This document shows, in pieces, positions 1-64,000 of a stretch of 64,000 bases of DNA (its first letter is position 1; each line of letters starts with the position of its first letter). A model generated the notes under the pieces. It searched no databases. It was not told the origin of the DNA and saw only the letters and a list, made by a program, of their open reading frames with translations. The translations under genes were made by a program, and so were the position numbers. The stretch spans positions 62,001 through 126,000 of the forward strand of contig NZ_FRCW01000008.1 in the NCBI RefSeq assembly GCF_900143055.1. Direction: 5' to 3'. The stretch comes from Fibrobacter sp. UWR3. Lineage in GTDB: Bacteria; Fibrobacterota; Fibrobacteria; Fibrobacterales; Fibrobacteraceae.

Positions 1-3269
<3,269 letters not shown>

Positions 3270-3416
3270 AATATTGTCCTTTTTGAAATTTTTCAAAAAA
3301 TGTAGAAAAAAAACAGGCGATTTGGCTCATTTTCCCCGCGAAAGCGTCTTATAGAATAGATAGGGCCTTCTCTATCCGCCGTTGCGGGGGCGTTCCCGCA
3401 GAAAAAGGAATATAAA

Positions 3417-4328
3417 ATGGACCGTAAACAGTTTGCTAGGTTTATCAAATTGCTCAAGGAAGCAAATGAAAGGGGCGAAGATGTAGACGCTATCATGAAG
3501 GCGTATGAGCACGAGAATGCTTACATCTACAACGATGGGGTGTTCAAGAAGATTTTCGCAAGCGAGGAGAACATCGCGCTTACCACTGACCTTGTGAACG
3601 CGAGTCTCGACCTCTTCGGGTGCGACTGCATCAGTCACCCAAGAATCGTCAACCCCTTTGTTCCGGGAGAAACGGGCAAGAGCAGCGTAGAGCCTGACAT
3701 TATGCTTGTAAACGACCGCGGCGTGGGACAACCCCGCGACCGCATCTCCATCGACGTGCAGCACAATAACAACACGCTCTACCCGGCACGCCTTGTGCTC
3801 TACGTATCCCGCATTACTAGCAACATGGTGAAGCGCGGCGCCCCTCCGTTGCTCGAAAACCTGAATGTCGTGAGTTTCCAGTTCTTTGAGGCTTTCCCGA
3901 AGTCGAAAAACTACCGGCATGTCGTGCAACTCAGCAATCAGGAGGGCATGCTATATTTCGACTTGCAGACCATGACGATTGTCGAGGTGAAGAAGTTCCT
4001 CGAACATGCCGATGCCTATGCAGGCGACAACAGTCGCCTCGCGCAATGGCTCAGGGCAATCGACACTCTCAACCGCGAGGCAGATTTCAGCGAGTTTTCG
4101 CAGGACCCCGTGTTCAGGGTATTGCAAAATGCCGTAAAAATGTGTAATTTTAGTGCGAGGTATCTTATGACTGTAGATATGAGCGACGTTGATCGGGCTA
4201 TGGAGAAGTACGAGGCCGCTTTGGAAAAATCCAAGGAAATCGCGAAGGGGTTGCTGCGCGATGGTGTGCCGCTTGATGTCATTGTGCGAAATACCAATCT
4301 CCCTGAGAAGGTTATTCTCTCGTTGTAG
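3417..4328 (+). CDS. Rpn-family PD-(D/E)XK nuclease ('transposase' family)
   Basis: A 303-residue protein of the PD-(D/E)XK family often annotated as 'Rpn recombination-promoting nuclease' or 'PDDEXK family transposase'. The nuclease core is seen as YNDGVFKKIFAS near residue 40, VEPDIMLVND near 92 and RISIDVQHNN near 112, with Gln in place of the usual Lys in the last motif. The C-terminal 60 residues are helical and charged and end ENVILSL-like (PEKVILSL), as in Fibrobacter and Bacteroides paralogs. The ATG has an AAAAAGGAA box. Such genes are widespread in multiple copies in gut bacteria; whether this one moves itself is unknown, and no terminal repeats of a transposon are seen around it. 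Confidence 0.85.
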   Translation: MDRKQFARFIKLLKEANERGEDVDAIMKAYEHENAYIYNDGVFKKIFASEENIALTTDLVNASLDLFGCDCISHPRIVNPFVPGETGKSSVEPDIMLVNDRGVGQPRDRISIDVQHNNNTLYPARLVLYVSRITSNMVKRGAPPLLENLNVVSFQFFEAFPKSKNYRHVVQLSNQEGMLYFDLQTMTIVEVKKFLEHADAYAGDNSRLAQWLRAIDTLNREADFSEFSQDPVFRVLQNAVKMCNFSARYLMTVDMSDVDRAMEKYEAALEKSKEIAKGLLRDGVPLDVIVRNTNLPEKVILSL

Positions 4329-4551
4329 TGGTCCGGTAGTCGTATAATCTCGTACCCCGCTTCGGCGGGCAAAAATCCCCGAAATTTGACGAAAATCACA
4401 TTTTTGGCAGGGAAAATATGCATGTGAAAGCATTTGTATGCGTTTTTCCTACTGATTTTGTGAAGTTGGTCAACAAAATTTTGCATTGTTTACAAACTAA
4501 TTGCAAAAAATGGCGAAATTTGTTAAATTTAAGCAAAAACGGGGGTAAAGT

Positions 4552-7500
4552 ATGCTCTTTGTAACTAAATTGAAAATTCTGACTCTTATGACCTGCCTGA
4601 TGCTTGTGGGGCAGGCGTTTGCTCTTGACTGTGCAACGGGTACGCAATGGGGTGATTTCCATACCCAAGAAATGACTAAGGATGATGAAGGCTTCTATAA
4701 TATAAGTGAGCCTGAAGAATTGGCATGGATTGCATGCAAGACAACGCATGATTCAACGAATTACAAATCTTCTCAGGTTCGGTTAACTAAAGACATTGAT
4801 TTGCAAGGGAAACTTTTTATTCCGATTTCTGCGGGAAAAGGGGATCCGAAATTTAGAGGAACTCTTGATGGTCAGGGGCATACCATTCGAGGTCTATTTA
4901 TCAAAGGTTCTGAAATTGCAAAACCTGAAGTTAATGGAATGAAAAACTATGCACAGAATATCGGATTGGTTGCTGTTCTGAGCACGGGTGGGATTATTAG
5001 AAATCTTACGCTGGATGTTTCTGATATTTACGCATCAAATTCCGCAGGGGATGAAGGTACTGTAGGAACGTCAAGTCCTATTTCTGTAGGAACTCTTGTG
5101 GGATGGATGGATGCAGGGACGATTGAAAACTGTATTGTTGAAGGTCGTATTACCACAAGTGGCGACAAAAATCGTGTTGGAGGTCTTGTAGGAAATGTGA
5201 ATAATGCAAATATCTCGAATAGCGTATGTAAAGTATCTATATCGTCGAGTGGTAATGATACTCATGTTGGCGGTGTTGTTGGTGCTCTTAGGAAGGGAGG
5301 TACGGTGAATTTAACATCTTGTGTATTTGAAGGTGATACCCTTATCAGTACTGGAGGAATGGTAGGTGGAATTGTTGGTTATTATGAAAATTCTAAGGTG
5401 AATACAGACAAAGCGTTATATTATTCTGGTAATTATCCGGGTGTAGGTAAAGGAAAATCTGTTGAGACACACAAAGAAGCAAACTTGAATTCTGAAGAAG
5501 TGGTGTGTGCTTTGAATGGGGGGAAATGGATTGTTGAAAACGAAACAGAGACCTGTTCCGGTAATACGAGTAATGTTTGGTCCGAAGGTCAGTCTAGTAT
5601 TTCCATGAATGGCTCCGACGGTTACAAGGTTTCTTTCAATGCCAACGGCGGCTCATTTGCCTCTGGAGCAAAGACTTTCAAGATTGTAGCCAATGGTGCT
5701 ACTATTACTGCTGATGAAATCACAGCACCGACGCGCACTGATATGGACCCTAACACTAATATGACAAAGAGTAAGAAATTTGCTGGCTGGGCAACAACGA
5801 CTGATGCTATTGAACCGACCGAACTGGGCGTAGCCGATGCAAATAAAACCCTATATGCTGTATGGTATGATTTCTATACGGTTACCTTTGAAATAAATTC
5901 GGTAACGCATGAAACACGTACTATTTCTGTTCCCAAGCATGGGCATGTTTCTGCAGAAGGTTTTACTCTTCCTGCGTCTTACTCGATTCCTAATCCGGAT
6001 GATGCGGAAAATCCCATAAAGTATTTCTTTACGGGATGGGCTTATGCAACTAAGTGGTTGGCTGTTAATACTGATCCCACGCCAACTGATACACTTCATC
6101 TGGCCGATATAGATGTTGTTGCTGATGTTCCTTTGTACCCGGTGTGGACCAGAGCGGAAACATTTTCTGTAGCATTTGATGCGACCTTGCATGGAAAGAC
6201 ACATGTCCGTTTTGTCAAGAAGGTAAATGACGGAGATAAGGTTGCTAAACCGGGAGAGAATGATGTTGTTGCTGATCCGGGATACAAGATTATCGGCTGG
6301 TGTACCAATGCAAATTGTACGGAAGGTAGTGTGTATAATTTTGACGCTCAGTTAAAAAGTAATCTTACTCTGTATGCTGAGTGGGATACAGTAGAGTATA
6401 AGATTTCCTATGAGATGAATGGCGGTACGAATAACGTCAGCAATCCGACTTTCTACACCGTTGAATCCGACCCCATTACTTTTGCTGAACCTACATATCC
6501 TGGTTACAAATTTATAGGATGGTTTTATGATGCAGGCTTTACTAGCCCTGCTACCGGGATTGCAAAGAATAGCACCACTGGCGAAAAGACTTTATATGCA
6601 AAATGGGAACAGATTTTTTATACGGTCGAATACCTTTCGGGTAACGAATTGTCGGCGACGATTGTGGCCGACAAGAAACCTTGGGGTGAAAGTGTAACCC
6701 TGAAGGGCGATGAAGTTGCTTTCCAGCGCGAAGGATATATTCATGACGGTTGGAGCTTGACTCCCGGCGGCACTATAGCTTATAATTTTGGCGCAACCTA
6801 TGATAAATATAAAGATCTTGTACTCTTTCCGCATTGGGTTGAAGGGGCGCCGGATGTAGTCCACAATGGTGCGGTAACCATCTATACTTATTCGGAAACT
6901 CATAAGGTAGCTGAAATCAATGGCGACTATAAGGGGCTCGATGCGTTTAGTATAGACGAAGATATTCCTGTTACATCTGTTGTTTTGAATCGTTCGTTAA
7001 CGCCGTATGTGCCTGTGACGATGACTCTCCCGTTTGACATCGCGGTTGATAATGTAGAAAATGCAAAGTTCTATGCGTTTGGTGGAATTTCCATTGATGG
7101 GAATGGTAAAAAGGCGGTGGAAGCGAATCGCGTAAAGACTGGTACTCTAGAGGCCAACACGCCGTATATCGTCATTCCCTTGGCCCAATCTATCACATTT
7201 AGTGGAGCGGTTGTTCTTCGTGAAACTGCCGAACCTGTGGTGGAACTTGGAAATTGGGAGTTCGTGGGTACATATGCTTACAAGACCGTTGCGCAGGAAA
7301 ATGTGGGCTCTATTTATGGTATTTCGGGATCTGCTGAAGGGAATATATCTCAGGGAAAATTTGTTAAATTTGCTGAAGGTTGTAATTTTGTGCCGATGCG
7401 AGCATATTTGTTAAATAAGGAAATCTCTAACAGACGTCTGGCGAAGTCGCTGTACTCTAGGCCGGCAAGTACAGAAATTGCTGAATTTGGTATCAATTGG

Positions 7501-7656
7501 AATGAAGACGATGAGGTTGAGCCTGAAGAGCAAACCACTGTTGTCCGTAAGATAATGAAGACGCCTTCTATCCTGAGAATGGACCGTGTGTTTGATTTGA
7601 AGGGACGTCTTGTCAATGAAAAGTCTAAGCCAAGAGGCGTTTATTTCAATAAGTAG
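4552..7656 (+). CDS. secreted surface protein with GLUG-like motifs and InlB B-repeats
   Basis: A 1034-residue exported protein. Residues 1-25 form a Sec signal peptide ending in QAFA. Residues about 35-300 resemble GLUG/adhesin beta-helix repeats: GTLDGQGHTIRGLFI, then VGGLVGNV, VGGVVGAL and GGIVGYY. From about residue 350 to 760 come five Listeria-Bacteroides InlB B-repeats, each ending in forms like FAGWATT...LYAVW, FIGWFYD...LYAKW. The C-terminus (VFDLKGRLVNEKSKPRGVYF) resembles a T9SS-type sorting tail. It is the first gene of a tight operon with two short peptides and a nucleotidyltransferase. Base composition is more AT-rich than the housekeeping genes. A role in adhesion or peptide display is inference. 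Confidence 0.85.
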   Translation: MLFVTKLKILTLMTCLMLVGQAFALDCATGTQWGDFHTQEMTKDDEGFYNISEPEELAWIACKTTHDSTNYKSSQVRLTKDIDLQGKLFIPISAGKGDPKFRGTLDGQGHTIRGLFIKGSEIAKPEVNGMKNYAQNIGLVAVLSTGGIIRNLTLDVSDIYASNSAGDEGTVGTSSPISVGTLVGWMDAGTIENCIVEGRITTSGDKNRVGGLVGNVNNANISNSVCKVSISSSGNDTHVGGVVGALRKGGTVNLTSCVFEGDTLISTGGMVGGIVGYYENSKVNTDKALYYSGNYPGVGKGKSVETHKEANLNSEEVVCALNGGKWIVENETETCSGNTSNVWSEGQSSISMNGSDGYKVSFNANGGSFASGAKTFKIVANGATITADEITAPTRTDMDPNTNMTKSKKFAGWATTTDAIEPTELGVADANKTLYAVWYDFYTVTFEINSVTHETRTISVPKHGHVSAEGFTLPASYSIPNPDDAENPIKYFFTGWAYATKWLAVNTDPTPTDTLHLADIDVVADVPLYPVWTRAETFSVAFDATLHGKTHVRFVKKVNDGDKVAKPGENDVVADPGYKIIGWCTNANCTEGSVYNFDAQLKSNLTLYAEWDTVEYKISYEMNGGTNNVSNPTFYTVESDPITFAEPTYPGYKFIGWFYDAGFTSPATGIAKNSTTGEKTLYAKWEQIFYTVEYLSGNELSATIVADKKPWGESVTLKGDEVAFQREGYIHDGWSLTPGGTIAYNFGATYDKYKDLVLFPHWVEGAPDVVHNGAVTIYTYSETHKVAEINGDYKGLDAFSIDEDIPVTSVVLNRSLTPYVPVTMTLPFDIAVDNVENAKFYAFGGISIDGNGKKAVEANRVKTGTLEANTPYIVIPLAQSITFSGAVVLRETAEPVVELGNWEFVGTYAYKTVAQENVGSIYGISGSAEGNISQGKFVKFAEGCNFVPMRAYLLNKEISNRRLAKSLYSRPASTEIAEFGINWNEDDEVEPEEQTTVVRKIMKTPSILRMDRVFDLKGRLVNEKSKPRGVYFNK

Positions 7657-7666
7657 GGAGTAATAG

Positions 7667-7798
7667 ATGGAAAAAGAGAAAAAAGAATACGTTGTTCCAG
7701 AAATCGAGGTTGTAAAGCTGTAACGCCAAGCAAACCTTCTGGAGGGAAGTCCAGAACCTGAACCATCTCCGGAGGTCCCTATCAATTTCAATGACTAA
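7667..7798 (+). pseudogene. short peptide gene, RiPP-precursor-like, broken by an ochre stop
   Basis: ATG at 7667 follows AGGGAG and lies 10 bases after the InlB-repeat gene. It reads MEKEKKEYVVPEIEVVKL and then hits TAA at 7721-7723. The frame continues past that stop as RQANLLEGSPEPEPSPEV and further to a second TAA at 7796-7798. The continuation aligns with the intact downstream peptide (VVNIQARGRLLGASSD), so the internal TAA most simply comes from a CAA Gln codon. Either the gene is inactivated, or only the 18-residue leader is made, or the stop is read through. It lies 1 base before the next peptide gene. Confidence 0.7.
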
Positions 7799-7799
7799 T

Positions 7800-7919
7800 A
7801 TGGAAAAAGAAAAGAAAGAGTATGTTGCTCCTAAAATGGATGTTGTAAATATCCAAGCTAGGGGCCGTTTACTCGGTGCTTCTTCTGATCCACCTATTTT
7901 TCATGGTGATGGTGGCTAG
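7800..7919 (+). CDS. 39-residue peptide, RiPP-precursor-like
   Basis: Reads MEKEKKEYVAPKMDVVNIQA and then RGRLLGASSDPPIFHGDGG. The first 16 residues are nearly identical to those of the broken peptide just upstream, which supports it as a real gene despite its size and lack of a clear ribosome site. The leader has the YxxPx(M/I) pattern known from lasso-peptide and other PqqD-type RRE-recognised leaders, and the tail is short, Gly-rich and divergent. Six bases downstream starts a nucleotidyltransferase of a family found in peptide-modification loci. No protease, cyclase or RRE protein is present, so calling it a RiPP precursor is inference. Similar small YxxP peptides of unknown role exist in Bacteroidota and Firmicutes. 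Confidence 0.6.
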   Translation: MEKEKKEYVAPKMDVVNIQARGRLLGASSDPPIFHGDGG

Positions 7920-7925
7920 TACGCC

Positions 7926-9119
7926 GTGTTGAATAAGTCACCTGGAGTTGAACGTAATCTTTTTACCCTCATTCGGCTTGCATTCGGTGCAGGCGAGGGG
8001 GAATGTGCAAATTTCAACGTAGAGACCGCTGAAGAGTGGTCTCTTTTGTATTCTCTGGCATCCAAACTTGCGGTGGTGGGCATCGCGTATGCGGGGGTCT
8101 GCAAGTTGCCGAAGGACCGGCGGCCGCCGCTGGACCTCGCTTTCCAGTGGGCGAGCGAGGCGGAGGCGATTCGCGGGCACAACCGCCTGGTGAATGACGA
8201 GGCTAGGCGGCTCACGGAGCTGTTTGCGGGCGAGGGGAGGCGGACGGCCATCCTGAAGGGGGCGGCGAATGCGCGCCTGTACCCGGACAGGTTCATGCGT
8301 CAATGCGGAGACATCGACATTTGGATTGATGGCGGGCGCGATTCTGTTATCGGCTTGCTGCGCAGGCTCGGCCTGATGGAGCCCGAACCGCAGGCGATTA
8401 CCGGCCGCAAGATGACGTACGAGGAAAAGTACGCCGAGGCGAAGCGGAAACTCAACGAGAACGTCTCGAGGCATCATGTGCACCTGGCCCACGATGCGGC
8501 TGCGGTCACGGTGGAGGCGCATTTTTTGCCTTCGTCGGGGAACCGGAACCCGTTTGCAGACAAACGACTAATGCGTTTCTTGCAATGCGAGATTTTAAAA
8601 ACGGAATTTGTACCGGAGGGTTTCTATGTCCCGTCGCTCAAGTTTGCTCTTGCGATGCAGCTGGCGCATATCCAGACGCACTTTATGGCGGGCGGCATCG
8701 GCCTGAAGCAGATAACCGACTACTACGTGCTTTTGCGGCAGGCGGGCGACAGCGACCGTCTCGAAATCGCGAAGAACCTCCGCAGGTTCGGCCTGCTGCG
8801 CGTGTCCAGTGCCCTGATGTGGTTGCTGGGGCATATTTACGGGCTCGAGCGCGAGCGTATGCTGTGCGCCCCCGATGAGCGGCTTGGCCAGCACATGCTC
8901 GAGATTGTGCTTGCCGGAGGAAACTTTGGCTTCTATTTCAAAGCGAATTACCGGAAACTACCCATGCGTTGGATTGGCAAGCGTTGGCGTGCCATCAAGT
9001 TCTGTCCGTTCTCGCCTATAGAGGTGTTCTGGTCGGAGGTCGCCTACTGGCGGACCTTTGCCCGCACGCTCCCTATCCGTATCAAACTGCGGAAGTTCTC
9101 GATTCGAGATATGTTCTAA
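7926..9119 (+). CDS. nucleotidyltransferase family protein (PF14907-like)
   Basis: A 397-residue protein of the uncharacterised nucleotidyltransferase family found in peptide natural-product and surface-polysaccharide loci. The conserved ILKGAANARLYPD lies near residue 110 and the metal-binding motif GDIDIWIDGG near 127-136 (two Asp). The C-terminal half is helical with no membrane segment. It starts at GTG 7926 (or TTG 7929), 6 bases after the peptide stop, with no separate Shine-Dalgarno, suggesting coupled translation. The gene is much more GC-rich than the InlB-repeat gene at the head of the operon. A hairpin terminator follows at once. The substrate is unknown; association with the two short peptides is the best contextual clue. 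Confidence 0.8.
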   Translation: MLNKSPGVERNLFTLIRLAFGAGEGECANFNVETAEEWSLLYSLASKLAVVGIAYAGVCKLPKDRRPPLDLAFQWASEAEAIRGHNRLVNDEARRLTELFAGEGRRTAILKGAANARLYPDRFMRQCGDIDIWIDGGRDSVIGLLRRLGLMEPEPQAITGRKMTYEEKYAEAKRKLNENVSRHHVHLAHDAAAVTVEAHFLPSSGNRNPFADKRLMRFLQCEILKTEFVPEGFYVPSLKFALAMQLAHIQTHFMAGGIGLKQITDYYVLLRQAGDSDRLEIAKNLRRFGLLRVSSALMWLLGHIYGLERERMLCAPDERLGQHMLEIVLAGGNFGFYFKANYRKLPMRWIGKRWRAIKFCPFSPIEVFWSEVAYWRTFARTLPIRIKLRKFSIRDMF

Positions 9120-9122
9120 AAA

Positions 9123-9150
9123 ATACCTCGGCAAGCGCCGGGGTATCTTT
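9123..9150 (+). terminator. intrinsic terminator after the peptide operon
   Basis: ATACC-t-CGGC, loop AAGC, GCCG-g-GGTAT followed by CTTT, four bases after the nucleotidyltransferase stop. Confidence 0.75.
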
Positions 9151-9163
9151 ACAAAAAGGAAAT

Positions 9164-9190
9164 CCCCGGTTGAGCCGGGGAGTTTTAATT
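9164..9190. terminator. second hairpin between convergent genes
   Basis: CCCCGG, loop TTGAG, CCGGGG, then AGTTTTAATTT on the plus strand; on the minus strand the stem is followed by ATTTCC. It sits between two convergent genes and may serve both. Confidence 0.65.
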
Positions 9191-9204
9191 TCGCTTACTT
9201 TAGA

Positions 9205-10833
9205 TTAGTATCTGTCTTTCAGCACCTGCGGGCATTCCACTTCAACGTAGTTGTGCTCAGGGTTGCCTGCGGCATGCAGGTATTCAACAAGGAACATGCA
9301 GCCTTGCTTGGCCTTGCTGTCGTTGCTGAACGCCTTGTTGCACTTTTCGGTAAGGCAACTGACATAGGTGCCTGCATTGTAGTTACTTTCGGTTTCACAG
9401 TCGGAGAGGAGGCCCCCGTACTGCTGGCCCTGTGCGCCCCAGCCCATGCTGGAACAGCCGTTGAATATGCCGACGCCGCCACCCGGGATCATGATATCGA
9501 ACTGGCCCTGCGACACGTCGCCACCGATATTCGTTGTCATGATGATGAGCTTTTTGCCCTTGATAGCCTTGGTGTTTGCATTTGTAGAGTTGTAGTGGCC
9601 TTCGCCGGTAAACGTGAGCTGGTAGCACTTGCCGCAGGAACCGCCGTCACTTGCCGGTACAGCGGCGAATGCGAAGCCCATGTCGGAACAGCCGTCAATG
9701 GTGAATGGAATCTGGCTTGTGCAGGCCATCATCGAACCGCCTGCGCAGACGCTCCCTGCGCCCCAGTCGGTGCTTTCGGTTGTACCCTTGTTGGTGCACT
9801 GCTTGGAATGGTAAGAGGTATTGTTTTGCACAGAGCAGTGGGGCTTGCAGCAGTCCCAGTAACGGGTGGCCCAGCCGGATCCGGTTTTGCCGCCGTTCTT
9901 GACAACGATGTTCGGGCATCCGCCGGTCAACGGCTGCTGCGAGCTGCTGGAAGACTTGGGTGCAACGCTGGAGCTAGACTTTGCACTGCTCGAGGATTTT
10001 GCAGAGGAACTAGACTTTGCGCTGCTCGAGGACTTGGGCTGGGTGGTGCTGCTCGAAGGTTGAGCCGTTCCCGCTCCCATATCCTGGCAATTTTTGTTGT
10101 TCGGGTCGTAGTAGCAGTTGATGTTGCAGGTCTTGTCGTAGGCGTACTGTTCCTGGTGGGGGCCCTTAAGGCTCTGGTAGTAGGCGACGCATGTGCCCGA
10201 CGGTGCATCGAGGCACTGGCCGTCACAATTTGTGTTGGCGGGTGTCGCGGAAGACTTCGGCTGCTCCTGCTTGGCAGAGGAGGAAGACTTCGGCTGTTCA
10301 GGAGTGGCAGACGAGGTGGGCTTTGGCTCCTCGGGGTTGGTTGTTGCGGAAGATTCCGGGATGACCGGAGTATCCGAACTGGTAATTACCGGGTCCGGGG
10401 TGACCGGATTCGGGTCTTCGACGACTTCGCCACCCGGGACCGGGTCAACGGGCTGGACGATGGGGTTGCCTGCCAGGTCCGTAATCGTGCCATCGGGGTT
10501 GATAATCGTCTGGTCCGGGGTAAGTACCGGGAGCTGCGAGAGGTCCGGGATGGTCGCAATGGGTGTGAGTGCGCCATCGTAAACGATGCCCAATGCCGGA
10601 TCGTATGTGCCGACGGGGTTGCCCGCCTTGTCTGCAACGAAGAACCCTGCTTCGGTCGGCGTGATGATGTAGGTCTGGTCGCCGTTGAAAATCCAGCTAG
10701 GGGTAGTGACAGCGGCAAACTGTTCGGCACCCTGCGGAGTGGTGGGGACAGTAATTGCTGCTTCATCGGAGCAGTTCCAGGCGATCACCAGTGCGCCTGC
10801 AACAAGTAATGGCTTAAAGAAAGGAATTTTCAT
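9205..10833 (-). CDS. GH45 endoglucanase lipoprotein
   Basis: A 542-residue endo-beta-1,4-glucanase of family 45. The lipobox VIAWNC gives Cys21. Residues 22-150 form an uncharacterised domain, then Pro/Ser/Glu linkers. Residues about 203-252 are a compact Cys-rich module (about six Cys), followed by repeated SSSSAK linkers to residue 300. The catalytic domain begins at about 305 and shows the GH45 signature TRYWDCCKPHC (T323 to C333, nucleophile Asp327) and the second acid in SQGQFDIMIPGGG (Asp446), plus HAAGNPEHNYVEVECP at the end. It acts on cellulose at the cell surface. It is monocistronic. The identity of the N-terminal domain and the Cys-rich module is unknown. Confidence 0.92.
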   Translation of the reverse strand: MKIPFFKPLLVAGALVIAWNCSDEAAITVPTTPQGAEQFAAVTTPSWIFNGDQTYIITPTEAGFFVADKAGNPVGTYDPALGIVYDGALTPIATIPDLSQLPVLTPDQTIINPDGTITDLAGNPIVQPVDPVPGGEVVEDPNPVTPDPVITSSDTPVIPESSATTNPEEPKPTSSATPEQPKSSSSAKQEQPKSSATPANTNCDGQCLDAPSGTCVAYYQSLKGPHQEQYAYDKTCNINCYYDPNNKNCQDMGAGTAQPSSSTTQPKSSSSAKSSSSAKSSSSAKSSSSVAPKSSSSSQQPLTGGCPNIVVKNGGKTGSGWATRYWDCCKPHCSVQNNTSYHSKQCTNKGTTESTDWGAGSVCAGGSMMACTSQIPFTIDGCSDMGFAFAAVPASDGGSCGKCYQLTFTGEGHYNSTNANTKAIKGKKLIIMTTNIGGDVSQGQFDIMIPGGGVGIFNGCSSMGWGAQGQQYGGLLSDCETESNYNAGTYVSCLTEKCNKAFSNDSKAKQGCMFLVEYLHAAGNPEHNYVEVECPQVLKDRY

Positions 10834-11011
10834 TTTTACCTCGTTATTGGCCCAAACATTCTCGCAAAAAATATATTTATGTTGCTCATTTAGGATGTAA
10901 AAAAAAGGTTAGGGTGACGCTTATCAAGATAAAGTGTTCTCCAAGTGTTCCTTGATTAGGTGGTGAACGCTTTTTGTAACATTTGCGGGAATTTTTGTAT
11001 CGGAAAATGGC

Positions 11012-12412
11012 CTAAATCTTGACAAAAAGGGCATTCAGGCTGAGGCCGCCGTGGCTTGTCGCGATGATTTTTGCGGAGGCGTTTTTGGCGGGGTCTAGGG
11101 CCGGGCATTCGCGCAAGAGGTTTGCGGTACATGTGAACTTGCTGCCGGGTCGGGAATCGTCCTTGGGGGCGAGGATTGCGACGGTGAGGTGCAGGCCTGA
11201 CGGTGCTAGGTCGCGGGCGAGTTCTGCGATTTTTTTGCCGATTTTGGTGTAGAGTTTCGGAGCGTCGAAGTCGAGGCGCTTGCCGTAGGGCGGGTTCAGC
11301 ACGATGACGGGTTCAGAATCGTTTATGTTGGCTTCATTTGAAGTGCTCGGGGCACGGCATGCATCGGCGATTTCTTTTGCTGTGTAGGTGAAGAAGTCGC
11401 GAAGTTGCGGAGTGATGTTTATTGCGGGTGTAGTGGGCGCGCCGGTTGTGCAGTTTTTTGCAGGTAGTGACTGCGCGAGGGGACTGCACTCTACGTTGTG
11501 GCGGATGATGCCTATGGCGCGTTCCGATATATCGCTGGTGAGGATGTTCGCGATTAGATTCTTCGACTCCACGCCGTTCGGCGTTCCGCTCAGAATGACA
11601 CACTCTTGTTTGATAATGTGGCTCCAGGTGGCGGGCTTGAATGCGGGCTGGTGCTTGAGCGCGAAGTCGCGGCACTTGCCGGGGATGAGCCCGCTTGCCA
11701 TGTATGCGGCCTCGAGACTGAACGTGCCGCTCCCTGCCATTGGATCAATGAGGGTGATTGGTGCGGCGACGAGTGCGGAAACCTCGAGAATCATGCCGGC
11801 GGCAATTGTCTCCTTGAGGGGGGCGTCGTTCACGAACCGCTCGTGCCCGCGCTTGTACAGCTCTTCGCCGGCGAGGTCGAGCCAGAGGGTGCAACGGTCA
11901 TCGATAAGCGTTACGAACAGGTTCTGCGGGGCGTTGCGGGGTGTCCCCGCAGAGGGGGTAGCGGATGTCGCGTCGGCAGGAGCGAGGGGGACGCTTCCCC
12001 CTTCAATCACTTTCTGCAAACGTTCTGCGACGGCGTCGCTGTGGTACAGGCGCGAGTGCTTGCAGGTGACGTGGATGCTTACGGTGTCCGGGGTGACAGG
12101 GCCCGCGGGGAGGTACAGTTCCCACGGGATTTCGGCGGCCTTTTTCTCGAGGTCACGGAAGTTTTCTGCCTTGAAGTCGGCGATGTGCATCAGGATGCGG
12201 TTCGCGACTCGCGTGTATGCGACTGCCTTCCAGGCGTCGGTAATCTTTGCGGTGAATTCGACCTTGCCATCGCCAACGACTTGCGGGTGGCAGAGTTCAA
12301 TTTCGCGGGCGAGAGTTTGTTCGAAACCGAGCGGGGCTATAGCCAAGAATCGGTGCGGCTTTCCGATAACCTGCCTCTTGAGCCGTTTTTCGCTTGCAGT
12401 GACACTATCCAT
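11012..12412 (-). CDS. THUMP-type class I rRNA (guanine-N2) methyltransferase, RlmL-like
   Basis: A 466-residue SAM-dependent methyltransferase resembling the RlmL N-terminal half / YpsC family, which makes m2G in 23S rRNA. The N-terminus (FLAIAPLGFEQTLAREIE) and THUMP-like region lead into DLAGEELYKRGHERF, the SAM site LIDPMAGSGTFSLEAA and the catalytic motif VIVLNPPYGKRLD. Two stretches look foreign to the family and match genomic repeats: about residues 137-160 (PLAPADATSATPSAGTPRN) match repeat C, and about 271-285 (CVILSGTPNGVESKN) match repeat A. Both keep the frame. The gene lies 26 bases after the downstream partner's reading frame begins to diverge from it, on the same strand as the MBOAT gene. 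Confidence 0.88.
   Translation of the reverse strand: MDSVTASEKRLKRQVIGKPHRFLAIAPLGFEQTLAREIELCHPQVVGDGKVEFTAKITDAWKAVAYTRVANRILMHIADFKAENFRDLEKKAAEIPWELYLPAGPVTPDTVSIHVTCKHSRLYHSDAVAERLQKVIEGGSVPLAPADATSATPSAGTPRNAPQNLFVTLIDDRCTLWLDLAGEELYKRGHERFVNDAPLKETIAAGMILEVSALVAAPITLIDPMAGSGTFSLEAAYMASGLIPGKCRDFALKHQPAFKPATWSHIIKQECVILSGTPNGVESKNLIANILTSDISERAIGIIRHNVECSPLAQSLPAKNCTTGAPTTPAINITPQLRDFFTYTAKEIADACRAPSTSNEANINDSEPVIVLNPPYGKRLDFDAPKLYTKIGKKIAELARDLAPSGLHLTVAILAPKDDSRPGSKFTCTANLLRECPALDPAKNASAKIIATSHGGLSLNALFVKI
11556..11600. repeat. repeat A copy inside the methyltransferase gene
   Basis: TTAGATTCTTCGACTCC...CCGCTCAGAATGACA, 45 bases (15 codons) with a central palindrome ACGCCGTTCGGCGT. 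The outer words match the intergenic copy at 43799-43842 (TCATTCTGAGCG, GTCGAAGAATCTAG). Confidence 0.8.
11931..12003. repeat. repeat C copy inside the methyltransferase gene
   Basis: GCGTTGCGGGGTGTCCCCG, AGAGGGGGTAG, then CGAGGGGGACGCTTCCCCC. The same order of words is found intergenically at 59714-59798. Confidence 0.7.
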
Positions 12413-12438
12413 GCCGCACCCGAAAATTTTCGCTTAGA

Positions 12439-14289
12439 CTAGAACTGGAAATAGATGAACGGGCAACTGTCCGCGCTCATGAACTGGTAGATGATGAAGA
12501 TGATGAATGCCGTAGAAAGCACCATCAGGGGGATGGGCTGCGATGCGAACGCGATGCGGTAGCGGCTCTTCCACTTTTTGGGAACCCAGTGGATGAGCAT
12601 GCCCGCGATAAACACGAGGATGATGTTGATGTGTTCCCAGGCGATGGTGCCGAGGGTATCCCACTTCCAGGCGGTGCCCATCTGCTGCACCATGTTCTTC
12701 GCGGTGTTCCAGGCGACTTCGTTCGCTTCGGCGGGGTCGAGGTTCGAGCCTGCGCGGAAGAAGAGTCGCGTGAAGGTGATGAACACGAAGGTGAGTGTCA
12801 CGTTCCATGCCACATAGAGCCAGTGGTACGTCTTTTGGCTGAATAGGCGGAAGATAAGCACGGAGTAGATGCCGAAGAACAGCACGCCGAAATAGACGGC
12901 GGTAATCGCGAAGATGGCGATGTGGTAGTTCTTGAAGATGATGGCGCTTGCGGCGAACAGGATGAATGCGGCGCTTGCGCGGAAGGTGAGGCTACGCTTG
13001 CACCAGATCTTGTTGAACACCTGGCCAAAGCCGTTGAGGCCGCCCCAGATGATGAAGTTCCAGCTTGCACCGTGCCACCAGCCTCCCACGATCTGGGTTG
13101 CCATGGCGTTCATGTTGGTGGTGATGAACTTGCGGGAATCGGGTTTGAAATAAGCGTAGATGCCGATGTACAGGAAGAACGCACCGAGGGCGATTCCGAC
13201 CCACACGCTGCCCGAAAGCATGATGGCCACAAGGCTCAGGAAGCCCATCCAGAAGAACGTGCCGAGAGTCGCGTTGCGGTTGCCGCCAAGCGGGATGTAC
13301 AGGTAGTCGCGCCACCAGCTAGAAAGCGAGATGTGCCAACGGCGCCAGAATTCGGTGGGGGAGAGCGCCTTGTAGGGGCTGTTGAAGTTCTGCGGCAGGC
13401 GGAAGCCCATGAGGAGTGCAACGCCGATGGCGATGTCGGTATAGCCCGAGAAGTCGGCGTAGACCTGCAGGGAGTATGCGAAAAGCGCGATGAGGTTCTC
13501 GAGGCCCGTATAGAGCAGCGGCTGGTCGAACACGCGGTCCACGAAGTTTGTCGCGAGGTAGTCGCTCAGGATAATCTTTTTGCCGAGGCCGTTCAAAATC
13601 CAGAATACGGCGATACCGAAGGTGCGGCGCGGGAGGAAGTACTTCTTGTAGAGTTGCGGGACGAACTTGTCGGCGCGCACGATGGGGCCCGCGACGAGCT
13701 GCGGGAAGAACGAGAGGTAGAAACCGAAGTTGAGGATGTTCGTTACGGGCTTGATTTTACCGCGGTAGATGTCGATGCAGTAGCTCATCGCCTGGAACGT
13801 GAAGAACGAGATGCCCACGGGCAAGATGATGGTATCGACAAGCGAGTGCGTGCCGAACATCTTGTTGCTTGCGGCGGCAAAGAAGTTGTATACGTGCAGT
13901 TCGATGCCGGTAAAGTCGTAGAGGGCGTCGAGGAAGAAGTAGGAATACTTGTAGTAGCAGAGGACGAGCAGGTCTATGATGACGACGATGATCATCAGGA
14001 TTTTCTTTTTCCACTGGACCTGTGCTTTTTCAATCCACTTGCCGATAAAGAAGTTCGCGATGACGCAGAAGATGAGGATGCAGACGTAGCTGCCGCTTGT
14101 CTTGTAGTAGAAGAAGAGGCTGGTCGCAAACAGGAAGGCGTTACGGAGCAGGAGTTTCCTGTGGACGAGCGAGAAGATGGCGAAGACGACTGCGAAGAAT
14201 CCCCAGAAGTAGAACTGCGTAAAGAGTAGCGGGCTGTTCGGGTCGAAAGCAAACGTGCGTGTGAGGTAAGGTATTATGTAGTCAAGCAT
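12439..14289 (-). CDS. MBOAT-family O-acyltransferase (AlgI/PatA type)
   Basis: A 616-residue polytopic membrane protein that moves acyl groups, probably acetyl, across the inner membrane onto a polysaccharide. About ten or more hydrophobic segments are visible. Family marks are SFFPQLVAGPIVRADKFVPQL, QVYADFSGYTDIAIG, LSPTEFWRRWHISLSSWWRDYLYIPLGGNR split around the first conserved His, and the catalytic-His motif GGWWHGASWNFIIWGGLNG near residue 403. Upstream on the same strand lie two periplasmic SGNH hydrolase-like proteins, the usual partners (AlgJ/AlgX or PatB type). The polymer modified is unknown. Confidence 0.92.
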   Translation of the reverse strand: MLDYIIPYLTRTFAFDPNSPLLFTQFYFWGFFAVVFAIFSLVHRKLLLRNAFLFATSLFFYYKTSGSYVCILIFCVIANFFIGKWIEKAQVQWKKKILMIIVVIIDLLVLCYYKYSYFFLDALYDFTGIELHVYNFFAAASNKMFGTHSLVDTIILPVGISFFTFQAMSYCIDIYRGKIKPVTNILNFGFYLSFFPQLVAGPIVRADKFVPQLYKKYFLPRRTFGIAVFWILNGLGKKIILSDYLATNFVDRVFDQPLLYTGLENLIALFAYSLQVYADFSGYTDIAIGVALLMGFRLPQNFNSPYKALSPTEFWRRWHISLSSWWRDYLYIPLGGNRNATLGTFFWMGFLSLVAIMLSGSVWVGIALGAFFLYIGIYAYFKPDSRKFITTNMNAMATQIVGGWWHGASWNFIIWGGLNGFGQVFNKIWCKRSLTFRASAAFILFAASAIIFKNYHIAIFAITAVYFGVLFFGIYSVLIFRLFSQKTYHWLYVAWNVTLTFVFITFTRLFFRAGSNLDPAEANEVAWNTAKNMVQQMGTAWKWDTLGTIAWEHINIILVFIAGMLIHWVPKKWKSRYRIAFASQPIPLMVLSTAFIIFIIYQFMSADSCPFIYFQF

Positions 14290-14290
14290 A

Positions 14291-14352
14291 TGTCATCCTG
14301 AGCGTTTTTTAGCCTGTCCTGAGCAAGCGAAGCGCGTCGAAGGAAAGGATCT
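14291..14352. repeat. dispersed repeat A, left of GIY-YIG gene
   Basis: TGTCATCCTGAGCG...TGTCCTGAGCAAGCGAAGCG...TCGAAGGAAAGGATCT. The GIY-YIG stop codon TAG lies at its inner end (TAGATCC on the minus strand). Confidence 0.8.
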
Positions 14353-14635
14353 AATCTTTCATCAAATCATTCCATTGGGAATTCATTTGATTTATTAAGT
14401 TGTTTTTCTTTTCTCTTTTCCAACCTTTTAGTTGTTTTTCTCTTTGTATTGCATCATTAATTTCAGTATATCTTTCAAAATAAACAAGTTTGTTGATTTT
14501 ATATCTAGCGGTAAACGACGCTCCGCTACCACTCATATGTTCTAAAGCACGACGTTCAATATTATTTGTTACACCTACATAAATTGTAGAGTTTGTCTGA
14601 TTTGACATTATGTATGTGTAGTAACTATTAGGCAT
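14351..14635 (-). CDS. small GIY-YIG nuclease domain protein
   Basis: A 94-residue single-domain GIY-YIG protein of the UPF0213 kind: YYTYIMSNQTNSTIYVGVTN gives the GIY-YIG motif, with RRALEHMSG, FTARYKINKLVYFE and AIQREKQLKGWKREKK following; the conserved Arg and Glu are in place. It is much more AT-rich than its neighbours and sits between two inverted copies of dispersed repeat A, interrupting the MBOAT-SGNH gene set, so it looks inserted. Function of these short GIY-YIG proteins is not established. Confidence 0.88.
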   Translation of the reverse strand: MPNSYYTYIMSNQTNSTIYVGVTNNIERRALEHMSGSGASFTARYKINKLVYFERYTEINDAIQREKQLKGWKREKKNNLINQMNSQWNDLMKD

Positions 14636-14644
14636 ATTTCTTTT

Positions 14645-14685
14645 AGATCCTTCGACTTCGCCTAACGGCTTCGCTCAGGATGACA
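14645..14685. repeat. dispersed repeat A, right of GIY-YIG gene
   Basis: AGATCCTTCGACTTCG...CTTCGCTCAGGATGACA, inverted relative to the copy at 14291-14352, so the GIY-YIG gene is bracketed by an inverted pair. Confidence 0.8.
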
Positions 14686-14689
14686 TTTA

Positions 14690-16438
14690 TCATTTTTTAC
14701 TCGTCTTTTTTTCCTCCTCCTTCTTCGGAGTCGGTTCAAGGGCAGGGAGGTTCGCGATGTGTTCCTGGTAGGCGTCGATGAGCGCCTTGTAGAACATGTC
14801 GCCGAGCAGGTGGTAGCCCGCCATATTGAAGTGAATCTTGTCCTTTTTCGCGAGGCTTGCCTTTTCCCACTTGGCCATGGAACCGAGGCCCCCCATCAGG
14901 GAGAACTTGTCCCAAACGCCGGCCTTGTGCTTTTCGGCAAGCAAGAAGAACGCCTTGCGGGCCTGTTCGCCTACGGGGTGCTGCACGTAGCGGCGCTTGC
15001 GCACCTTGCGGTACATGTCGTTGTTTGTCTCGAAAATGAACGCGGCATTCGGGTTCACGCGCCGTATGCGCTCTATAAGGATGTCGTAGTTGTTGCGGAA
15101 GGTCTTGTCGTCGAATTTCTCGACGTTCGCGTCGTTGATGCCTATCGCAAATATCACGAGGTCGGGCTTGAGGAAGGCGAGTTCCTTCTCAAACAGCGGG
15201 CAGGTTTCCTCGAAGTAGTGCGCAATGCGTGCTCCGTTGATGCCCACGTTCGTGTAGACGATGCCCGGGTAGTCGGATTCCGAGATGACGCCTGTCATGG
15301 TGAAGCGCGGGCGCGTGAAGGAGAGTGTTTCGGATAGCGCGACGAGCGAATCGCAGATTGCCTTCTGCAATGTGTCTGCGATGACGGTAGAATCCGCAGT
15401 GCGGGTGGAGTCGCCTGCGAGCGAGGAATCGCGGGCGGCGGTGTCACGCGCGGCCGTAGAGTCGGCCTGCCTGGCGGAATCCAGGAAGACGCGGCATGCG
15501 GCGAGCAGGTCGTTCTTGGGTTCTTCCTTCTCGAGGCAGGTCGTATCCAAGATGTCGCAGTTGCCCTGGAACATGGAATCCGCGGAGGCTTCCTGATTCT
15601 CGGGAAGCGCGTTCTTTTTTGCGGTGCTGTCTGCGGTAGAATCTGCGTTAAGCGTGTCTAGGCTTGCGCGGTAGATGGAATCTTGTACAAGCGAATCGAC
15701 GAGGTACTGCGCGACCTTTGCCTGGAGGGCGGTATCGGACCATCGGAAGGCAAAATGGAGCGTGTCTATCGGGCGGGGGCTCTTGAACACGTAGCTCTGC
15801 GTGGCGGAATCGCGTACTCCCTTGATATCCACCGAATCGACTACGAGTACGGGGACGACGTTGTTGCTGTCGCTGTACCCGAAGAGGCGGAACTTTGTCT
15901 CGGCGTAGACCGGAGCGGAGTTGTACTTGTCGAGCAATAGCGTGAATTCGGCGCGCGGGTCAGACGTGCTGACGGCAATCCCGAGGAGCCCGAGCGGTTT
16001 CTTGACTTCGCGGAGCACGTTCTTGCTCATGTCCCAGATGCCCTTGTACTGCGAGCCGTAGCTGGAGGGCGTGTTGGTGCGGGCGGCAGAATACGGGAAA
16101 ACGAACCCGCGGCCTGCAGAGGCACCCGGGTATTCTTTCACGAGGTGCTCGCGGATACGGCCCGATATGACGTCGGCTTGGATGTGTGAACCGCCGATGT
16201 GCAGGATGTTGACCTTGCCCTTGTTCTCGAACACGAGCGAATCCATCTTCTGGAAGAACGGCTCGAACGATTCCTTGCCGCTCGGGAACTGTATGATGTT
16301 GAGCGTAGAATCGATGAAGTCGTATTTGGTGAAGTCGACGATGTAGCCTGCGGGCGTAGAGACCGGAGGTGTTGCGAAAAGCGCAGTTGCCGAGATGGCG
16401 AACGTCAGGATGCCGAGTATGCGCGAAAGTCCTTTCAT
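14690..16438 (-). CDS. SGNH/GDSL hydrolase-like periplasmic protein
   Basis: A 582-residue protein with a signal peptide (cleaved near ATALFA). SGNH blocks are seen: block I NILHIGGSHIQAD with the nucleophile Ser near residue 83, block III VIFAIGINDANVEKF, and block V KIHFNMAGYHLLGD with the catalytic His. Between blocks I and III, residues about 240-370 form a low-complexity stretch rich in Asp, Ser, Thr and Ala. The C-terminus is Lys/Glu-rich. Its start overlaps the stop of the upstream SGNH gene by 4 bases. With the MBOAT gene it probably O-acetylates an exported polysaccharide. Confidence 0.87.
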   Translation of the reverse strand: MKGLSRILGILTFAISATALFATPPVSTPAGYIVDFTKYDFIDSTLNIIQFPSGKESFEPFFQKMDSLVFENKGKVNILHIGGSHIQADVISGRIREHLVKEYPGASAGRGFVFPYSAARTNTPSSYGSQYKGIWDMSKNVLREVKKPLGLLGIAVSTSDPRAEFTLLLDKYNSAPVYAETKFRLFGYSDSNNVVPVLVVDSVDIKGVRDSATQSYVFKSPRPIDTLHFAFRWSDTALQAKVAQYLVDSLVQDSIYRASLDTLNADSTADSTAKKNALPENQEASADSMFQGNCDILDTTCLEKEEPKNDLLAACRVFLDSARQADSTAARDTAARDSSLAGDSTRTADSTVIADTLQKAICDSLVALSETLSFTRPRFTMTGVISESDYPGIVYTNVGINGARIAHYFEETCPLFEKELAFLKPDLVIFAIGINDANVEKFDDKTFRNNYDILIERIRRVNPNAAFIFETNNDMYRKVRKRRYVQHPVGEQARKAFFLLAEKHKAGVWDKFSLMGGLGSMAKWEKASLAKKDKIHFNMAGYHLLGDMFYKALIDAYQEHIANLPALEPTPKKEEEKKTSKK

Positions 16439-17976
16439 TGAGCGGCCTCCGCCTTGAGCTTTTGGATATCTTTCAACTTCGCGTCATCAATCTTGTGCTT
16501 GTCGCGGAACTTGAAGTAGTCGTAATGCATGCGCAGCGCGTTGACGAAGAGTTCGCCCATGTAGGCGGCACCCCTGCGGCTGAAGTGGATGTAGTCGGCA
16601 CCGGCGAGCGGCGGGGACTGCTTGACCCACTTGCGCATGGAGCCTTCTCCGCCCATCACGCGGTACATGTCCCAGTAGGCGGCACCGTTCTCGAGTGCTA
16701 CTTCGCGGAGGAACTCGATGGTGGGCAACAGGCCGGGGTAACTCTTCATCTTGCCGTCTATCTGGCGTGCCATGTCGGCGGGGCCGATAAACAGGATGTC
16801 CGCATCGGGGTTTGCATTCTGGATGGTCTGGATTTGCTTCGCGATGAGGTTCTTGTTGTATTCGATGTTGCTCTTGTTGATGCTCGGGACGAGGTTTCCG
16901 CCGTATTCCATGATGATGAGGCGGGCGTTCATCGCCTTGAACGATTCGGCGAGGAGTTCCTTGTCCATGCGGCTGAATACCGTGCCCGAACTGCCGCGCA
17001 TGGCGACGTTATCGACTGCGACACCGTAGGGGCCGTCGACAGAGACGGAGTAGATTTCTGCGTTGCCGGAGAGGTACACCTTCGCGTTAGACGTGGTGTC
17101 GGGAAGTTTCCACGTGAACACGCGGAGCTTGTTGAACTTTTCGTCCGTGGGGGCGGGGGCGTCCACGAATTTCTTCTTGCACTTTTCCTTGTCGGTGCCT
17201 TCGTTTTCGATGACGGTGGCTTCGTAGGCGAGGCGAACCCTCAGGTTGCCGCGCCTGCTGGCGAGAACCTTGATGGTGCCGTAGCCGCCCACGTGCGTGA
17301 ACTTGCCATCCTTGTCTTCGCGCTTCTTGAAGCCGATGACGGCGCTACCCTGCAACTTGCTGACCTGCGCGAGCGGGCCGTAGCGGTTGTGGTCGGCGCG
17401 GTCCTCTTCGGTCCCGAACATGATGAAGCGGGTGAGGTCGCCGTTGTTCCACACGCTTGTTGTCTGCGACGGGATGTTCAGCACCGCGGGGAGCATGCCC
17501 GGACCGCCACCGCCGAATTCCTTCTGCAGGTCTTCGCGGATGGTGGAGGATATACGGTCTTCTTCGAGCTGCGAGTCGCCGTAGTGCATGATATGCACGA
17601 TGTTCGAATCGATCTTGGCGAGTTCCAGGTGCAGGAACAGGCGGTCAAACCATGTGGGGTCGTTGTTCGGCAGGTCGAACCTGTTGCGCCCGTTCTTGAA
17701 GAAGTCCTCGTAGAATTTCAGCGAGTCGGAGAATGCCGCGAGTTCCTTCGCCTGCGTGGCCGCCATCATTTCCTCGATAGCCTTCTGCGGGTCGGTCTCG
17801 GCGTTGTCTTCTTCGGCGACGGCATTGGGGTCCTGCTTTTCGAAGATGTCCGTGAGGGCCGGGAACCTGAAGGTGGTGTCTGCAATGGTGATGCCGCTTG
17901 CCGGGTAGAGCCACGCCATGAGGCCTAGCACGACGAACAGGCTTAAAATGCTGAGGAATGTTTTGAAAGGCGTCAT
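16435..17976 (-). CDS. second SGNH/GDSL hydrolase-like protein
   Basis: A 513-residue protein anchored by an N-terminal hydrophobic segment (residues about 5-25). Blocks are HIMHYGDSQLEEDRISS with the nucleophile Ser near 133, LIIMEYGGNL, ILFIGPADMAR, and the C-terminal ADYIHFSRRGAAYMG with the catalytic Asp-x-x-His pair. The order and overlap with the next SGNH gene (ATGA at 16435-16438) show one transcription unit running to the MBOAT gene, interrupted only by the GIY-YIG insert. Probable role: acceptor transfer or esterase partner in polysaccharide acetylation. Confidence 0.86.
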   Translation of the reverse strand: MTPFKTFLSILSLFVVLGLMAWLYPASGITIADTTFRFPALTDIFEKQDPNAVAEEDNAETDPQKAIEEMMAATQAKELAAFSDSLKFYEDFFKNGRNRFDLPNNDPTWFDRLFLHLELAKIDSNIVHIMHYGDSQLEEDRISSTIREDLQKEFGGGGPGMLPAVLNIPSQTTSVWNNGDLTRFIMFGTEEDRADHNRYGPLAQVSKLQGSAVIGFKKREDKDGKFTHVGGYGTIKVLASRRGNLRVRLAYEATVIENEGTDKEKCKKKFVDAPAPTDEKFNKLRVFTWKLPDTTSNAKVYLSGNAEIYSVSVDGPYGVAVDNVAMRGSSGTVFSRMDKELLAESFKAMNARLIIMEYGGNLVPSINKSNIEYNKNLIAKQIQTIQNANPDADILFIGPADMARQIDGKMKSYPGLLPTIEFLREVALENGAAYWDMYRVMGGEGSMRKWVKQSPPLAGADYIHFSRRGAAYMGELFVNALRMHYDYFKFRDKHKIDDAKLKDIQKLKAEAAQ

Positions 17977-17989
17977 GAATTTTTCCCCC

Positions 17990-18024
17990 TGTCATCCTGG
18001 AGCCACGTAGCGGCGATAGGATCA
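17990..18024. repeat. degenerate repeat A copy
   Basis: TGTCATCCTGGAGCCACG...GCGATAGGATCAACC between hisS and the SGNH gene; outer words match the family, the centre differs. Confidence 0.5.
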
Positions 18025-18037
18025 ACCGGGAATCTCC

Positions 18038-19351
18038 TTATGCGTTCTTGGATTCGATAACTTTCTTGCTGCGTTCAACGATGGCGTCGGGGGTGCCCAC
18101 GAGCATTTCGCCCACGCGCATGTCCTTGTATTCGAATTCGCCTGCGCCGGCCTTGGAACCGTCCACGTACACCACGATCTTTGCGCCCTGGTAGTTCGCC
18201 TGGTCGAGCTGCTTGCCCATCTTCATGGGGGCGAGCGGGTGGCTTACGGAGCAGTTGCCGTACTTCGCGTCGCGGAACATCTGGGCGGTCTCGAAGACCT
18301 TCTTCATGTCATTCGTGAAGCTTGCGATGTAGAAGTCCACGCTCTGCTTGGGGCTGGGAAGCAGGTTGTGCTCGGCGAGCAGGTCGGCCAAGACCACGTC
18401 GCCCATGCCGAATCCCACGCCCGGGATGCGTTCGCCGCCGAGCTTTTCGGTGAGGCTGTCGTAACGGCCACCGCCAGCGATGGCGCGCATGGACTTGCCC
18501 TTGTCGAACACCTCGAACACGATGCCCGTGTAGTAGGCGAGGCCGCGCACGATAGAGAGGTCGAGGTTCACGCATTCGCCGTAACCGGCTGCAGTCAGCG
18601 TAGCGAACAGGTCCTCGATTTCGGCGAGGGCGGCGGTCGCGTTTTCGCTCTTCACGGCGGCGCGGACTTCCTCGATGCTCTTGCAGCTCATGAAGTCGTC
18701 GAGCTGCTTAATCTGCGTTTCGGTGAGGCCCGCTTCGGCGAGTGCCTTGGCAAAGGCCTCGGGCCCGATTTTCAGGCGGCGGTCAAGCACCGGGTAAACG
18801 AGCGCCGGGTTCGGGGCGCCAATCTCCTCGAGGTAGGTGGCCAAAAGTTTGCGGCTAGAGACTCCAATCGCGAATTCGCCGTCCTTGAGGCCGAACTTGC
18901 GGAGCATCGTTGCGATGGAGGCCATCAGGTCGGCTTCGGCGTAAATGCTTTCGGTGCCGATGATGTCCATGTTCAGCTGGAAAAACTCGCGCAGGCGGCC
19001 CTTCTGCGCCTTCTCGTAGCGGAAAAGGCGCGGCATGCTGAACCACTTGAAGGGTTTCTTGAGTTCGCGGGCCTTCTGGATCACGAGGCGGGCGAGCGTC
19101 GGGGTCATTTCGGGGCGGAGTGCGATTTCGCGGTCGCCCTTGTCCTTGAAGTTGTAGAGCTGGCTTACGATTTCTTCGCCGGACTTGCCGGTGTATAGCT
19201 CCAGATGCTCAAACATCGGGCCTTCATATTCTTCGTAGGCAAAACTTTCGGCGACTTGGCGCCAGGTATCAAAAATGTAGTTCTGGATGCGTTGCGCTTC
19301 CGGGTAAAAATCGCGCGTGCCCTTGGGCAGCTGGGGGATAGAAATGCTCAT
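18038..19351 (-). CDS. hisS: histidyl-tRNA synthetase
   Basis: A class II aminoacyl-tRNA synthetase of 437 residues, usual length. Motif 1 appears in LRPEMTPTLARLV, motif 2 in RYEKAQKGRLREFFQLNMDI, the HisA signature in RGLAYYTGIVFEVF, and motif 3 in GGGRYDSL...RIPGVGFGMGD. The C-terminal anticodon-binding domain follows (YIASFTNDMKKVFE to the end). I chose ATG 19351 (MSISIPQLPKGTRDFYPEA); a TTG four codons earlier is the only other option. No Shine-Dalgarno sequence is clear. It stands at the head of the minus-strand block that continues into the acetylation genes but is separated by a repeat. Confidence 0.97.
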   Translation of the reverse strand: MSISIPQLPKGTRDFYPEAQRIQNYIFDTWRQVAESFAYEEYEGPMFEHLELYTGKSGEEIVSQLYNFKDKGDREIALRPEMTPTLARLVIQKARELKKPFKWFSMPRLFRYEKAQKGRLREFFQLNMDIIGTESIYAEADLMASIATMLRKFGLKDGEFAIGVSSRKLLATYLEEIGAPNPALVYPVLDRRLKIGPEAFAKALAEAGLTETQIKQLDDFMSCKSIEEVRAAVKSENATAALAEIEDLFATLTAAGYGECVNLDLSIVRGLAYYTGIVFEVFDKGKSMRAIAGGGRYDSLTEKLGGERIPGVGFGMGDVVLADLLAEHNLLPSPKQSVDFYIASFTNDMKKVFETAQMFRDAKYGNCSVSHPLAPMKMGKQLDQANYQGAKIVVYVDGSKAGAGEFEYKDMRVGEMLVGTPDAIVERSKKVIESKNA

Positions 19352-19408
19352 AGTGTCACACAATTTAGAAATTTTTGCGAAATATTTGCACAGGCGCGGT
19401 CATGGATA

Positions 19409-19414
19409 TATATT
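19409..19414 (+). promoter_or_regulatory. -10 box (TATATT)
   Basis: TATATT within GGATATATATTC, 29 bases before the beta-helix gene start, matching the -10 form seen before many genes of this window. Confidence 0.5.
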
Positions 19415-19443
19415 CAAAAGAAGGAAACTGAATGGAGGTGTTT

Positions 19444-21345
19444 ATGGAAAAATCTTTCGTTACGGTAATGCGCATTATCTGCGCTTCTGCGCTTGTTTCT
19501 TCTACGGCGGTATTTGCAAACCAGGTCAATGTTTCTACCGTCGCCGACCTCACTTCGGCGACGCTTGGCGCGAAGGCGGGCGATACCATCTGGGTTACCC
19601 CGGGCAAGTATGAACTGCCCACATCCAACTGCAAGAACGACAAGTTCGTGAACGAGACTGGTCGCGACTGCGGCCTCATCTGGCTCGGTGCCGATGGCAC
19701 GAAGGCCAATCCCGTTGTCCTTGCCGGTTCGGATCCAAAGAATCCTCCGGAGATTTTCAGTTCCGATTACAAGCACAACTACGGCATTCACGTAACGGGA
19801 AATTACGTTATCCTAAAAAACCTGAAAATTCATTCCTTCAGCAAGGGCGTGGTATTCGACAATTCCGTCGGGGCTCTGATGGAAGACTGCGAGGTGTACC
19901 ACACGGGAAACGAGATTGTCCATGTTCGCGATTCCAGCCAGCAGGTGACACTGAACCGCAACTTTATCCACGGTTCTGGCTATGAAATTGCCAAGTACGG
20001 TGAAGGCATCTATGTCGGAACCTACAATACGGGGTGGGCCTCTTCCCAGCAGGCCGACAGGGATGCTGGCTTTTGGGGGACTGACGCCTCACAACATCGC
20101 TATAGCGGCTATGACTGGCGCGTGAACGATACGAAAATCACATGCAACATCGTCAGCGGGACTACTGCCGAGAACATCGACGTGAAGGAAGGAACGGTCA
20201 GGGGATTTGTCCAGGGCAATATGTTCATTGGGGACAGTCTTGATTACAACGGCGAGGTGTCCTACGACGACGCCAACATCGACATGAAGGGCGCTTCTTG
20301 GACTGTTACCGGAAACTACTTCTATAATTCCAAAAAACAGGGGCTGCCTTATTACAATCCCCATTTCAACTATTTTGTGGAAGAAGTGGTGATGCCGTCA
20401 AACGGGAATAAGGCTGGGAGTAATATTGAAAAATACGAGAAAGCTGTTGGCTACGTGGTCAGCGTCGACAAATACGCGCAGAAAGGCTGGTGCGACGACA
20501 GCGGCACCGACAAGAACGATTGCGTAGATAGCAAAAACACCGTGGTAGAGGAAATACGGGAAGTTCGCAACGACTGCGAGGAACTTTTCAGAATTCCGAT
20601 GTCCGAGATCGTATATTCGTCGAGCTTTACGCCGCCGTCCAGCGCGTCGGTCAATCCATCCAGTTCCTCGGTCAGCCCGTCCAGTTCTTCGGCGGGGAGT
20701 GAATCCTATGAGGCCGTGCGCTATGAGGCGGAGGTCGCGACTTGCACCGGGTGCACAGAGAAGACGAATGATGCGGCGTCGGGAGGCAAGCACATGCGCA
20801 CCGAAACGACGGGCAACATCACGTTCAATATCAGTGTTCCTGCGGCTGGGCAGTATGAGGTTGTAATCCGTTTCAGCAACACCGCTTCGAACGCCAAGAC
20901 TCAGGATATCCATGTAAACGGGATGAAGGTAAAATCCCAGGAATTCCCGGTAACGCTTGAAGGGAACTTGGGTGGAGCCGCCGCTGCCTTTGAGGATATG
21001 CCGGTGCAGGTGTCGCTCAACGCGGGGGCCAATACCTTCGCCATCATCAAGAACTGGGGGCATGTGGACGTTGATTATATCGAGGTGAAGGTGCCTGGTG
21101 GGTCTACGCGGGTTGCGGGCTTTACGCCTGTGGCGGGTGCAAAATTCCATGTGCAGGTGTCGGGTCGCAACGTTCACGTATCGGGAACGGACGGCGCTTC
21201 TGTCGCCATCATGGATATGCAGGGCAGGGTGTTGCATTCCGGCTATTTGCAGGGGCGGCGCGGGTTCGATTTCCGTGTGGAGCGGGCTGGTTCGTATCTT
21301 GTGCGTGCAGGTTCGGCGGTGCATCGCGTGAATATTGCCCGGTAG
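19444..21345 (+). CDS. secreted right-handed beta-helix protein with CBM6/35-like module
   Basis: About 633 residues. A signal peptide ends near STAVFA. Residues about 30-380 form a right-handed parallel beta-helix of the pectate-lyase/chondroitinase type (PGKYELPTSNC, YGIHVTGNYVILKNLKIHSF, GALMEDCEVYHTGNEIVHVR, TWVTGNYFYNS-like turns). A Ser linker (SSVSPSSSSAGS) leads to a CBM6/35-like beta-sandwich starting YEAVRYEAEVATCTGC and ending HVDVDYIEVKVPGG. The C-terminus (VAIMDMQGRVLHSGYL) is a T9SS-like tail. Likely a pectin or other polysaccharide lyase; the exact family cannot be fixed by eye. GGAGGTG lies before ATG 19444; ATG 19432 with AAGGAA is an alternative. Confidence 0.83.
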   Translation: MEKSFVTVMRIICASALVSSTAVFANQVNVSTVADLTSATLGAKAGDTIWVTPGKYELPTSNCKNDKFVNETGRDCGLIWLGADGTKANPVVLAGSDPKNPPEIFSSDYKHNYGIHVTGNYVILKNLKIHSFSKGVVFDNSVGALMEDCEVYHTGNEIVHVRDSSQQVTLNRNFIHGSGYEIAKYGEGIYVGTYNTGWASSQQADRDAGFWGTDASQHRYSGYDWRVNDTKITCNIVSGTTAENIDVKEGTVRGFVQGNMFIGDSLDYNGEVSYDDANIDMKGASWTVTGNYFYNSKKQGLPYYNPHFNYFVEEVVMPSNGNKAGSNIEKYEKAVGYVVSVDKYAQKGWCDDSGTDKNDCVDSKNTVVEEIREVRNDCEELFRIPMSEIVYSSSFTPPSSASVNPSSSSVSPSSSSAGSESYEAVRYEAEVATCTGCTEKTNDAASGGKHMRTETTGNITFNISVPAAGQYEVVIRFSNTASNAKTQDIHVNGMKVKSQEFPVTLEGNLGGAAAAFEDMPVQVSLNAGANTFAIIKNWGHVDVDYIEVKVPGGSTRVAGFTPVAGAKFHVQVSGRNVHVSGTDGASVAIMDMQGRVLHSGYLQGRRGFDFRVERAGSYLVRAGSAVHRVNIAR

Positions 21346-21683
21346 GGGAAGGCTTTTCGGGCACGTTTGCGGCGATTTTCGGGTGAACGGCGGTGCGTTT
21401 CGATGAACGCCGGACATTTTGCGTGCAATTTTGGGTGCAATTCGGGCTGGAAATAGGACTAAACTATGCAAAATAGATCTTTTAGTCCTATTTATGGGCG
21501 CTTCAAATGCGCTGAACGCGGAAAAGATAGGACTAAATGCGTCGAAAGTGGCGGTTTAGTCCTATCTTTGCGACGGTTTGACTCTCTTGGAGAATGCTTT
21601 TTGTCCGAAAGTGACCTGTTTGATAGGACTAAAAAGGGTAAAAAGTGGGTTTTGGTACTATTTAAGGGCGCCTTGCTCTATAG
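21346..21683. other. intergenic region holding inverted-repeat array 1
   Basis: No convincing gene. The first 100 bases show nothing clear. Positions 21451-21661 hold three inverted repeats built on TAGGACTAAA, described separately. The region lies between convergent genes. Confidence 0.7.
21451..21663. repeat. variable-stem inverted-repeat array 1 (stem ATAGGACTAAA)
   Basis: Unit 1: AAATAGGACTAAA 21451-21463 and TTTAGTCCTATTT 21481-21493, perfect 13-bp arms. Unit 2: 21523-21537 and 21555-21569, perfect 15-bp arms (AAAGATAGGACTAAA). Unit 3: ATAGGACTAAA 21623-21633 and TTTGGTACTAT 21651-21661, two mismatches. In all three the spacer is exactly 17 nt, with an A run in the middle. Between units 2 and 3 lies GAAAGTGACCTG, similar to the ACAAAGTAACT motif of the other arrays. 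Confidence 0.85.
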
Positions 21684-22220
21684 CTACCAGGCAAATAAAA
21701 ATGCAATTACTGAAATGAATATTGCAAAAAGGACTAGGCCTTTGTAGTTTCGTTCTTTTATACAACGGTAGCCGTACTTGAATGGAGCCAGATAATAGAA
21801 TTGCAACTGCGTTTTGAACATAGAAACAAGGTCGTTCTTAGAGTCATCCCGTGGATTATTCTTTTGCTCACTGTCGTACATAAATCCCAAGACCCCTAAA
21901 AAGGGAATGCATATTAAAAAAACGAATGCAACAAAATAAGTGGAATTAAAGTTTATTATATCCGGATATTCGGCAATAAATGCGTCTCTCGTTATCACGG
22001 TAAGACATGTAATTCCGATTATGAATAAAATAAGCGCTGCAACGTAACGCTTGGAATACAGTCGTGTCTTGAGCGGGAGTTTTTTTTCGTCGATCTCGAC
22101 TGTCTCATCTTTTTCGTTAGAAGTTTCTTTATGAGGCTTTGGCTGAGGCTTTGACGCTCCGCACCAGGGGCAGTGGGGCTCAGAGAAATTGTAATGCTCA
22201 CCACAGTTCGGACAGAACAT
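21684..22220 (-). CDS. zinc-ribbon membrane protein
   Basis: A 178-residue protein of unknown role. The N-terminus is a zinc ribbon (MFCPNCGEHY...HCPWCGASK; C3, C6, C17, C20). A charged linker (residues 24-60) follows, then two hydrophobic segments (about 70-90 and 105-125), a cytosolic loop, and a last hydrophobic segment at the C-terminus (FAIFISVIAFLFAW). The gene is AT-rich relative to its neighbours. A TATATT box lies at 22268-22263 on its strand. Confidence 0.75.
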   Translation of the reverse strand: MFCPNCGEHYNFSEPHCPWCGASKPQPKPHKETSNEKDETVEIDEKKLPLKTRLYSKRYVAALILFIIGITCLTVITRDAFIAEYPDIINFNSTYFVAFVFLICIPFLGVLGFMYDSEQKNNPRDDSKNDLVSMFKTQLQFYYLAPFKYGYRCIKERNYKGLVLFAIFISVIAFLFAW

Positions 22221-22296
22221 TACAGGGAATCCTTATTTAGGTTGAGTCTTCTCACAGTTTTGAATATACATTTTTTATTTTTCTACATTTGAGGCA

Positions 22297-23178
22297 ATGG
22301 AAAACTGTTCCCTGAATGTCTTGATTCTGGCGGCAGGGCTCGGGACGCGGCTTCGCCCGCTCACGAACGATGTGCCCAAGCCGCTCGTGCCCGTGGTGGA
22401 TGCTTCGATTCTCGATTTGCAGGCTCGGAAGGCGCGTGCGATTGGTGATGTGCGCCTGCATGCGAATGCGCATTACCTGGCAGAGCAGGTGGTCGCGGCG
22501 GGCGAGACTCTCGGATTCGAGAAAGTGTGGGTGGAACAACCCGAAATTCTCGGGACGGCGGGGCCGCTCCACCGCATTTATGCTGCGGGTTACCGAGGCG
22601 GCCTGCTCGTGATGAACGGCGACGCCTATTGCAGTTTTGACCTGAAGGCTTTCGTGCGGAATGCGCAAGCGCAGGCGGCTCGGCCGGATGGCCCGCAGGT
22701 AGCGCTCCTTGCGGTGGACTTCCCGCAGGTGAACACCTTCCGGGTGGGCGCTGATGGTCGCCTGGCGGGCATTGCCGGGCGGTTCGGCGCTACGGAAGGC
22801 ACCCCCGCGACGTTCTCCGGCGTGTCGTGGTACAGCGACGCGGCCCTCTCGCGCATACGGGAAGGCGAATTCGATATACGCGAATTCTGGAAGCAGGAAA
22901 TTGCCGCAGGCCGCGCGCCCTTCGTGGACATGAGCCAGCTGAATGCCACCTGGATTGACATGGGGTCGCCCGAGGGCTTGATGCACGCGGTGGAGGCGCG
23001 CCTTGAGGAACTGGGCCGAGACCCAAACGAAGCCGTCGTCGTACCCGGCGTGGAACTGCCCGCGGGTGTGCACATCCGGCATTCCGTGATTTATGCCGGT
23101 GCACAAATCCAGCCCGGCGAAACGATTGAAAACGAGATTCGCGGGAAAGGGTTTAACTGGAAGGTTAGTGGTCATTAG
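22297..23178 (+). CDS. sugar-phosphate nucleotidyltransferase (MurU/GMP-type)
   Basis: A 293-residue NTP_transferase protein. The nucleotide-binding motif LILAAGLGTRLRPLTNDVPKPLVP starts near residue 8 (shown here only in part), followed by EILGTAGPL and the metal Asp in LLVMNGDAYCSFD. The end has VEARL...VPGVELPAGVHIRHSVIY, a short left-handed-helix-like tail. It probably activates a sugar-1-phosphate (mannose-1-P, MurNAc-1-P or similar); the substrate cannot be told. An SD-like TTGAGGCA precedes ATG 22297. Confidence 0.86.
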   Translation: MENCSLNVLILAAGLGTRLRPLTNDVPKPLVPVVDASILDLQARKARAIGDVRLHANAHYLAEQVVAAGETLGFEKVWVEQPEILGTAGPLHRIYAAGYRGGLLVMNGDAYCSFDLKAFVRNAQAQAARPDGPQVALLAVDFPQVNTFRVGADGRLAGIAGRFGATEGTPATFSGVSWYSDAALSRIREGEFDIREFWKQEIAAGRAPFVDMSQLNATWIDMGSPEGLMHAVEARLEELGRDPNEAVVVPGVELPAGVHIRHSVIYAGAQIQPGETIENEIRGKGFNWKVSGH

Positions 23179-23200
23179 TCAGTAGTCAATAGTCATTAGT
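23164..23200. repeat. heptamer repeat (TAGTCAA/TAGTCAT), left of S23 gene
   Basis: TTAGTGGTCATTAGTCAGTAGTCAATAG-type units of 7 bases, overlapping the end of the nucleotidyltransferase gene. Confidence 0.8.
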
Positions 23201-23218
23201 TTTTTTGGAAAAGAATGC

Positions 23219-23584
23219 ATGAATAGTTATAAGGACCTGGTTGTTTGGCAAAAGGCTATTGACCTTACTATTGAAATTTATTCTTTGACAAATCTTTTCC
23301 CGAAAGAAGAAATGTATGGATTGGTTTCACAAATAAGACGGAGTGCGGTTTCCATTCCAAGCAATATTGCTGAAGGACAGGCTAGAAAATATCACCAGCA
23401 GTTCTCTCATTTTTTATCGATTGCACAAGGGTCTTTAGCTGAATTAGAAACTCAAATTATTATAGCGATAAAATTAGGCTATATTGCTGGGGAACAAAAA
23501 GATTTATTTGATATGATGCATTCAATTGGAAAAATGATAACACGTTTGAAACAGAATCTGACACAAGAAGAAAAAAATTCTTGA
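23219..23584 (+). CDS. S23-type four-helix bundle protein
   Basis: A 121-residue protein of the 23S rRNA-intervening-sequence / four-helix bundle family (TIGR02436 kind): DLVVWQKAIDLTIEIY, LVSQIRRSAVSIPSNIAEGQ, FSHFLSIAQGSLAELETQI and a last helix. It is AT-rich and lies between two inverted tracts of the heptamer repeat, wedged between GC-rich genes, so it looks inserted. Such proteins were first seen in rRNA intervening sequences, but no rRNA is nearby. Function unknown. Confidence 0.9.
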   Translation: MNSYKDLVVWQKAIDLTIEIYSLTNLFPKEEMYGLVSQIRRSAVSIPSNIAEGQARKYHQQFSHFLSIAQGSLAELETQIIIAIKLGYIAGEQKDLFDMMHSIGKMITRLKQNLTQEEKNS

Positions 23585-23593
23585 TACAAGAGA

Positions 23594-23626
23594 AACTATT
23601 GACCAATAACTATTGACTAATAACTA
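23594..23626. repeat. heptamer repeat, right of S23 gene
   Basis: ACTATTGACCAATAACTATTGACTAATAACT, the reverse orientation of the tract at 23164-23200; it ends at the ATG of the next gene. Confidence 0.8.
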
Positions 23627-24390
23627 TGCGTAAATTCAGAGTTGTCCTAGTAGAACCGGAACATCCCCATAACGTGGGCTTTGTCGCGCGCGCCATGCAT
23701 TGCTATGCGTTGCCGGAACTGTATATCGTCTACCCGAAGCGCGACAAGGTGATTGAAAATTCCTACCACACGGCGGCAAACAGCCACGATATTCTGGACA
23801 ATGCCCATGTGGTCCACAGGTTCGAGGACGCCATCGGCGACTGCTCCTGCGCTGTCGCGTACAGCCGCCGCATTTTCGCAAGTTCCATCAAGCACACGAT
23901 GGTGCAGAACCTTTCGGAATTGCTCCCCGAAGACGGGACGATTGCGCTTGTGTTCGGGCGCGAATCCTGCGGGCTTGCGCTCGAGGAGGTAAACGCCTGC
24001 ACGTACCAGTGCGAAATCCCGGTGCCGGGGCTCATGAGCCTGAACCTGGGGCAGGCGGTTTCCATTGGCCTGTATGAACTCTGCCGCAGCGGAGCGCTTG
24101 CGAACGGGGAAGGCCGTGCGAAGCGCGGCACGAAGGGCGCGTGCGAGACGGCTCCCGCGACGATCCAGCAGATTGACGGATTCAAGAAGTTCCTCGACCG
24201 CTACCTGACGGGGCAGTACCATGACCAGGCGTGGCGCGACAACTTCCTCAATACGCTCGTGCAGCGCCTGCACCCCACGCGCAACGAACTTTCGGCTCTC
24301 TTCGGGCTGTTGCGTAACCTTGCCGGCAAGCCTGCGCGCCTCGAGCATGCCGCCGAGAAGGCGGAAAAGGCCGCGGCGGAATCCAAATAA
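23626..24390 (+). CDS. TrmJ-like RNA 2'-O-methyltransferase (SPOUT)
   Basis: A 254-residue SPOUT enzyme that methylates ribose 2'-O, probably at position 32 of tRNA. Motifs are VVLVEPEHPHNVGFVARAM at the N-terminus, TIALVFGRESCGLALEEV near 105-122 and the knot motif PGLMSLNLGQAVSIGLYEL near 140. The C-terminal part is helical and includes LHPTRNELSALFGLLRNL, as in TrmJ. The start codon directly abuts the heptamer repeat, so the original upstream sequence may have been replaced. The next gene begins 3 bases after its stop. Confidence 0.9.
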   Translation: MRKFRVVLVEPEHPHNVGFVARAMHCYALPELYIVYPKRDKVIENSYHTAANSHDILDNAHVVHRFEDAIGDCSCAVAYSRRIFASSIKHTMVQNLSELLPEDGTIALVFGRESCGLALEEVNACTYQCEIPVPGLMSLNLGQAVSIGLYELCRSGALANGEGRAKRGTKGACETAPATIQQIDGFKKFLDRYLTGQYHDQAWRDNFLNTLVQRLHPTRNELSALFGLLRNLAGKPARLEHAAEKAEKAAAESK

Positions 24391-24393
24391 ACA

Positions 24394-24759
24394 ATGGAAG
24401 TCGAATTCAACATCGCCGGGCGAATTCTGTCCAAGGACGGCACTCGCATCATTTCGCAGTCCGAAATCCTCGCATCGTCCGTTGCTGCGGGAGCCGCGAA
24501 TGTTGCCGCCGACCTTACCGCGGCAGACCTCACGGAAGACGCACTCGCTGCCTACTGCAAGGCGCTTTCCGCGCAGAATTCCTGCAAAGTCTACGTGTGG
24601 AAAGACCGCGAAGAGTATGGCAACGCGAACGTGTTCAACGGCGGTTCCGATTACGAGGTCGTGAACGAAGTTTGCTTCCTGTGTATCTATGACTGCGGAA
24701 ACGAAGTGGCCCGTGAAACTACGGACCACTGGAACGAAAAGATTGACGCGGTCATATAG
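24394..24759 (+). CDS. conserved-looking hypothetical protein, coupled to the TrmJ-like gene
   Basis: A 121-residue soluble protein I do not recognise. It starts 3 bases after the methyltransferase stop, so it is probably co-translated. It has no signal peptide or membrane segment; the middle (VAADLTAADLTEDALAAYCK) is helical and the C-terminal half (KVYVWKDREEYGN...VCFLCIYDCGNEVARE) looks like mixed beta with four Cys. Codon use matches its neighbours. Function not inferred. Confidence 0.7.
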   Translation: MEVEFNIAGRILSKDGTRIISQSEILASSVAAGAANVAADLTAADLTEDALAAYCKALSAQNSCKVYVWKDREEYGNANVFNGGSDYEVVNEVCFLCIYDCGNEVARETTDHWNEKIDAVI

Positions 24760-24776
24760 CCGCGAAAATCCCTAGA

Positions 24777-26219
24777 CTAGAAGTTGAATCCTGCGAAGAC
24801 GTTGTTGCTCAGGAACGGCAGGAATCCGAGAATCACCACCATTACGGAGAGGAGTATAATGACGCCGCGCTGCCTCTTGGTGAGTCGTAGCGGGGTCAGG
24901 TGTCCGTCGGGTTCGTCCACCCAGGCGCTCTTGATAAGCTGGATGTAGTAGAACAGCGCGAGCACGTTGTTCAGGACGGCAAAGGCGACAAGCATGTAGT
25001 GCCCGTTGGCCGCACCGCAGAAGAACAGATGGAATTTGCCGAAGAAGCCGGCAAGCGGGGGGATGCCCGCAAGGCTGAACATCGAGATGGCGAGCGCGAT
25101 GGCGAGGTTCACGTCTTGCTTGGAAAGCCCGCGGAGGGACGCGAACGTTTCTTCGCGGTGGTGCCCGATGATGCCGAAGATAAAGAACGCGAGGTAGTTC
25201 GATACGGCATACACGAACAGGTAGTAGATGATGGCCGTCTTCGCGTTCGCCTCTGGCCCGAGGAGCGCTACCATGATATAGCCCGCCTGCGCGATGGAAC
25301 TGTAGGCCATGAACCTGCGGAGCCTGCTCTGCTTGAGTGCGCCGAGGTTACCCACGAAGAGCGTGGTGCCGGCAAGGAGCGCGATAAGCGGGTTGATCTT
25401 GTCGATGACGGGCTGGAGCGGGCCGAAAACGAGCACGGCGAGGAATGCGATGGCGGTCGCCTTGGAGGTAACGGAAAGTACTGCCGTCACGGGCGTCGGA
25501 GCGCCTTCGTAAACGTCCGGGGCCCAGGTGTAGAACGGGAACAGCGTGAGCTTGAATCCGATTCCGCAGAAGAGGAAGAGTACCGCAACCCAGAGGAGCG
25601 GGCTTGTGCCCGTAGCGACAGCGTCCTGGATTTCGCTGAAGTGGAGCGAGCCCGCGAAGCCGTAAAGGTAACTGAAACCGAAGAGTTCGAACGCCGTGGC
25701 GACGGAACCCATGAGGATATACTTGGTGGCCGCTTCGGAGCCCAATTGGTCCTTCTTGTTCCATGCGGTGAGGGCGTACATCGGGATGGTCGCGATTTCG
25801 AGCCCGAGGAAGAGCGTGAGCATGTCGCAGGCCGAAACGACCGTAAACCCGCCGAATGTCGCGAACGCGATTGCGCCGATGAATTCTGCAATCTGGTGCA
25901 TTTGCGGCTTGCCATCTGCACCGTGCTCGAAGTAGTCCTTCGCGAACCAGATTCCGAGAATTGCCGAAACCATGAGCACTTCGCGCATGAGCACGCCGAA
26001 GTCATCGACGCGCCAGTTGGTAATGAAGAACCGGCCTTCGCCTGTGGCAATCGGGATGAGGTTCAACAGCACGAATATGGCGATGAACCCGATGTTCGCG
26101 ATGCGCCAGGGCACCTTGGATTGCGCACTGCAGAAAAGCCTGCTCCCGATGACGATGAACGGGAAAATGAGCAAGAGAATGTCGGGTACGATAAAGCCGG
26201 GAATATTGAAATCGAACAT
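24777..26219 (-). CDS. nuoN: NADH-quinone oxidoreductase subunit N
   Basis: Antiporter-like proton-pumping subunit of complex I, 480 residues with about 14 membrane segments. The proton-conducting core is seen in the glutamate-bearing helix GLEIATIPMYALTAW and the lysine-bearing segments (AATKYILMGSVATAFELFG, GIGFKLTLFPFYTWAPDVYEGAP, SKATAIAFLA). It is the last gene of the nuo operon, 3 bases after nuoM; a convergent gene follows, so the operon ends here. Confidence 0.96.
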   Translation of the reverse strand: MFDFNIPGFIVPDILLLIFPFIVIGSRLFCSAQSKVPWRIANIGFIAIFVLLNLIPIATGEGRFFITNWRVDDFGVLMREVLMVSAILGIWFAKDYFEHGADGKPQMHQIAEFIGAIAFATFGGFTVVSACDMLTLFLGLEIATIPMYALTAWNKKDQLGSEAATKYILMGSVATAFELFGFSYLYGFAGSLHFSEIQDAVATGTSPLLWVAVLFLFCGIGFKLTLFPFYTWAPDVYEGAPTPVTAVLSVTSKATAIAFLAVLVFGPLQPVIDKINPLIALLAGTTLFVGNLGALKQSRLRRFMAYSSIAQAGYIMVALLGPEANAKTAIIYYLFVYAVSNYLAFFIFGIIGHHREETFASLRGLSKQDVNLAIALAISMFSLAGIPPLAGFFGKFHLFFCGAANGHYMLVAFAVLNNVLALFYYIQLIKSAWVDEPDGHLTPLRLTKRQRGVIILLSVMVVILGFLPFLSNNVFAGFNF

Positions 26220-26222
26220 GTG

Positions 26223-27761
26223 TTAACCTCCAATCCCGCTGGTGACGGGCTGGGTGGCCGCAGAAATCTTTGCAAATATCGGTGCGATGCTCTGGTCGAG
26301 TAGGTCGGCGAACGGACCGGGGCAAACGCCTATGAACAGGAGGCACGCAACAAGCACGACAATGACGAGCTTCTCGCGGAAGCAGCCGTCGGTAAGGTCC
26401 TCGTACTTTTGCGGGAGCGGCCCGTGCAGCATGCGGTTTGCCGTCTGCAATATGTAAACGGCAGTCGTAGTGATACTCAGGATGGCAAGTATGGTCACGA
26501 TGCGCGTGAGGGTCGATTCCTGCTGGAACGCGCCAATGAAGATGTTGCTTTCGGCGATGAACCCGCTGAATCCGGGAAGGCCGAGGCCCGCGAAGCCCGC
26601 AATCACGAACCCTACGCCCAGGAAGGGCATCTTGCGCATGATGCCGCCCATCTCGGTGATGTCGCGGGTATGCGTGCGTTCGTAAATCATGCCGATGGTC
26701 GCGAAGAAGAGCCCGGTGAGGAAACCGTGCGAAATCATCTGCAGGCTTGCGCCGCGCAGGCCGACCGGGGTCATAGCCGCAAGCCCGAGGAATATGAGGC
26801 CGAGGTGGCTGATGGAACTGTAGGCGGTTATGTACTTGAGGTCCTTGTGCCTAAGTGCAATGAAGGGGCCGAGAACCACGTTGAATATCAGGAGCGCCAC
26901 CACGTAGGGGAGCCAGACCTTTGCCGCCTCGGGCATCAGGAACATGGCGACGCGCAGGCACCCGTAGGCACCCATCTTCATCATCACGCCGGCCGCAAGC
27001 ATCGAGACCGCGGTGGGTGCTGCGGAGTGGCCGTCCGGGCTCCAGAAGTGGAACGGGAACAGCGAACTCGAAACTGCAAATCCCATGAACATGAGCGGGA
27101 AGGCCCACATCTGGAATTCCATCGGGATGGTCGTCTTTGCGATTTCGATGAGGTTCCAGCTGTTTGCACCGCTTTCAAAATAGAGCCCGAACAGGGTCGC
27201 AAGAATCATCGAGGAGCCGAACGCGAGCGTCAAGGTAAGTTTCTTGCCGCCGTAGTCCCTGCGTCCGCTGCCGTAGCAGGCAATCATCAGGTACATGCAC
27301 AGCGCTTCCATCTCGTAGAACACGAAGAACAGCACCAGGTCGAAACTCATGTACACGCCGTACACGCTCGTGGCGAGCAGCTGGATGAGCGCGAAGAATA
27401 CCTTCTGGTTTCCCTTGATGTTGTAGCTTACCAGAACGCCGCCCCACACGATAAACGCCGTGAGCGCGAGCAGGAGAATATTGAGGCCGTCCGCACCCAC
27501 GATGTAGTGCGCGTTGAACATCGTAAGCCAGGGAATGTCGGTAAGGAACCGCAGCACGAGCGGGGAGGCCGCTTCGCTTGCGGGTGTACCCGAAAGCATG
27601 AACACGCGGTAGGCGAGATAGCATACCATGAGGAGGACTGCGCTTGCCGATGCGGTATGCAGACCGCGGAGCAACTTCGCGTGCGAGGCGGAAATCGGGA
27701 TGCAGACGAGTACCGTTAAGAGCGGGATGACCCAGATGAGGTTGAAAAGCAGTATATCCAT
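26223..27761 (-). CDS. nuoM: NADH-quinone oxidoreductase subunit M
   Basis: Second antiporter-like subunit, 512 residues and about 14 membrane helices. Visible marks: VLFFVFYEMEALCMYLMIACYG with the conserved Glu, the family segment SSLFPFHFWSPDGHSAAPTA, AGVMMKMGAYGCLR and KYITAYSSISHLGLIFLG. It sits between nuoL and nuoN with 7- and 3-base gaps and no promoter room. Confidence 0.96.
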   Translation of the reverse strand: MDILLFNLIWVIPLLTVLVCIPISASHAKLLRGLHTASASAVLLMVCYLAYRVFMLSGTPASEAASPLVLRFLTDIPWLTMFNAHYIVGADGLNILLLALTAFIVWGGVLVSYNIKGNQKVFFALIQLLATSVYGVYMSFDLVLFFVFYEMEALCMYLMIACYGSGRRDYGGKKLTLTLAFGSSMILATLFGLYFESGANSWNLIEIAKTTIPMEFQMWAFPLMFMGFAVSSSLFPFHFWSPDGHSAAPTAVSMLAAGVMMKMGAYGCLRVAMFLMPEAAKVWLPYVVALLIFNVVLGPFIALRHKDLKYITAYSSISHLGLIFLGLAAMTPVGLRGASLQMISHGFLTGLFFATIGMIYERTHTRDITEMGGIMRKMPFLGVGFVIAGFAGLGLPGFSGFIAESNIFIGAFQQESTLTRIVTILAILSITTTAVYILQTANRMLHGPLPQKYEDLTDGCFREKLVIVVLVACLLFIGVCPGPFADLLDQSIAPIFAKISAATQPVTSGIGG

Positions 27762-27768
27762 ATTGCGC

Positions 27769-29724
27769 CTACAGGGGAAGTTGTCCGAAGAATCGCCAGA
27801 TGAGGACGCCTACGATAAGCGTCCCGAGATAGAAGGGCAGGTAGCCCGCCTGTGCCGTACGTACAAGGTCGCCCAGCTTGTGGATGAACCAGATGCTGAA
27901 CGCGAGCAGGCCCTCGATCACGTAGTCGTTGAATGCGCGTGATACGCGGGCGACACCGCCGAAAATAAACTGGCGGACGACGGTGTAGTACATCTCGTCG
28001 AAGTAGAACTTGTGGTAGATAATCTTGTAAATACCGCTGTGGTTCGTGTCGTCCAGAGCGCGCTGGATCTTTGCCTTCGGGCTTGCATACAGGAACCACG
28101 CGATAAGCAGGGCGAGAACCGCAACGCCGATGGCGACAAACGGAATCCATTCCGCATGAGCCACCTTGAGCATTGTCGGTACGTGTAGCTTGCCGGGGGT
28201 AAAGAAGTGCTCGAAAAGCCCCTTCCCGAGGATACCCGAGAGGAGTGCCGGGATGGCGAGAATCACGACCGGGAGGGTCATGAAGAAATCCTCGTGCACG
28301 TGGCCTGCCTTGACGCCCTCATGGCGCGGTTCCCCGTGGAAGGCGAGGAAGAACAGGCGGAACATGTAGAACGTGGTAAGCCCGCTCGTAAGGAGGGCGA
28401 GCGCGAATACCACATAGTGCTGGCCCTGGAACGCGGCGAGTATGATTTCGTCCTTCGAGAAGAAACCGGAGAACGGCGGGATACCCGAAATCGCGAGAAT
28501 CGAGATGAGCGCGCAGGCGTAGGTGAGGGGCATCTTCTTGCGGAGCCCGCCCATCGCGTCGAGGTCGTTCGTATGCACCTGATGGATGAGGCTACCCGCG
28601 ATAAGGAAGAGGCTGCACTTGAAGAAGGCGTGCGTGAAGATATGGAACGTGCTTGCGGTCCAGCCCGTAGTGATAATTGCCTGGCCAATCTTGCAGGCAC
28701 CGAGCGCGAACATCATGTACCCGAGCTGCGAAAGCGTGGAGTAGGCGAGGATTCGCTTGATATCTTTCTGCGTGCAGGCGATGACGGCGGCGAACACCAT
28801 AGTGAATGCACCCACCCACATGATGAGCGTGAGGGAATCGCCGCACACGGCGAAGAACGGGAAGAGACGGGCGACCAGGTACACGCCCGCGACCACCATC
28901 GTTGCGCTGTGGATGATGGAGCTGACCGGAGTGGGGCCTTCCATCGCGTTCGGGAGCCAGATATGCATCGGGAACATGGCGGATTTTCCCCAGCCGCCGG
29001 TGAATATGAGGATAGACCCGAGGACGAGCGCGCTGGACTTGCTCATGACGCAGATACCCATGTCGATGGTCTCGTTACGGAACGGGAACATCGTAAGCGA
29101 ATTGATGGTCGTGAAGTCGAAACTCCCGACCACGTAGCTCACGAGCACGATACCGAGCAGGAAGAAACTGTCGGCAAAGCGCGTGAGTATGAACGCCTGC
29201 TTGGATGCACTCACCGCGGAGGGCTTGTGGTACCAGAAACCGATAAGCAGGTAGCTGGAAACGCCCACCAGTTCCCAGAAGATGAACATCTGGAAGAGGT
29301 TTGTCGCGACGACGAGCCCGAGCATGCTGAAACTGAACAGCGAGAGGAGTGCGAAGAAGCGCCCCATCGCGCGGTCCTCGCGCATGTAGCCGATGCTGTA
29401 GATGTTCACCATGAAGCTGATGAAGGTTACTACCACGAGCATCATGACCGAAAGCGGGTCGATTAGCATGCCGATACGTGCGACAAGCTCGCCTGCGAAC
29501 GGGATGAAGGAGTGGTCGAAAAGCACGACCTTCTGCGGGGCGACAACCGAGGTGAAGTAGTGGAACGCGAGTAATGCCGCCGAGATAAAGGCAAGCCCGT
29601 TGAACGTGACGGCAAGGCCTGCCGCCGCCTTTGCGTTCTTGTTGCCGAGGAAAAGCCCGTTTATCGCGAAGGTGAGGAACGGCAGAACCAGAATGAGGTA
29701 TCCGAGTGTAATATCGTTAATCAT
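27769..29724 (-). CDS. nuoL: NADH-quinone oxidoreductase subunit L
   Basis: Third antiporter-like subunit, 651 residues. The central Proton_antipo domain has FIFWELVGVSSYLLIGFWYH, SAMFPMHIWLPNAMEGPTPV and IKRILAYSTLSQLGYMMFA. The C-terminal extension carries the long lateral helix and final membrane segment typical of NuoL. Its start overlaps the nuoK stop by 8 bases. Confidence 0.97.
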   Translation of the reverse strand: MINDITLGYLILVLPFLTFAINGLFLGNKNAKAAAGLAVTFNGLAFISAALLAFHYFTSVVAPQKVVLFDHSFIPFAGELVARIGMLIDPLSVMMLVVVTFISFMVNIYSIGYMREDRAMGRFFALLSLFSFSMLGLVVATNLFQMFIFWELVGVSSYLLIGFWYHKPSAVSASKQAFILTRFADSFFLLGIVLVSYVVGSFDFTTINSLTMFPFRNETIDMGICVMSKSSALVLGSILIFTGGWGKSAMFPMHIWLPNAMEGPTPVSSIIHSATMVVAGVYLVARLFPFFAVCGDSLTLIMWVGAFTMVFAAVIACTQKDIKRILAYSTLSQLGYMMFALGACKIGQAIITTGWTASTFHIFTHAFFKCSLFLIAGSLIHQVHTNDLDAMGGLRKKMPLTYACALISILAISGIPPFSGFFSKDEIILAAFQGQHYVVFALALLTSGLTTFYMFRLFFLAFHGEPRHEGVKAGHVHEDFFMTLPVVILAIPALLSGILGKGLFEHFFTPGKLHVPTMLKVAHAEWIPFVAIGVAVLALLIAWFLYASPKAKIQRALDDTNHSGIYKIIYHKFYFDEMYYTVVRQFIFGGVARVSRAFNDYVIEGLLAFSIWFIHKLGDLVRTAQAGYLPFYLGTLIVGVLIWRFFGQLPL

Positions 29725-30022
29725 GGAGGTCCCTCAACTGGTCGGCGTCAAGGCTCTTGTGACGGCGGTACATGGTGACGATGATGGCAAGTGCGATTGC
29801 CATTTCGCAGGCCGTGACGGCGATGACGAAAATGCTGAACAGTGCACCGGCGGTAGCGTCGTGTGCAGTAAAGTATGCAAAACTGATGAAGTTGATATTC
29901 GCTGCGTTCAGCATGAGCTCGATGGAAATGAGCATGCCGATGAGGTGACGTCGGCGCATCAGGCCCCAGACGCCAATCCCGAACAGCAGGAAAGCGAGAA
30001 TCAGGCAGTTAAGAAGGTTCAT
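29717..30022 (-). CDS. nuoK: NADH-quinone oxidoreductase subunit K
   Basis: A 101-residue, three-helix subunit. GMLISIELMLNAANINFISFA contains the conserved membrane Glu used in proton transfer. Start and stop overlap both neighbours (TAATG with nuoJ, 8 bases with nuoL). Confidence 0.96.
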   Translation of the reverse strand: MNLLNCLILAFLLFGIGVWGLMRRRHLIGMLISIELMLNAANINFISFAYFTAHDATAGALFSIFVIAVTACEMAIALAIIVTMYRRHKSLDADQLRDLHD

Positions 30023-30645
30023 TACTTGACCTCCTTTTGTTTAGAAGCGTTTTCGGCGGTCTCCATCTCGTCCTTGCTACGGCGGGCGACCGTGATGGCG
30101 CAGATAAGCGTCATCAGCAGGAGCACGCTCACCACCTCGAACGGGATGATGAACCCGCTCACGTCATAGCCGAGCAGGCGCAGGGCGAAATTTTCGAGGG
30201 AGGAGTATCCGGCGGGGGCGTTCACCGCGCCCGATGCGATTCCCGGTGTGGGCAAGATGCACTTGACCATCACGAACACGAACGAGATGGATAGCGCGAA
30301 TGCGGCAAACACGCGTGGAATCTTTGTCGCGAAGGCGTCTTCGCCCAGGTGGCTTGTCAAAAGAATCGTGAACACCACGAAGATGACGACACCTCCCACG
30401 TAGACCATCACCTGCGCAAGTGCGATGAATTCCGCATGCAAGAGCAGGTAGAGGATGGCTGTCGCGACAAAGCTGAAAATCAGGAACACGGCGCTCTGCA
30501 GAATATTCTTCACGGCGACCGTAAAGACTGCGGTAACGAGCATCACGATGGCTACGGCATAGAACGCGAGATCCATGCCTCCCATGGGGAATGCAAACGG
30601 CAGGTCGGGCATCTGGAGCCCCGGAATAGACAGGTTCGGGAACAT
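30022..30645 (-). CDS. nuoJ: NADH-quinone oxidoreductase subunit J
   Basis: A 207-residue five-helix subunit: FYAVAIVMLVTAVFTVAVKN, SAVFLIFSFVATAILYLLL, FIALAQVMVYVGGVVIFVVF and the last helix VSVLLLMTLICAITVARR. The true start is ATG 30645 (MFPNLSIPGLQMPDLPFAF), overlapping the nuoI stop as TAATG; the frame stays open further upstream only as a shadow of nuoI. Confidence 0.95.
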   Translation of the reverse strand: MFPNLSIPGLQMPDLPFAFPMGGMDLAFYAVAIVMLVTAVFTVAVKNILQSAVFLIFSFVATAILYLLLHAEFIALAQVMVYVGGVVIFVVFTILLTSHLGEDAFATKIPRVFAAFALSISFVFVMVKCILPTPGIASGAVNAPAGYSSLENFALRLLGYDVSGFIIPFEVVSVLLLMTLICAITVARRSKDEMETAENASKQKEVK

Positions 30646-31121
30646 TAGCCTTGTCCCTCCTTCTTGTTCAATATCATTTCGAGCGTGTTCGGGTCGGTTG
30701 TCGCCACCTCGAATTCCTGGTTCATGCGGATGGCACCGAACGGGCACGCCTCTACGCAGAGACCGCACTGGGTGCAGCTTGCGAAGTGGTACACATAACG
30801 TCCGAGCACCTTCTTGCCCGCAATGTTCTTGGTGGCAAGCACGTTGATAGATGCGTTCGGGCAGGCGCGTTCGCACATGCCGCAAGCGGTGCAGTGGTTA
30901 TTGCCTTCCGCATCCTCGATCATCTCGAGGCGTCCGCGGTAGCGCGGGTGCATCTTGAGGGTCTTGCGGTTCTCGGGGTACTGCTCCGTGACAATGCGCC
31001 GCGGGTCAAAGAAATACTTGAGCGACACGGAAAGGCCGCACATCAGGCTCCACGGCCCGGTAATGCAGCGCTTCAGGTAGCGCTTGAAATACTGTACTAA
31101 TGTAATGTTTTCTTGCTGCAT
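30645..31121 (-). CDS. nuoI: NADH-quinone oxidoreductase subunit I (two 4Fe-4S)
   Basis: A 158-residue ferredoxin-like subunit that carries electrons towards NuoB. Two CxxCxxCxxxC motifs are clear: NHCTACGMCERACPNASI and ASCTQCGLCVEACPFGAI. The N-terminal amphipathic helix precedes GPWSLMCGLSVSLKYFF. Gene ends overlap nuoJ by one base. Confidence 0.97.
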   Translation of the reverse strand: MQQENITLVQYFKRYLKRCITGPWSLMCGLSVSLKYFFDPRRIVTEQYPENRKTLKMHPRYRGRLEMIEDAEGNNHCTACGMCERACPNASINVLATKNIAGKKVLGRYVYHFASCTQCGLCVEACPFGAIRMNQEFEVATTDPNTLEMILNKKEGQG

Positions 31122-31124
31122 GCC

Positions 31125-32246
31125 TTACCCTCCAATCGCAATCCACGCCGCACCGGCAACGAGCAGCACGAGGTTCACGGGCAACAAAAATTTCCATTCG
31201 AAATCCATCAGCTGGTCCACGCGCGGGCGCACGAACGTCCAGCGGACCATCATGTAGCACCAAATCATGAAGAAGACCTTCGCGAAGAACCACACGACTC
31301 CCGGGACCATGTTGAGGTAGTTGTCCACGAACGCGACCCCGATGCAGGGCGGCAGGAATCCGCCGAGGAAGCACGTGGTGGCAAGTGCGGAGTTCGTGAC
31401 GAGCGCGATGTATTCGGCCAGGTAGAACATGGCGAACGGCGTGCCGTTGTATTCCGTATGGTAGCCGCCCGTAAGTTCCTGCTCGGCTTCGGCGATGTCG
31501 AAGGGCGCGCGGTTCATTTCGGCGGTAGAGGAAATAAAGAACAGGATGAATGCGATAATCCCGAGTACGGGAATCTTGAAAATCCACCAGTCGAGAATGG
31601 TTCCCTCTTGCCCGAGGGTGATGCTCATCAGGTTCGTGGAACCCGAAATCATCACGACGAACAGGAGAATCATCGCGAACGAGATTTCGTAGCTGATCAT
31701 CTGTGCGCCGCTACGGAGTGCACCGAGCAGGGAATACTTGTTGTTGCTGCTCCAGCCGCCAAGCAAGATGCCCAAAACGCCGAAGCCGTTCACCGCGATA
31801 ATGAGCGGGATTCCCATCGATACGTCGGCAACGACGAGGTTGCGCCCGAACGGGATAAGCGCGCACACGATGAAGGGGGCGATAAGCACGATGAGCGGGG
31901 CGAGGTAGAACATCAACTTGTCCGCGCCGCTCGGGGCGTACACTTCCTTGAAGAGCATCTTGATAACGTCGGCGACGGTCTGGATGGTTCCGTGCCAGCC
32001 GAGGCGCATGGGGCCAAGCCTGCACTGGATATGCGCGCAGACCTTGCGTTCCATGTAGATGAGAATCGGGGCAGACCCGATATTCACGGCACATACCGCA
32101 ATAACGCAGATGACCGCGTTGATGAGGAATGCCGATATGCTGTTGAGCGTCTCGCTCTGGAGGCTCGCCGGCAAAAATTCCGCTACCCGCGGGACCATGT
32201 CGCGTACAAAATCGCCGATGGGGTTTGTAACTGAGGGAACAAACAT
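31125..32246 (-). CDS. nuoH: NADH-quinone oxidoreductase subunit H
   Basis: A 373-residue, eight-helix subunit that forms part of the quinone site. Family marks are YMERKVCAHIQCRLGPMRLG, VKMLFKEVYAP-like charge loop (here IKMLFKEVYAPSGADK), and AEAEQELTGGYHTEYNG with the conserved Glu cluster. Three bases after nuoD. Confidence 0.96.
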   Translation of the reverse strand: MFVPSVTNPIGDFVRDMVPRVAEFLPASLQSETLNSISAFLINAVICVIAVCAVNIGSAPILIYMERKVCAHIQCRLGPMRLGWHGTIQTVADVIKMLFKEVYAPSGADKLMFYLAPLIVLIAPFIVCALIPFGRNLVVADVSMGIPLIIAVNGFGVLGILLGGWSSNNKYSLLGALRSGAQMISYEISFAMILLFVVMISGSTNLMSITLGQEGTILDWWIFKIPVLGIIAFILFFISSTAEMNRAPFDIAEAEQELTGGYHTEYNGTPFAMFYLAEYIALVTNSALATTCFLGGFLPPCIGVAFVDNYLNMVPGVVWFFAKVFFMIWCYMMVRWTFVRPRVDQLMDFEWKFLLPVNLVLLVAGAAWIAIGG

Positions 32247-32249
32247 AAG

Positions 32250-33386
32250 CTACCTGTCAATTTCCGGGATCACGGGGTCGAGGGTGGCCATGATGGTCAC
32301 GAGGTCCGAAATCTTGTGGCCCTGCACCATCTTGTTGAGTGCTGCAATGTGCGGGAAGCTTGGCCCGCGCGTGTGGATACGGTAGGGCTTCTCGCCGGTC
32401 GTTGCTGCCACCACGTAAGTGGCATACAGTCCCTTCGCCGTCTCGATTTCACTGTAGTAGCGGCCTTCGGGGAGTCGCACCGGCTTTTCCTTGCTGCGCC
32501 AGGGGCCTTCTTTCGGAAACTTCTCTACACACTGCCGCAGAATCTTCATGGATTCGTGAATCTCGGCAATGCGTATCTTGTAACGGTCATAGCAGTCGCC
32601 GTTGTGGAACACGGGTATGTCGAAATCGAACTGGTCGTAGATGCTGTACGGGTTCACGCGACGCACGTCGAAGTTCACGCCGCTCGCACGCAGAACCGGG
32701 CCCGAGCATCCGTAGGCAATCGCGTCTTCCTTGGAAAGTACGCCAATCCCGACGCTTCTCTCGAGCACGATGATGTTCTTGGAAAGGAACCTCTCGTAGT
32801 CCCTCATGGAATCTTCCAGATGGTCGAGAAACGCCTTCACGCGCGGGATAAACGTTTCGGGCACGTCGTAGCGGCTCCCACCCGGTCTGAAGAAGTTTGT
32901 TGTAAGGCGCGAGCCGGTGACTTCTTCGAGAATGTCGTGGATCATCTCACGTTCCTTGAACCCGAACAGCAGGCAGGTTTGCCCGCCCAAATCGCCGCCG
33001 AAGCAGCCGAAGAACACCAGGTGAGATGCAATGCGGCCCAGTTCCTGGAGCATCACGCGGATGTATTCGCCCTTCTCGGGGACGCCCACGTTCATGCCCT
33101 TTTCAAGGGCAATCACGACCCCCAGGTTGTTCTGGATAGCCGTGAGGTAGTCCTGGCGGTCGCTCAGGGCAATGTACTGCAGGTAGCTCATCGATTCCGC
33201 CTGCTTTTCCATGCCGCGGTGGATGTAGCCGAAATGCGGTACAAGTTCAACGATGGTTTCGCCGTCCATGCGCAGCGCAAGGCGGAGCGCGCCGTGCGTA
33301 CTCGGGTGCTGCGGACCCATGTTGATGAAAAATTCTTCGGTATTGGTTTCGCGCTGGATGCGGAATCCTGGAGGCAGTGTAGGCAT
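32250..33386 (-). CDS. nuoD: NADH-quinone oxidoreductase subunit D
   Basis: A 378-residue 49-kDa-type subunit lining the quinone cavity. Marks: NMGPQHPSTHGALRLALRMD, PHFGYIHRGMEKQAESMSYL, and the C-terminal RIHTRGPSFPHIAALN ending in MATLDPVIPEIDR. It is a separate gene, not fused to NuoC as in enterobacteria; its start overlaps the NuoBC stop by one base. Confidence 0.97.
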   Translation of the reverse strand: MPTLPPGFRIQRETNTEEFFINMGPQHPSTHGALRLALRMDGETIVELVPHFGYIHRGMEKQAESMSYLQYIALSDRQDYLTAIQNNLGVVIALEKGMNVGVPEKGEYIRVMLQELGRIASHLVFFGCFGGDLGGQTCLLFGFKEREMIHDILEEVTGSRLTTNFFRPGGSRYDVPETFIPRVKAFLDHLEDSMRDYERFLSKNIIVLERSVGIGVLSKEDAIAYGCSGPVLRASGVNFDVRRVNPYSIYDQFDFDIPVFHNGDCYDRYKIRIAEIHESMKILRQCVEKFPKEGPWRSKEKPVRLPEGRYYSEIETAKGLYATYVVAATTGEKPYRIHTRGPSFPHIAALNKMVQGHKISDLVTIMATLDPVIPEIDR

Positions 33387-34645
33387 TATACGGGCCTCCT
33401 GATCATTTGCGGGTGAGTAAAGTCCTTGCGGAGCGGGTAGCCGACGAAGTCCTTGTCGAGGAATATGCGCCGCTGGTCGGGGTGGCCCTCGAAGTTGATG
33501 CCGAACATGTCGTACACTTCGCGTTCCTTGAATTCCGCGGCGGGGTAGAGGTGGCTAATCGTGCCGATGCTTGCCAAAAGCGACGTGGCGCGTTTTTCTT
33601 CGGGAATGCTGATGTCCTTCTTCAGCTGTACGCAGAGGAACAGCTTGTGGCCATGTTCCAGGCTGCGTAACATCGTCACCATGTCGAAATGGTCGTCGTA
33701 GTCGATGGCGGTCACGTCGATGAGGTAGTCCATCTTGAATTCGGGATTGCCTTTCACGTATTCTACAATCGGGAGGTAGTCCTCGGGCCTCACCATCACT
33801 TCGAGCGGGCGGTCTGCGGGCATTGCCGCCACCACGTCCTCGATGGGGTCCTCGCTATGGGTGTGGACTGTCACTGCGGGGAACTTCTCGCGCAGTTTCG
33901 CGAACAGTTCGGACTGCGTGAGCCCGAGCCGCTTGAACGGCACGCGGGGCACTTCGGGGAAGTCTTCCTTCTTCACGCGGACAGGCTTGAAAGTGCTCTT
34001 GTAGTCCGGGTGTTCTTCCTTGAACTTCGCGCGGGCTTCGGCCATTTCCTCGTCCTTCATTTCTTCGAGGGCAGCCCACGTCTTTGCCGCCTCGCGGTAG
34101 CGGTCCATGGTAGAAACATCCTTCGGCCTGCCTACATGCCACGGGTGGCGGCAGGTTTCCTTCAAAATTTTTTCGCGCAATGTCAAGAGCCCGTGGAACA
34201 GCGCTTCGGGGCGCGGCGGGCAACCGGGCACGTACACGTCGACCGGAATCAGGTTCTGTGCGCCACGCACCACGGAATAGTTGTCATAGATAAACGGGCC
34301 GCCGCTGATGGTACAGGCGCCCATCGCAATCACGTACTTGGGTCCGGGAATCTGTTCCCAGAGCATCTGAATGGCAGGTGCCATGCGGTGCGTGATGGTG
34401 CCCGCCAGAATGAAAAGGTCCGCCTGTCTTGGGGACGAGCGGAACACTTCACTGCCAAAGCGTGCAATATCGTAGCGGGCCATGGAACTCGACATCATTT
34501 CGATGGCGCAACAGCTGGTGCCGTAGGTGAGGGGCCAGATGGAGTTGGCGCGGGCCCAGTTCACTACATAGTCTATAGCGTTCACGACGTACTTGCCGCC
34601 GGGAATCGGGTCTAGAATCTTGGGTGCGTAATTGATTATTCCCAT
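33386..34645 (-). CDS. fused NADH-quinone oxidoreductase subunits B and C
   Basis: A 419-residue fusion. Residues 1-165 are NuoB with all four N2-cluster cysteines (C45, C46 in [10 protein letters not shown]111 in [10 protein letters not shown]142 in [11 protein letters not shown]). Residues about 165-265 are a charged linker. Residues about 270-419 are NuoC, ending with [20 protein letters not shown]. No stop or frame break separates the two halves. It lies between nuoA (10-base overlap) and nuoD, where separate nuoB and nuoC genes usually stand. Confidence 0.95.
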
Positions 34646-35016
34646 TTGAGAATTCCTTTTTTCCAGGCGTATGCGAGGCCAGATACAAGGATAGCCATAA
34701 ATATCACGAGGTCAATAACAACGACGATAGGCGAGAGTGCCGTGTGCCCAGCCATGATTTCCTTGAAGTTCATCATGACGGGGAAAAGGAAGAGCGCTTC
34801 GATGTCGAACACGAGGAACAGGAGCGCGAAGAGGTAGTAGCCCACCTTGAACTGGATACGTGCGTTACCGATGGTCTCCATGCCGCATTCGTACGGGGCC
34901 ATCTTGTTCTTGGTGTTCCGGGTGCGGTAGCCGAGCAGTAGGCCCGTGACGGTAGCCGCTGCCGCGATGAACGCGCCCAGGAAAAGAAAGATTGATAATA
35001 TGATGTATTCAGACAT
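34636..35016 (-). CDS. nuoA: NADH-quinone oxidoreductase subunit A
   Basis: A 126-residue three-helix subunit, the first gene of the operon. The loop [22 protein letters not shown] holds the conserved Cys, and [20 protein letters not shown] is the second helix. It overlaps nuoBC by 10 bases. Upstream lies a heptamer repeat tract rather than a clear promoter. Confidence 0.96.
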
Positions 35017-35096
35017 AGTTATTAGTTATTGGTCAATAGTCAATAGTCAATAGTCAATAGTCAATAGTCATTAGTCATTAGTCAATAGTCATTAGT
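35017..35096. repeat. heptamer tandem repeat tract (TCAATAG/TCATTAG)
   Basis: About ten 7-base units, the core being five or so perfect TCAATAG copies followed by TCATTAG variants. It fills the whole gap between nuoA and the next gene upstream and runs into that gene's stop codon. Same family as at 23164, 23594, 43773 and, more weakly, 59826. Confidence 0.9.
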
Positions 35097-35682
35097 AGAA
35101 GTTCTGGAGCTCCTGTACGGTCCCGAACAGCGTATTGCCTATCTGGAACCTGTCGATGATGTGCTTGAAGAGGTCCTTGAATTCCTCGATGGTCGCATTG
35201 TTCATGGCGAGGAGTTTTTCCTGGATGGAACTCACGAAGCCGGAATTCATGGGCTTCGCCTTCATATCTTGCATGGAGCCGCTCCAGCGCTGTAGCATCT
35301 GGTCGGTCTCGATACGCGCGATGATATAGCGCGTTGTCGAGAGCAGTTCCTGCAAGAAGTGCCCGAGGAAGATTTCTTCCTGGAGGATACCCCAGCGCTT
35401 GTCCTTGGAGTAGAGCGTGGCGATGTCGGCTTTCCCGTAGAAAACCGCAGCCTGCGAATATTCGAGGCATGTCATGAGAAGGCGGTCGAGCCTCTTGATT
35501 TCTTGCTTGAGGTTGTTGAACCAGGGGAGGTCCATGGCAGAACCGTCGATGTTGCCGTTCTTGTCCATGGGGAGAATCGCCCTGAAGGCGTAGTAGACTT
35601 CCTCGTAGTAGCGGTTGCGCATGCGGCAGTTGAACGCGCGGTTCTTGAGCGTGTAGTCGCTGTGGTGGAGCGGGGTAATCAT
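35092..35682 (-). CDS. hypothetical protein coupled to RelA/SpoT
   Basis: A 196-residue, soluble, mainly helical protein I do not recognise. ATG 35682 overlaps the RelA/SpoT stop as ATGA, so it is almost surely co-translated. It begins MITPLHHSDYTLKNRAFNCR and contains many Phe, Tyr, Leu heptad-like positions (KQEIKRLDRLLMTCLEYSQ, FLGHFLQELLSTTRYIIARI). No known catalytic motif is seen. The position suggests a link to stringent-response control, but this is inference. Confidence 0.75.
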   Translation of the reverse strand: MITPLHHSDYTLKNRAFNCRMRNRYYEEVYYAFRAILPMDKNGNIDGSAMDLPWFNNLKQEIKRLDRLLMTCLEYSQAAVFYGKADIATLYSKDKRWGILQEEIFLGHFLQELLSTTRYIIARIETDQMLQRWSGSMQDMKAKPMNSGFVSSIQEKLLAMNNATIEEFKDLFKHIIDRFQIGNTLFGTVQELQNFY

Positions 35683-37820
35683 GCCTTCGAAACCTCCCGT
35701 ACGCCCGAAATCTGTTTGATTTTCGTGATGATGGCGTCGACCTGCTCCTTGCGGAACGCCTTGAATTCCATGCGGATGCGGCCAGTGGACTGCTTGCTTG
35801 CGACACTCATGCGGTCGAGCGACACATCGGAACCCTTGAGCTGCTCGAGGATATCGAGCGTGATGTTCTTGCGGTTGTCGGTATCGATGGTGAGGTGGGT
35901 CATGAACGGCTTGCTGACGTCGGCGCTCCATGCAACTGCAATCTGCTGTTCTACCGGGAGGTTCTTGAGGCAACTGCAGTTCTTGTTGTGGACCTCGATA
36001 CCGATTTGCGGGCGGAGGACGCCCACAATCTCGTCACCCGGGAGGGGCGCGCAGCAGTCTGCGAAGTGTATCACGAGGCTTGTTTCCTGGCCAATCTGCA
36101 GGGGCATCTCGTCGCGCACGTCGCCCTTCTTGTCTTTCCCGAAGGTGGGGAAGAACCGGAGCGCCATTTCCTTGGGGAGCGAATTCCCGCCGGTAATGAA
36201 CCTGTGGATGTCCTGCAGGGGCAGTTCGCCCTGGCCAATCCGCTCGTAGAAGTCGTCCATCGAGAGGGTGCCGAAATACTTGCGGATTTCTTCCTCGCCG
36301 GGGCGCTTGTCCTTCTCGACTTTCGCAAGCCTGAGCTCGCGGGTCCAGATTTCCTTGCCCAGGCTACGCGACTGCTGTATAATGCTGGTCTTCATCCACC
36401 GGCGCAGTTCCTGCTTGGCCTTCACCGTCTTTACGATGTCGAGCCACTCGGGGCTCGGTTCCTGGCTCGGGCTCTTGAGCACCTGGATGGTCGCCCCGTG
36501 CGTCACCACGTGGTCGAGGCTCACGACTTCCTCGTTGATGCGGGCACCGATGCAGTGCAGGCCCAGTTCCGTGTGGATGGCAAACGCGAAGTCGAGCACC
36601 GTGGAGCCTTCCGGCAGTTCAATGGAGGCTCCCTTCGGGGTGAATACCGTCATGCCTTCGGGCTTGAGGTCCACCTTCAAGAAGTCAAGATACTCTTTGG
36701 AGTCGGAAATTTCCGATTGGAGCTTTACCATGTGGTTGAGCCACGCGAGTTCCTCGCCTTCGTGCTGGGTTTCCATCTTGTAGGCCCAGTGCGCGGCGAA
36801 TCCCTTCTCGGCGGTCAGGTCCATGTCCTTCGTGCGGATCTGGACTTCCACCATCTTGTTCTCGGGTCCGATGACTGTGGTGTGGATGCTCTGGTAAAGG
36901 TTCGGCTTGGGGGTCGCGATGTAGTCCTTGAAGCGGCTTTGCATCGGGGTCCACAGGTTGTGGACGTAGCCAAGCGCGAGGTAGCATTCGGGAATGGTCT
37001 CTACGATGATGCGTATCGCGAATATGTCGAAGATGTCCTCGAACTGGCAGTCACGACTGATCATCTTGTTGTAGATGCTGTAGATGTTCTTGGTGCGGCC
37101 CTGGATGGTGCAGTCGAAGTCTTCGAGCGCCATCTTGATTTGGAGCGGGCCAATCACGGACTGCACGTACTTTTCGCGCTTTTCCTTGTTCTCGATAAGC
37201 GCGTCGACGATTTTCTGGTATTCGTCCGGGTTTACGTACTTGAAACTCAGGTCCTCGAGTTCGGTCTTGAGCTTGTAAAGGCCGAACCTGTGGGTGAGGG
37301 GCACGTATATGTCCAAGGTCTCTTGCGCAATGGCCCTGCGCTTCTCGGGCTTCATGTAGCGCATCGTCCGCATGTTGTGGATGCGGTCTGCGATTTTAAT
37401 CATGATGACCCGCGGGTCCTTTGCCATCGCGGTGATAAGCTTGCGGTAGGTCTCCGCCTTCTGCGCCGCCTTGTTCTGTTCCTGCGCGGCGGTAATCTTG
37501 GTGACGGCATCGACCATGAATGCGGTGTCTTCCCCGAATTCGGTCGCGATTTCGGCAAGCGTGTGCGGGGTGTCTTCTACCACGTCGTGCAATAGGCCCG
37601 CGAGTACGGTCGCCTGGTCCTGCTGGAGTTCGGCGAGAATCTTGGCCACCTCAAAGGGGTGCTCGGTGTAGGGCATGCCGCTCTTGCGGTACTGACCGTC
37701 GTGGGCATCGGCAATGAAGGCAATAGCCTTGCGGAGAATCCCTTCATCGAGCTTCTCGTTTTTCTTGAGGAGCACCTTGATGATGTGCTCTTCATTCGGT
37801 GTGAAAATTGCCTTGTCCAT
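35679..37820 (-). CDS. RelA/SpoT bifunctional (p)ppGpp synthetase/hydrolase
   Basis: A 713-residue long RSH protein. Order: HD hydrolase domain (HDGQYRKSGMPYTEHP near 36, LLHDVVEDTPHTLAE with the His-Asp pair, ADRIHNMRTMRY), synthetase domain (IFDIFAIRIIVETIPECY, KDYIATPKPNLYQSIHTTV, VEVQIRTKDMDLTAEKG), TGS domain (VFTPKGASIELPEGSTVLDF), a helical/zinc-finger-like region (HFADCCAPLPGDEIVG) and a C-terminal ACT domain (MTHLTIDTDNRKNITLDIL). HD residues are intact, so hydrolysis is likely retained. Start is ATG 37820; the preceding TTG is not needed. Confidence 0.96.
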   Translation of the reverse strand: MDKAIFTPNEEHIIKVLLKKNEKLDEGILRKAIAFIADAHDGQYRKSGMPYTEHPFEVAKILAELQQDQATVLAGLLHDVVEDTPHTLAEIATEFGEDTAFMVDAVTKITAAQEQNKAAQKAETYRKLITAMAKDPRVIMIKIADRIHNMRTMRYMKPEKRRAIAQETLDIYVPLTHRFGLYKLKTELEDLSFKYVNPDEYQKIVDALIENKEKREKYVQSVIGPLQIKMALEDFDCTIQGRTKNIYSIYNKMISRDCQFEDIFDIFAIRIIVETIPECYLALGYVHNLWTPMQSRFKDYIATPKPNLYQSIHTTVIGPENKMVEVQIRTKDMDLTAEKGFAAHWAYKMETQHEGEELAWLNHMVKLQSEISDSKEYLDFLKVDLKPEGMTVFTPKGASIELPEGSTVLDFAFAIHTELGLHCIGARINEEVVSLDHVVTHGATIQVLKSPSQEPSPEWLDIVKTVKAKQELRRWMKTSIIQQSRSLGKEIWTRELRLAKVEKDKRPGEEEIRKYFGTLSMDDFYERIGQGELPLQDIHRFITGGNSLPKEMALRFFPTFGKDKKGDVRDEMPLQIGQETSLVIHFADCCAPLPGDEIVGVLRPQIGIEVHNKNCSCLKNLPVEQQIAVAWSADVSKPFMTHLTIDTDNRKNITLDILEQLKGSDVSLDRMSVASKQSTGRIRMEFKAFRKEQVDAIITKIKQISGVREVSKA

Positions 37821-38004
37821 CAACTATAATTTATTATTTCTTTTCGATGGAAAAGGCGTTTTTTTTAGAAAAAACGCAAAAAAAATCACTTTCGGGCGTT
37901 GATTGCGGTCAATAATCTTTTTTTTTACATACACTGGGCGTACAGTGCTGTTTTTTTAGGAAAAAAGCGTATTTTGGCCCTGTTCGGCAGGCTTTAGGCC
38001 TTGT

Positions 38005-39081
38005 TTATGCCCCGGCGGCTTCCAAGCGTTTTACATGGCAGTAGGCCAACTCTTTCGTTTTCTCGTCGCGCAGGTGGAGGCTCGAGCCTTCGCAGTAGCG
38101 CCAGTACTTGCAGGTCTTGCAGTCGCCGATTTTTGCCCAGCTGCGGTCGCGCATCACCTGGTAGCGGTTCTGCCACACGTCCCAGAGGTCGTCCTTGTAG
38201 ATGTTGCCCTGGATATAGTCGCCGCGGAGGCTCGGGCATGCCGAAATGCTCCCATCGCAAAGCACGGAAGATACATTCACGCCGGCACGGCAGAAGAACG
38301 GGTAGTTGCGGGCATCCTTCTCGTAGCTGCCGAGGAACCCTTCGCAGCCGTAATTCACGTTGATGACGTTCAGTTTCTTGACTTCGCGGATGAAGTCGAA
38401 CACCTGGCGGAATTCCTGGTTCGTGAGCTGGAACAGCGGATTGTCCTTCGCGCGGCCCTTCGGGAACACCGTCGCGATGCGCCAACGCTTCACGCCGATT
38501 TTCAGGAGGATGTCGAGAATCTTCGGGAGTTCCTTCAAGTTCTGGCGGTTTACGCAGGTCATCACGTCGAAGGTGAGGCCCTGCGTGTGGGCGGCCATGT
38601 CGATGGCACGGAGTGCGTTATCGAAACTCGTGGGGGCACCGCGGAAATGGTTGTGGCTTTCCTTGAGGCCGTCCAGGCTAATCGTGAGCGAACGGAGGCC
38701 TGCATTCAGCAGCTTGGTGTAGCGTTCGGGAGTCATCGCAAGTCCGTTGCTGACCATTCCCCAGGGGTAACCGCGCTTCTTGATTTCTTGCCCGCATTCT
38801 TCGAGGTCCTGGCGCATCAAGGGTTCGCCGCCGGTAATCACCACGATAAAATGCTTCGGGTCAATATGCGGGGCGAGTTTATCCAGCACGCCCATAAAAT
38901 CTTCGCGGGGCATGTCGGGGATGGCGTCCTTCACGCAGTCGCTACCGCAGTGCAGGCAGTGCAAGTTGCAGCGCAGCGTGCATTCCCAGAAAAAGTACGT
39001 GAGCGGATGCGCCTTGATTTCGTTGTGGCGGTAAAGGCGGTATGCTTCGAGAGCGAGTTTCTTTTTAAGAGAGAGTTGCAT
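38005..39081 (-). CDS. radical SAM/SPASM enzyme of the rSAM/lipoprotein type
   Basis: A 358-residue radical SAM enzyme. The cluster motif is CNLHCLHC (C38, C42, C45) preceded by FFWECTLR, then VVITGGEPLMRQDL and LTISLDGLKESHNHFRG. The C-terminal SPASM region has CRAGVNVSSVLCDGSISACP and CKTCKYWRYCEG for auxiliary clusters. It resembles the family named 'radical SAM enzyme, rSAM/lipoprotein system' (TIGR04133, from memory). Three lipoprotein genes with near-identical signal peptides lie directly upstream on the same strand, 31 bases away, and are the likely substrates. I chose ATG 39081 (MQLSLKKKLALEAYRL); the frame runs further upstream only through the lipoprotein gene. Confidence 0.88.
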   Translation of the reverse strand: MQLSLKKKLALEAYRLYRHNEIKAHPLTYFFWECTLRCNLHCLHCGSDCVKDAIPDMPREDFMGVLDKLAPHIDPKHFIVVITGGEPLMRQDLEECGQEIKKRGYPWGMVSNGLAMTPERYTKLLNAGLRSLTISLDGLKESHNHFRGAPTSFDNALRAIDMAAHTQGLTFDVMTCVNRQNLKELPKILDILLKIGVKRWRIATVFPKGRAKDNPLFQLTNQEFRQVFDFIREVKKLNVINVNYGCEGFLGSYEKDARNYPFFCRAGVNVSSVLCDGSISACPSLRGDYIQGNIYKDDLWDVWQNRYQVMRDRSWAKIGDCKTCKYWRYCEGSSLHLRDEKTKELAYCHVKRLEAAGA

Positions 39082-39112
39082 AAAAATGTGGGGTGTGAAA
39101 TGTGGAGTGTGA

Positions 39113-39592
39113 TTAGGGTTTCTCCGGGCAATCAATGATGGGGTGGCAGCCGGCCAGTGAATCCAGTTCTTCGGAAATATACGGGTTCCGTTCGATGCAG
39201 ACGTCACCATTTTCTGTGCAGTTCGGGGCTTTTCCGCTGCCGGCCTTCGGGGCGAATACCTGGACTCCTTCGGGGAGCTCGACGCCTTCCGCACCCGCAG
39301 CAGAGGGGTCCCTCAGGTACTTGTTGCCGTCGGTGCAGTCGATAATCTTGAATACCTTGCCCGACTCGTTCACGGCGGTGTCGTTGTAGCAAAGATTGTT
39401 TACTTCAACAATGACAGGGGCCTCTACGCCATAAAGGCAAACTGCACCCCCTATAGAGTCGGATGGCATTACCTGAACGCCATAATCGGGAGCAATCATA
39501 GAAACTTCATCGCTAGAGCTGTCGTCTCCGCAGCTGGCCCAGAAAAAGCCGGTCAGGGCAAGAGCAATTTTTTTCCAGTGCTTGTAAAACAT
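39113..39592 (-). CDS. lipoprotein 1, probable partner of the radical SAM enzyme
   Basis: A 159-residue lipoprotein. The signal MFYKHWKKIALALTGFFWAS ends in a lipobox Cys (WASC). The mature part holds YGV motifs (PDYGVQVMPSD and CLYGVEAPVIV), five or six further Cys and Cys-Pro ends (IDCPEKP). The YGxx motif recalls the 'EYGxP' core of lipoproteins paired with this radical SAM family. It is the gene nearest the enzyme. Modification of residues around YGV is inference. Confidence 0.78.
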   Translation of the reverse strand: MFYKHWKKIALALTGFFWASCGDDSSSDEVSMIAPDYGVQVMPSDSIGGAVCLYGVEAPVIVEVNNLCYNDTAVNESGKVFKIIDCTDGNKYLRDPSAAGAEGVELPEGVQVFAPKAGSGKAPNCTENGDVCIERNPYISEELDSLAGCHPIIDCPEKP

Positions 39593-39607
39593 AGGTATAA
39601 TTATTGT

Positions 39608-39979
39608 CTAATGGATACGTTCATTTTCAACATAGTATTTTGACTTGAATTCGTCTTCGGTGTAGAGTGTCTTGTTATCCTTTTCATCGCGACAGTCGAA
39701 TGTTTTCGTTTCGTCGTCGGTCGATTGGAAACAGGTGACGTCGTCTTCACAATAGTACGTGTCCGTGCACGCCGGGTACGACATGGTGCAATTCTCGAAG
39801 TTCCCGGCAATCGCATCTTCCTCGTTTTCGCAATCGTACATAATGCCGTATTCGGGGCACATCTGTTCCAATTCGCAGGCAATCAACTCCTTGCTGTCGC
39901 TAGAGGAATCGTCGCTGCAGCCGCTCCAGAAAAGAGCGCACAGGCTTAATAGAAATTTTTTCCAATGTTTCTTTATCAT
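39608..39979 (-). CDS. lipoprotein 2, probable partner of the radical SAM enzyme
   Basis: A 123-residue lipoprotein. The signal MIKKHWKKFLLSLCALFWSG ends in GC (lipobox WSGC). The short acidic mature part has about ten Cys and one YG motif (CPEYGIMYDCEN). It lies 15 bases upstream of lipoprotein 1. The KHWKK-FW-GC signal is shared with its two neighbours, so the three are paralogs that keep the export signal and YG motif but little else. Confidence 0.75.
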   Translation of the reverse strand: MIKKHWKKFLLSLCALFWSGCSDDSSSDSKELIACELEQMCPEYGIMYDCENEEDAIAGNFENCTMSYPACTDTYYCEDDVTCFQSTDDETKTFDCRDEKDNKTLYTEDEFKSKYYVENERIH

Positions 39980-40016
39980 ATCTTTCGTCTATAGGCTCAT
40001 AGAGCCGTTCTTTCGT

Positions 40017-40688
40017 CTATTTCTCCAGGCACTTGTTAATCCGTTCCTGGATTTCCTTCATCTTGTCTTCGTAGACCTTCTGGAGTTCTTCGTCCAGGGC
40101 GGGCTTGTTCGCTTCCCACTCTTCCTGCATCTTCAGGAACTTGGCGTATTCTTCGCTAGGCCTGATGGTGCCGTCAATGCATTTTTCTACCGCATTTCTA
40201 ATGATGGTCGGAGCGCCGTAAAGCGCCACGAATTGGTCGAGTTCCATACGCAGGTTTTCAAGGCACGTAGGCGTTTCTGTCAAGGTCTGCTTGATGGAGT
40301 CGATCTTGTCTGCGGCATCGTGCTTGGCCGCTTCCTCTTTCCAGAATTTGGCATTGTCTGCACTGTAATCGTTGGGGAAATACGATACACTGGAATCCAT
40401 CGGGAAACATTTGACGTCAATGGAATCGGGAGGCTCTACACCATAAAGAAGGCCGGCGACGAATTCGCTGCTGGAACTTGATTCTTCGATACTGCTGGAG
40501 CTTGTCTTGGTGGTTTCACTGGAACTGGACTGTGCATCATTTGCGTCGCTGCTGCTTTCGGGTGCAGGCGCACAAATATCGTCGGGACAGCCATAAAGAA
40601 CGACTTCCGATGAGGCCGAGTCTTCGCAACCTGCCCAGAACAGGGCGGTCAACGTAAGTGCAATCTTTTTCCAATGCTTGTAGAACAT
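40017..40688 (-). CDS. lipoprotein 3, probable partner of the radical SAM enzyme
   Basis: A 223-residue lipoprotein starting at ATG 40688 behind a strong AAAGGAGG. The signal MFYKHWKKIALTLTALFWAG is followed by the lipid Cys. YG motifs are VVLYGCPDDICAP and GLLYGVEPPDS, separated by a Ser-rich linker. The C-terminal 120 residues are a charged helical domain (EEWEANKPALDEELQKVYED). It heads the lipoprotein-radical SAM operon, whose promoter should lie in the 360-base divergent gap. Confidence 0.78.
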   Translation of the reverse strand: MFYKHWKKIALTLTALFWAGCEDSASSEVVLYGCPDDICAPAPESSSDANDAQSSSSETTKTSSSSIEESSSSSEFVAGLLYGVEPPDSIDVKCFPMDSSVSYFPNDYSADNAKFWKEEAAKHDAADKIDSIKQTLTETPTCLENLRMELDQFVALYGAPTIIRNAVEKCIDGTIRPSEEYAKFLKMQEEWEANKPALDEELQKVYEDKMKEIQERINKCLEK

Positions 40689-41050
40689 GTTTCCTCCTTT
40701 TATGATTGCAATATATATTTTATTTGTTTGGTCTGGCTGGCATAATTGCACAATAAAGAGTGTTTTTTTTTGAAAAAAAGAAAAAAGCGTTCTATATAGC
40801 ACACTCAGCGTTCTATATGTTAAAAATGAACATTTTTGTTCTAATTTATTACAACGTAAAATTTTAGAGTCATGGCGCTCGGCCTTATAACGTCTTTTTT
40901 TTGCTTGTAAAGGGCATTTATTTACATTTTGGCAACGTTGTAAGTGCAAACAACGTTTTTCTACCGAAATCGGTACTTTTAGTTCCTCTTTTTTATACTT
41001 TAGAAATACCCGGAAAGGTCGAATTCCCGGCCTTGAACATGGGGTTGGTT
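40689..41050. other. divergent intergenic region with operator-like repeats
   Basis: No gene is seen. AT-rich. AGCGTTCTATAT occurs at 40786-40797 and again at 40807-40818, a 12-base direct repeat with starts 21 bases apart. A palindrome GAACATTTTTGTTC lies at about 40828-40841 and CAACGTTG near 40932. These may control the divergent lipoprotein operon and esterase gene. Confidence 0.5.
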
Positions 41051-42649
41051 ATGAATAAAAGGAAATATATATTTCCGTTGGCAGTCGCTGCCTTCGGGTT
41101 GTGGGCTTGTGGAGAAGACAACAATTCTACCACAGCATGTGTCACCGAACAGTGCCTCATCGATCAATATGGGGAATTCAACGCGGACTCCGCAAACAAG
41201 GCCCTGGAAGATTCCATCCTTGCTGCACAGGGGGGGAGCAGTTCTTCGTCCTGGACGGTGTATTCTGCTGAACGCCCTGATCCAAACGAAGCGGGTGAAG
41301 AGTTAGAACTGGGTGAATCGAGCAGTAGCGAAGCAGAGGTTGCGTGTGGCCCGCAAACGCCGTGGGCTTGCGTATCCAGCAGTAGTCTTATTTTGCCGGA
41401 ACCGTCCAGCAGCTCGCATCGTCACCATCACAGTTCCAGCAGTTCCGTCGATTTGCCGCCTGTTTCCAGCTCGAGCGTCGTGGTTGTGCCGCCGACACCC
41501 GCAAACGACTTCGTGGAAGACCACCGCAGCGAATGCCAGATTGGCAACATCCCGACGAGCGTGAACAACGCGAAGCTGCCCGACCCGTTCATGGGCCTCG
41601 ACGGCAAGCGCATTTCCACGAAGGATGAATGGAAGTGCCGCCGCGAAGAAATCGGCGCGATGTACGAAAAGATTATGTTCGGCCAAAAGCCGCGTAACCC
41701 CGAAAAGGTCGAAGGCTCCTTCTCTGGTAACAAACTCAAGGTATCCGTGACCGACAAGGGCAAATCCATCTCTTTCTCTGTCAGCATTTCTGGAGGCGGA
41801 ACCAAGGATAAACCGAAACCCGGCATCATCGGCTTTGCGAGCTTTGGCGGTTGCGGAAGCCTGGGTGCCTCTACGAACGGTCTTGGCGTTGCCATGATTT
41901 CGTTCAATCCGGATGACGTCGCTCCCGAAAACGGCGGTGGCTCCTTCTTCCAGCTCTATAATGGCTCCGATGCAGGTACCGCCATTGCTTGGGCATGGGG
42001 TATTAGCCGTGTAATCGACGCTCTTGAAAAGACCCCCGAGGCGGGCATTGATGTGCACCATCTGGGTGTTACCGGGTGTTCGCGCCATGGCAAGGGTTCC
42101 CTGATTGCTGGTGCGTTTGATGAACGCATTGCACTCGTGATTCCGCAGGAATCCGGTTCCGGTGGCGCGTCTCTCTGGCGTTCTATCGCCCAGGTGAACA
42201 AGCAGAAGGGCACGCAGTTCGTGCAGGGCCTTGCCAGTGCAGGTACTGAAGGCCGTTGGATGAAAAGCAGCTTCAAGAATTACGATGGCAAGGAAACCAC
42301 CCTCCCGTTCGACCAGCACATGCTGACGGCCATGGTGGCACCGCGTGCACTCCTCCTGCTTGACAACCAGTCCTTTGACTGGCTTGGCGAGGTCCCGTCG
42401 AACTACTGCGGCAATGCTTCACTTGAAGTGTTCAAGGCCCTCGGCATCGAAGACAATTACACCTATGCTCAGAAGGGTGGTCATAACCACTGCGACCTGC
42501 CGCAAGACCATTACGATGAGGTGAAAGCCTATGTCAACGCCTTCTTGAACGAGAGCGGAACGACAAAGGGCAAGGTAGAATCCTTCAGCAGCATCGCTAA
42601 GTGGAACAAGTCCGAGTGGATTGACTGGGATACGCCGACCCTCAAGTAA
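41051..42649 (+). CDS. glucuronoyl esterase (CE15-like) lipoprotein
   Basis: A 532-residue alpha/beta-hydrolase that should cut ester links between glucuronoxylan and lignin. Lipobox LWAC gives a lipid anchor near residue 18. Ser-rich linkers (about 55-155) lead to the catalytic domain. The CE15 nucleophile motif is VTGCSRHGKGS near residue 342, with IPQESGSGGASLWR following and the catalytic His in KGGHNHCDLP near 476. ATG 41051 is chosen over ATG 41039 because the lipoprotein signal starts there. A strong terminator follows. Confidence 0.87.
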   Translation: MNKRKYIFPLAVAAFGLWACGEDNNSTTACVTEQCLIDQYGEFNADSANKALEDSILAAQGGSSSSSWTVYSAERPDPNEAGEELELGESSSSEAEVACGPQTPWACVSSSSLILPEPSSSSHRHHHSSSSSVDLPPVSSSSVVVVPPTPANDFVEDHRSECQIGNIPTSVNNAKLPDPFMGLDGKRISTKDEWKCRREEIGAMYEKIMFGQKPRNPEKVEGSFSGNKLKVSVTDKGKSISFSVSISGGGTKDKPKPGIIGFASFGGCGSLGASTNGLGVAMISFNPDDVAPENGGGSFFQLYNGSDAGTAIAWAWGISRVIDALEKTPEAGIDVHHLGVTGCSRHGKGSLIAGAFDERIALVIPQESGSGGASLWRSIAQVNKQKGTQFVQGLASAGTEGRWMKSSFKNYDGKETTLPFDQHMLTAMVAPRALLLLDNQSFDWLGEVPSNYCGNASLEVFKALGIEDNYTYAQKGGHNHCDLPQDHYDEVKAYVNAFLNESGTTKGKVESFSSIAKWNKSEWIDWDTPTLK

Positions 42650-42675
42650 TTTCCTAACTCCTGGTTAACTCCAGA

Positions 42676-42709
42676 GCGGGACCCGTGAACGCGGGCCCCG
42701 CATTTTTTT
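42676..42709 (+). terminator. intrinsic terminator of the esterase gene
   Basis: GCGGG-ac-CCGTGAACGCGG-gc-CCCGC followed by ATTTTTTTG. Confidence 0.88.
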
Positions 42710-42740
42710 GATCGCTTACCCAAATAGTAAAATGCTTGAA

Positions 42741-42951
42741 ATGGCAGACCAAACGCATTGTTTTGTTGGATTTAGTCTGCTGAAAATTACTTTGTTTGTA
42801 GTTGAAGCGGGCGGTTTCGATGTTTTCTTCGCAAAATTTGCGTCGAATGCGCCGGATTTCACCGATTTTCAAGAAAAAAGGGCTTCTTTTAGTTACTTTG
42901 TGCGTAAAATGGCAGACTAAATGAGTGTTTTGCTGCCATTTGGTCTGCCAA
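42741..42951. repeat. variable-stem inverted-repeat array 2 (stem GGCAGACYAAA)
   Basis: Unit 1: GGCAGACCAAA 42743-42753 and TTTAGTCTGC 42771-42780, spacer 17 nt (42754-42770). Unit 2: GGCAGACTAAA 42911-42921 and TTTGGTCTGCC 42939-42949, spacer 17 nt (42922-42938). Both spacers contain TGTTTTG at the centre. Between them, the motif TTACTTTGT occurs twice (42787-42795 and 42893-42901). Confidence 0.85.
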
Positions 42952-43068
42952 AATGCAAAAATGCGACCCGAAAGCACTTTGACCACTTAGCGCTTTTATA
43001 CGATACTTGGTGCTTTAGCACCTTAGTAGAGTTATCCTCTTTGGGGAAGCGCTTCCGTGAGCAACAAA

Positions 43069-43090
43069 GCCCCTGTTCTTAAACAGGGGC
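43069..43090 (-). terminator. hairpin downstream of the ThrH-like gene
   Basis: GCCCCTGTT, loop CTTA, AACAGGGGC; on the minus strand it is followed by TTTGTTG. A 9-bp perfect stem about 60 bases after the stop. Confidence 0.6.
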
Positions 43091-43150
43091 GGTTGCGAAA
43101 GTGAGTGAGGAACCGGAGGTCTCGACACCCGAAACGTCGAACGAGCGGTT

Positions 43151-43768
43151 TTATAACATTTCTTGGAACTGGTGGAACTTCTCGAGCAACTCGGCGTAAG
43201 TCTTTGTGGCTTCGAGCTGCGGGAACTGCGCCACGATGGAGTCCGGCGCGCAGAAGAAGCACCCCTTGTCCGCCTGCTTGAGCATGCCCGTGTCGTTGAA
43301 GGAGTCGCCCGAAGCGAACACCTTGAAGTTCAGCTCCTGCAGGTGCTTCACGACCTTCGTCTTCTGGTCGCTCATGCGCAGGTGGTAGCCCCTGATGCGG
43401 TCGTTTTCCACCACGAGATTGTGGCAGAAAATGGTCGGGAATCCGAGGTTCTTCATGATGGGGTAGGCGAATTCCTGGAACGTGTCCGAAAGGATAATCA
43501 CCTGCGTCTCGTCGCGGAGTTTGTCCATGAAGTCGCGCGCGCCGTCCAGAAGCCCGAGGTTCGCGATGACGTTCTGGATGTCCGAGAGCTTGATGCCCTC
43601 GCGGTCGAGGATGGCGATGCGGCCCTTCATGAGCACGTCGTAGTCGGGGATGTCGCGCGTGGTGAGTCGCAGGTCCGCGATACCCGTCTTCTCGGCGACG
43701 GCAATCCAGATTTCGGGGGCGAGGACACCTTCAAGGTCCAGGGTAACGACACATTGCTTCGTAAACAT
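43151..43768 (-). CDS. thrH: ThrH-like phosphoserine phosphatase / homoserine phosphotransferase
   Basis: A 205-residue HAD enzyme. The nucleophile motif is LDLEGVLAPEIWIAVAEKTG (DxE in place of DxD, as in Pseudomonas ThrH), followed by TTRDIPDYDVLMKGR and VIILSDTFQEFAYPIM, with GDSFNDTGMLKQA as motif IV. The match to ThrH is strong along the whole length. It probably dephosphorylates phosphoserine in serine synthesis. Confidence 0.9.
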   Translation of the reverse strand: MFTKQCVVTLDLEGVLAPEIWIAVAEKTGIADLRLTTRDIPDYDVLMKGRIAILDREGIKLSDIQNVIANLGLLDGARDFMDKLRDETQVIILSDTFQEFAYPIMKNLGFPTIFCHNLVVENDRIRGYHLRMSDQKTKVVKHLQELNFKVFASGDSFNDTGMLKQADKGCFFCAPDSIVAQFPQLEATKTYAELLEKFHQFQEML

Positions 43769-43772
43769 AATC

Positions 43773-43797
43773 AGTAATCAGTGGTTAGTAGTTGTTG
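43773..43797. repeat. short heptamer-repeat tract
   Basis: CAGTAATCAGTGGTTAGTAGT, related to the TAGTCAATAGTCATTAG tracts elsewhere; it sits just before a repeat A copy. Confidence 0.5.
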
Positions 43798-43798
43798 T

Positions 43799-43896
43799 GT
43801 CATTCTGAGCGGTGAACCGTAGGTTCGAAGTCGAAGAATCTAGTAGTTTGCTTTTATTAAAATCCTTCGACGCGCTTCGCTTGCTCAGGATGACAC
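43799..43896. repeat. two dispersed repeat A copies, inverted
   Basis: TCATTCTGAGCGGTGAACCG...GTCGAAGAATCTAG (43801-43842) and AATCCTTCGACGCGCTTCGC...TCAGGATGACA (43861-43896) in opposite orientation, filling the gap between thrH and hslO. Confidence 0.85.
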
Positions 43897-43908
43897 GTAG
43901 CCGAATAG

Positions 43909-44805
43909 TTATTTTCTCTCGTCTCTCGTCTTTCGTCTCTCGTTTATAATCTCGCGCAAGTCTGCGACCGTAATCTGGTACGGCGTGCGGCAGAAGTCGC
44001 AGATGACTTCCAGCTCCTTGCCTTCGGCTTCGAGTTCCTGCAGGTCCTTGAGCGGGAGCGTTGCAAGCGTCGCCACCATGCGTTCGCGGCTGCAGGGGCA
44101 GTAGGCCTTCGGGTCGATTTCCTTCACGATGTCGATTTCGTACGGCCCGCGCAGCTGGTCCAGCAGCTCGTCCAGGTCAAAACCCTCGGGCGTGTTCATG
44201 TCCTTGAACTTCGGCAGGTTCTGCACGATGACTTCGATGAGGTTGATATCCTTGTCCTCGAGGTCGGGGAAAGCCTCGATATAGAACCCCGCGGCGTAGT
44301 CGAGCTTGCTCGGGTCTTCGCGGTTGAATGCCGCCTCGATGCCCACGGCGGAGCGGATCTGCTCGGACTGCAGCAGGTAGGTGGCGAGGTTCTGGCCCAT
44401 CGAAACGGCGGGCGCCTCGATGATGCTCTCGTGGACACGCTTGCCCTGCTCGTTCAGTTTCACGACCTGCACGCTCTGCGGGATGAGCGCGGGTTCGTTA
44501 CCGCCCACGGCCTGGAGTTCGGCCTGCGGGATCATTGCGCGCACAAGCCCCATCGGCGTCGTGTCGGAAGAAACCTTCGTGATTTCGCCGCCAAAGCGCG
44601 TAGTCAGCGAGACCGTGCCCGCGTACTTGAGGCTTGCGCTCAGGAAAATGCTTGCGATGGAGTTTTCGGCCAAAAGCTTGAGGGCGAACCCCTGTGCGTT
44701 ATGCTGCTTGCCGATTTCGTTCATCGTCGCGGTCAAGTCGACGACAATCAGGCGGAAGGGCGTCTTTTTGCCCGTGGCGCGGATAATGCGGTCCTTGAAA
44801 TTCAT
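43909..44805 (-). CDS. hslO: Hsp33 redox-regulated chaperone
   Basis: A 298-residue HslO protein. The C-terminal redox zinc switch is present: KAYCPCSRERM (CxC) and VICDFCRTPY (CxxC). The N-terminal domain carries RIIRATGKKTPFRLIVVDLT and LLAENSIASIFLSASLKYAG. It is activated by oxidation to hold unfolded proteins. I chose ATG 44805; a GTG two codons upstream is possible. TATATT at 44831-44826 lies about 20 bases before the ATG with no Shine-Dalgarno between. Confidence 0.94.
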   Translation of the reverse strand: MNFKDRIIRATGKKTPFRLIVVDLTATMNEIGKQHNAQGFALKLLAENSIASIFLSASLKYAGTVSLTTRFGGEITKVSSDTTPMGLVRAMIPQAELQAVGGNEPALIPQSVQVVKLNEQGKRVHESIIEAPAVSMGQNLATYLLQSEQIRSAVGIEAAFNREDPSKLDYAAGFYIEAFPDLEDKDINLIEVIVQNLPKFKDMNTPEGFDLDELLDQLRGPYEIDIVKEIDPKAYCPCSRERMVATLATLPLKDLQELEAEGKELEVICDFCRTPYQITVADLREIINERRKTRDERK

Positions 44806-44846
44806 AGGCACAAATGTAGTAAAAAATATAGCCCGAGGGAAGTAGA

Positions 44847-46226
44847 GTGGTATGTGTTGTTATAATTGTACCAGTGGAAAAACAGCTATTTATCAAATTG
44901 ATTCAACCCAAGATGCATCGTCGTCCAATGGATACGGACATAAAGTTGCACATGGCACCTCCTTTGGGCCTGCTCACGATTGTGAATCTGGTCAGGAAAG
45001 AGCACAGGGTGCAACTGGAAAATGAAAATATTCAGCAAATTCATTATGATGATGCGCCTGATATTGTTGGAATATCGGTTACGGTTGACACCTTGCCGAG
45101 GGCCATCGAGATAGCGCGACATTTTCGTGAAAAAGGCTCCATTGTTGTTGCTGGGGGAATTCATGTGACGACCGCCTTTGATACGATCCCGGCAAATGCT
45201 TTTGATGTGCTTTGCATTGGCGCTGCAGAAGGCACTTGGCCGGAGATTATAAAGGATTTTCTGGACAACAATCTGAAGCCTGTCTATCGCTGCCCAAAAC
45301 TGCAAGATGGAAACCTTGTAGTTTCTCCTGCATACGATTTCTTCAAGAAAGGCGAATACTTATACTGTCATGTCGTTCACACAAGCAGGGGTTGTCCTTT
45401 TAGGTGTGATTTTTGCTATAACAGCGCTAAAGCGCATCAATACCTAAATCGCAATATTCAGGATGTCTTGGCGGATATTAGGGCGGTTCATTCGAGACAC
45501 ATCATGTTTATCGATGATAATTTTGCGGGGAACCCAATATGGACAAAACAGTTCCTGAAAGAAATTATGCCGTTGCGATTAAAGTGGAGGGCGGCCGTGT
45601 CCATCAATGCGGCATTCGATGATGAATTGCTTGACTTGATGAAAAAATCAGGATGTCAAAGTCTGTTTATCGGTTTTGAAAGTATCAATCCGGATTCTGT
45701 AAGCGGGGTTCACAAAGTTCAGAACCACACGCAGGAATATGAGAAAGCGATAAGGGCTATTCATGAAAGGGGTATCATGATTAACGCTAGTTTCGTCTTT
45801 GGGCTGGATGGCGATACGCCAGAAGTCTTTAAGTCGACTCTAGATTGGATTGTGAAAAATAAGATTGAAACGGTCACATCCCATATTCTGACGCCTTATC
45901 CGGGAACGGCTCTCTATGACAGGATGAAATCGGAAGGAAGAATCCTTACCGATGACTTGACCCTTTACAATACGGCTCATGTGGTTTATCAACCAAGAGG
46001 AATGACTAGGCAGGAATTGTATCAAGGGTATCATTGGATTTATAAAGAAATATATAGCTTGAAAAATATATGGAGACGTCGTCCGGAGTCTAAGGGCATA
46101 AGAGCAGCCTACTTTACATTTAATCTTTTATACCGGAAGTATGGAAAGTTTACCGATATGCTCTGCCATTTGATATCGTATGAAAAAATAGGGGCGATTG
46201 CGGAACGAATAGCGAAGTCGGTCTAA
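44847..46226 (+). CDS. B12-binding-domain radical SAM enzyme
   Basis: A 459-residue protein of the BchE/HpnR/DUF4070 type. The N-terminal Rossmann-like B12 domain (PPLGLLTIVNLVR, DIVGISVTVDTLPRA, IVVAGGIHVTTAF) lacks a recognisable DxHxxG, so cobalamin would be base-off without His ligand or absent. The radical SAM motif is TSRGCPFRCDFCYNS (CxxxCxxC), then IMFIDDNFAGNP and LFIGFESINPDS. GTG 44847 is preceded by GAGGGA; GTG 44874 (MEKQLFIKLIQPKM) is an alternative. The gene is clearly more AT-rich than its neighbours and may have been acquired. Substrate unknown. Confidence 0.87.
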   Translation: MVCVVIIVPVEKQLFIKLIQPKMHRRPMDTDIKLHMAPPLGLLTIVNLVRKEHRVQLENENIQQIHYDDAPDIVGISVTVDTLPRAIEIARHFREKGSIVVAGGIHVTTAFDTIPANAFDVLCIGAAEGTWPEIIKDFLDNNLKPVYRCPKLQDGNLVVSPAYDFFKKGEYLYCHVVHTSRGCPFRCDFCYNSAKAHQYLNRNIQDVLADIRAVHSRHIMFIDDNFAGNPIWTKQFLKEIMPLRLKWRAAVSINAAFDDELLDLMKKSGCQSLFIGFESINPDSVSGVHKVQNHTQEYEKAIRAIHERGIMINASFVFGLDGDTPEVFKSTLDWIVKNKIETVTSHILTPYPGTALYDRMKSEGRILTDDLTLYNTAHVVYQPRGMTRQELYQGYHWIYKEIYSLKNIWRRRPESKGIRAAYFTFNLLYRKYGKFTDMLCHLISYEKIGAIAERIAKSV

Positions 46227-46273
46227 GATGAATAGTCTTTGAATTTATTATTTTCCTCAAAAAGAGGTTCAAT

Positions 46274-46819
46274 ATGCAGATTCTTTTTCTTATGGCCGAT
46301 GGTTTCGAGGAAACCGAATTCGTCACACCGTTCGACTACCTGCAGCGGGCGGGTTTCGAGGTAGCGCTTGCGTGCGTTTCGGGCGATTCGTTCGTGACGG
46401 GTGCCCACGGGCTCAAGATTGCGGCAGATTTTGCACTTTCGGGTGCCGACACATCAAAGTTCGATGCCGTTCTCCTGCCGGGTGGCGGTCCGGGCGTGCA
46501 GCGCCTCAAGGCATCTGCCGACGTGGAACGCGTCGTTTGCGACTTCAACGACAAGAACAAGTGGATTTTCGCCATCTGCGCGGCCCCGCTCGTGCTGAGC
46601 AAGGCCGGGCTTCTTGTGGACCGCACGGCGACATGCTTCCCGGGTTGCGAAGTTGAACTTGTCTGCAGCAAGTTTGTGGAAGACCGCGTGGTGGTGGACG
46701 GCAATATCGTCACGAGCCGCGGGGCCGGAACCGCCGAGGAATTCGCGTTCGAGTGCATCGCGCAGCTGGGCGGGCGCGATTTGTCCGAAAAAATCCGCAA
46801 GCAGGTCGTGGCCCGCTAG
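46274..46819 (+). CDS. DJ-1/YajL-family protein
   Basis: A 181-residue DJ-1/PfpI superfamily protein. The reactive Cys is C102 in FAICAAPLVLSKAG, the partner Glu is in ADGFEETEFVTP near residue 13, and LPGGGPGVQRL matches the family loop. It belongs to the thiJ/YajL branch linked to oxidative or glyoxal stress; the exact activity is debated. AAAGAGG precedes the ATG. Confidence 0.92.
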   Translation: MQILFLMADGFEETEFVTPFDYLQRAGFEVALACVSGDSFVTGAHGLKIAADFALSGADTSKFDAVLLPGGGPGVQRLKASADVERVVCDFNDKNKWIFAICAAPLVLSKAGLLVDRTATCFPGCEVELVCSKFVEDRVVVDGNIVTSRGAGTAEEFAFECIAQLGGRDLSEKIRKQVVAR

Positions 46820-46828
46820 GCGTTTTTG

Positions 46829-46834
46829 TATATT
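46829..46834 (+). promoter_or_regulatory. -10 box (TATATT)
   Basis: TTTTTGTATATTG directly after the DJ-1 gene and 29 bases before the next ATG. Confidence 0.55.
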
Positions 46835-46862
46835 GTTCACATAAACAACAAACGAGGAATTT

Positions 46863-47291
46863 ATGAAGTTTACTCATGCTTTGATTCTTGCAAGTTCGCT
46901 CGCATTTTTCGCTTGCGGTGACGATGAATCCTCCACCGGTCCGAGCAACAACGATACTGCGGACTGCTCCGTGACCGACGGTGTGAAGGTCGTTTCCCCG
47001 AAGGGCGGCGAGGAATTCAAGGTGGGCGAGACCATCAAGGTCGTGTTCGGCTCCGACATGGATTTTGGCGGCTTCGGTGTTGAGCTCCGCTTCGACGAGG
47101 GCGCGAAGAAGGTGAACCTGCTCGAAGAAAGCATCGACGACGCTGTAATCGATGGCAAGACCTGCAACGAGTACAGCATCAAGCTGGATGCCGAGGGCAT
47201 TGTTGCGGCAGACGACGCCTACATCTACGTCTACCCGTATTCCAAGCAGTCCAAGGCGGGCAAGTCCGGGACCTTCAAGGTCAAGGAGTAA
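46863..47291 (+). CDS. small lipoprotein with Kre9/KNH-like domain
   Basis: A 142-residue lipoprotein (lipobox AFFAC, lipid Cys18, then GDDESSTGPS). The mature domain starts VKVVSPKGGEEFKVGETIKV, the hallmark of the Ser-Thr-rich/KNH-like beta-sandwich, and ends SGTFKVKE. Its stop overlaps the epimerase start (TAATG), so the three genes to 49509 form one operon. Confidence 0.82.
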   Translation: MKFTHALILASSLAFFACGDDESSTGPSNNDTADCSVTDGVKVVSPKGGEEFKVGETIKVVFGSDMDFGGFGVELRFDEGAKKVNLLEESIDDAVIDGKTCNEYSIKLDAEGIVAADDAYIYVYPYSKQSKAGKSGTFKVKE

Positions 47292-48517
47292 TGACCCCCC
47301 GCTTCGACGACAGTAGTTTCACCGTGGCCATCGTGGGCTGCGGTGGTTTTATCGGTAGCCATTTGCTCGACGCCGTGCTGGAACGTACCCGCTGGCGCGT
47401 TTTTGGCGTGGATCTCGATTTCTACAGGCTGCAACACCGCTTGAACCATGAGCGGTGCGAGTTCCTGTGTGCGGATTTGGCCGACCCCGCTGTCGTGGAG
47501 CGCATCGCGCAGTTTCCGCTGGTGGTGAACCTCGCGGCCATCTGTACGCCGAGCCGCTACATGGGGGAGGCGTGCGAGGTTATCCGGAGCAACTACGACC
47601 ATCCGGCGGCCTTGGCCGAGGCGTGCGCGAAGAGCGGGGCCTGGCTCGTGCATTTTTCCACGTCTGAGATTTACGGGAAGACTGCTGCCGATTCGGGCGA
47701 GTTGGTGGAAGATTCGACGCCTGCCGTGTTCGGGCCCGTTACCGCGAGCCGCTGGAGCTATGCGACGGCGAAGCTCCTGGCGGAACGGTTTATCGCGGGT
47801 CTGCCCGGCCTGCGCTGGACGGTGGTGCGCCCGTTCAATTTTGTCGGGCCGTACATGGACTTTATGCCGGGCGTGGACGGCGAGGGAATCCCGCGGGTAC
47901 TCGCGAACTTTTCGACGGCGCTTTTGCGGGGCGAACCCCTGAAGCTCGTGAACGGCGGGAAGGCGAAGCGCTGCTTTACGAGCGTGCACGACGCGATTGA
48001 TTTCTTGTTTGCGCTGTTCGATGCTGGACTTGGATGCGCGTTGAGTTTTGGTGTCGGTGATTCGCCGGATGCTGGTTGTAAAACCGCGGCGGGCGCTGGT
48101 CACTCGGGTCGAGATGCCGTGGGTGTATCGAAGGTAGGTGCCGCGCCGAATGCTAGCGAATTGAAGGTAGGTTCTGCGCCTGGTGCTAGCGAATTGAAGG
48201 TAGGTGCCGCGCCGGACGCTGGTGTATTCTCGCAGGCGTTCAATGTGGGGAATGCTGAGAACGAGGTTTCGATTGCGGAACTGGCGCAGAAAATGCGCGC
48301 GATTTTCGCGAAGGTGCGCGGGGTCGATGTCTCTACGTTGCCGGAACCGCAAAGCGTTTCGGGCGAGGAATACTACGGCGCGGGTTATGACGATTCGATG
48401 CGTCGCATGCCCTCGATTGCGAAGGCCGAGCGCCTGCTCGGGTTCAGGGCGCGCATCCCGCTCGACACGGCTCTGGAAGAATCGCTCTCCTGGTTCGTGA
48501 TGCATTATTCCGTTTAA
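47291..48517 (+). CDS. NAD-dependent epimerase/decarboxylase, ArnA-dehydrogenase-like
   Basis: A 408-residue extended SDR. The NAD motif is IVGCGGFIGSHLLDAVL, with LVVNLAAICTPSRYMG, the Ser/Tyr/Lys site (FSTSEIYGKT and SRWSYATAKLLAER), RPFNFVGPYMD and LVNGGKAKRCFTSVHDAID, all close to the ArnA C-terminal UDP-GlcA decarboxylase. Residues about 258-312 are a foreign low-complexity insert with three 11-residue units (KVGAAPNASEL type, 33-base period at 48131-48222). The next gene is a DPM/ArnC-like glycosyltransferase, so the pair may make and attach a sugar to a polyprenyl phosphate or lipid. Confidence 0.87.
   Translation: MTPRFDDSSFTVAIVGCGGFIGSHLLDAVLERTRWRVFGVDLDFYRLQHRLNHERCEFLCADLADPAVVERIAQFPLVVNLAAICTPSRYMGEACEVIRSNYDHPAALAEACAKSGAWLVHFSTSEIYGKTAADSGELVEDSTPAVFGPVTASRWSYATAKLLAERFIAGLPGLRWTVVRPFNFVGPYMDFMPGVDGEGIPRVLANFSTALLRGEPLKLVNGGKAKRCFTSVHDAIDFLFALFDAGLGCALSFGVGDSPDAGCKTAAGAGHSGRDAVGVSKVGAAPNASELKVGSAPGASELKVGAAPDAGVFSQAFNVGNAENEVSIAELAQKMRAIFAKVRGVDVSTLPEPQSVSGEEYYGAGYDDSMRRMPSIAKAERLLGFRARIPLDTALEESLSWFVMHYSV
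48131..48222 (+). repeat. 33-base in-frame tandem repeat in the epimerase gene
   Basis: AAGGTAGGTGCCGCGCC begins units at 48131, 48164 and 48197, each 33 bases (11 codons), the third cut short. Confidence 0.9.
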
Positions 48518-48519
48518 CA

Positions 48520-49509
48520 ATGATTCCCGACTACTTCATCTTTGTCCCTGCATACAATGTCGCCGCGACTCTCGCCGGCGTGCTGGGGCGCATTCCTCCC
48601 GCGGTCATGGAACGCGCGCAGGTGCTCGTGATTGACGACGGCTCGAAGGACGATACGCGCGGGGTTTATGAAACGTTTGTCGCTAAATCGGCGGGTGTCG
48701 CGGGGGAGGCAAGTGCCGCGGACAGTGAAGTCGCGGGTAATGCAATCGCGGGTACCAACTGTGTTGGCAATGGAGTTGCTGGTAATAGCCGCGCCGCTCC
48801 AAGTTTGGCATGCACGGACAGTGACTGCACGGGAGATAACCGCGCCGCTCCAGGTTTGGCATGCGCGGACCACCTGCAGTACATGCGTTTCGAGAGGAAC
48901 TTGGGTTACGGAGCCGTGGTGAAGCGCGGAATATCCGAAGGGCTGCGATCCGGTGCAAAATACATCGCTTGCCTGCATGGCGACGGGCAGTACCCTGCAG
49001 AACAACTTGGCGAATTCTTCGCGCATCTTGAAACCGCGGGCAACCCGCCCGAAAATGCCGCACCCGAAAATACCGCACCCGAATTTGACCCGTGCGGCCA
49101 ACCCGAGGTAGGTGCGCCAGCAGGCAATTCTCCCGCAATCGCTCTGGTGCAAGGCTCGCGCCGCCTCGTCCCGGGGGCAGCCCGTGCCGGCAACATGCCC
49201 CTCCACAAGCGCATCGGCGGCGCGTTCCTTACGGCGCTCGAAAACATCGCTTTCCGGCAAAAACTTACAGACCGCCACAGCGGTTTCATCGTCTACAATG
49301 CGGAATTTTTGAAGACGCTTGACCTCGCGAAACTCAGCCCGAGCTTCGACATCGATTTGGAAATAATCTCCATCGCCGACGCCCGCGGGTGGCGACTGGC
49401 CGAACTCCCGATACCCACGCGCTATGCCGGCGAAAAATCCAACCTGAACGTCGTTACCTACGGCCTGCGCGTCTTGCGGCAAATTGCTCGCCGCATTTGC
49501 ATGCGGTAA
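48520..49509 (+). CDS. glycosyltransferase family 2, DPM/ArnC-like
   Basis: A 329-residue GT-A enzyme. The core has IFVPAYNVAATLAGVL, VLVIDDGSKDDTR, RNLGYGAVVKRGISEG, CLHGDGQYPAEQL (metal DxD-like GDGQ) and SGFIVYNAEFL, with C-terminal IPTRYAGEKSNL as in polyprenyl-phosphate glycosyltransferases. The core is broken by inserts: residues about 55-118 and 170-205 are repeat-coded (VAGNA, IAGTN; RAAPSLAC twice; PENAA, PENTA). These lie between core strands, probably as surface loops. It starts 2 bases after the epimerase stop. Confidence 0.87.
   Translation: MIPDYFIFVPAYNVAATLAGVLGRIPPAVMERAQVLVIDDGSKDDTRGVYETFVAKSAGVAGEASAADSEVAGNAIAGTNCVGNGVAGNSRAAPSLACTDSDCTGDNRAAPGLACADHLQYMRFERNLGYGAVVKRGISEGLRSGAKYIACLHGDGQYPAEQLGEFFAHLETAGNPPENAAPENTAPEFDPCGQPEVGAPAGNSPAIALVQGSRRLVPGAARAGNMPLHKRIGGAFLTALENIAFRQKLTDRHSGFIVYNAEFLKTLDLAKLSPSFDIDLEIISIADARGWRLAELPIPTRYAGEKSNLNVVTYGLRVLRQIARRICMR
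48730..48875 (+). repeat. 15-base and 51-base in-frame repeats in the glycosyltransferase gene
   Basis: Four 15-base units from 48730 (GTCGCGGGTAATGCA type, ending 48789) run into a 51-base duplication (CCGCGCCGCTCCA at 48789 and 48840). All periods are multiples of three and keep the frame. Confidence 0.85.
49048..49092 (+). repeat. second 15-base in-frame repeat in the glycosyltransferase gene
   Basis: CCCGAAAATGCCGCA, CCCGAAAATACCGCA, CCCGAATTTGAC: PENAA, PENTA, PEFD. Confidence 0.85.
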
Positions 49510-50094
49510 GGCTCATTTCGCGCGCATCTCGCAACCTTCGTTTCAACAACATTCGCACCCCGAAATCGCGAAAGTGGCGGTGAAAACCGTAAAAAATCTC
49601 TCATTTCACCGCCAAAAATTACTTTGTGTGTAGTAAAAGACGCGGAACGCTCAAAAATTCGCTCGATTTTTTGCCGGTTTCCCTCATTCCGGCGGTGAAA
49701 TTGCCTGAAAATCTCCTTTTTCACCGCCACGGACCTACATTTTTTGCCATGAAACTACATACAACATAACAAAGTGGCGGTGAAAACAGCAAAAAATTCC
49801 CGATTTCACCGCCACAAATGCAATTTACACCTCTAAAAGCGCCTTTCCCGCGTTTTCCCGCGCTTTCTCGCGCATCCTAAGCCCCAAACCGCGCCCAAAC
49901 GCTTCCAAACTGCGCTCCAGACAACCCGAGAGCCTCCAAATCGTCCTGTTTTTCAAAACTCTCAGCCGACTGTATGTGCCTTTTTTTTTACATTCTCCAG
50001 CGTGACCTGATACCAAACCCGATATCAGGCCCGCCTTATGAGACCCGCCATACGTCTTGTCTCTCACATGGCCCGACAACAAAAAGGAGAAAGT
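49510..50094. other. intergenic region holding inverted-repeat array 3
   Basis: A long gap of 585 bases. Array 3 spans 49573-49815. From 49816 to 50094 no gene is supported; the part before 50095 contains GGAGA and an upstream TTTTTTTTTACATTC. The small reading frames here have no ribosome sites. Confidence 0.7.
49573..49815. repeat. variable-stem inverted-repeat array 3 (stem GTGGCGGTGAAA)
   Basis: Unit 1: GGCGGTGAAA 49576-49585 and TTTCACCGCC 49604-49613. Unit 2: 49691-49700 and 49719-49728. Unit 3: GTGGCGGTGAAA 49774-49785 and TTTCACCGCCAC 49804-49815. All arms are perfect and all spacers are 18 nt with a central A run. AAAATTACTTTGT follows unit 1 at 49615-49627 and AACAAAGT precedes unit 3. 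Confidence 0.88.
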
Positions 50095-51276
50095 ATGAAA
50101 AAGCCCCTTCTTGCATTACTCGTCGCTTCTGTCGCCCTTCTTTCGGGCTGCGCAAAGACCATGCAACTGAACGATCCTGCGCTCTACGACCAGTACCTCA
50201 CCAGGACTTACAACCAGCCTCACCATGTGTGCTACAACGCAGTCATCAGGACCTTTGTGGGCAGGGGAGTCGAGCTTACCAAGGCCGACCCGATGGCGGG
50301 CCGAATCGTGACGGAAAGGCACCTCGCCATGCTCTACGCCGGGTACGGGATGGTCGGCACGATATCGCACCGTTATTACATCGACGTGACGGGCGACAAG
50401 AAGAGGTGCACCATCAAGGTCACCAAGTATAAGGCCTGGAAGGGCGACAACGAAGTTCCCTATGTGGATGTCGACCAGATTTACAACTATTACTGGGCGC
50501 CCCTGTTCGGAGGTTTCGAGAGCAACTTCGAAGAAGACGAAGACGACGCCATCCGCTCCAGCAAGGATCTCGATGCGGTCATAAACCAGCACTACCAGGA
50601 ACTCGACGACATCTACAAGCAGTACAAAAAAGACACGAAAAAGAAGTTCGAGGGCCGTGTCATGCTGAAGTTCACCATCGCGGCAAGCGGGAACATCATC
50701 GACATTTCTATCGAGGGCACGACGACAGGCGAACTTGAATTTGACCAGCAAATCAAGGAGGCCGTCAGCAAATGGGACTTTGGCGAGATCCCGGGGAGCA
50801 ACAACAAGACTCTGATTGTCCCGTTCGATTTCTCGGACACTGCTGGCGATTCCGGCAAAAAAGGTGGACGTCGGGTCAAGGGCGACGGCGATAAGCTCGG
50901 CGGTTCCGCGAAAAACGGCAGCGGGGGTATCGGTGACGCGAATGTGGGCGGCCACGCGACTGCGCAGGAGAATGAAGTCAAGGCCAAGGGCCCCCGCTCG
51001 GCTGCCGACATCATGAAGGTCGTGAAGAATCGCACTCCGGCGCTCAGAAGCATCTACAACAAGTACAGGGAAAACGACCCGAGTTTCGAGGGCAGAGTCG
51101 TCCTGAAGTTTACGATTGGCCCGGATGGCAAGGTCGTTTCTATGTCCATTAAGTCATCTACGACAAACAACGCCAAGTTTGACGAGGAAATCAAGAAGAA
51201 AGTCAGTGAATGGAACTTTGGCGAGGCCGGTGCCGGCAACACCACGGTGACAATCCCGTTCGTCTTCTCGGAATAA
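50095..51276 (+). CDS. lipoprotein with two AgmX/PglI-type TonB-like C-terminal domains
   Basis: A 393-residue lipoprotein (lipobox LLSGC, Cys about 20; AAAGGAGAAAGT precedes the ATG). Residues 21-160 form an unassigned domain (LNDPALYDQYLTRTYNQPHH). Two repeats of an AgmX/PglI C-terminal-like TonB fold follow: GRVMLKFTIAASGNIIDISI...WDFGEIPG and GRVVLKFTIGPDGKVVSMSI...WNFGEAGAG, joined by a Gly-rich linker. In related proteins these domains sit in gliding or envelope machines. The next gene begins 35 bases later. Confidence 0.82.
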   Translation: MKKPLLALLVASVALLSGCAKTMQLNDPALYDQYLTRTYNQPHHVCYNAVIRTFVGRGVELTKADPMAGRIVTERHLAMLYAGYGMVGTISHRYYIDVTGDKKRCTIKVTKYKAWKGDNEVPYVDVDQIYNYYWAPLFGGFESNFEEDEDDAIRSSKDLDAVINQHYQELDDIYKQYKKDTKKKFEGRVMLKFTIAASGNIIDISIEGTTTGELEFDQQIKEAVSKWDFGEIPGSNNKTLIVPFDFSDTAGDSGKKGGRRVKGDGDKLGGSAKNGSGGIGDANVGGHATAQENEVKAKGPRSAADIMKVVKNRTPALRSIYNKYRENDPSFEGRVVLKFTIGPDGKVVSMSIKSSTTNNAKFDEEIKKKVSEWNFGEAGAGNTTVTIPFVFSE

Positions 51277-51311
51277 ACTTCGCGTTATGCGTACAAAGTA
51301 AGGAGCCACAA

Positions 51312-52199
51312 ATGCGACTTCTGGCAACGATCTTTCTTTTGCTCGTATGCGCTTCGGGTGCATTCGCGACGCATGTCGCCGTGCTCGAGACGGGCGTAGC
51401 CCCTGCGGTAAAGAAGAAGGTGACGCTCTCCGACAGGCAGTACCTCACGAACGTATTGCGCGAGGAAGCCGTCAAGCAACTCCCCGCAGAAGACGGCTAC
51501 ACCATCATGACGCGTGACAACATCTCTGCGATGCTCCCGCCGGGGAAGGCCATCGAGGACTGCGAGGGTAGTTGCCTTGCGGAGACGGGCCGGAACATTT
51601 CTGCCGATTTCGTGTGCCAGGCGCGCGTGAGCAGCTTCGGCTCGAAACTTGCCCTCTCGGCAGAAATCTACGAGACTGCGGGCAACAAACTCGTGGCGAG
51701 TTTCAACGGGAACGGCAAGAATGTGGAGGCTCTACTGAAGGTTATCAAGGAGAACGCTCCGGAATTCTTCGGCAAGGTGAAATCCAACAGGAATGCAGGT
51801 TCCGGCGGTATCGGCGAGGCCAGCAGCGTTGACCCCGATGCAAATGAAGATGCGGAGGAAGATGCGGATAAGCTCGCAGTCACTCCCGCTAAGGATGTGC
51901 AGTTTGACGATGATGACGATGACATGCCCAGGTCGAACAAGCCCATCAACGAAGTCCCTGCGGTTAAGAACACCCAGAACAGGGTATGGATCCGTTGGGG
52001 GCTTATTGGTGGCGGAAGCGTTTTGCTCACGACGGGTATAGTGCTTGCCGCTATGGGGAGCACAGACACCACGACCGAATATGATTACGAGACATTTGAG
52101 GAGAAAACCGTTGATAACGGCAATGGCACAAAACTCGGCATCGGGATTGCCTTGTCCATCATCGGAGCCGCCGGTATTGTCGTGGGGTTCTGCTTCTAG
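51312..52199 (+). CDS. exported protein, LpoB/CsgG-like N-domain and C-terminal membrane hairpin
   Basis: A 295-residue protein with signal peptide (FLLLVCASGAFA). Residues 20-150 resemble the CsgG/LpoB 'pathway-specific' fold: HVAVLETGVAP, YTIMTRDNISAMLPPG, AETGRNISADFVCQARVSSF, LALSAEIYETAGNKLVASF. An acidic linker (FDDDDDDMPRS) leads to two hydrophobic segments (IRWGLIGGGSVLLTTGIVLA and LGIGIALSIIGAAGIVVGF). It follows the AgmX-like lipoprotein with its own AAGGAG and probably shares a transcript. Function not known. Confidence 0.78.
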   Translation: MRLLATIFLLLVCASGAFATHVAVLETGVAPAVKKKVTLSDRQYLTNVLREEAVKQLPAEDGYTIMTRDNISAMLPPGKAIEDCEGSCLAETGRNISADFVCQARVSSFGSKLALSAEIYETAGNKLVASFNGNGKNVEALLKVIKENAPEFFGKVKSNRNAGSGGIGEASSVDPDANEDAEEDADKLAVTPAKDVQFDDDDDDMPRSNKPINEVPAVKNTQNRVWIRWGLIGGGSVLLTTGIVLAAMGSTDTTTEYDYETFEEKTVDNGNGTKLGIGIALSIIGAAGIVVGFCF

Positions 52200-52228
52200 C
52201 CGGCGCTCATGCTGGATTTTTGCCCAAA

Positions 52229-52462
52229 TTGGGTACCAAACAGGGTTGTTTTGCCTATTTTGGCACCCATTTTTTAGAACAAAGTAACTGAATTTCGGGC
52301 GATTAGTGTCTAATAAACGCTAAAAAATGCTTCGGTTGGGTACCAAAATACTTTTTTTCTGTGGTTTGGTACCCATCGTGGCGGCAATTTTGCCAATATT
52401 ATTGTGGACAAACTAAAATTTTGGGTACCAAACAGTGCAATTTAATGCAGTTTGGTACCCAA
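52229..52462. repeat. variable-stem inverted-repeat array 4 (stem TTGGGTACCAAA)
   Basis: Unit 1: GGGTACCAAA 52231-52240 and TTTGGCACCC 52259-52268, spacer 18 nt. Unit 2: 52338-52347 and 52365-52374, perfect, spacer 17 nt. Unit 3: TTGGGTACCAAA 52421-52432 and TTTGGTACCCAA 52451-52462, perfect 12-bp arms, spacer 18 nt. ACAAAGTAACTGA lies at 52279-52291 between units 1 and 2. The arm contains the palindrome GGTACC, so arms are also near-palindromic themselves. Confidence 0.88.
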
Positions 52463-52504
52463 TTTTGCAATTTTTTGCATTTCGGCGGCTGGCTCGCAAG
52501 CTAA

Positions 52505-52571
52505 CCGCGGTAGCATAGTGCCCGCGGCAACATAGCGCCCGCGGCAATTTAATACCCGCGGCGGTTTACAA
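52505..52571. repeat. 17-base tandem repeat (CCGCGGcaacatagcgc)
   Basis: CCGCGG starts at 52505, 52522, 52539 and 52556, an exact period of 17. Inter-core bases vary (TAGCATAGTGC, CAACATAGCGC, CAATTTAATAC). Not a multiple of three, so not coding-type. Confidence 0.85.
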
Positions 52572-52585
52572 CAGCAGCTTAACGC

Positions 52586-53209
52586 TTACCCGTTGCCGTG
52601 ATGCTTGTCGTGGTTGGGGCAGCCGCAGCCGCCCTTGCCGTCGCAGTTTTCCTTGTGTCCGTGGTGGCCGTGGCCTTCGCCGCCGCATTCGCATTCATGG
52701 CCTTCCTCGCCACACTTGCATTCGCCATCGCCCTTGCCGCCGCAGCAGCAGTGGTGGCCTTGCGGGTTGAGTTCCTCTTCGGTGGCCTCGCGCACGCTCA
52801 CGACCTCGATGGCGAAGTTCAGGTTTTTGCCCGCGAGTTCGTGGTTCGCGTCGATGATGGCCTTGTCGCCCGCGACGGACTTCACGCGGATGGGCATCGG
52901 GCCCATGGGCGTCTGCGCGTAGAACATCATGCCGGCCTCGACCTTCTCGACACCTTGGAAAGCGTCCATCGGGACTTCCTGCGTCATGCGCTCGTCATAT
53001 TCGCCGTAACCTTCAGCGGGGATGACCTTCACATCGAACTTGTCGCCGACTTCGTGGCCGACCATCGCGTTTTCGAGCCCCACGACGATCATGTGTGCGC
53101 CCTGGATGTACTGGAGCGGTTCGCGGCCTTCGGAGGAATCGATGACGGCTCCTTCGTCGGAGGTGAGGGTGTAGTGCATCTGGACTACGGTCTTGTCGGC
53201 GATTTTCAT
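52586..53209 (-). CDS. slyD: SlyD-type FKBP peptidyl-prolyl isomerase with metal-binding tail
   Basis: A 207-residue FKBP of the SlyD class: VVQMHYTLTSDEGAVIDSSE, the chaperone insert flap (YGEYDERMTQEVP, FQGVEKVEAGMMF) and IDANHELAGKNLNFAIEVV. The last 55 residues are a very His/Cys-rich tail (HHCCCGGKGDGECKC, HGHHGHKENCDG), as in nickel-binding SlyD. It folds proteins and may handle nickel for hydrogenase. TATATT at 53251-53246 and AAAGGAA precede the ATG. Confidence 0.94.
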   Translation of the reverse strand: MKIADKTVVQMHYTLTSDEGAVIDSSEGREPLQYIQGAHMIVVGLENAMVGHEVGDKFDVKVIPAEGYGEYDERMTQEVPMDAFQGVEKVEAGMMFYAQTPMGPMPIRVKSVAGDKAIIDANHELAGKNLNFAIEVVSVREATEEELNPQGHHCCCGGKGDGECKCGEEGHECECGGEGHGHHGHKENCDGKGGCGCPNHDKHHGNG

Positions 53210-53245
53210 GATGTTCCTTTGTGTGAGGGGGTAAAAAAGTAGGCT

Positions 53246-53251
53246 AAATAT
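53246..53251 (-). promoter_or_regulatory. -10 box (TATATT) of slyD
   Basis: CTATATTTAG on the minus strand, 37 bases before the ATG. Confidence 0.5.
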
Positions 53252-53345
53252 AGAAAAAAGCGGTTTGCAACGTGATAAAAGACAAATTTTTGCACGAAAA
53301 GTGAAGTATGTTGTGAAAACTTGTGCATACTTCTTCTTTTTTGTT

Positions 53346-53351
53346 TATATT
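53346..53351 (+). promoter_or_regulatory. -10 box (TATATT)
   Basis: TTTATATTCTTC 30 bases before the acidic lipoprotein ATG, followed by AAGGAG. Confidence 0.5.
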
Positions 53352-53381
53352 CTTCTTAAACACCAGATTCAAGGAGTAAAT

Positions 53382-54233
53382 ATGAAGAAATTGCTTTGGA
53401 CCGGCGCCCTCGCCCTGACCACCATGGCTTGCCTGACCGCCTGTGGCGACGATGATAGTAACGGAACATCGGGTGGGTATGATTCGGGCATCGAATCCAT
53501 CAAGACATCCGTATGCGACATCAAGAAAAGCGATGACAAGTGGGTCGTTAACACGCATCCTGTTCAAGAAACATATATCTGGACTGATGACGGGGTTGTT
53601 GTGCAGTACAGGACAAATGTGAGCTCAAAGGATGGTTGTGAATATGAACGTGAAAGAAGAAAAGAAATAGAAACAGAAACAGACATGGTTTATACCTGTG
53701 AGGAACATATTCTCGTAGGAACAGATTCAACCACGCTTAAGGGTGTAGAAAAGGACGCTGTGATTCTCACTGTAAAATTTAAGTGTGAAGAATCCACGGA
53801 TAAATTCATAACGGAATCGCTTGACGATGACGACGACACCGGTACGGATACCGACGATGAAGGCTCTGTTGGCGACGACGGCGGTTCTTCTGACGTCGAT
53901 GATGATGAAGGTTCGACAGGCTCCGATGACGAGGATGGAGATGAAGGTGGTCAGGCATCTGACATTACCTGCAACTTCGAAAAGTCTGATGACACCTGGT
54001 CCATCGCTAAGGGCGAAGGTGGTGGCGAGATGATTGTTAAGTGGGGCACCGGCAAGGCTGTCGCTGTTACCAAGACTGATTTGGGCGATGCCGAGTCTTG
54101 CCAGATGTTGCTTGATCTTGATCCCAGTGACACAAGCGGTTCTTGCGATGGTAAATTCTTAGTTATGGAAGATGCCGATACGTTCAAGAATCTCACCAAG
54201 GATGAGATGTACAGCATGTACTGCGCTGATTAG
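53382..54233 (+). CDS. acidic lipoprotein with two related domains
   Basis: A 283-residue lipoprotein (lipobox LTAC, Cys about 21; AAGGAG before ATG 53382). Two domains look like duplicates: TSVCDIKKSDDKWVVN (about 48-160) and DITCNFEKSDDTWSIA (about 190-283). Each starts C-x-(I/F)-x-KSDD-x-W and each carries a later Cys-containing strand. They are joined by an acidic tether (DDDDDTGTDTDDEG type, 25 or more Asp/Glu). I do not recognise the domain; similar KSDDxW lipoproteins are likely paralogs in the same genome. Confidence 0.78.
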   Translation: MKKLLWTGALALTTMACLTACGDDDSNGTSGGYDSGIESIKTSVCDIKKSDDKWVVNTHPVQETYIWTDDGVVVQYRTNVSSKDGCEYERERRKEIETETDMVYTCEEHILVGTDSTTLKGVEKDAVILTVKFKCEESTDKFITESLDDDDDTGTDTDDEGSVGDDGGSSDVDDDEGSTGSDDEDGDEGGQASDITCNFEKSDDTWSIAKGEGGGEMIVKWGTGKAVAVTKTDLGDAESCQMLLDLDPSDTSGSCDGKFLVMEDADTFKNLTKDEMYSMYCAD

Positions 54234-54257
54234 TTCGCGTAATTATGGCTTAATTAT

Positions 54258-54290
54258 GGCGTCGGCTTATTTGCCGGCGTCATTTTTTTT
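54258..54290 (+). terminator. terminator of the acidic lipoprotein gene
   Basis: GGCGTCGGC, loop TTATTT, GCCGGCGTC then ATTTTTTTT. It overlaps the last codons of the convergent U32 gene (stop at 54267). Confidence 0.85.
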
Positions 54291-56906
54291 GCGGTCGTGC
54301 CACACGCTTTCGTTGAAGAGCTGGCCCTCGCTCAGGCCGTATTTCTCCTCGACGCCCGCCATGCGGATAGCTTCCTCGATGGAAATCTTCCCGCGGATGG
54401 CCTGCGTGTAGATGAGCGCCTTCTTGCGCACTGTTGCAGCGTCTTCCTGGAGCATTTCGAGGCGGAAGTGGTTCACTCCGGCGGCGCGTAAATCCGGCAA
54501 TAATTTCAGGGCCGATTGCGGCTTGCCAACGAATAGCGTGTTGCGACATTCCGCGTCGCTCTGCAGAAAGTGTCGCTCCCCCTTGTGGTCAAGAATTTCG
54601 ACCTTGTGCTGGGTGCAAATCTTGCCGCATTCGGGGAACCGCCTGCCGGTAGTGAGCGCGCGGGCAAACGCGCAGTATTCGGAATGGAAGGCGGGCATGT
54701 ACTGGTGGAGCGTGAGTTCCATGCGGCTCCCGTCGATATCGCCCAGCAGGTCGAAAAGCTGCGTGGAGTTCAGGTCCCACGAGGGGTGGAGCGTTTGCAA
54801 TCCTTGTGACAGGAGCCAGTCGTAGCTCAGGCAGTTTGCGGCGTTCAGGCTGTAGTCGCCCGCGAGCGGAATGCCGCTTTCCTTGAGGATGGAAAGTGCA
54901 CCGAGGTTACGGACCAGCGCAAAGTCGGGGCAGAGCCGCAGGATGTTCTTGAGGTAGTGGCTTTCGCCCGGCTTGTGGATGCGGAGCGTGGCCATACCTG
55001 CCCTGAAACCGAGTTCGCGGATTTGTTCAAGCGGTTCGTCGTATTTTACGCCCCAGTCGAAATCCATGACAACGTTGTCTATGTCGAGTCCTTCGAGCGC
55101 AGGGATTTGTTCGGGGCTGCGGACGAGCACCGAAATGATCGGTCGAGCGGCAGTGGGCGCAACTTTCGTGCCAAACTTCACGCTGTTGAGCAGTGCTCTT
55201 CCCGCATTGGCACTCGGGTTCAGTTCCTTCCATTCGCAGCGCGCGTTGTCGAGCAGTTCTATCGCCTTCTGGCGGAGCGTGCGGAGCATCTTTCCGGCGA
55301 TAAACGCGTTTGGCGCGACGCTGACCGAGAGATTGTCCAGCGTGTAAACCGTCGAGCCGAGAGCCGAAAGTTCCTTCTGTGCGAGGTCGCGCAGTTTGTT
55401 ACCCGCATCGCATTTACCCGCGTCGTTTTTGCCCGCGACCGCACTGCTGTTCCGGGCTTCTTCGATGGGAGTGTCGCCCTGCGCCGTCACGGAATGCCCG
55501 CTATAGTCCTGCACGGTAAGCGACAGGGGCGTGCCAATGCAACCTTCCAGCAGCATCTTCACGGGAATGCGCTTCGCCTGCTCGCGGTCGGTAAACGTCT
55601 TGCGCAGTTCCTTTTCCAGCGCGGGGGAGTCGTTCCTGTACACCTTCATCCCGCGGGCGACCTGCCGCGTGTCGAAATCGCGCCCGAATTCCATCTTCAG
55701 GAGTTGCGGGCCGCACCCGCGCGTAGATGGCTTGCCCTTGTGCTCGTGCACGACTTGCGAGGCGTAGAGTCTCGCACCGGCGCTTTGCGCGAATCTCGGT
55801 TCCTCGAAGAGGATCCCGTCACCCGGCCGCGGCATCATACCTGCGACAAGGCCATCGGCGCATCCCTTGTCCTGTTTTGTCATCCCCGCGCAGGCGGGGA
55901 TCTCCAAACATTCATCCAGTTCCACCACGACACACCCGCGTTCCACGCGCACGACCGTCCCGAGGAACATCCCGTGATGGTTGCTGAACGTGCCGTCCAC
56001 GAGTTCCTGGTGGTTGTCCCCGTCAAGCCAGCCCGTGCGTAACCCGCGGCTGAACAGCACTTCGAGCGGTTCCATGTCCTTGCCTTCGAGCGGAATGCGG
56101 TCTAGCGCCTTGCGGTAGGCACGCGCGACCGCCGCCACGTATTCCGGGCTCTTGAGGCGGCCTTCCACCTTCAGCGAGTTTACGCCGATTTCTTCAAGTT
56201 TATCGAGTCGCGGGAGTGCGCATAGGTCGTGCGGACTGAACAGGTATTGCGCATCCGTATCGCGGAATTCCTTGCCGTCCACGAATATGCGGTAGGGGAG
56301 CCTGCAACTCTGGGCGCATTGCCCTCGGTTTGCGCTCCGGCCGCCAAAGTTCTCGCTGGTGAGGCACTGCCCCGAATAGCTCACGCATAGCGCGCCGTGA
56401 ATGAACACTTCGAGCTCGAGCGGGGTCGCTTCCTTGATGCGTGCGATTTCCTTGAGCGAGAGTTCGCGGGCGAGCACGGCGCGGTTGAACCCGAGTTTTG
56501 CCGCCAGGTTCACGCTTTCGGCGCTAGCGAGCGTCATCTGCGTGCTTGCGTGAATTTCCTGCGTGGGCGCGATGGCGCGTATCAGGCGCGCAAGCCCGAT
56601 ATCCTGGATAATGAATGCGTCCGGTTCCAGCGAAATCACCTTCGCGAGGAATTCCGGCAACTCCCGCAGTTCGCGTTCGAATACCAGCACGTTCATCGCG
56701 AGGAACGTGCGCACGCCGCGCACCCTCGCATACCGGATCATCTCGCCGACGTCTTCGAGCGAAAAGTCCTCAGTGCGCCCGCGCGCGTTCCAGTGCGGAA
56801 CCCCGAAATAAACGGCATCGGCGCCGTTTGCGACGGCGGCCTCGAGCATCTCGCGCGTACCCACGGGCAAGAGAAGTTCCGGAGATGGCCTCGTACTCGA
56901 ATTCAT
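54267..56906 (-). CDS. U32-family peptidase / tRNA-rRNA hydroxylase-type protein
   Basis: A 879-residue U32 protein. The N-terminal U32 core starts ELLLPVGTREMLEAAVANGADAVYFG and holds FIHGALCVSYSGQCLTSENFGGRSANRGQCAQSCRLPY (in the text here only parts are needed: the four Cys of GQC-LTSE and QCAQSC bind an Fe-S cluster in relatives such as RlhA and TrhP). A DUF3656-type collagenase-like part follows, and a second U32-like region ends with QHKVEILDHKGER. Two inserts match repeats: LEIPACAGMTKQDKG at about 334-348 and VAGKN-DAGKC-DAGNK at about 489-503. ATG 56906 is chosen. Confidence 0.85.
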   Translation of the reverse strand: MNSSTRPSPELLLPVGTREMLEAAVANGADAVYFGVPHWNARGRTEDFSLEDVGEMIRYARVRGVRTFLAMNVLVFERELRELPEFLAKVISLEPDAFIIQDIGLARLIRAIAPTQEIHASTQMTLASAESVNLAAKLGFNRAVLARELSLKEIARIKEATPLELEVFIHGALCVSYSGQCLTSENFGGRSANRGQCAQSCRLPYRIFVDGKEFRDTDAQYLFSPHDLCALPRLDKLEEIGVNSLKVEGRLKSPEYVAAVARAYRKALDRIPLEGKDMEPLEVLFSRGLRTGWLDGDNHQELVDGTFSNHHGMFLGTVVRVERGCVVVELDECLEIPACAGMTKQDKGCADGLVAGMMPRPGDGILFEEPRFAQSAGARLYASQVVHEHKGKPSTRGCGPQLLKMEFGRDFDTRQVARGMKVYRNDSPALEKELRKTFTDREQAKRIPVKMLLEGCIGTPLSLTVQDYSGHSVTAQGDTPIEEARNSSAVAGKNDAGKCDAGNKLRDLAQKELSALGSTVYTLDNLSVSVAPNAFIAGKMLRTLRQKAIELLDNARCEWKELNPSANAGRALLNSVKFGTKVAPTAARPIISVLVRSPEQIPALEGLDIDNVVMDFDWGVKYDEPLEQIRELGFRAGMATLRIHKPGESHYLKNILRLCPDFALVRNLGALSILKESGIPLAGDYSLNAANCLSYDWLLSQGLQTLHPSWDLNSTQLFDLLGDIDGSRMELTLHQYMPAFHSEYCAFARALTTGRRFPECGKICTQHKVEILDHKGERHFLQSDAECRNTLFVGKPQSALKLLPDLRAAGVNHFRLEMLQEDAATVRKKALIYTQAIRGKISIEEAIRMAGVEEKYGLSEGQLFNESVWHDRKKNDAGK
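55396..55440. repeat. 15-base in-frame repeat in the U32 gene
   Basis: On the coding strand GCGGGCAAAAACGAC, GCGGGTAAATGCGAT, GCGGGTAACAAACTG: three 15-base units, same type (GCGGGTAA) as in the glycosyltransferase gene. Confidence 0.8.
55878..55904. repeat. palindromic repeat (GATCCCCGCC-GGCGGGGATGACA type) inside the U32 gene
   Basis: TGTCATCCCCGCG-CAGG-CGGGGATCTC. The same element stands intergenically at 61345-61372 (AGATCCCCGC...GCGGGGATGACA). In the coding strand it reads EIPACAGMT, a peptide known from repeat-invaded ORFs in many bacteria. Confidence 0.85.
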
Positions 56907-56926
56907 ATAGTCAAAGATAAAAATTG

Positions 56927-56932
56927 TATATT
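56927..56932 (+). promoter_or_regulatory. -10 box (TATATT) directly before dut
   Basis: TTGTATATTTGCACC then ATG at 56939; only six bases separate the -10 box and the start codon, so the mRNA would begin at or very near the AUG. Confidence 0.55.
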
Positions 56933-56938
56933 TGCACC

Positions 56939-57373
56939 ATGGCCTCACAGACGATTAAAATTCAATATCTCGACGATTCTATCACGCGCCTCACGTATGT
57001 GGGTGGCAAGTCCGACTGGATTGACCTTGCGGCGGCGGAGACCGTGACGCTCAAGGCGGGGGAGTTCAGGCTTGTTCACCTGGGGGTCGCGATGAAGTTG
57101 CCCGAGGGGTTCGAGGCGCATATCGCCCCGCGCAGTTCCACGTTCAAGAATTTCGGTATTCTGCAGGCGAATTCCGTGGGCGTGGTGGATTCCAGCTACT
57201 GCGGCGCGAACGACTGGTGGAAAATGCCCGTGTACGCCACCCGCGACGTGACCATCGAGAAGGGGAGCCGCATCGCTCAGTTCCGCATCATGGAGCAGCA
57301 ACCGACGCTCACCTTCGAGGAAGGCCCGCTTGAAGGCGCCGACCGCGGCGGCTTCGGCAGCACGGGAATCTAG
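56939..57373 (+). CDS. dut: dUTP diphosphatase
   Basis: A 144-residue trimeric-type dUTPase, which hydrolyses dUTP to dUMP and keeps uracil out of DNA. Motifs: LVHLGVAMKLPEGFEAHI, RSSTFKNFGILQANSVGVVDSSYCG split across motifs 2 and 3, KGSRIAQFRIM (motif 4) and DRGGFGSTGI (motif 5, the Phe-Gly-Ser-Thr tail). Start ATG 56939 (MASQTIKI) sits six bases after a TATATT box, so translation may be leaderless. Confidence 0.94.
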   Translation: MASQTIKIQYLDDSITRLTYVGGKSDWIDLAAAETVTLKAGEFRLVHLGVAMKLPEGFEAHIAPRSSTFKNFGILQANSVGVVDSSYCGANDWWKMPVYATRDVTIEKGSRIAQFRIMEQQPTLTFEEGPLEGADRGGFGSTGI

Positions 57374-57432
57374 AAGGATTGCGTCTAAATCTCGTATTTC
57401 TGTTTTCTTTCTGCTATTTTTGTATATTATTC

Positions 57433-57555
57433 CCTGACAGGCACTGGTAGCGGATTTCCGCCTACAAGCCACGTTCGACAATAAAGTCGGCTTTTTGATT
57501 ATATCCCCAATGAATATTGGGAGTTTTATATATCAAAAGCCGGCTTTTTTTGTTT
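57433..57555 (+). ncRNA. candidate small RNA with intrinsic terminator
   Basis: TATATT at 57423-57428 would start a transcript near 57435. A first hairpin forms in GTAGCGGATTTCCGCCTAC; a second long stem pairs AAAGTCGGCTTTTTGAT (57483-57499) with ATCAAAAGCCGGCTTT (57532-57547), enclosing CCCAAT-GAAT-ATTGGG, and ends in a T run. No ORF is evident. It could also be only a terminator of dut (60 bases away), so the call is tentative. Confidence 0.45.
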
Positions 57556-57606
57556 GTTAATGTTCAACTCTATTGACGGATAATCAAAAATTGATTATAT
57601 TCAACT

Positions 57607-57870
57607 ATGTACAATGTAACCATAACCAAAAAGGCGGAACGTTCGGCAAAAACGATGCCTAGAGCGGTGCAGAACAAGCTGAAGGCTCTACTGCAATCAC
57701 TAAAGGCTTCGGGACCTATACAACCACTTTTCTGGCATTACTCAAAACTAGGCGATAACAGGTATCATTGTCACATCGCCTTGAATTGGGTTGCTTGCTG
57801 GACATGCGAAAATGGGTCGATAAATATTGAGGTATACTATGTTGGCAGTCGTGAAAAAGCCCCGTATTGA
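57607..57870 (+). CDS. RelE/HigB-like toxin
   Basis: An 87-residue RelE-superfamily toxin: YNVTITKKAERSAKTMPRAV at the start, then LGDNRYHCHIALNWVACW and the last strand INIEVYYVGSREKAPY, which resembles the HigB/RelE end (conserved Arg/Tyr pair). It would cleave mRNA at the ribosome. The antitoxin gene overlaps its 3' end by 32 bases, in the toxin-first order typical of higBA. Confidence 0.85.
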   Translation: MYNVTITKKAERSAKTMPRAVQNKLKALLQSLKASGPIQPLFWHYSKLGDNRYHCHIALNWVACWTCENGSINIEVYYVGSREKAPY

Positions 57871-58204
57871 AATCCGCGCGAAGCACATCCCTGCTCCGCT
57901 TGTCAGGTTTTTGAAGGACACCTACAAACCTGAAAACGTGGCGGTCTGCAAAAACGAGGATTCGATTCCCTTCGAGGAGTCAGACTGGTTCAAGAACCTG
58001 GATTCCACCCCCGGCGAAATGATTGTCGCGAACCGCGATTTGCGCAACTGGTCGCAGGTCACTCTCGCCGAGAAACTTGGAATTCAGGTCCAGAACCTCT
58101 GCGCCATGGAAAACGGACGTAGGGCGGTATCCCGCAAGATGGCGGTAAAGCTCGGCGAAATCTTCGGAACGGATCCTGCAGCATTCTTTGATTTTAGCAA
58201 GTAA
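57839..58204 (+). CDS. HTH (XRE) antitoxin partner
   Basis: A 121-residue antitoxin starting at ATG 57839 behind GAGG. The C-terminal half is an XRE helix-turn-helix: LRNWSQVTLAEKLGIQVQNL and CAMENGRRAVSRKMAVKLGE. The N-terminal 70 residues should bind the toxin. Likely represses its own promoter. Confidence 0.85.
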   Translation: MLAVVKKPRIEIRAKHIPAPLVRFLKDTYKPENVAVCKNEDSIPFEESDWFKNLDSTPGEMIVANRDLRNWSQVTLAEKLGIQVQNLCAMENGRRAVSRKMAVKLGEIFGTDPAAFFDFSK

Positions 58205-58235
58205 AGGGGGATGCCTCCCCTATGATGGATTTTTG

Positions 58236-58451
58236 CTATGAATTCATCATTCCTTTGATGAATTTTTCGGCATCTGCGGCTTTTGCTCCGTTTTTGATTT
58301 CGGAGATGGCTTTGGAGAGTTCGGCGCAAACATCGTCCAGGGGCGTGATTCGACCGTTGTGCACGTCGTCTATGCCCTTTTTCATCCTAGCGTAAAAGAC
58401 TTCGTCCGACTCTTTGAGAGCAAACATGCGATTTTGCTTATCGTATGACAT
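58236..58451 (-). CDS. small antitoxin-like protein
   Basis: A 71-residue protein: MSYDKQNRMFALKESDEVFY, ARMKKGIDDVHNGRITPLDD and VCAELSKAISEIKNGAK. The 'GIDDVHNGRITPLDDVCAEL' stretch resembles C-terminal parts of RelB/ParD/Phd-type antitoxins. It lies convergent to the HTH antitoxin with a short GC hairpin between, and has no toxin partner beside it on its own strand. The family call is weak. Confidence 0.55.
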   Translation of the reverse strand: MSYDKQNRMFALKESDEVFYARMKKGIDDVHNGRITPLDDVCAELSKAISEIKNGAKAADAEKFIKGMMNS

Positions 58452-58574
58452 GAAAACTTCATAGACAATTGTCTGCGAGTAAATATAATTTAATTGCTAT
58501 GTCATATTATGACAAAATTGGGCCTATGCGGAGTGTTTGGTCACGGGGTGGTTGTTTTGGGGCGGGGTATAGGT

Positions 58575-58580
58575 TATATT
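58575..58580 (+). promoter_or_regulatory. -10 box (TATATT)
   Basis: GGTTATATTTAG, 17 bases before the ATG of the FISUMP lipoprotein, followed by GGGGTGAGG. Confidence 0.5.
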
Positions 58581-58597
58581 TAGGGGTGAGGTTTTTT

Positions 58598-59659
58598 ATG
58601 CTGAAGAAGTTTGTTCTGGGGAGTATGGTTGTGGTGGCGGCGTTGCTTGGCAATGCTTGCGGCGATGACGACAGCAGTTTTGCCCCGCGTGACGAGGATT
58701 CATCTTCGTCCATTTGCGAAGACTGCGACGATGCCAGCAGCAGCTCTGCGAAATCCTCGTCGAGCGTCACACCGCAGTCGAGCAGCAGCGAGACAAGTGT
58801 GTCCAGTAGTTCAGCGAAGTCCTCGTCGAGTGTCACGCCGAAGTCGAGTAGCAGTTCAGCAAAGTCCAGTAGCAGCTCGGCGAAGTCTTCTTCGTCGGTG
58901 TCTAGCAGCTCCGCAAAATCAAGCAGCAGTTCTGCGCAATCCAGCAGTAGCGAATATGTGCCGTTCGACCACTCGCAAACGTTGGCCGGTGCTTACAAGG
59001 TCGGCGAAAATGCATACAAGCAGTTTACTGACACGCGCAATGGCCGTAGCTACTATTACATTACAATCACGTCGGATTACAGCGGGAAATCTGTCACTGT
59101 CATGGCCGAAAACCTGAACATTGGCAAAATGGTTCCAGGAGCCGATGATCAGAACAATGACAACGAAATAGAACGTTACTGTTACAAAAACGATACCACT
59201 AAGTGTGACGAGTTTGGAGGCCTTTACCAGTGGGCAGAGATGATGCAACTGCCTAGCCGCTGCAACACGGAAAGTTGTGCCGATCTTATCAAGGAAAATC
59301 ATCGGGGAATTTGTCCCGAAGGCTGGCGATTGTTCACGTACGATGATTATGTGATTGTCCGAGGTTATAAGGATGAATACGATGACGGTATCAAAGGATT
59401 ATGTTCGTCATGGGGCTTTAGCGGAACGAATGCGAGTGGATTCTCCCTTACGGGGGGTGGTTTGAGAAGGGCGGCGGGCGTGTTTGATGATGTAAAAACT
59501 GCAATCCATTGGGCGTATCCACAGGAGCATGATTATGATATGGCTACGGTGGTGCATTCTGCGTATGTGACAGCTTCTGCCGGAGGTGAAACTGATAAAG
59601 ATAAGGGAAGTCGGAAAGCCTTTGGCTATTCCGTCCGTTGTGTGATGGTCGAAAAATAA
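58598..59659 (+). CDS. lipoprotein with Fibrobacter major paralogous (FISUMP) domain
   Basis: A 353-residue lipoprotein (lipobox LLGNAC near residue 20). A Ser-rich linker with many SSSSAK units (about 30-125) leads to the FISUMP domain (TIGR02145/PF09603 kind): YKQFTDTRNGRSYYYITI, VMAENLNIGKMVPGADD, EFGGLYQWAEMMQLPSRC, GICPEGWRLFTYDDY and the end YVTASAGG...YSVRCVMVEK. The domain is a hallmark of Fibrobacter and some Bacteroidota surface proteins, with unknown biochemical role. ATG 58598 is chosen for the lipoprotein signal; an upstream in-frame ATG lacks one. Confidence 0.9.
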   Translation: MLKKFVLGSMVVVAALLGNACGDDDSSFAPRDEDSSSSICEDCDDASSSSAKSSSSVTPQSSSSETSVSSSSAKSSSSVTPKSSSSSAKSSSSSAKSSSSVSSSSAKSSSSSAQSSSSEYVPFDHSQTLAGAYKVGENAYKQFTDTRNGRSYYYITITSDYSGKSVTVMAENLNIGKMVPGADDQNNDNEIERYCYKNDTTKCDEFGGLYQWAEMMQLPSRCNTESCADLIKENHRGICPEGWRLFTYDDYVIVRGYKDEYDDGIKGLCSSWGFSGTNASGFSLTGGGLRRAAGVFDDVKTAIHWAYPQEHDYDMATVVHSAYVTASAGGETDKDKGSRKAFGYSVRCVMVEK

Positions 59660-59713
59660 CCACAACGAAGACTTTCTTCATCATCAATCATCCATTATAC
59701 ATCACTTTTAAAA

Positions 59714-59798
59714 GCCGGGGCGTTGCGGGGCGGCGAGCGCCCGCTCGAGGGGGTTGGTGGCAACGCAGTGCCGCCGAGGGGGAGCCTTCCCCCTACCA
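59714..59798. repeat. dispersed repeat C
   Basis: GCGTTGCGGGGCGGCGAGC, GAGGGGGTTGG, CCGAGGGGGAGCCTTCCCCC in the same order as the copy inside the methyltransferase gene at 11931-12003. A partial copy (GTTGCGGGGGCGTTCCCGCAG) is at about 3385-3405. Confidence 0.7.
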
Positions 59799-59825
59799 AT
59801 TTGATATGAATTTCTCTCTCATCCC

Positions 59826-59850
59826 TAACCACCAACCACTAACCACTAAC
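59826..59850. repeat. short heptamer-like repeat
   Basis: TAACCACCAACCACTAACCACTAAC, the reverse complement of TTAGTGGTTAGTGG-type tracts (compare 43773). Confidence 0.5.
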
Positions 59851-59870
59851 GGACTTCGTCCTACTTTTCC

Positions 59871-59876
59871 TATATT
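59871..59876 (+). promoter_or_regulatory. -10 box (TATATT) of ddh
   Basis: CCTATATTTTC, 33 bases before the ATG, with AAGGAT as ribosome site. Confidence 0.5.
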
Positions 59877-59909
59877 TTCTACGCAAAAATTTTTAACAAG
59901 GATATTGTT

Positions 59910-60893
59910 ATGGCAAAGATTGCTATTCTCGGTTACGGTAACCTGGGCCGCGGTGTGGAATGCGCCGTGAAGCAGGCTCCGGATATGGAACTCGTCGCTG
60001 TTTTCACCCGTCGCGACCCCGCTACGGTCAAGATCCAGACGGCGGGCGTTCCGGTGCTGAACGTCTCTGAAATGGAAGCCTGGAAAGGCAAGGTGGACCT
60101 GCTCATCATCTGTGGCGGTTCCGCGACCGACCTGCCGGTGCTCACCCCGAAGTATGCCGCCATGTTCAACGTGATCGATTCCTTCGACACGCACGCCAAG
60201 ATTCCGCAGCACTTCGCCGCCGTCGACGCTGCCGCCAAGTCTGCCGGCAACATCGCGATGATTTCTGTGGGTTGGGACCCGGGCATGTTCAGCCTGAACC
60301 GCGTGTACGCCCAGTCCATCCTTCCGGAAGGCAAGGACTACACGTTCTGGGGCAAGGGCGTTAGCCAGGGCCACAGCGACGCCGTCCGCCGCATCAAGGG
60401 CGTGAAGAACGCGAAGCAGTACACCTGCCCGGTGGAAGCGGCTCTCGAAGCCGTGCGTAGCGGTTCCATGCCGGAACTCACCAGCCGCCAGAAGCACACG
60501 CGCCTGGTTTACGTGGTGGCCGAAGAAGGTGCCGACAAGGCCTACATCGAAAACGCCATCAAGACGATGCCGAACTACTTCGATGAATACGACACCACGG
60601 TGAACTTCATCAGCGAAGAAGAATTCAACAAGAACCACAGCGGGCTCGCTCACGGCGGTTTCGTGATTCGTACCGGCAAGACCGGCATGAACTTGGAACA
60701 CACCCACGTGATTGAATACAGCCTCAAGCTCGATTCCAACCCGGAATTCACGACCAGCGTTCTCGTGGCTTACGCCCGCGCGGCTCTGCGTATGAAGGCT
60801 AACGGAGTGACCGGTTGCAAGACCGTTCTCGACGTGCCGCCTGCATACCTCAGCACTCTGAGTGATGAAGAATTAAGGGCTCACTGCTTGTAA
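59910..60893 (+). CDS. ddh: meso-diaminopimelate D-dehydrogenase
   Basis: A 327-residue NADPH-dependent enzyme that makes meso-diaminopimelate from tetrahydrodipicolinate in one step for lysine and peptidoglycan. Motifs: IAILGYGNLGRGVECAVKQ (Rossmann), VFTRRDPATVK, SVGWDPGMFSLNR, FWGKGVSQGHSDAVRRI and ARAALRMKANGVTGCKTVLD at the end. Length is normal. It stands alone with its own promoter and terminator. Confidence 0.96.
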   Translation: MAKIAILGYGNLGRGVECAVKQAPDMELVAVFTRRDPATVKIQTAGVPVLNVSEMEAWKGKVDLLIICGGSATDLPVLTPKYAAMFNVIDSFDTHAKIPQHFAAVDAAAKSAGNIAMISVGWDPGMFSLNRVYAQSILPEGKDYTFWGKGVSQGHSDAVRRIKGVKNAKQYTCPVEAALEAVRSGSMPELTSRQKHTRLVYVVAEEGADKAYIENAIKTMPNYFDEYDTTVNFISEEEFNKNHSGLAHGGFVIRTGKTGMNLEHTHVIEYSLKLDSNPEFTTSVLVAYARAALRMKANGVTGCKTVLDVPPAYLSTLSDEELRAHCL

Positions 60894-60912
60894 GAGTTTG
60901 TTAAAAAAATGC

Positions 60913-60947
60913 AAAACCAGCCGTTATATAGCGGCTGGTTTTTATAT
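60913..60947 (+). terminator. terminator of ddh
   Basis: AAAACCAGCCG, loop TTATATAG, CGGCTGGTTTTTATATATTTT. Confidence 0.9.
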
Positions 60948-61027
60948 ATTTTCAACAATCCAACAATGGACAAATTCATTTATCAACAACCGTACAAAAC
61001 ATTTCAACAAAAAAAGCGAATCGGACT

Positions 61028-61228
61028 GTGCAATTTCTTCTTATTGTTGTTCTTTATACTCTTCTTTTTTTACTTTTTCCGTTAAGGCCATTTGAAATAT
61101 TTGTTCTAAGTCTCCTATTTTTCATGGTGACAATTTTGGAAATAGGGTCTTTCTTTTTGCATCGGAAATTAAAAAAATATGATAACAGCCCCAAAGTAAA
61201 ATCAGTTAAAGAAAAAAAAAGAAAATGA
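61028..61228 (+). CDS. possible small membrane protein
   Basis: A 66-residue frame from GTG 61028: two hydrophobic segments (FLLIVVLYTLLFLLFPL and VLSLLFFMVTILEIGSFF) and a basic tail ending VKEKKRK. No clear Shine-Dalgarno. The stretch 60950-61260 is AT-rich and otherwise empty. It may be a real small protein or a chance hydrophobic frame. Confidence 0.35.
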   Translation: MQFLLIVVLYTLLFLLFPLRPFEIFVLSLLFFMVTILEIGSFFLHRKLKKYDNSPKVKSVKEKKRK

Positions 61229-61267
61229 CGACATGAAGGCGGCTCACGGTTTATAAAAAACGCTCCT

Positions 61268-61298
61268 GGATCCTTCGTGCTTTGCTCTCAGGATGACA
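61268..61298. repeat. dispersed repeat A
   Basis: GGATCCTTCGTGCTTTGC...TCAGGATGACA, followed by a terminator stem and then the 61345 repeat. Confidence 0.8.
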
Positions 61299-61307
61299 AT
61301 ATGATAA

Positions 61308-61336
61308 GCCCCGGATTCTATCCGGGGCCTTTTAAA
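61308..61336 (+). terminator. bidirectional-type hairpin
   Basis: GCCCCGGA, loop TTCTA, TCCGGGGC followed by CTTTTAAATTT, between the convergent ddh side and trpB. Confidence 0.7.
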
Positions 61337-61344
61337 TTTCTGAA

Positions 61345-61372
61345 AGATCCCCGCTCGGAGGCGGGGATGACA
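61345..61372. repeat. palindromic repeat of the EIPACAGMT type
   Basis: AGATCCCCGCTCGGAGGCGGGGATGACA; the same family as the copy inside the U32 gene at 55878-55904. Confidence 0.85.
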
Positions 61373-61381
61373 AATTAGGGA

Positions 61382-62767
61382 TTAACCCTGAACCTTCGGG
61401 AGCTGGGCGAGGCTCTTCGCGATGTCTTCATCCGTCGGGATGTAGTCGCTCATTTCGCCGTCGTTGAACTTCTGGTAGGCGACCATGTCGAAGTAGCCCG
61501 TGCCGGTGAGGCCGAACACGATGTTCTTCGCCTGGCCGTTTTCCTTGCACTTGAGCGCTTCGTCGATTGTCGCGCGGATGGCGTGGCTGGATTCCGGAGC
61601 CGGGAGAATGCCTTCGGTCTGGGCGAAGAGCTTGGCGGCTTCGAACACCTTCGTCTGCTCGACGGACGTTGCGCGAATCACCTTCTGGTCGTAGAGCTCG
61701 GAGAGGATGGTGCTCATGCCGTGGTAGCGCAGGCCACCGGCGTGGTTGGCAGACGGGATGAAGCTGGAGCCCAGCGTGTACATCTTGGCGAGCGGGCAGA
61801 CCTTGCCGGTATCGCAGAAGTCGTAGGCGTACTTGCCGCGGGTGAAACTCGGGCAGCTTGCCGGTTCCACGGCGAGAATGTCGTAGTCGGCTTCGCCACG
61901 GAGCTTTTCGCCGACGAACGGGCTGATAAGGCCACCGAGGTTGGAACCACCGCCGGCGCAACCGATGATGAGGTCGGCCTTCACGCCCAGCTTGTCGAGG
62001 GCAGCCTTGGTTTCGAGACCGATCACGGACTGGTGCAGCAGCACCTGGTTCAGCACGGAACCGAGAACGTAGCGGTAACCCGGCTGCTTCACGGCGGCTT
62101 CAACAGCTTCGGAAATGGCGCAGCCGAGGCTACCCGTGGTGCCCGGGAATTCGGCGTTGATCTTCTTGCCGATTTCGGTGGTCATGGAAGGCGACGGGGT
62201 GACGCTTGCACCGTAGGTGCGCATCACTTCGCGGCGGAACGGCTTCTGCTCGTAGGAGACCTTCACCATGTAGACCTGGCAGTCCAGTCCGAAGAAGGCG
62301 GTGGACATGGAAAGTGCCGTGCCCCACTGGCCAGCACCCGTTTCGGTGGTCACGCCCTTGAGGCCCTGCTTCTTGGCGTAGTAGGCCTGCGCGATGGCGG
62401 AGTTAAGCTTGTGGCTACCGCTGGTGTTGTTGCCTTCGAACTTGTAGTAGATGTGCGCCGGAGTGCCGAGCGCCTGTTCCAGGAAGTAGGCGCGGACGAG
62501 CGGGGAGGGGCGGTACATCTTGTAGAAAGTGAGAATATCTTCGGGAATTTCGAAGTAGGCGGTATCGTTGTCGAGTTCCTGTTTGATAAGTTCGTCGCAG
62601 AACACGGGCTGCAGGTCTTCGAAGGTCACCGGCTTGCCGGTACTCGGGTTCAGGAGCGGCGCGGGCTTCTTCTTCATGTCGGCACGGACGTTGTACCATG
62701 CCTTCGGGAGTTCGTTTTCGTCGAGGTAAGTCTTGACCGGACCATCAAGCTTGAGCGAATTTCTCAT
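61382..62767 (-). CDS. trpB: TrpB2-type tryptophan synthase beta chain
   Basis: A 461-residue PLP enzyme that joins serine and indole to tryptophan. The length, the N-terminal extension and YYKFEGNNTSGSHKLNSAIAQ (PLP Lys in SHK; only part cited) mark the TrpB2 branch, which often works without TrpA. Other marks: TTETGAGQWGTALSM, CAGGGSNLGGL (phosphate loop), and HAGGLRYHGMS. No trpA is adjacent. Start ATG 62767 follows AAAAGGAA; a well-formed promoter lies at 62830-62801. Confidence 0.94.
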   Translation of the reverse strand: MRNSLKLDGPVKTYLDENELPKAWYNVRADMKKKPAPLLNPSTGKPVTFEDLQPVFCDELIKQELDNDTAYFEIPEDILTFYKMYRPSPLVRAYFLEQALGTPAHIYYKFEGNNTSGSHKLNSAIAQAYYAKKQGLKGVTTETGAGQWGTALSMSTAFFGLDCQVYMVKVSYEQKPFRREVMRTYGASVTPSPSMTTEIGKKINAEFPGTTGSLGCAISEAVEAAVKQPGYRYVLGSVLNQVLLHQSVIGLETKAALDKLGVKADLIIGCAGGGSNLGGLISPFVGEKLRGEADYDILAVEPASCPSFTRGKYAYDFCDTGKVCPLAKMYTLGSSFIPSANHAGGLRYHGMSTILSELYDQKVIRATSVEQTKVFEAAKLFAQTEGILPAPESSHAIRATIDEALKCKENGQAKNIVFGLTGTGYFDMVAYQKFNDGEMSDYIPTDEDIAKSLAQLPKVQG

Positions 62768-62800
62768 ACTAATTCCTTTTTTTGAATTTTTAACGCACCA

Positions 62801-62830
62801 AATATACCTTAAAAAAAGAATGGTTGACAA
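62801..62830 (-). promoter_or_regulatory. trpB promoter
   Basis: On the minus strand TTGTCA (62830-62825), 18-base spacer, TATATT (62806-62801), then AAAAGGAATTAGT before the ATG at 62767. Confidence 0.7.
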
Positions 62831-62851
62831 ATCAAAAAAATAAATTATCTT
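62824..62851 (+). promoter_or_regulatory. candidate promoter of the structured leader
   Basis: TTGACA 62824-62829, 16-base spacer, TATCTT 62846-62851. Its -35 box overlaps that of the trpB promoter on the other strand. Confidence 0.5.
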
Positions 62852-62879
62852 GAATAGACACCCCTCTTATCCATTTTCG

Positions 62880-63110
62880 CTTTTCACAGGTACGATTTAT
62901 GGCAATTGACAGCAGACTTTTGACAGGACAGTGCTCCTCGCTGGAGGAGAACAGGTTGGACCACACGCTTTCGGCAACGGCGAAGGTTATGCCGTTACAT
63001 CCGGGCGATAAGCGCCCGAGCGTCCACCGCACTCCGTGTAAGTCAGTCCGCAGGGGGAAGTCGGGCGAAACTGCCCGCACAACTACGTGACTTTTTCACT
63101 TATTGTATAG
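62880..63110. other. candidate structured RNA in the trpB-SDR gap
   Basis: Dense potential structure: CTCCTC-GCTG-GAGGAG (62934-62949); a stem GGT(T)GGAC 62954-62961 with GTCCACC 63022-63028 enclosing two hairpins, CTTTCG...CGAAGG (62968-62986) and CGGGCG-ATAAG-CGCCCG (63002-63018), a three-way junction; and CGGGC-GAAACT-GCCCG (63062-63077). GC-rich in an AT-rich gap. Both strands have short ORFs with no ribosome sites. Identity and strand unknown. Confidence 0.5.
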
Positions 63111-63188
63111 TTCCTTTCTATAAAATCATACTATTTTTAGGGGAGTTCGTGCGGGTTGAACGTACGGGTTTAAATAGTGAGGTTTTCT

Positions 63189-64000
63189 ATGCGTGTTTTC
63201 GTTACCGGCGGAACAGGTTTTATCGGTCACTACGTTGTAAAGGCGCTTCTCGAACGGGGGCACGATGTCGTTATCGCGACCCGCCACCCGAACAAGGTGC
63301 CCTCGCTTGCGGCAAAACCCAACGTGAGCTTTGTCGAGGCCTCACTTACCGATTTCGACAAGATGGGCGAAGGCCTCAAGGGCTGTGACGCCTGCATCCA
63401 CATTGCGCTTGGCTGGGGCGAAACCCCGAGCACCATGCTCATGAACGACACGCGCGCGACAGTAATGCTTTTGGAAATGGCGGCAAAGGCCGGTTGCAAG
63501 AAGTTCATCCAGACGAGCAGCACCGCCGCGATGGGCCGCATGCGCCCGGTGATGCGCGAAGTTACGAGCAACCTTCCGATGGACCTGTACGGTGCCACCA
63601 AGGCGGCGGGCGAGGCCTACGTGCTCGGTTTCCGCCAGGGCTACGGCAAGAACTTCCCGCATGTCACCATGCAGAGGAACATCATCCGCCCGGGCTACAC
63701 CTTCGGTAACCCCGCTTTCCCCGACGGCTGTTCCCAGCCCGACCGCCGCTTCTTCGACATGGCCCGCGCCGTGAAGGATGACCGCGATATCGAGATTGTC
63801 AAGAACGACGGCACGCAGTTCATACACGCGAGCCAGCAGGCAGAACTCTACATGAAGGTCCTCGAGAGCGACAAGAACGAAGAAATCTTCCTCGGCCTGG
63901 GCGAGGTCTGGATGAGCTGGAAGGAAATCGCAGAGATGATGATTTCCCTGAAGCCCGGCTGCAAGTCGAAGATTGTGGAGAAGGACCTCGGCTGGGGCGA
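63189..64000 (+). CDS. NAD-dependent epimerase/dehydratase (SDR), cut by window end
   Basis: The first 270 residues of an extended SDR: VFVTGGTGFIGHYVVKALLE (NAD site), VEASLTDFDKM, CDACIHIALGWGE, KFIQTSSTAAMG and DLYGATKAAGEAYVLG with the YxxxK pair, then QRNIIRPGYTFGNP. The substrate cannot be told; the family includes dihydroflavonol-reductase-like and sugar-nucleotide enzymes. A long leader with candidate RNA structure lies upstream. Confidence 0.88.
   Translation, partial: MRVFVTGGTGFIGHYVVKALLERGHDVVIATRHPNKVPSLAAKPNVSFVEASLTDFDKMGEGLKGCDACIHIALGWGETPSTMLMNDTRATVMLLEMAAKAGCKKFIQTSSTAAMGRMRPVMREVTSNLPMDLYGATKAAGEAYVLGFRQGYGKNFPHVTMQRNIIRPGYTFGNPAFPDGCSQPDRRFFDMARAVKDDRDIEIVKNDGTQFIHASQQAELYMKVLESDKNEEIFLGLGEVWMSWKEIAEMMISLKPGCKSKIVEKDLGWG

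Follow-up and report, generated by a model that had tools for sequence, protein, structure and literature searches.

What do two very short genes encode when they lie between a gene for a secreted protein and one for a nucleotidyltransferase, and the first of them is interrupted by a stop codon? They occupy part of a 64,000-nucleotide stretch of the genome of Fibrobacter sp. UWR3, which we analysed as a whole and refer to as the window. Our answer, which we consider probable, is that the window contains one of the precursor loci of a RiPP system resembling the linear polyphosphorylated peptides (LPPs), with peptide 1 as a nonsense allele and peptide 2 as the working precursor.

An operon with an interrupted first peptide

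Features of the locus, and of a distant operon discussed below, are listed in Table 1. As the initial annotation had noted, two adjacent peptides with near-identical leaders lie between the gene for the secreted protein, here assigned to a family called c0, and a PF14907 gene. Only 10 nt separate the c0 stop from the start of peptide 1, and a scan found no coding-strand terminator-like site between c0, peptide 1, peptide 2 and the nucleotidyltransferase gene (NTP); a hairpin appears only after NTP. This tight order supports the single operon that had been proposed, whose four genes would be co-transcribed, and the PF14907-like identity given to the nucleotidyltransferase is confirmed by Pfam. 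A PD-(D/E)XK transposase-family nuclease gene (PF12784; window positions 3417–4328, + strand) lies directly upstream of the operon, and a GH45 endoglucanase gene with a Ser-rich linker (PF02015, E 2e-31; 9208–10833, − strand) is convergent with it.

Table 1. Features of the peptide locus (window positions) and of the distant operon in the same genome (positions on contig C8).
Feature	Position	Strand	Description
Secreted protein, family c0	4552..7656	+	1034 aa; signal peptide-like N-terminus; List_Bact_rpt/Flg_new repeats and GLUG motifs (Pfam)
Conserved C-terminal domain of c0	6934..7653	+	About 235 positions, ends DLKGRLVNEKSKPRGVYFNK; from alignment and genome search
Peptide 1 as encoded	7667..7723	+	ATG 7667; leader MEKEKKEYVVPEIEVVKL; YxxP at 7688-7699; premature TAA 7721-7723; family profile
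Peptide 1, relic core after the stop	7724..7798	+	Open frame RQANLLEGSPEPEPSPEVPINFND (RQANLLEGS...NFND); LLxxS; conserved Ser codon 7748-7750; original stop TAA 7796-7798
Peptide 2, intact putative precursor	7800..7919	+	MEKEKKEYVAPKMDVVNIQARGRLLGASSDPPIFHGDGG, 39 aa; ATG 7800 (alternative ATG 7791); YxxP leader; LLGAS, conserved Ser codon 7881-7883; variable core
NTP_transf_5 nucleotidyltransferase (NTP)	7926..9119	+	PF14907, E 4e-41
Terminator-like hairpin	9163..9181	+	Strong, closing the operon; scan only
HprK-like predicted kinase	C8:151372-152232	-	
S26-type peptidase	C8:150926-151375	-	
PqqD (discrete RRE)	C8:150660-150929	-	89 aa; PF05402, E 2e-15
ABC exporter	C8:148912-150561	-	ABC_membrane and ABC_tran

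The initial annotation held that the TAA cuts a gene whose tail, read past the stop, matches that of its neighbor, and proposed looking for CAA at 7721 in other strains. The match is borne out. When the family profile is built with the window's peptide 2 left out, the leader alone scores 23.6 bits and the leader plus tail 51.0 bits; shuffling the dinucleotides of the tail 2000 times never gives that value (best, 35.5 bits), so the tail is taken to be the true remnant of a family member. The choice of CAA needs correcting: the residue in this column differs among relatives (K, Q, D or A), which leaves the ancestral codon unspecified.

Peptide 1 of the window is the only family member with a stop inside the family region among the matches listed (approximately 150 members from 61 genomes); a second flagged case, in genome G020, proved to be that peptide's normal end. 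The orthologous loci whose NTP genes are nearest (L136–L140) each carry two intact peptides. The most economical reading of these sequences is that peptide 1 represents the first precursor in a nonsense allele, which would encode a leader only, and the loss may well be recent, given that the tail still resembles a family member. As a single nucleotide separates the original stop from the start of peptide 2, we would guess that the early stop weakens translational coupling to the second peptide. We also asked whether the TAA could be functional, through read-through, recoding or a deliberate leader-only peptide. The tail does retain its LL pair, its Ser 20 residues after the Tyr of YxxP and a frame that stays open to its original stop, and a leader-only peptide that competes for the RRE is conceivable, but the lack of a stop in any listed relative and the intact first peptides at L136–L140 speak against this, and a recent nonsense mutation already accounts for the intact tail; we regard a functional stop as extremely unlikely. 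A recoded genome was rejected as the source of the TAA, since long frames are open in the standard code and a single family member is affected.

A precursor family and a distant maturation operon

Neither Pfam nor NCBIfam has a model for the peptide family, which is present in 56 of the 61 genomes of the genus Fibrobacter, with as many as 13 copies per genome and often in tandem pairs; the 23 genomes from other genera of the phylum yielded two doubtful matches only. All 135 distinct peptides from Fibrobacter and Prevotella have the Tyr of YxxP, and a Ser lies exactly 20 residues after it in 116 of them (within one residue of that position in 133), usually as part of LLxxS, with a variable C-terminal remainder. 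Judged from sequence, they have the look of a leader followed by a fixed cleavage or modification site and a variable core, and the universal YxxP agrees with the earlier description of RiPP-like precursors whose leader is of the type recognized by RREs. That description would have been undermined by peptides missing beside homologous NTP genes; in many species they immediately precede PF14907 genes. In genome G025, peptide copies lie at the extreme ends of contigs C2 and C22, which suggests that repeated c0–peptide cassettes break assemblies.

The window's genome has two PF14907 genes, each adjoining a peptide, and the active-site residues G128, D129 and D131 (GD.D) of NTP are invariant in 16 homologues. 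The second peptide locus (L004; C10:38000-57000), ordered c0–peptide–PF14907, closes an exopolysaccharide-like cluster that encodes a Wzc-like protein, a flippase, a polymerase and glycosyltransferases, as read from their sequences.

No maturation enzymes had been seen alongside the peptides, which is correct for the locus but not for the genome: an operon encoding an HprK-like protein, an S26-type peptidase, a discrete RRE (PqqD) and an ABC exporter sits further along this contig, 81 kb downstream, and such genes stand beside peptide–NTP pairs elsewhere. Its first three genes have overlapping stop and start codons, its flanks hold serS, NUDIX and OmpA genes, and neither a precursor nor NTP adjoins it in this genome. 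Complete c0–peptide–NTP–HprK–S26–PqqD–ABC operons were found in other Fibrobacter (L140, L156, L090 and L121), and a profile search of genome contigs with the NTP alignment recovered c0–peptide–NTP–HprK...PqqD–ABC loci in rumen Prevotella (L157, L162, L183 and L185, among others). The PqqD of the window's genome is 51–65% identical to Bacteroidota PqqD proteins. In a tree of NTP proteins, which includes one “uncultured bacterium” row labelled Fibrobacter, the Prevotella and Fibrobacter sequences form separate groups, and a recent gene transfer between the two is unsupported.

PqqD matches occur in 57 of the 61 genus genomes, with one copy in nearly every genome, and strong PqqD matches covary with the peptides: 54 genomes have both, two have peptides only, two have PqqD only and three have neither (Fisher p = 0.0026). 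The assemblies of the four discordant genomes (peptides without PqqD in G018 and G064, PqqD without detected peptides in G032 and G062) are only 71–90% complete. Two fairly complete genomes, G001 and G014, are missing peptides, PF14907 and strong PqqD alike, a pattern suggestive of loss of the entire system.

The HprK-like proteins keep the motifs SGTGKST, NDDNPVV and GSPWSGKT, and a predicted structure (pLDDT 94.6) shows the PEPCK/HprK fold, with Z 15.3 to PEPCK and a Foldseek value of 3.6e-5 to HprK/P; on motifs and fold, the protein is predicted to be a kinase. Ser30, His68 and Asp83 of the S26-type peptidase are invariant in 16 of 16 proteins from two phyla, and the NCBIfam model sigpep_I matches it below its curated cut-off (E 2.6e-6 and 1.4e-5). 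A profile of the RRE extends to the lasso RREs TfuB1 (E 0.0036) and PbaB1 (E 0.015). The discrete RRE would bind the YxxP leader, whereupon the kinase would phosphorylate, perhaps repeatedly, the Ser 20 residues after the leader Tyr, and the PF14907 enzyme might place a nucleotidyl or sugar group on that Ser phosphate. This last transfer is the weak step, because the corresponding enzyme LppN did nothing detectable in the one LPP tested (PMC13381572). By analogy with LPPs, the S26/SipW-type peptidase would then cleave after the LL pair, which would make the Ser core position 3, and the MsbA-like ABC protein would export a linear product.

Several of these elements are shared with lasso peptides, and we considered whether the precursors belong to that class, with a cyclase and B2 peptidase encoded elsewhere. 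The paeninodin and pseudomycoidin lasso systems likewise have a Y/WxxP leader, a discrete RRE and an HprK-like Ser kinase; their clusters also carry nucleotidyltransferases, and that of pseudomycoidin glycosylates a phosphorylated Ser (PMC8498205). A few peptides weakly match lasso precursor models below threshold (E 0.07–0.22). However, the B2 cysteine peptidase (PF13471) is missing from all 61 genomes, on which ground lasso identity was rejected, and a different peptidase occupies its place in the operon. There is also no macrolactam synthetase or other cyclase-like gene among the HprK–S26–PqqD–ABC operon and the flanking proteins scanned (serS, NUDIX and OmpA), and the conserved Ser is found shortly past the presumed leader rather than at the C-terminus. 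We consider the lasso reading highly unlikely.

Pairing with a secreted protein

Directly upstream of 50 of 57 distinct peptides, in the same orientation, lies a gene of the c0 family, usually 0–40 nt from the first peptide. The pairing also holds in the other direction: across 11 good genomes, a peptide is directly downstream of 41 of the 45 strong c0 matches, and in two of the four exceptions the next gene is another c0 that does have a peptide. Prevotella loci show c0–peptide pairing as well. We found no prior description of it in the literature.

Lengths of c0 proteins span 286 to more than 2600 aa, and the only part that the proteins have in common is the C-terminal domain of about 235 positions, for which an AF2 model of moderate confidence (pLDDT 76.6) has no match in the PDB (best Foldseek E 0.036, prob 0.08; VIA Z at most 3.1). 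The c0 proteins resemble those with type IX secretion C-terminal domains (TIGR04183) of Fibrobacter (PMC6851124) in looking secreted and in a DLKGR...KG-Y...KK-like tail, a motif alike by eye only, but differ in the length of the domain and its lack of a structural match. Both c0 proteins of the window's genome fall outside its 44 TIGR04183 matches (E ≤ 1e-3) and are not recognized by that model as canonical T9SS cargo.

The strongest linkage of the peptides is thus to c0 and not to the enzymes, and their start codons frequently adjoin the c0 stop or overlap it. Such an arrangement would also suit unmodified peptides that serve c0 as small cytoplasmic or periplasmic partners (a chaperone, secretion pilot or regulator), the RRE module being unrelated. 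That the peptides lie within NTP–HprK–S26–PqqD–ABC operons in two phyla, that YxxP is the known RRE ligand, and that the Ser is fixed in position while the rest of the core varies all make this reading distinctly unlikely.

If, as we favor, the peptides are matured in an LPP-like manner, the exported linear product would act together with the co-encoded, secreted c0. We tentatively suggest surface decoration or delivery, in which each scattered RiPP is dedicated to its own c0, and perhaps covalently or tightly joined with it, while a single phosphorylating and nucleotidylating module of the LPP type matures them all. If true, this would be the first biological role for LPP-like peptides, and Fibrobacter and Prevotella would be equipping their secreted proteins in a new way. 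With the same maturation, peptide and c0 could instead form an antagonism pair, a modified bacteriocin with its co-secreted carrier, rather than a structural decoration of the surface. The many copies, the variable cores, the sets of loci that differ between species and the exporter's closest NCBIfam model, which describes bacteriocin-export ABC proteins and is matched below its cut-off, would fit such a pair, but no recurring candidate immunity gene was seen beside the peptides and the size range of c0 is unlike that of one carrier, so we rate antagonism as unlikely.

Comparison with linear polyphosphorylated peptides

LPPs were described in May 2026 in Nat Commun from the lpp cluster of Paenibacillus alginolyticus, where they and the paeninodins are stated to be restricted to Bacillota and of unknown role (PMC13381572). 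The Fibrobacter system shares their five-gene set of a SipW-type signal peptidase, discrete RRE, HprK-like kinase, NTP transferase and MsbA-like exporter, and because the gene set is that of LPPs, it looks to work in an LPP-like way. In both, the precursors are short and carry YxxP with a conserved Ser further on, a macrolactam cyclase is missing, and no peptidase domain was found in the exporter. The Ser30, His68 and Asp83 of the Fibrobacter peptidase match the catalytic S29, H68 and D93 of LppS, and the LPP loci of Bacilli are sometimes embedded in capsule or exopolysaccharide loci (PMC13381572), a setting that recurs here at L004. By its gene set the system is very likely an LPP relative, one whose leader departs from the full LPP consensus, YxxPxVLxHQxIxFETxxS (PMC13381572), in ending in LLxxS rather than FETxxS and in a Tyr–Ser spacing of 20 rather than 18. 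For the RRE, LppB is not among the PDB matches.

Surveys of Bacteroidales and rumen RiPPs (PMC10352776, PMC7533575, PMC13289728) do not describe the system in the passages we located. What is new is an LPP-type module in two further phyla, dispersed precursors that would be served in trans, and the two-way pairing of peptide and c0. Its occurrence in cellulose-degrading Fibrobacter and rumen Prevotella would widen the family from Bacillota to Fibrobacterota and Bacteroidota, and the near-obligatory pairing offers the first concrete lead on the function of LPP-like peptides. Many scattered precursors served by one distant enzyme set also form a RiPP layout that neighborhood-based genome mining would tend to miss. 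Unlike those of LPPs, the precursors here, whose modification we infer, are dispersed over the genome around a single module, and nearly every one is paired with a secreted c0 protein.
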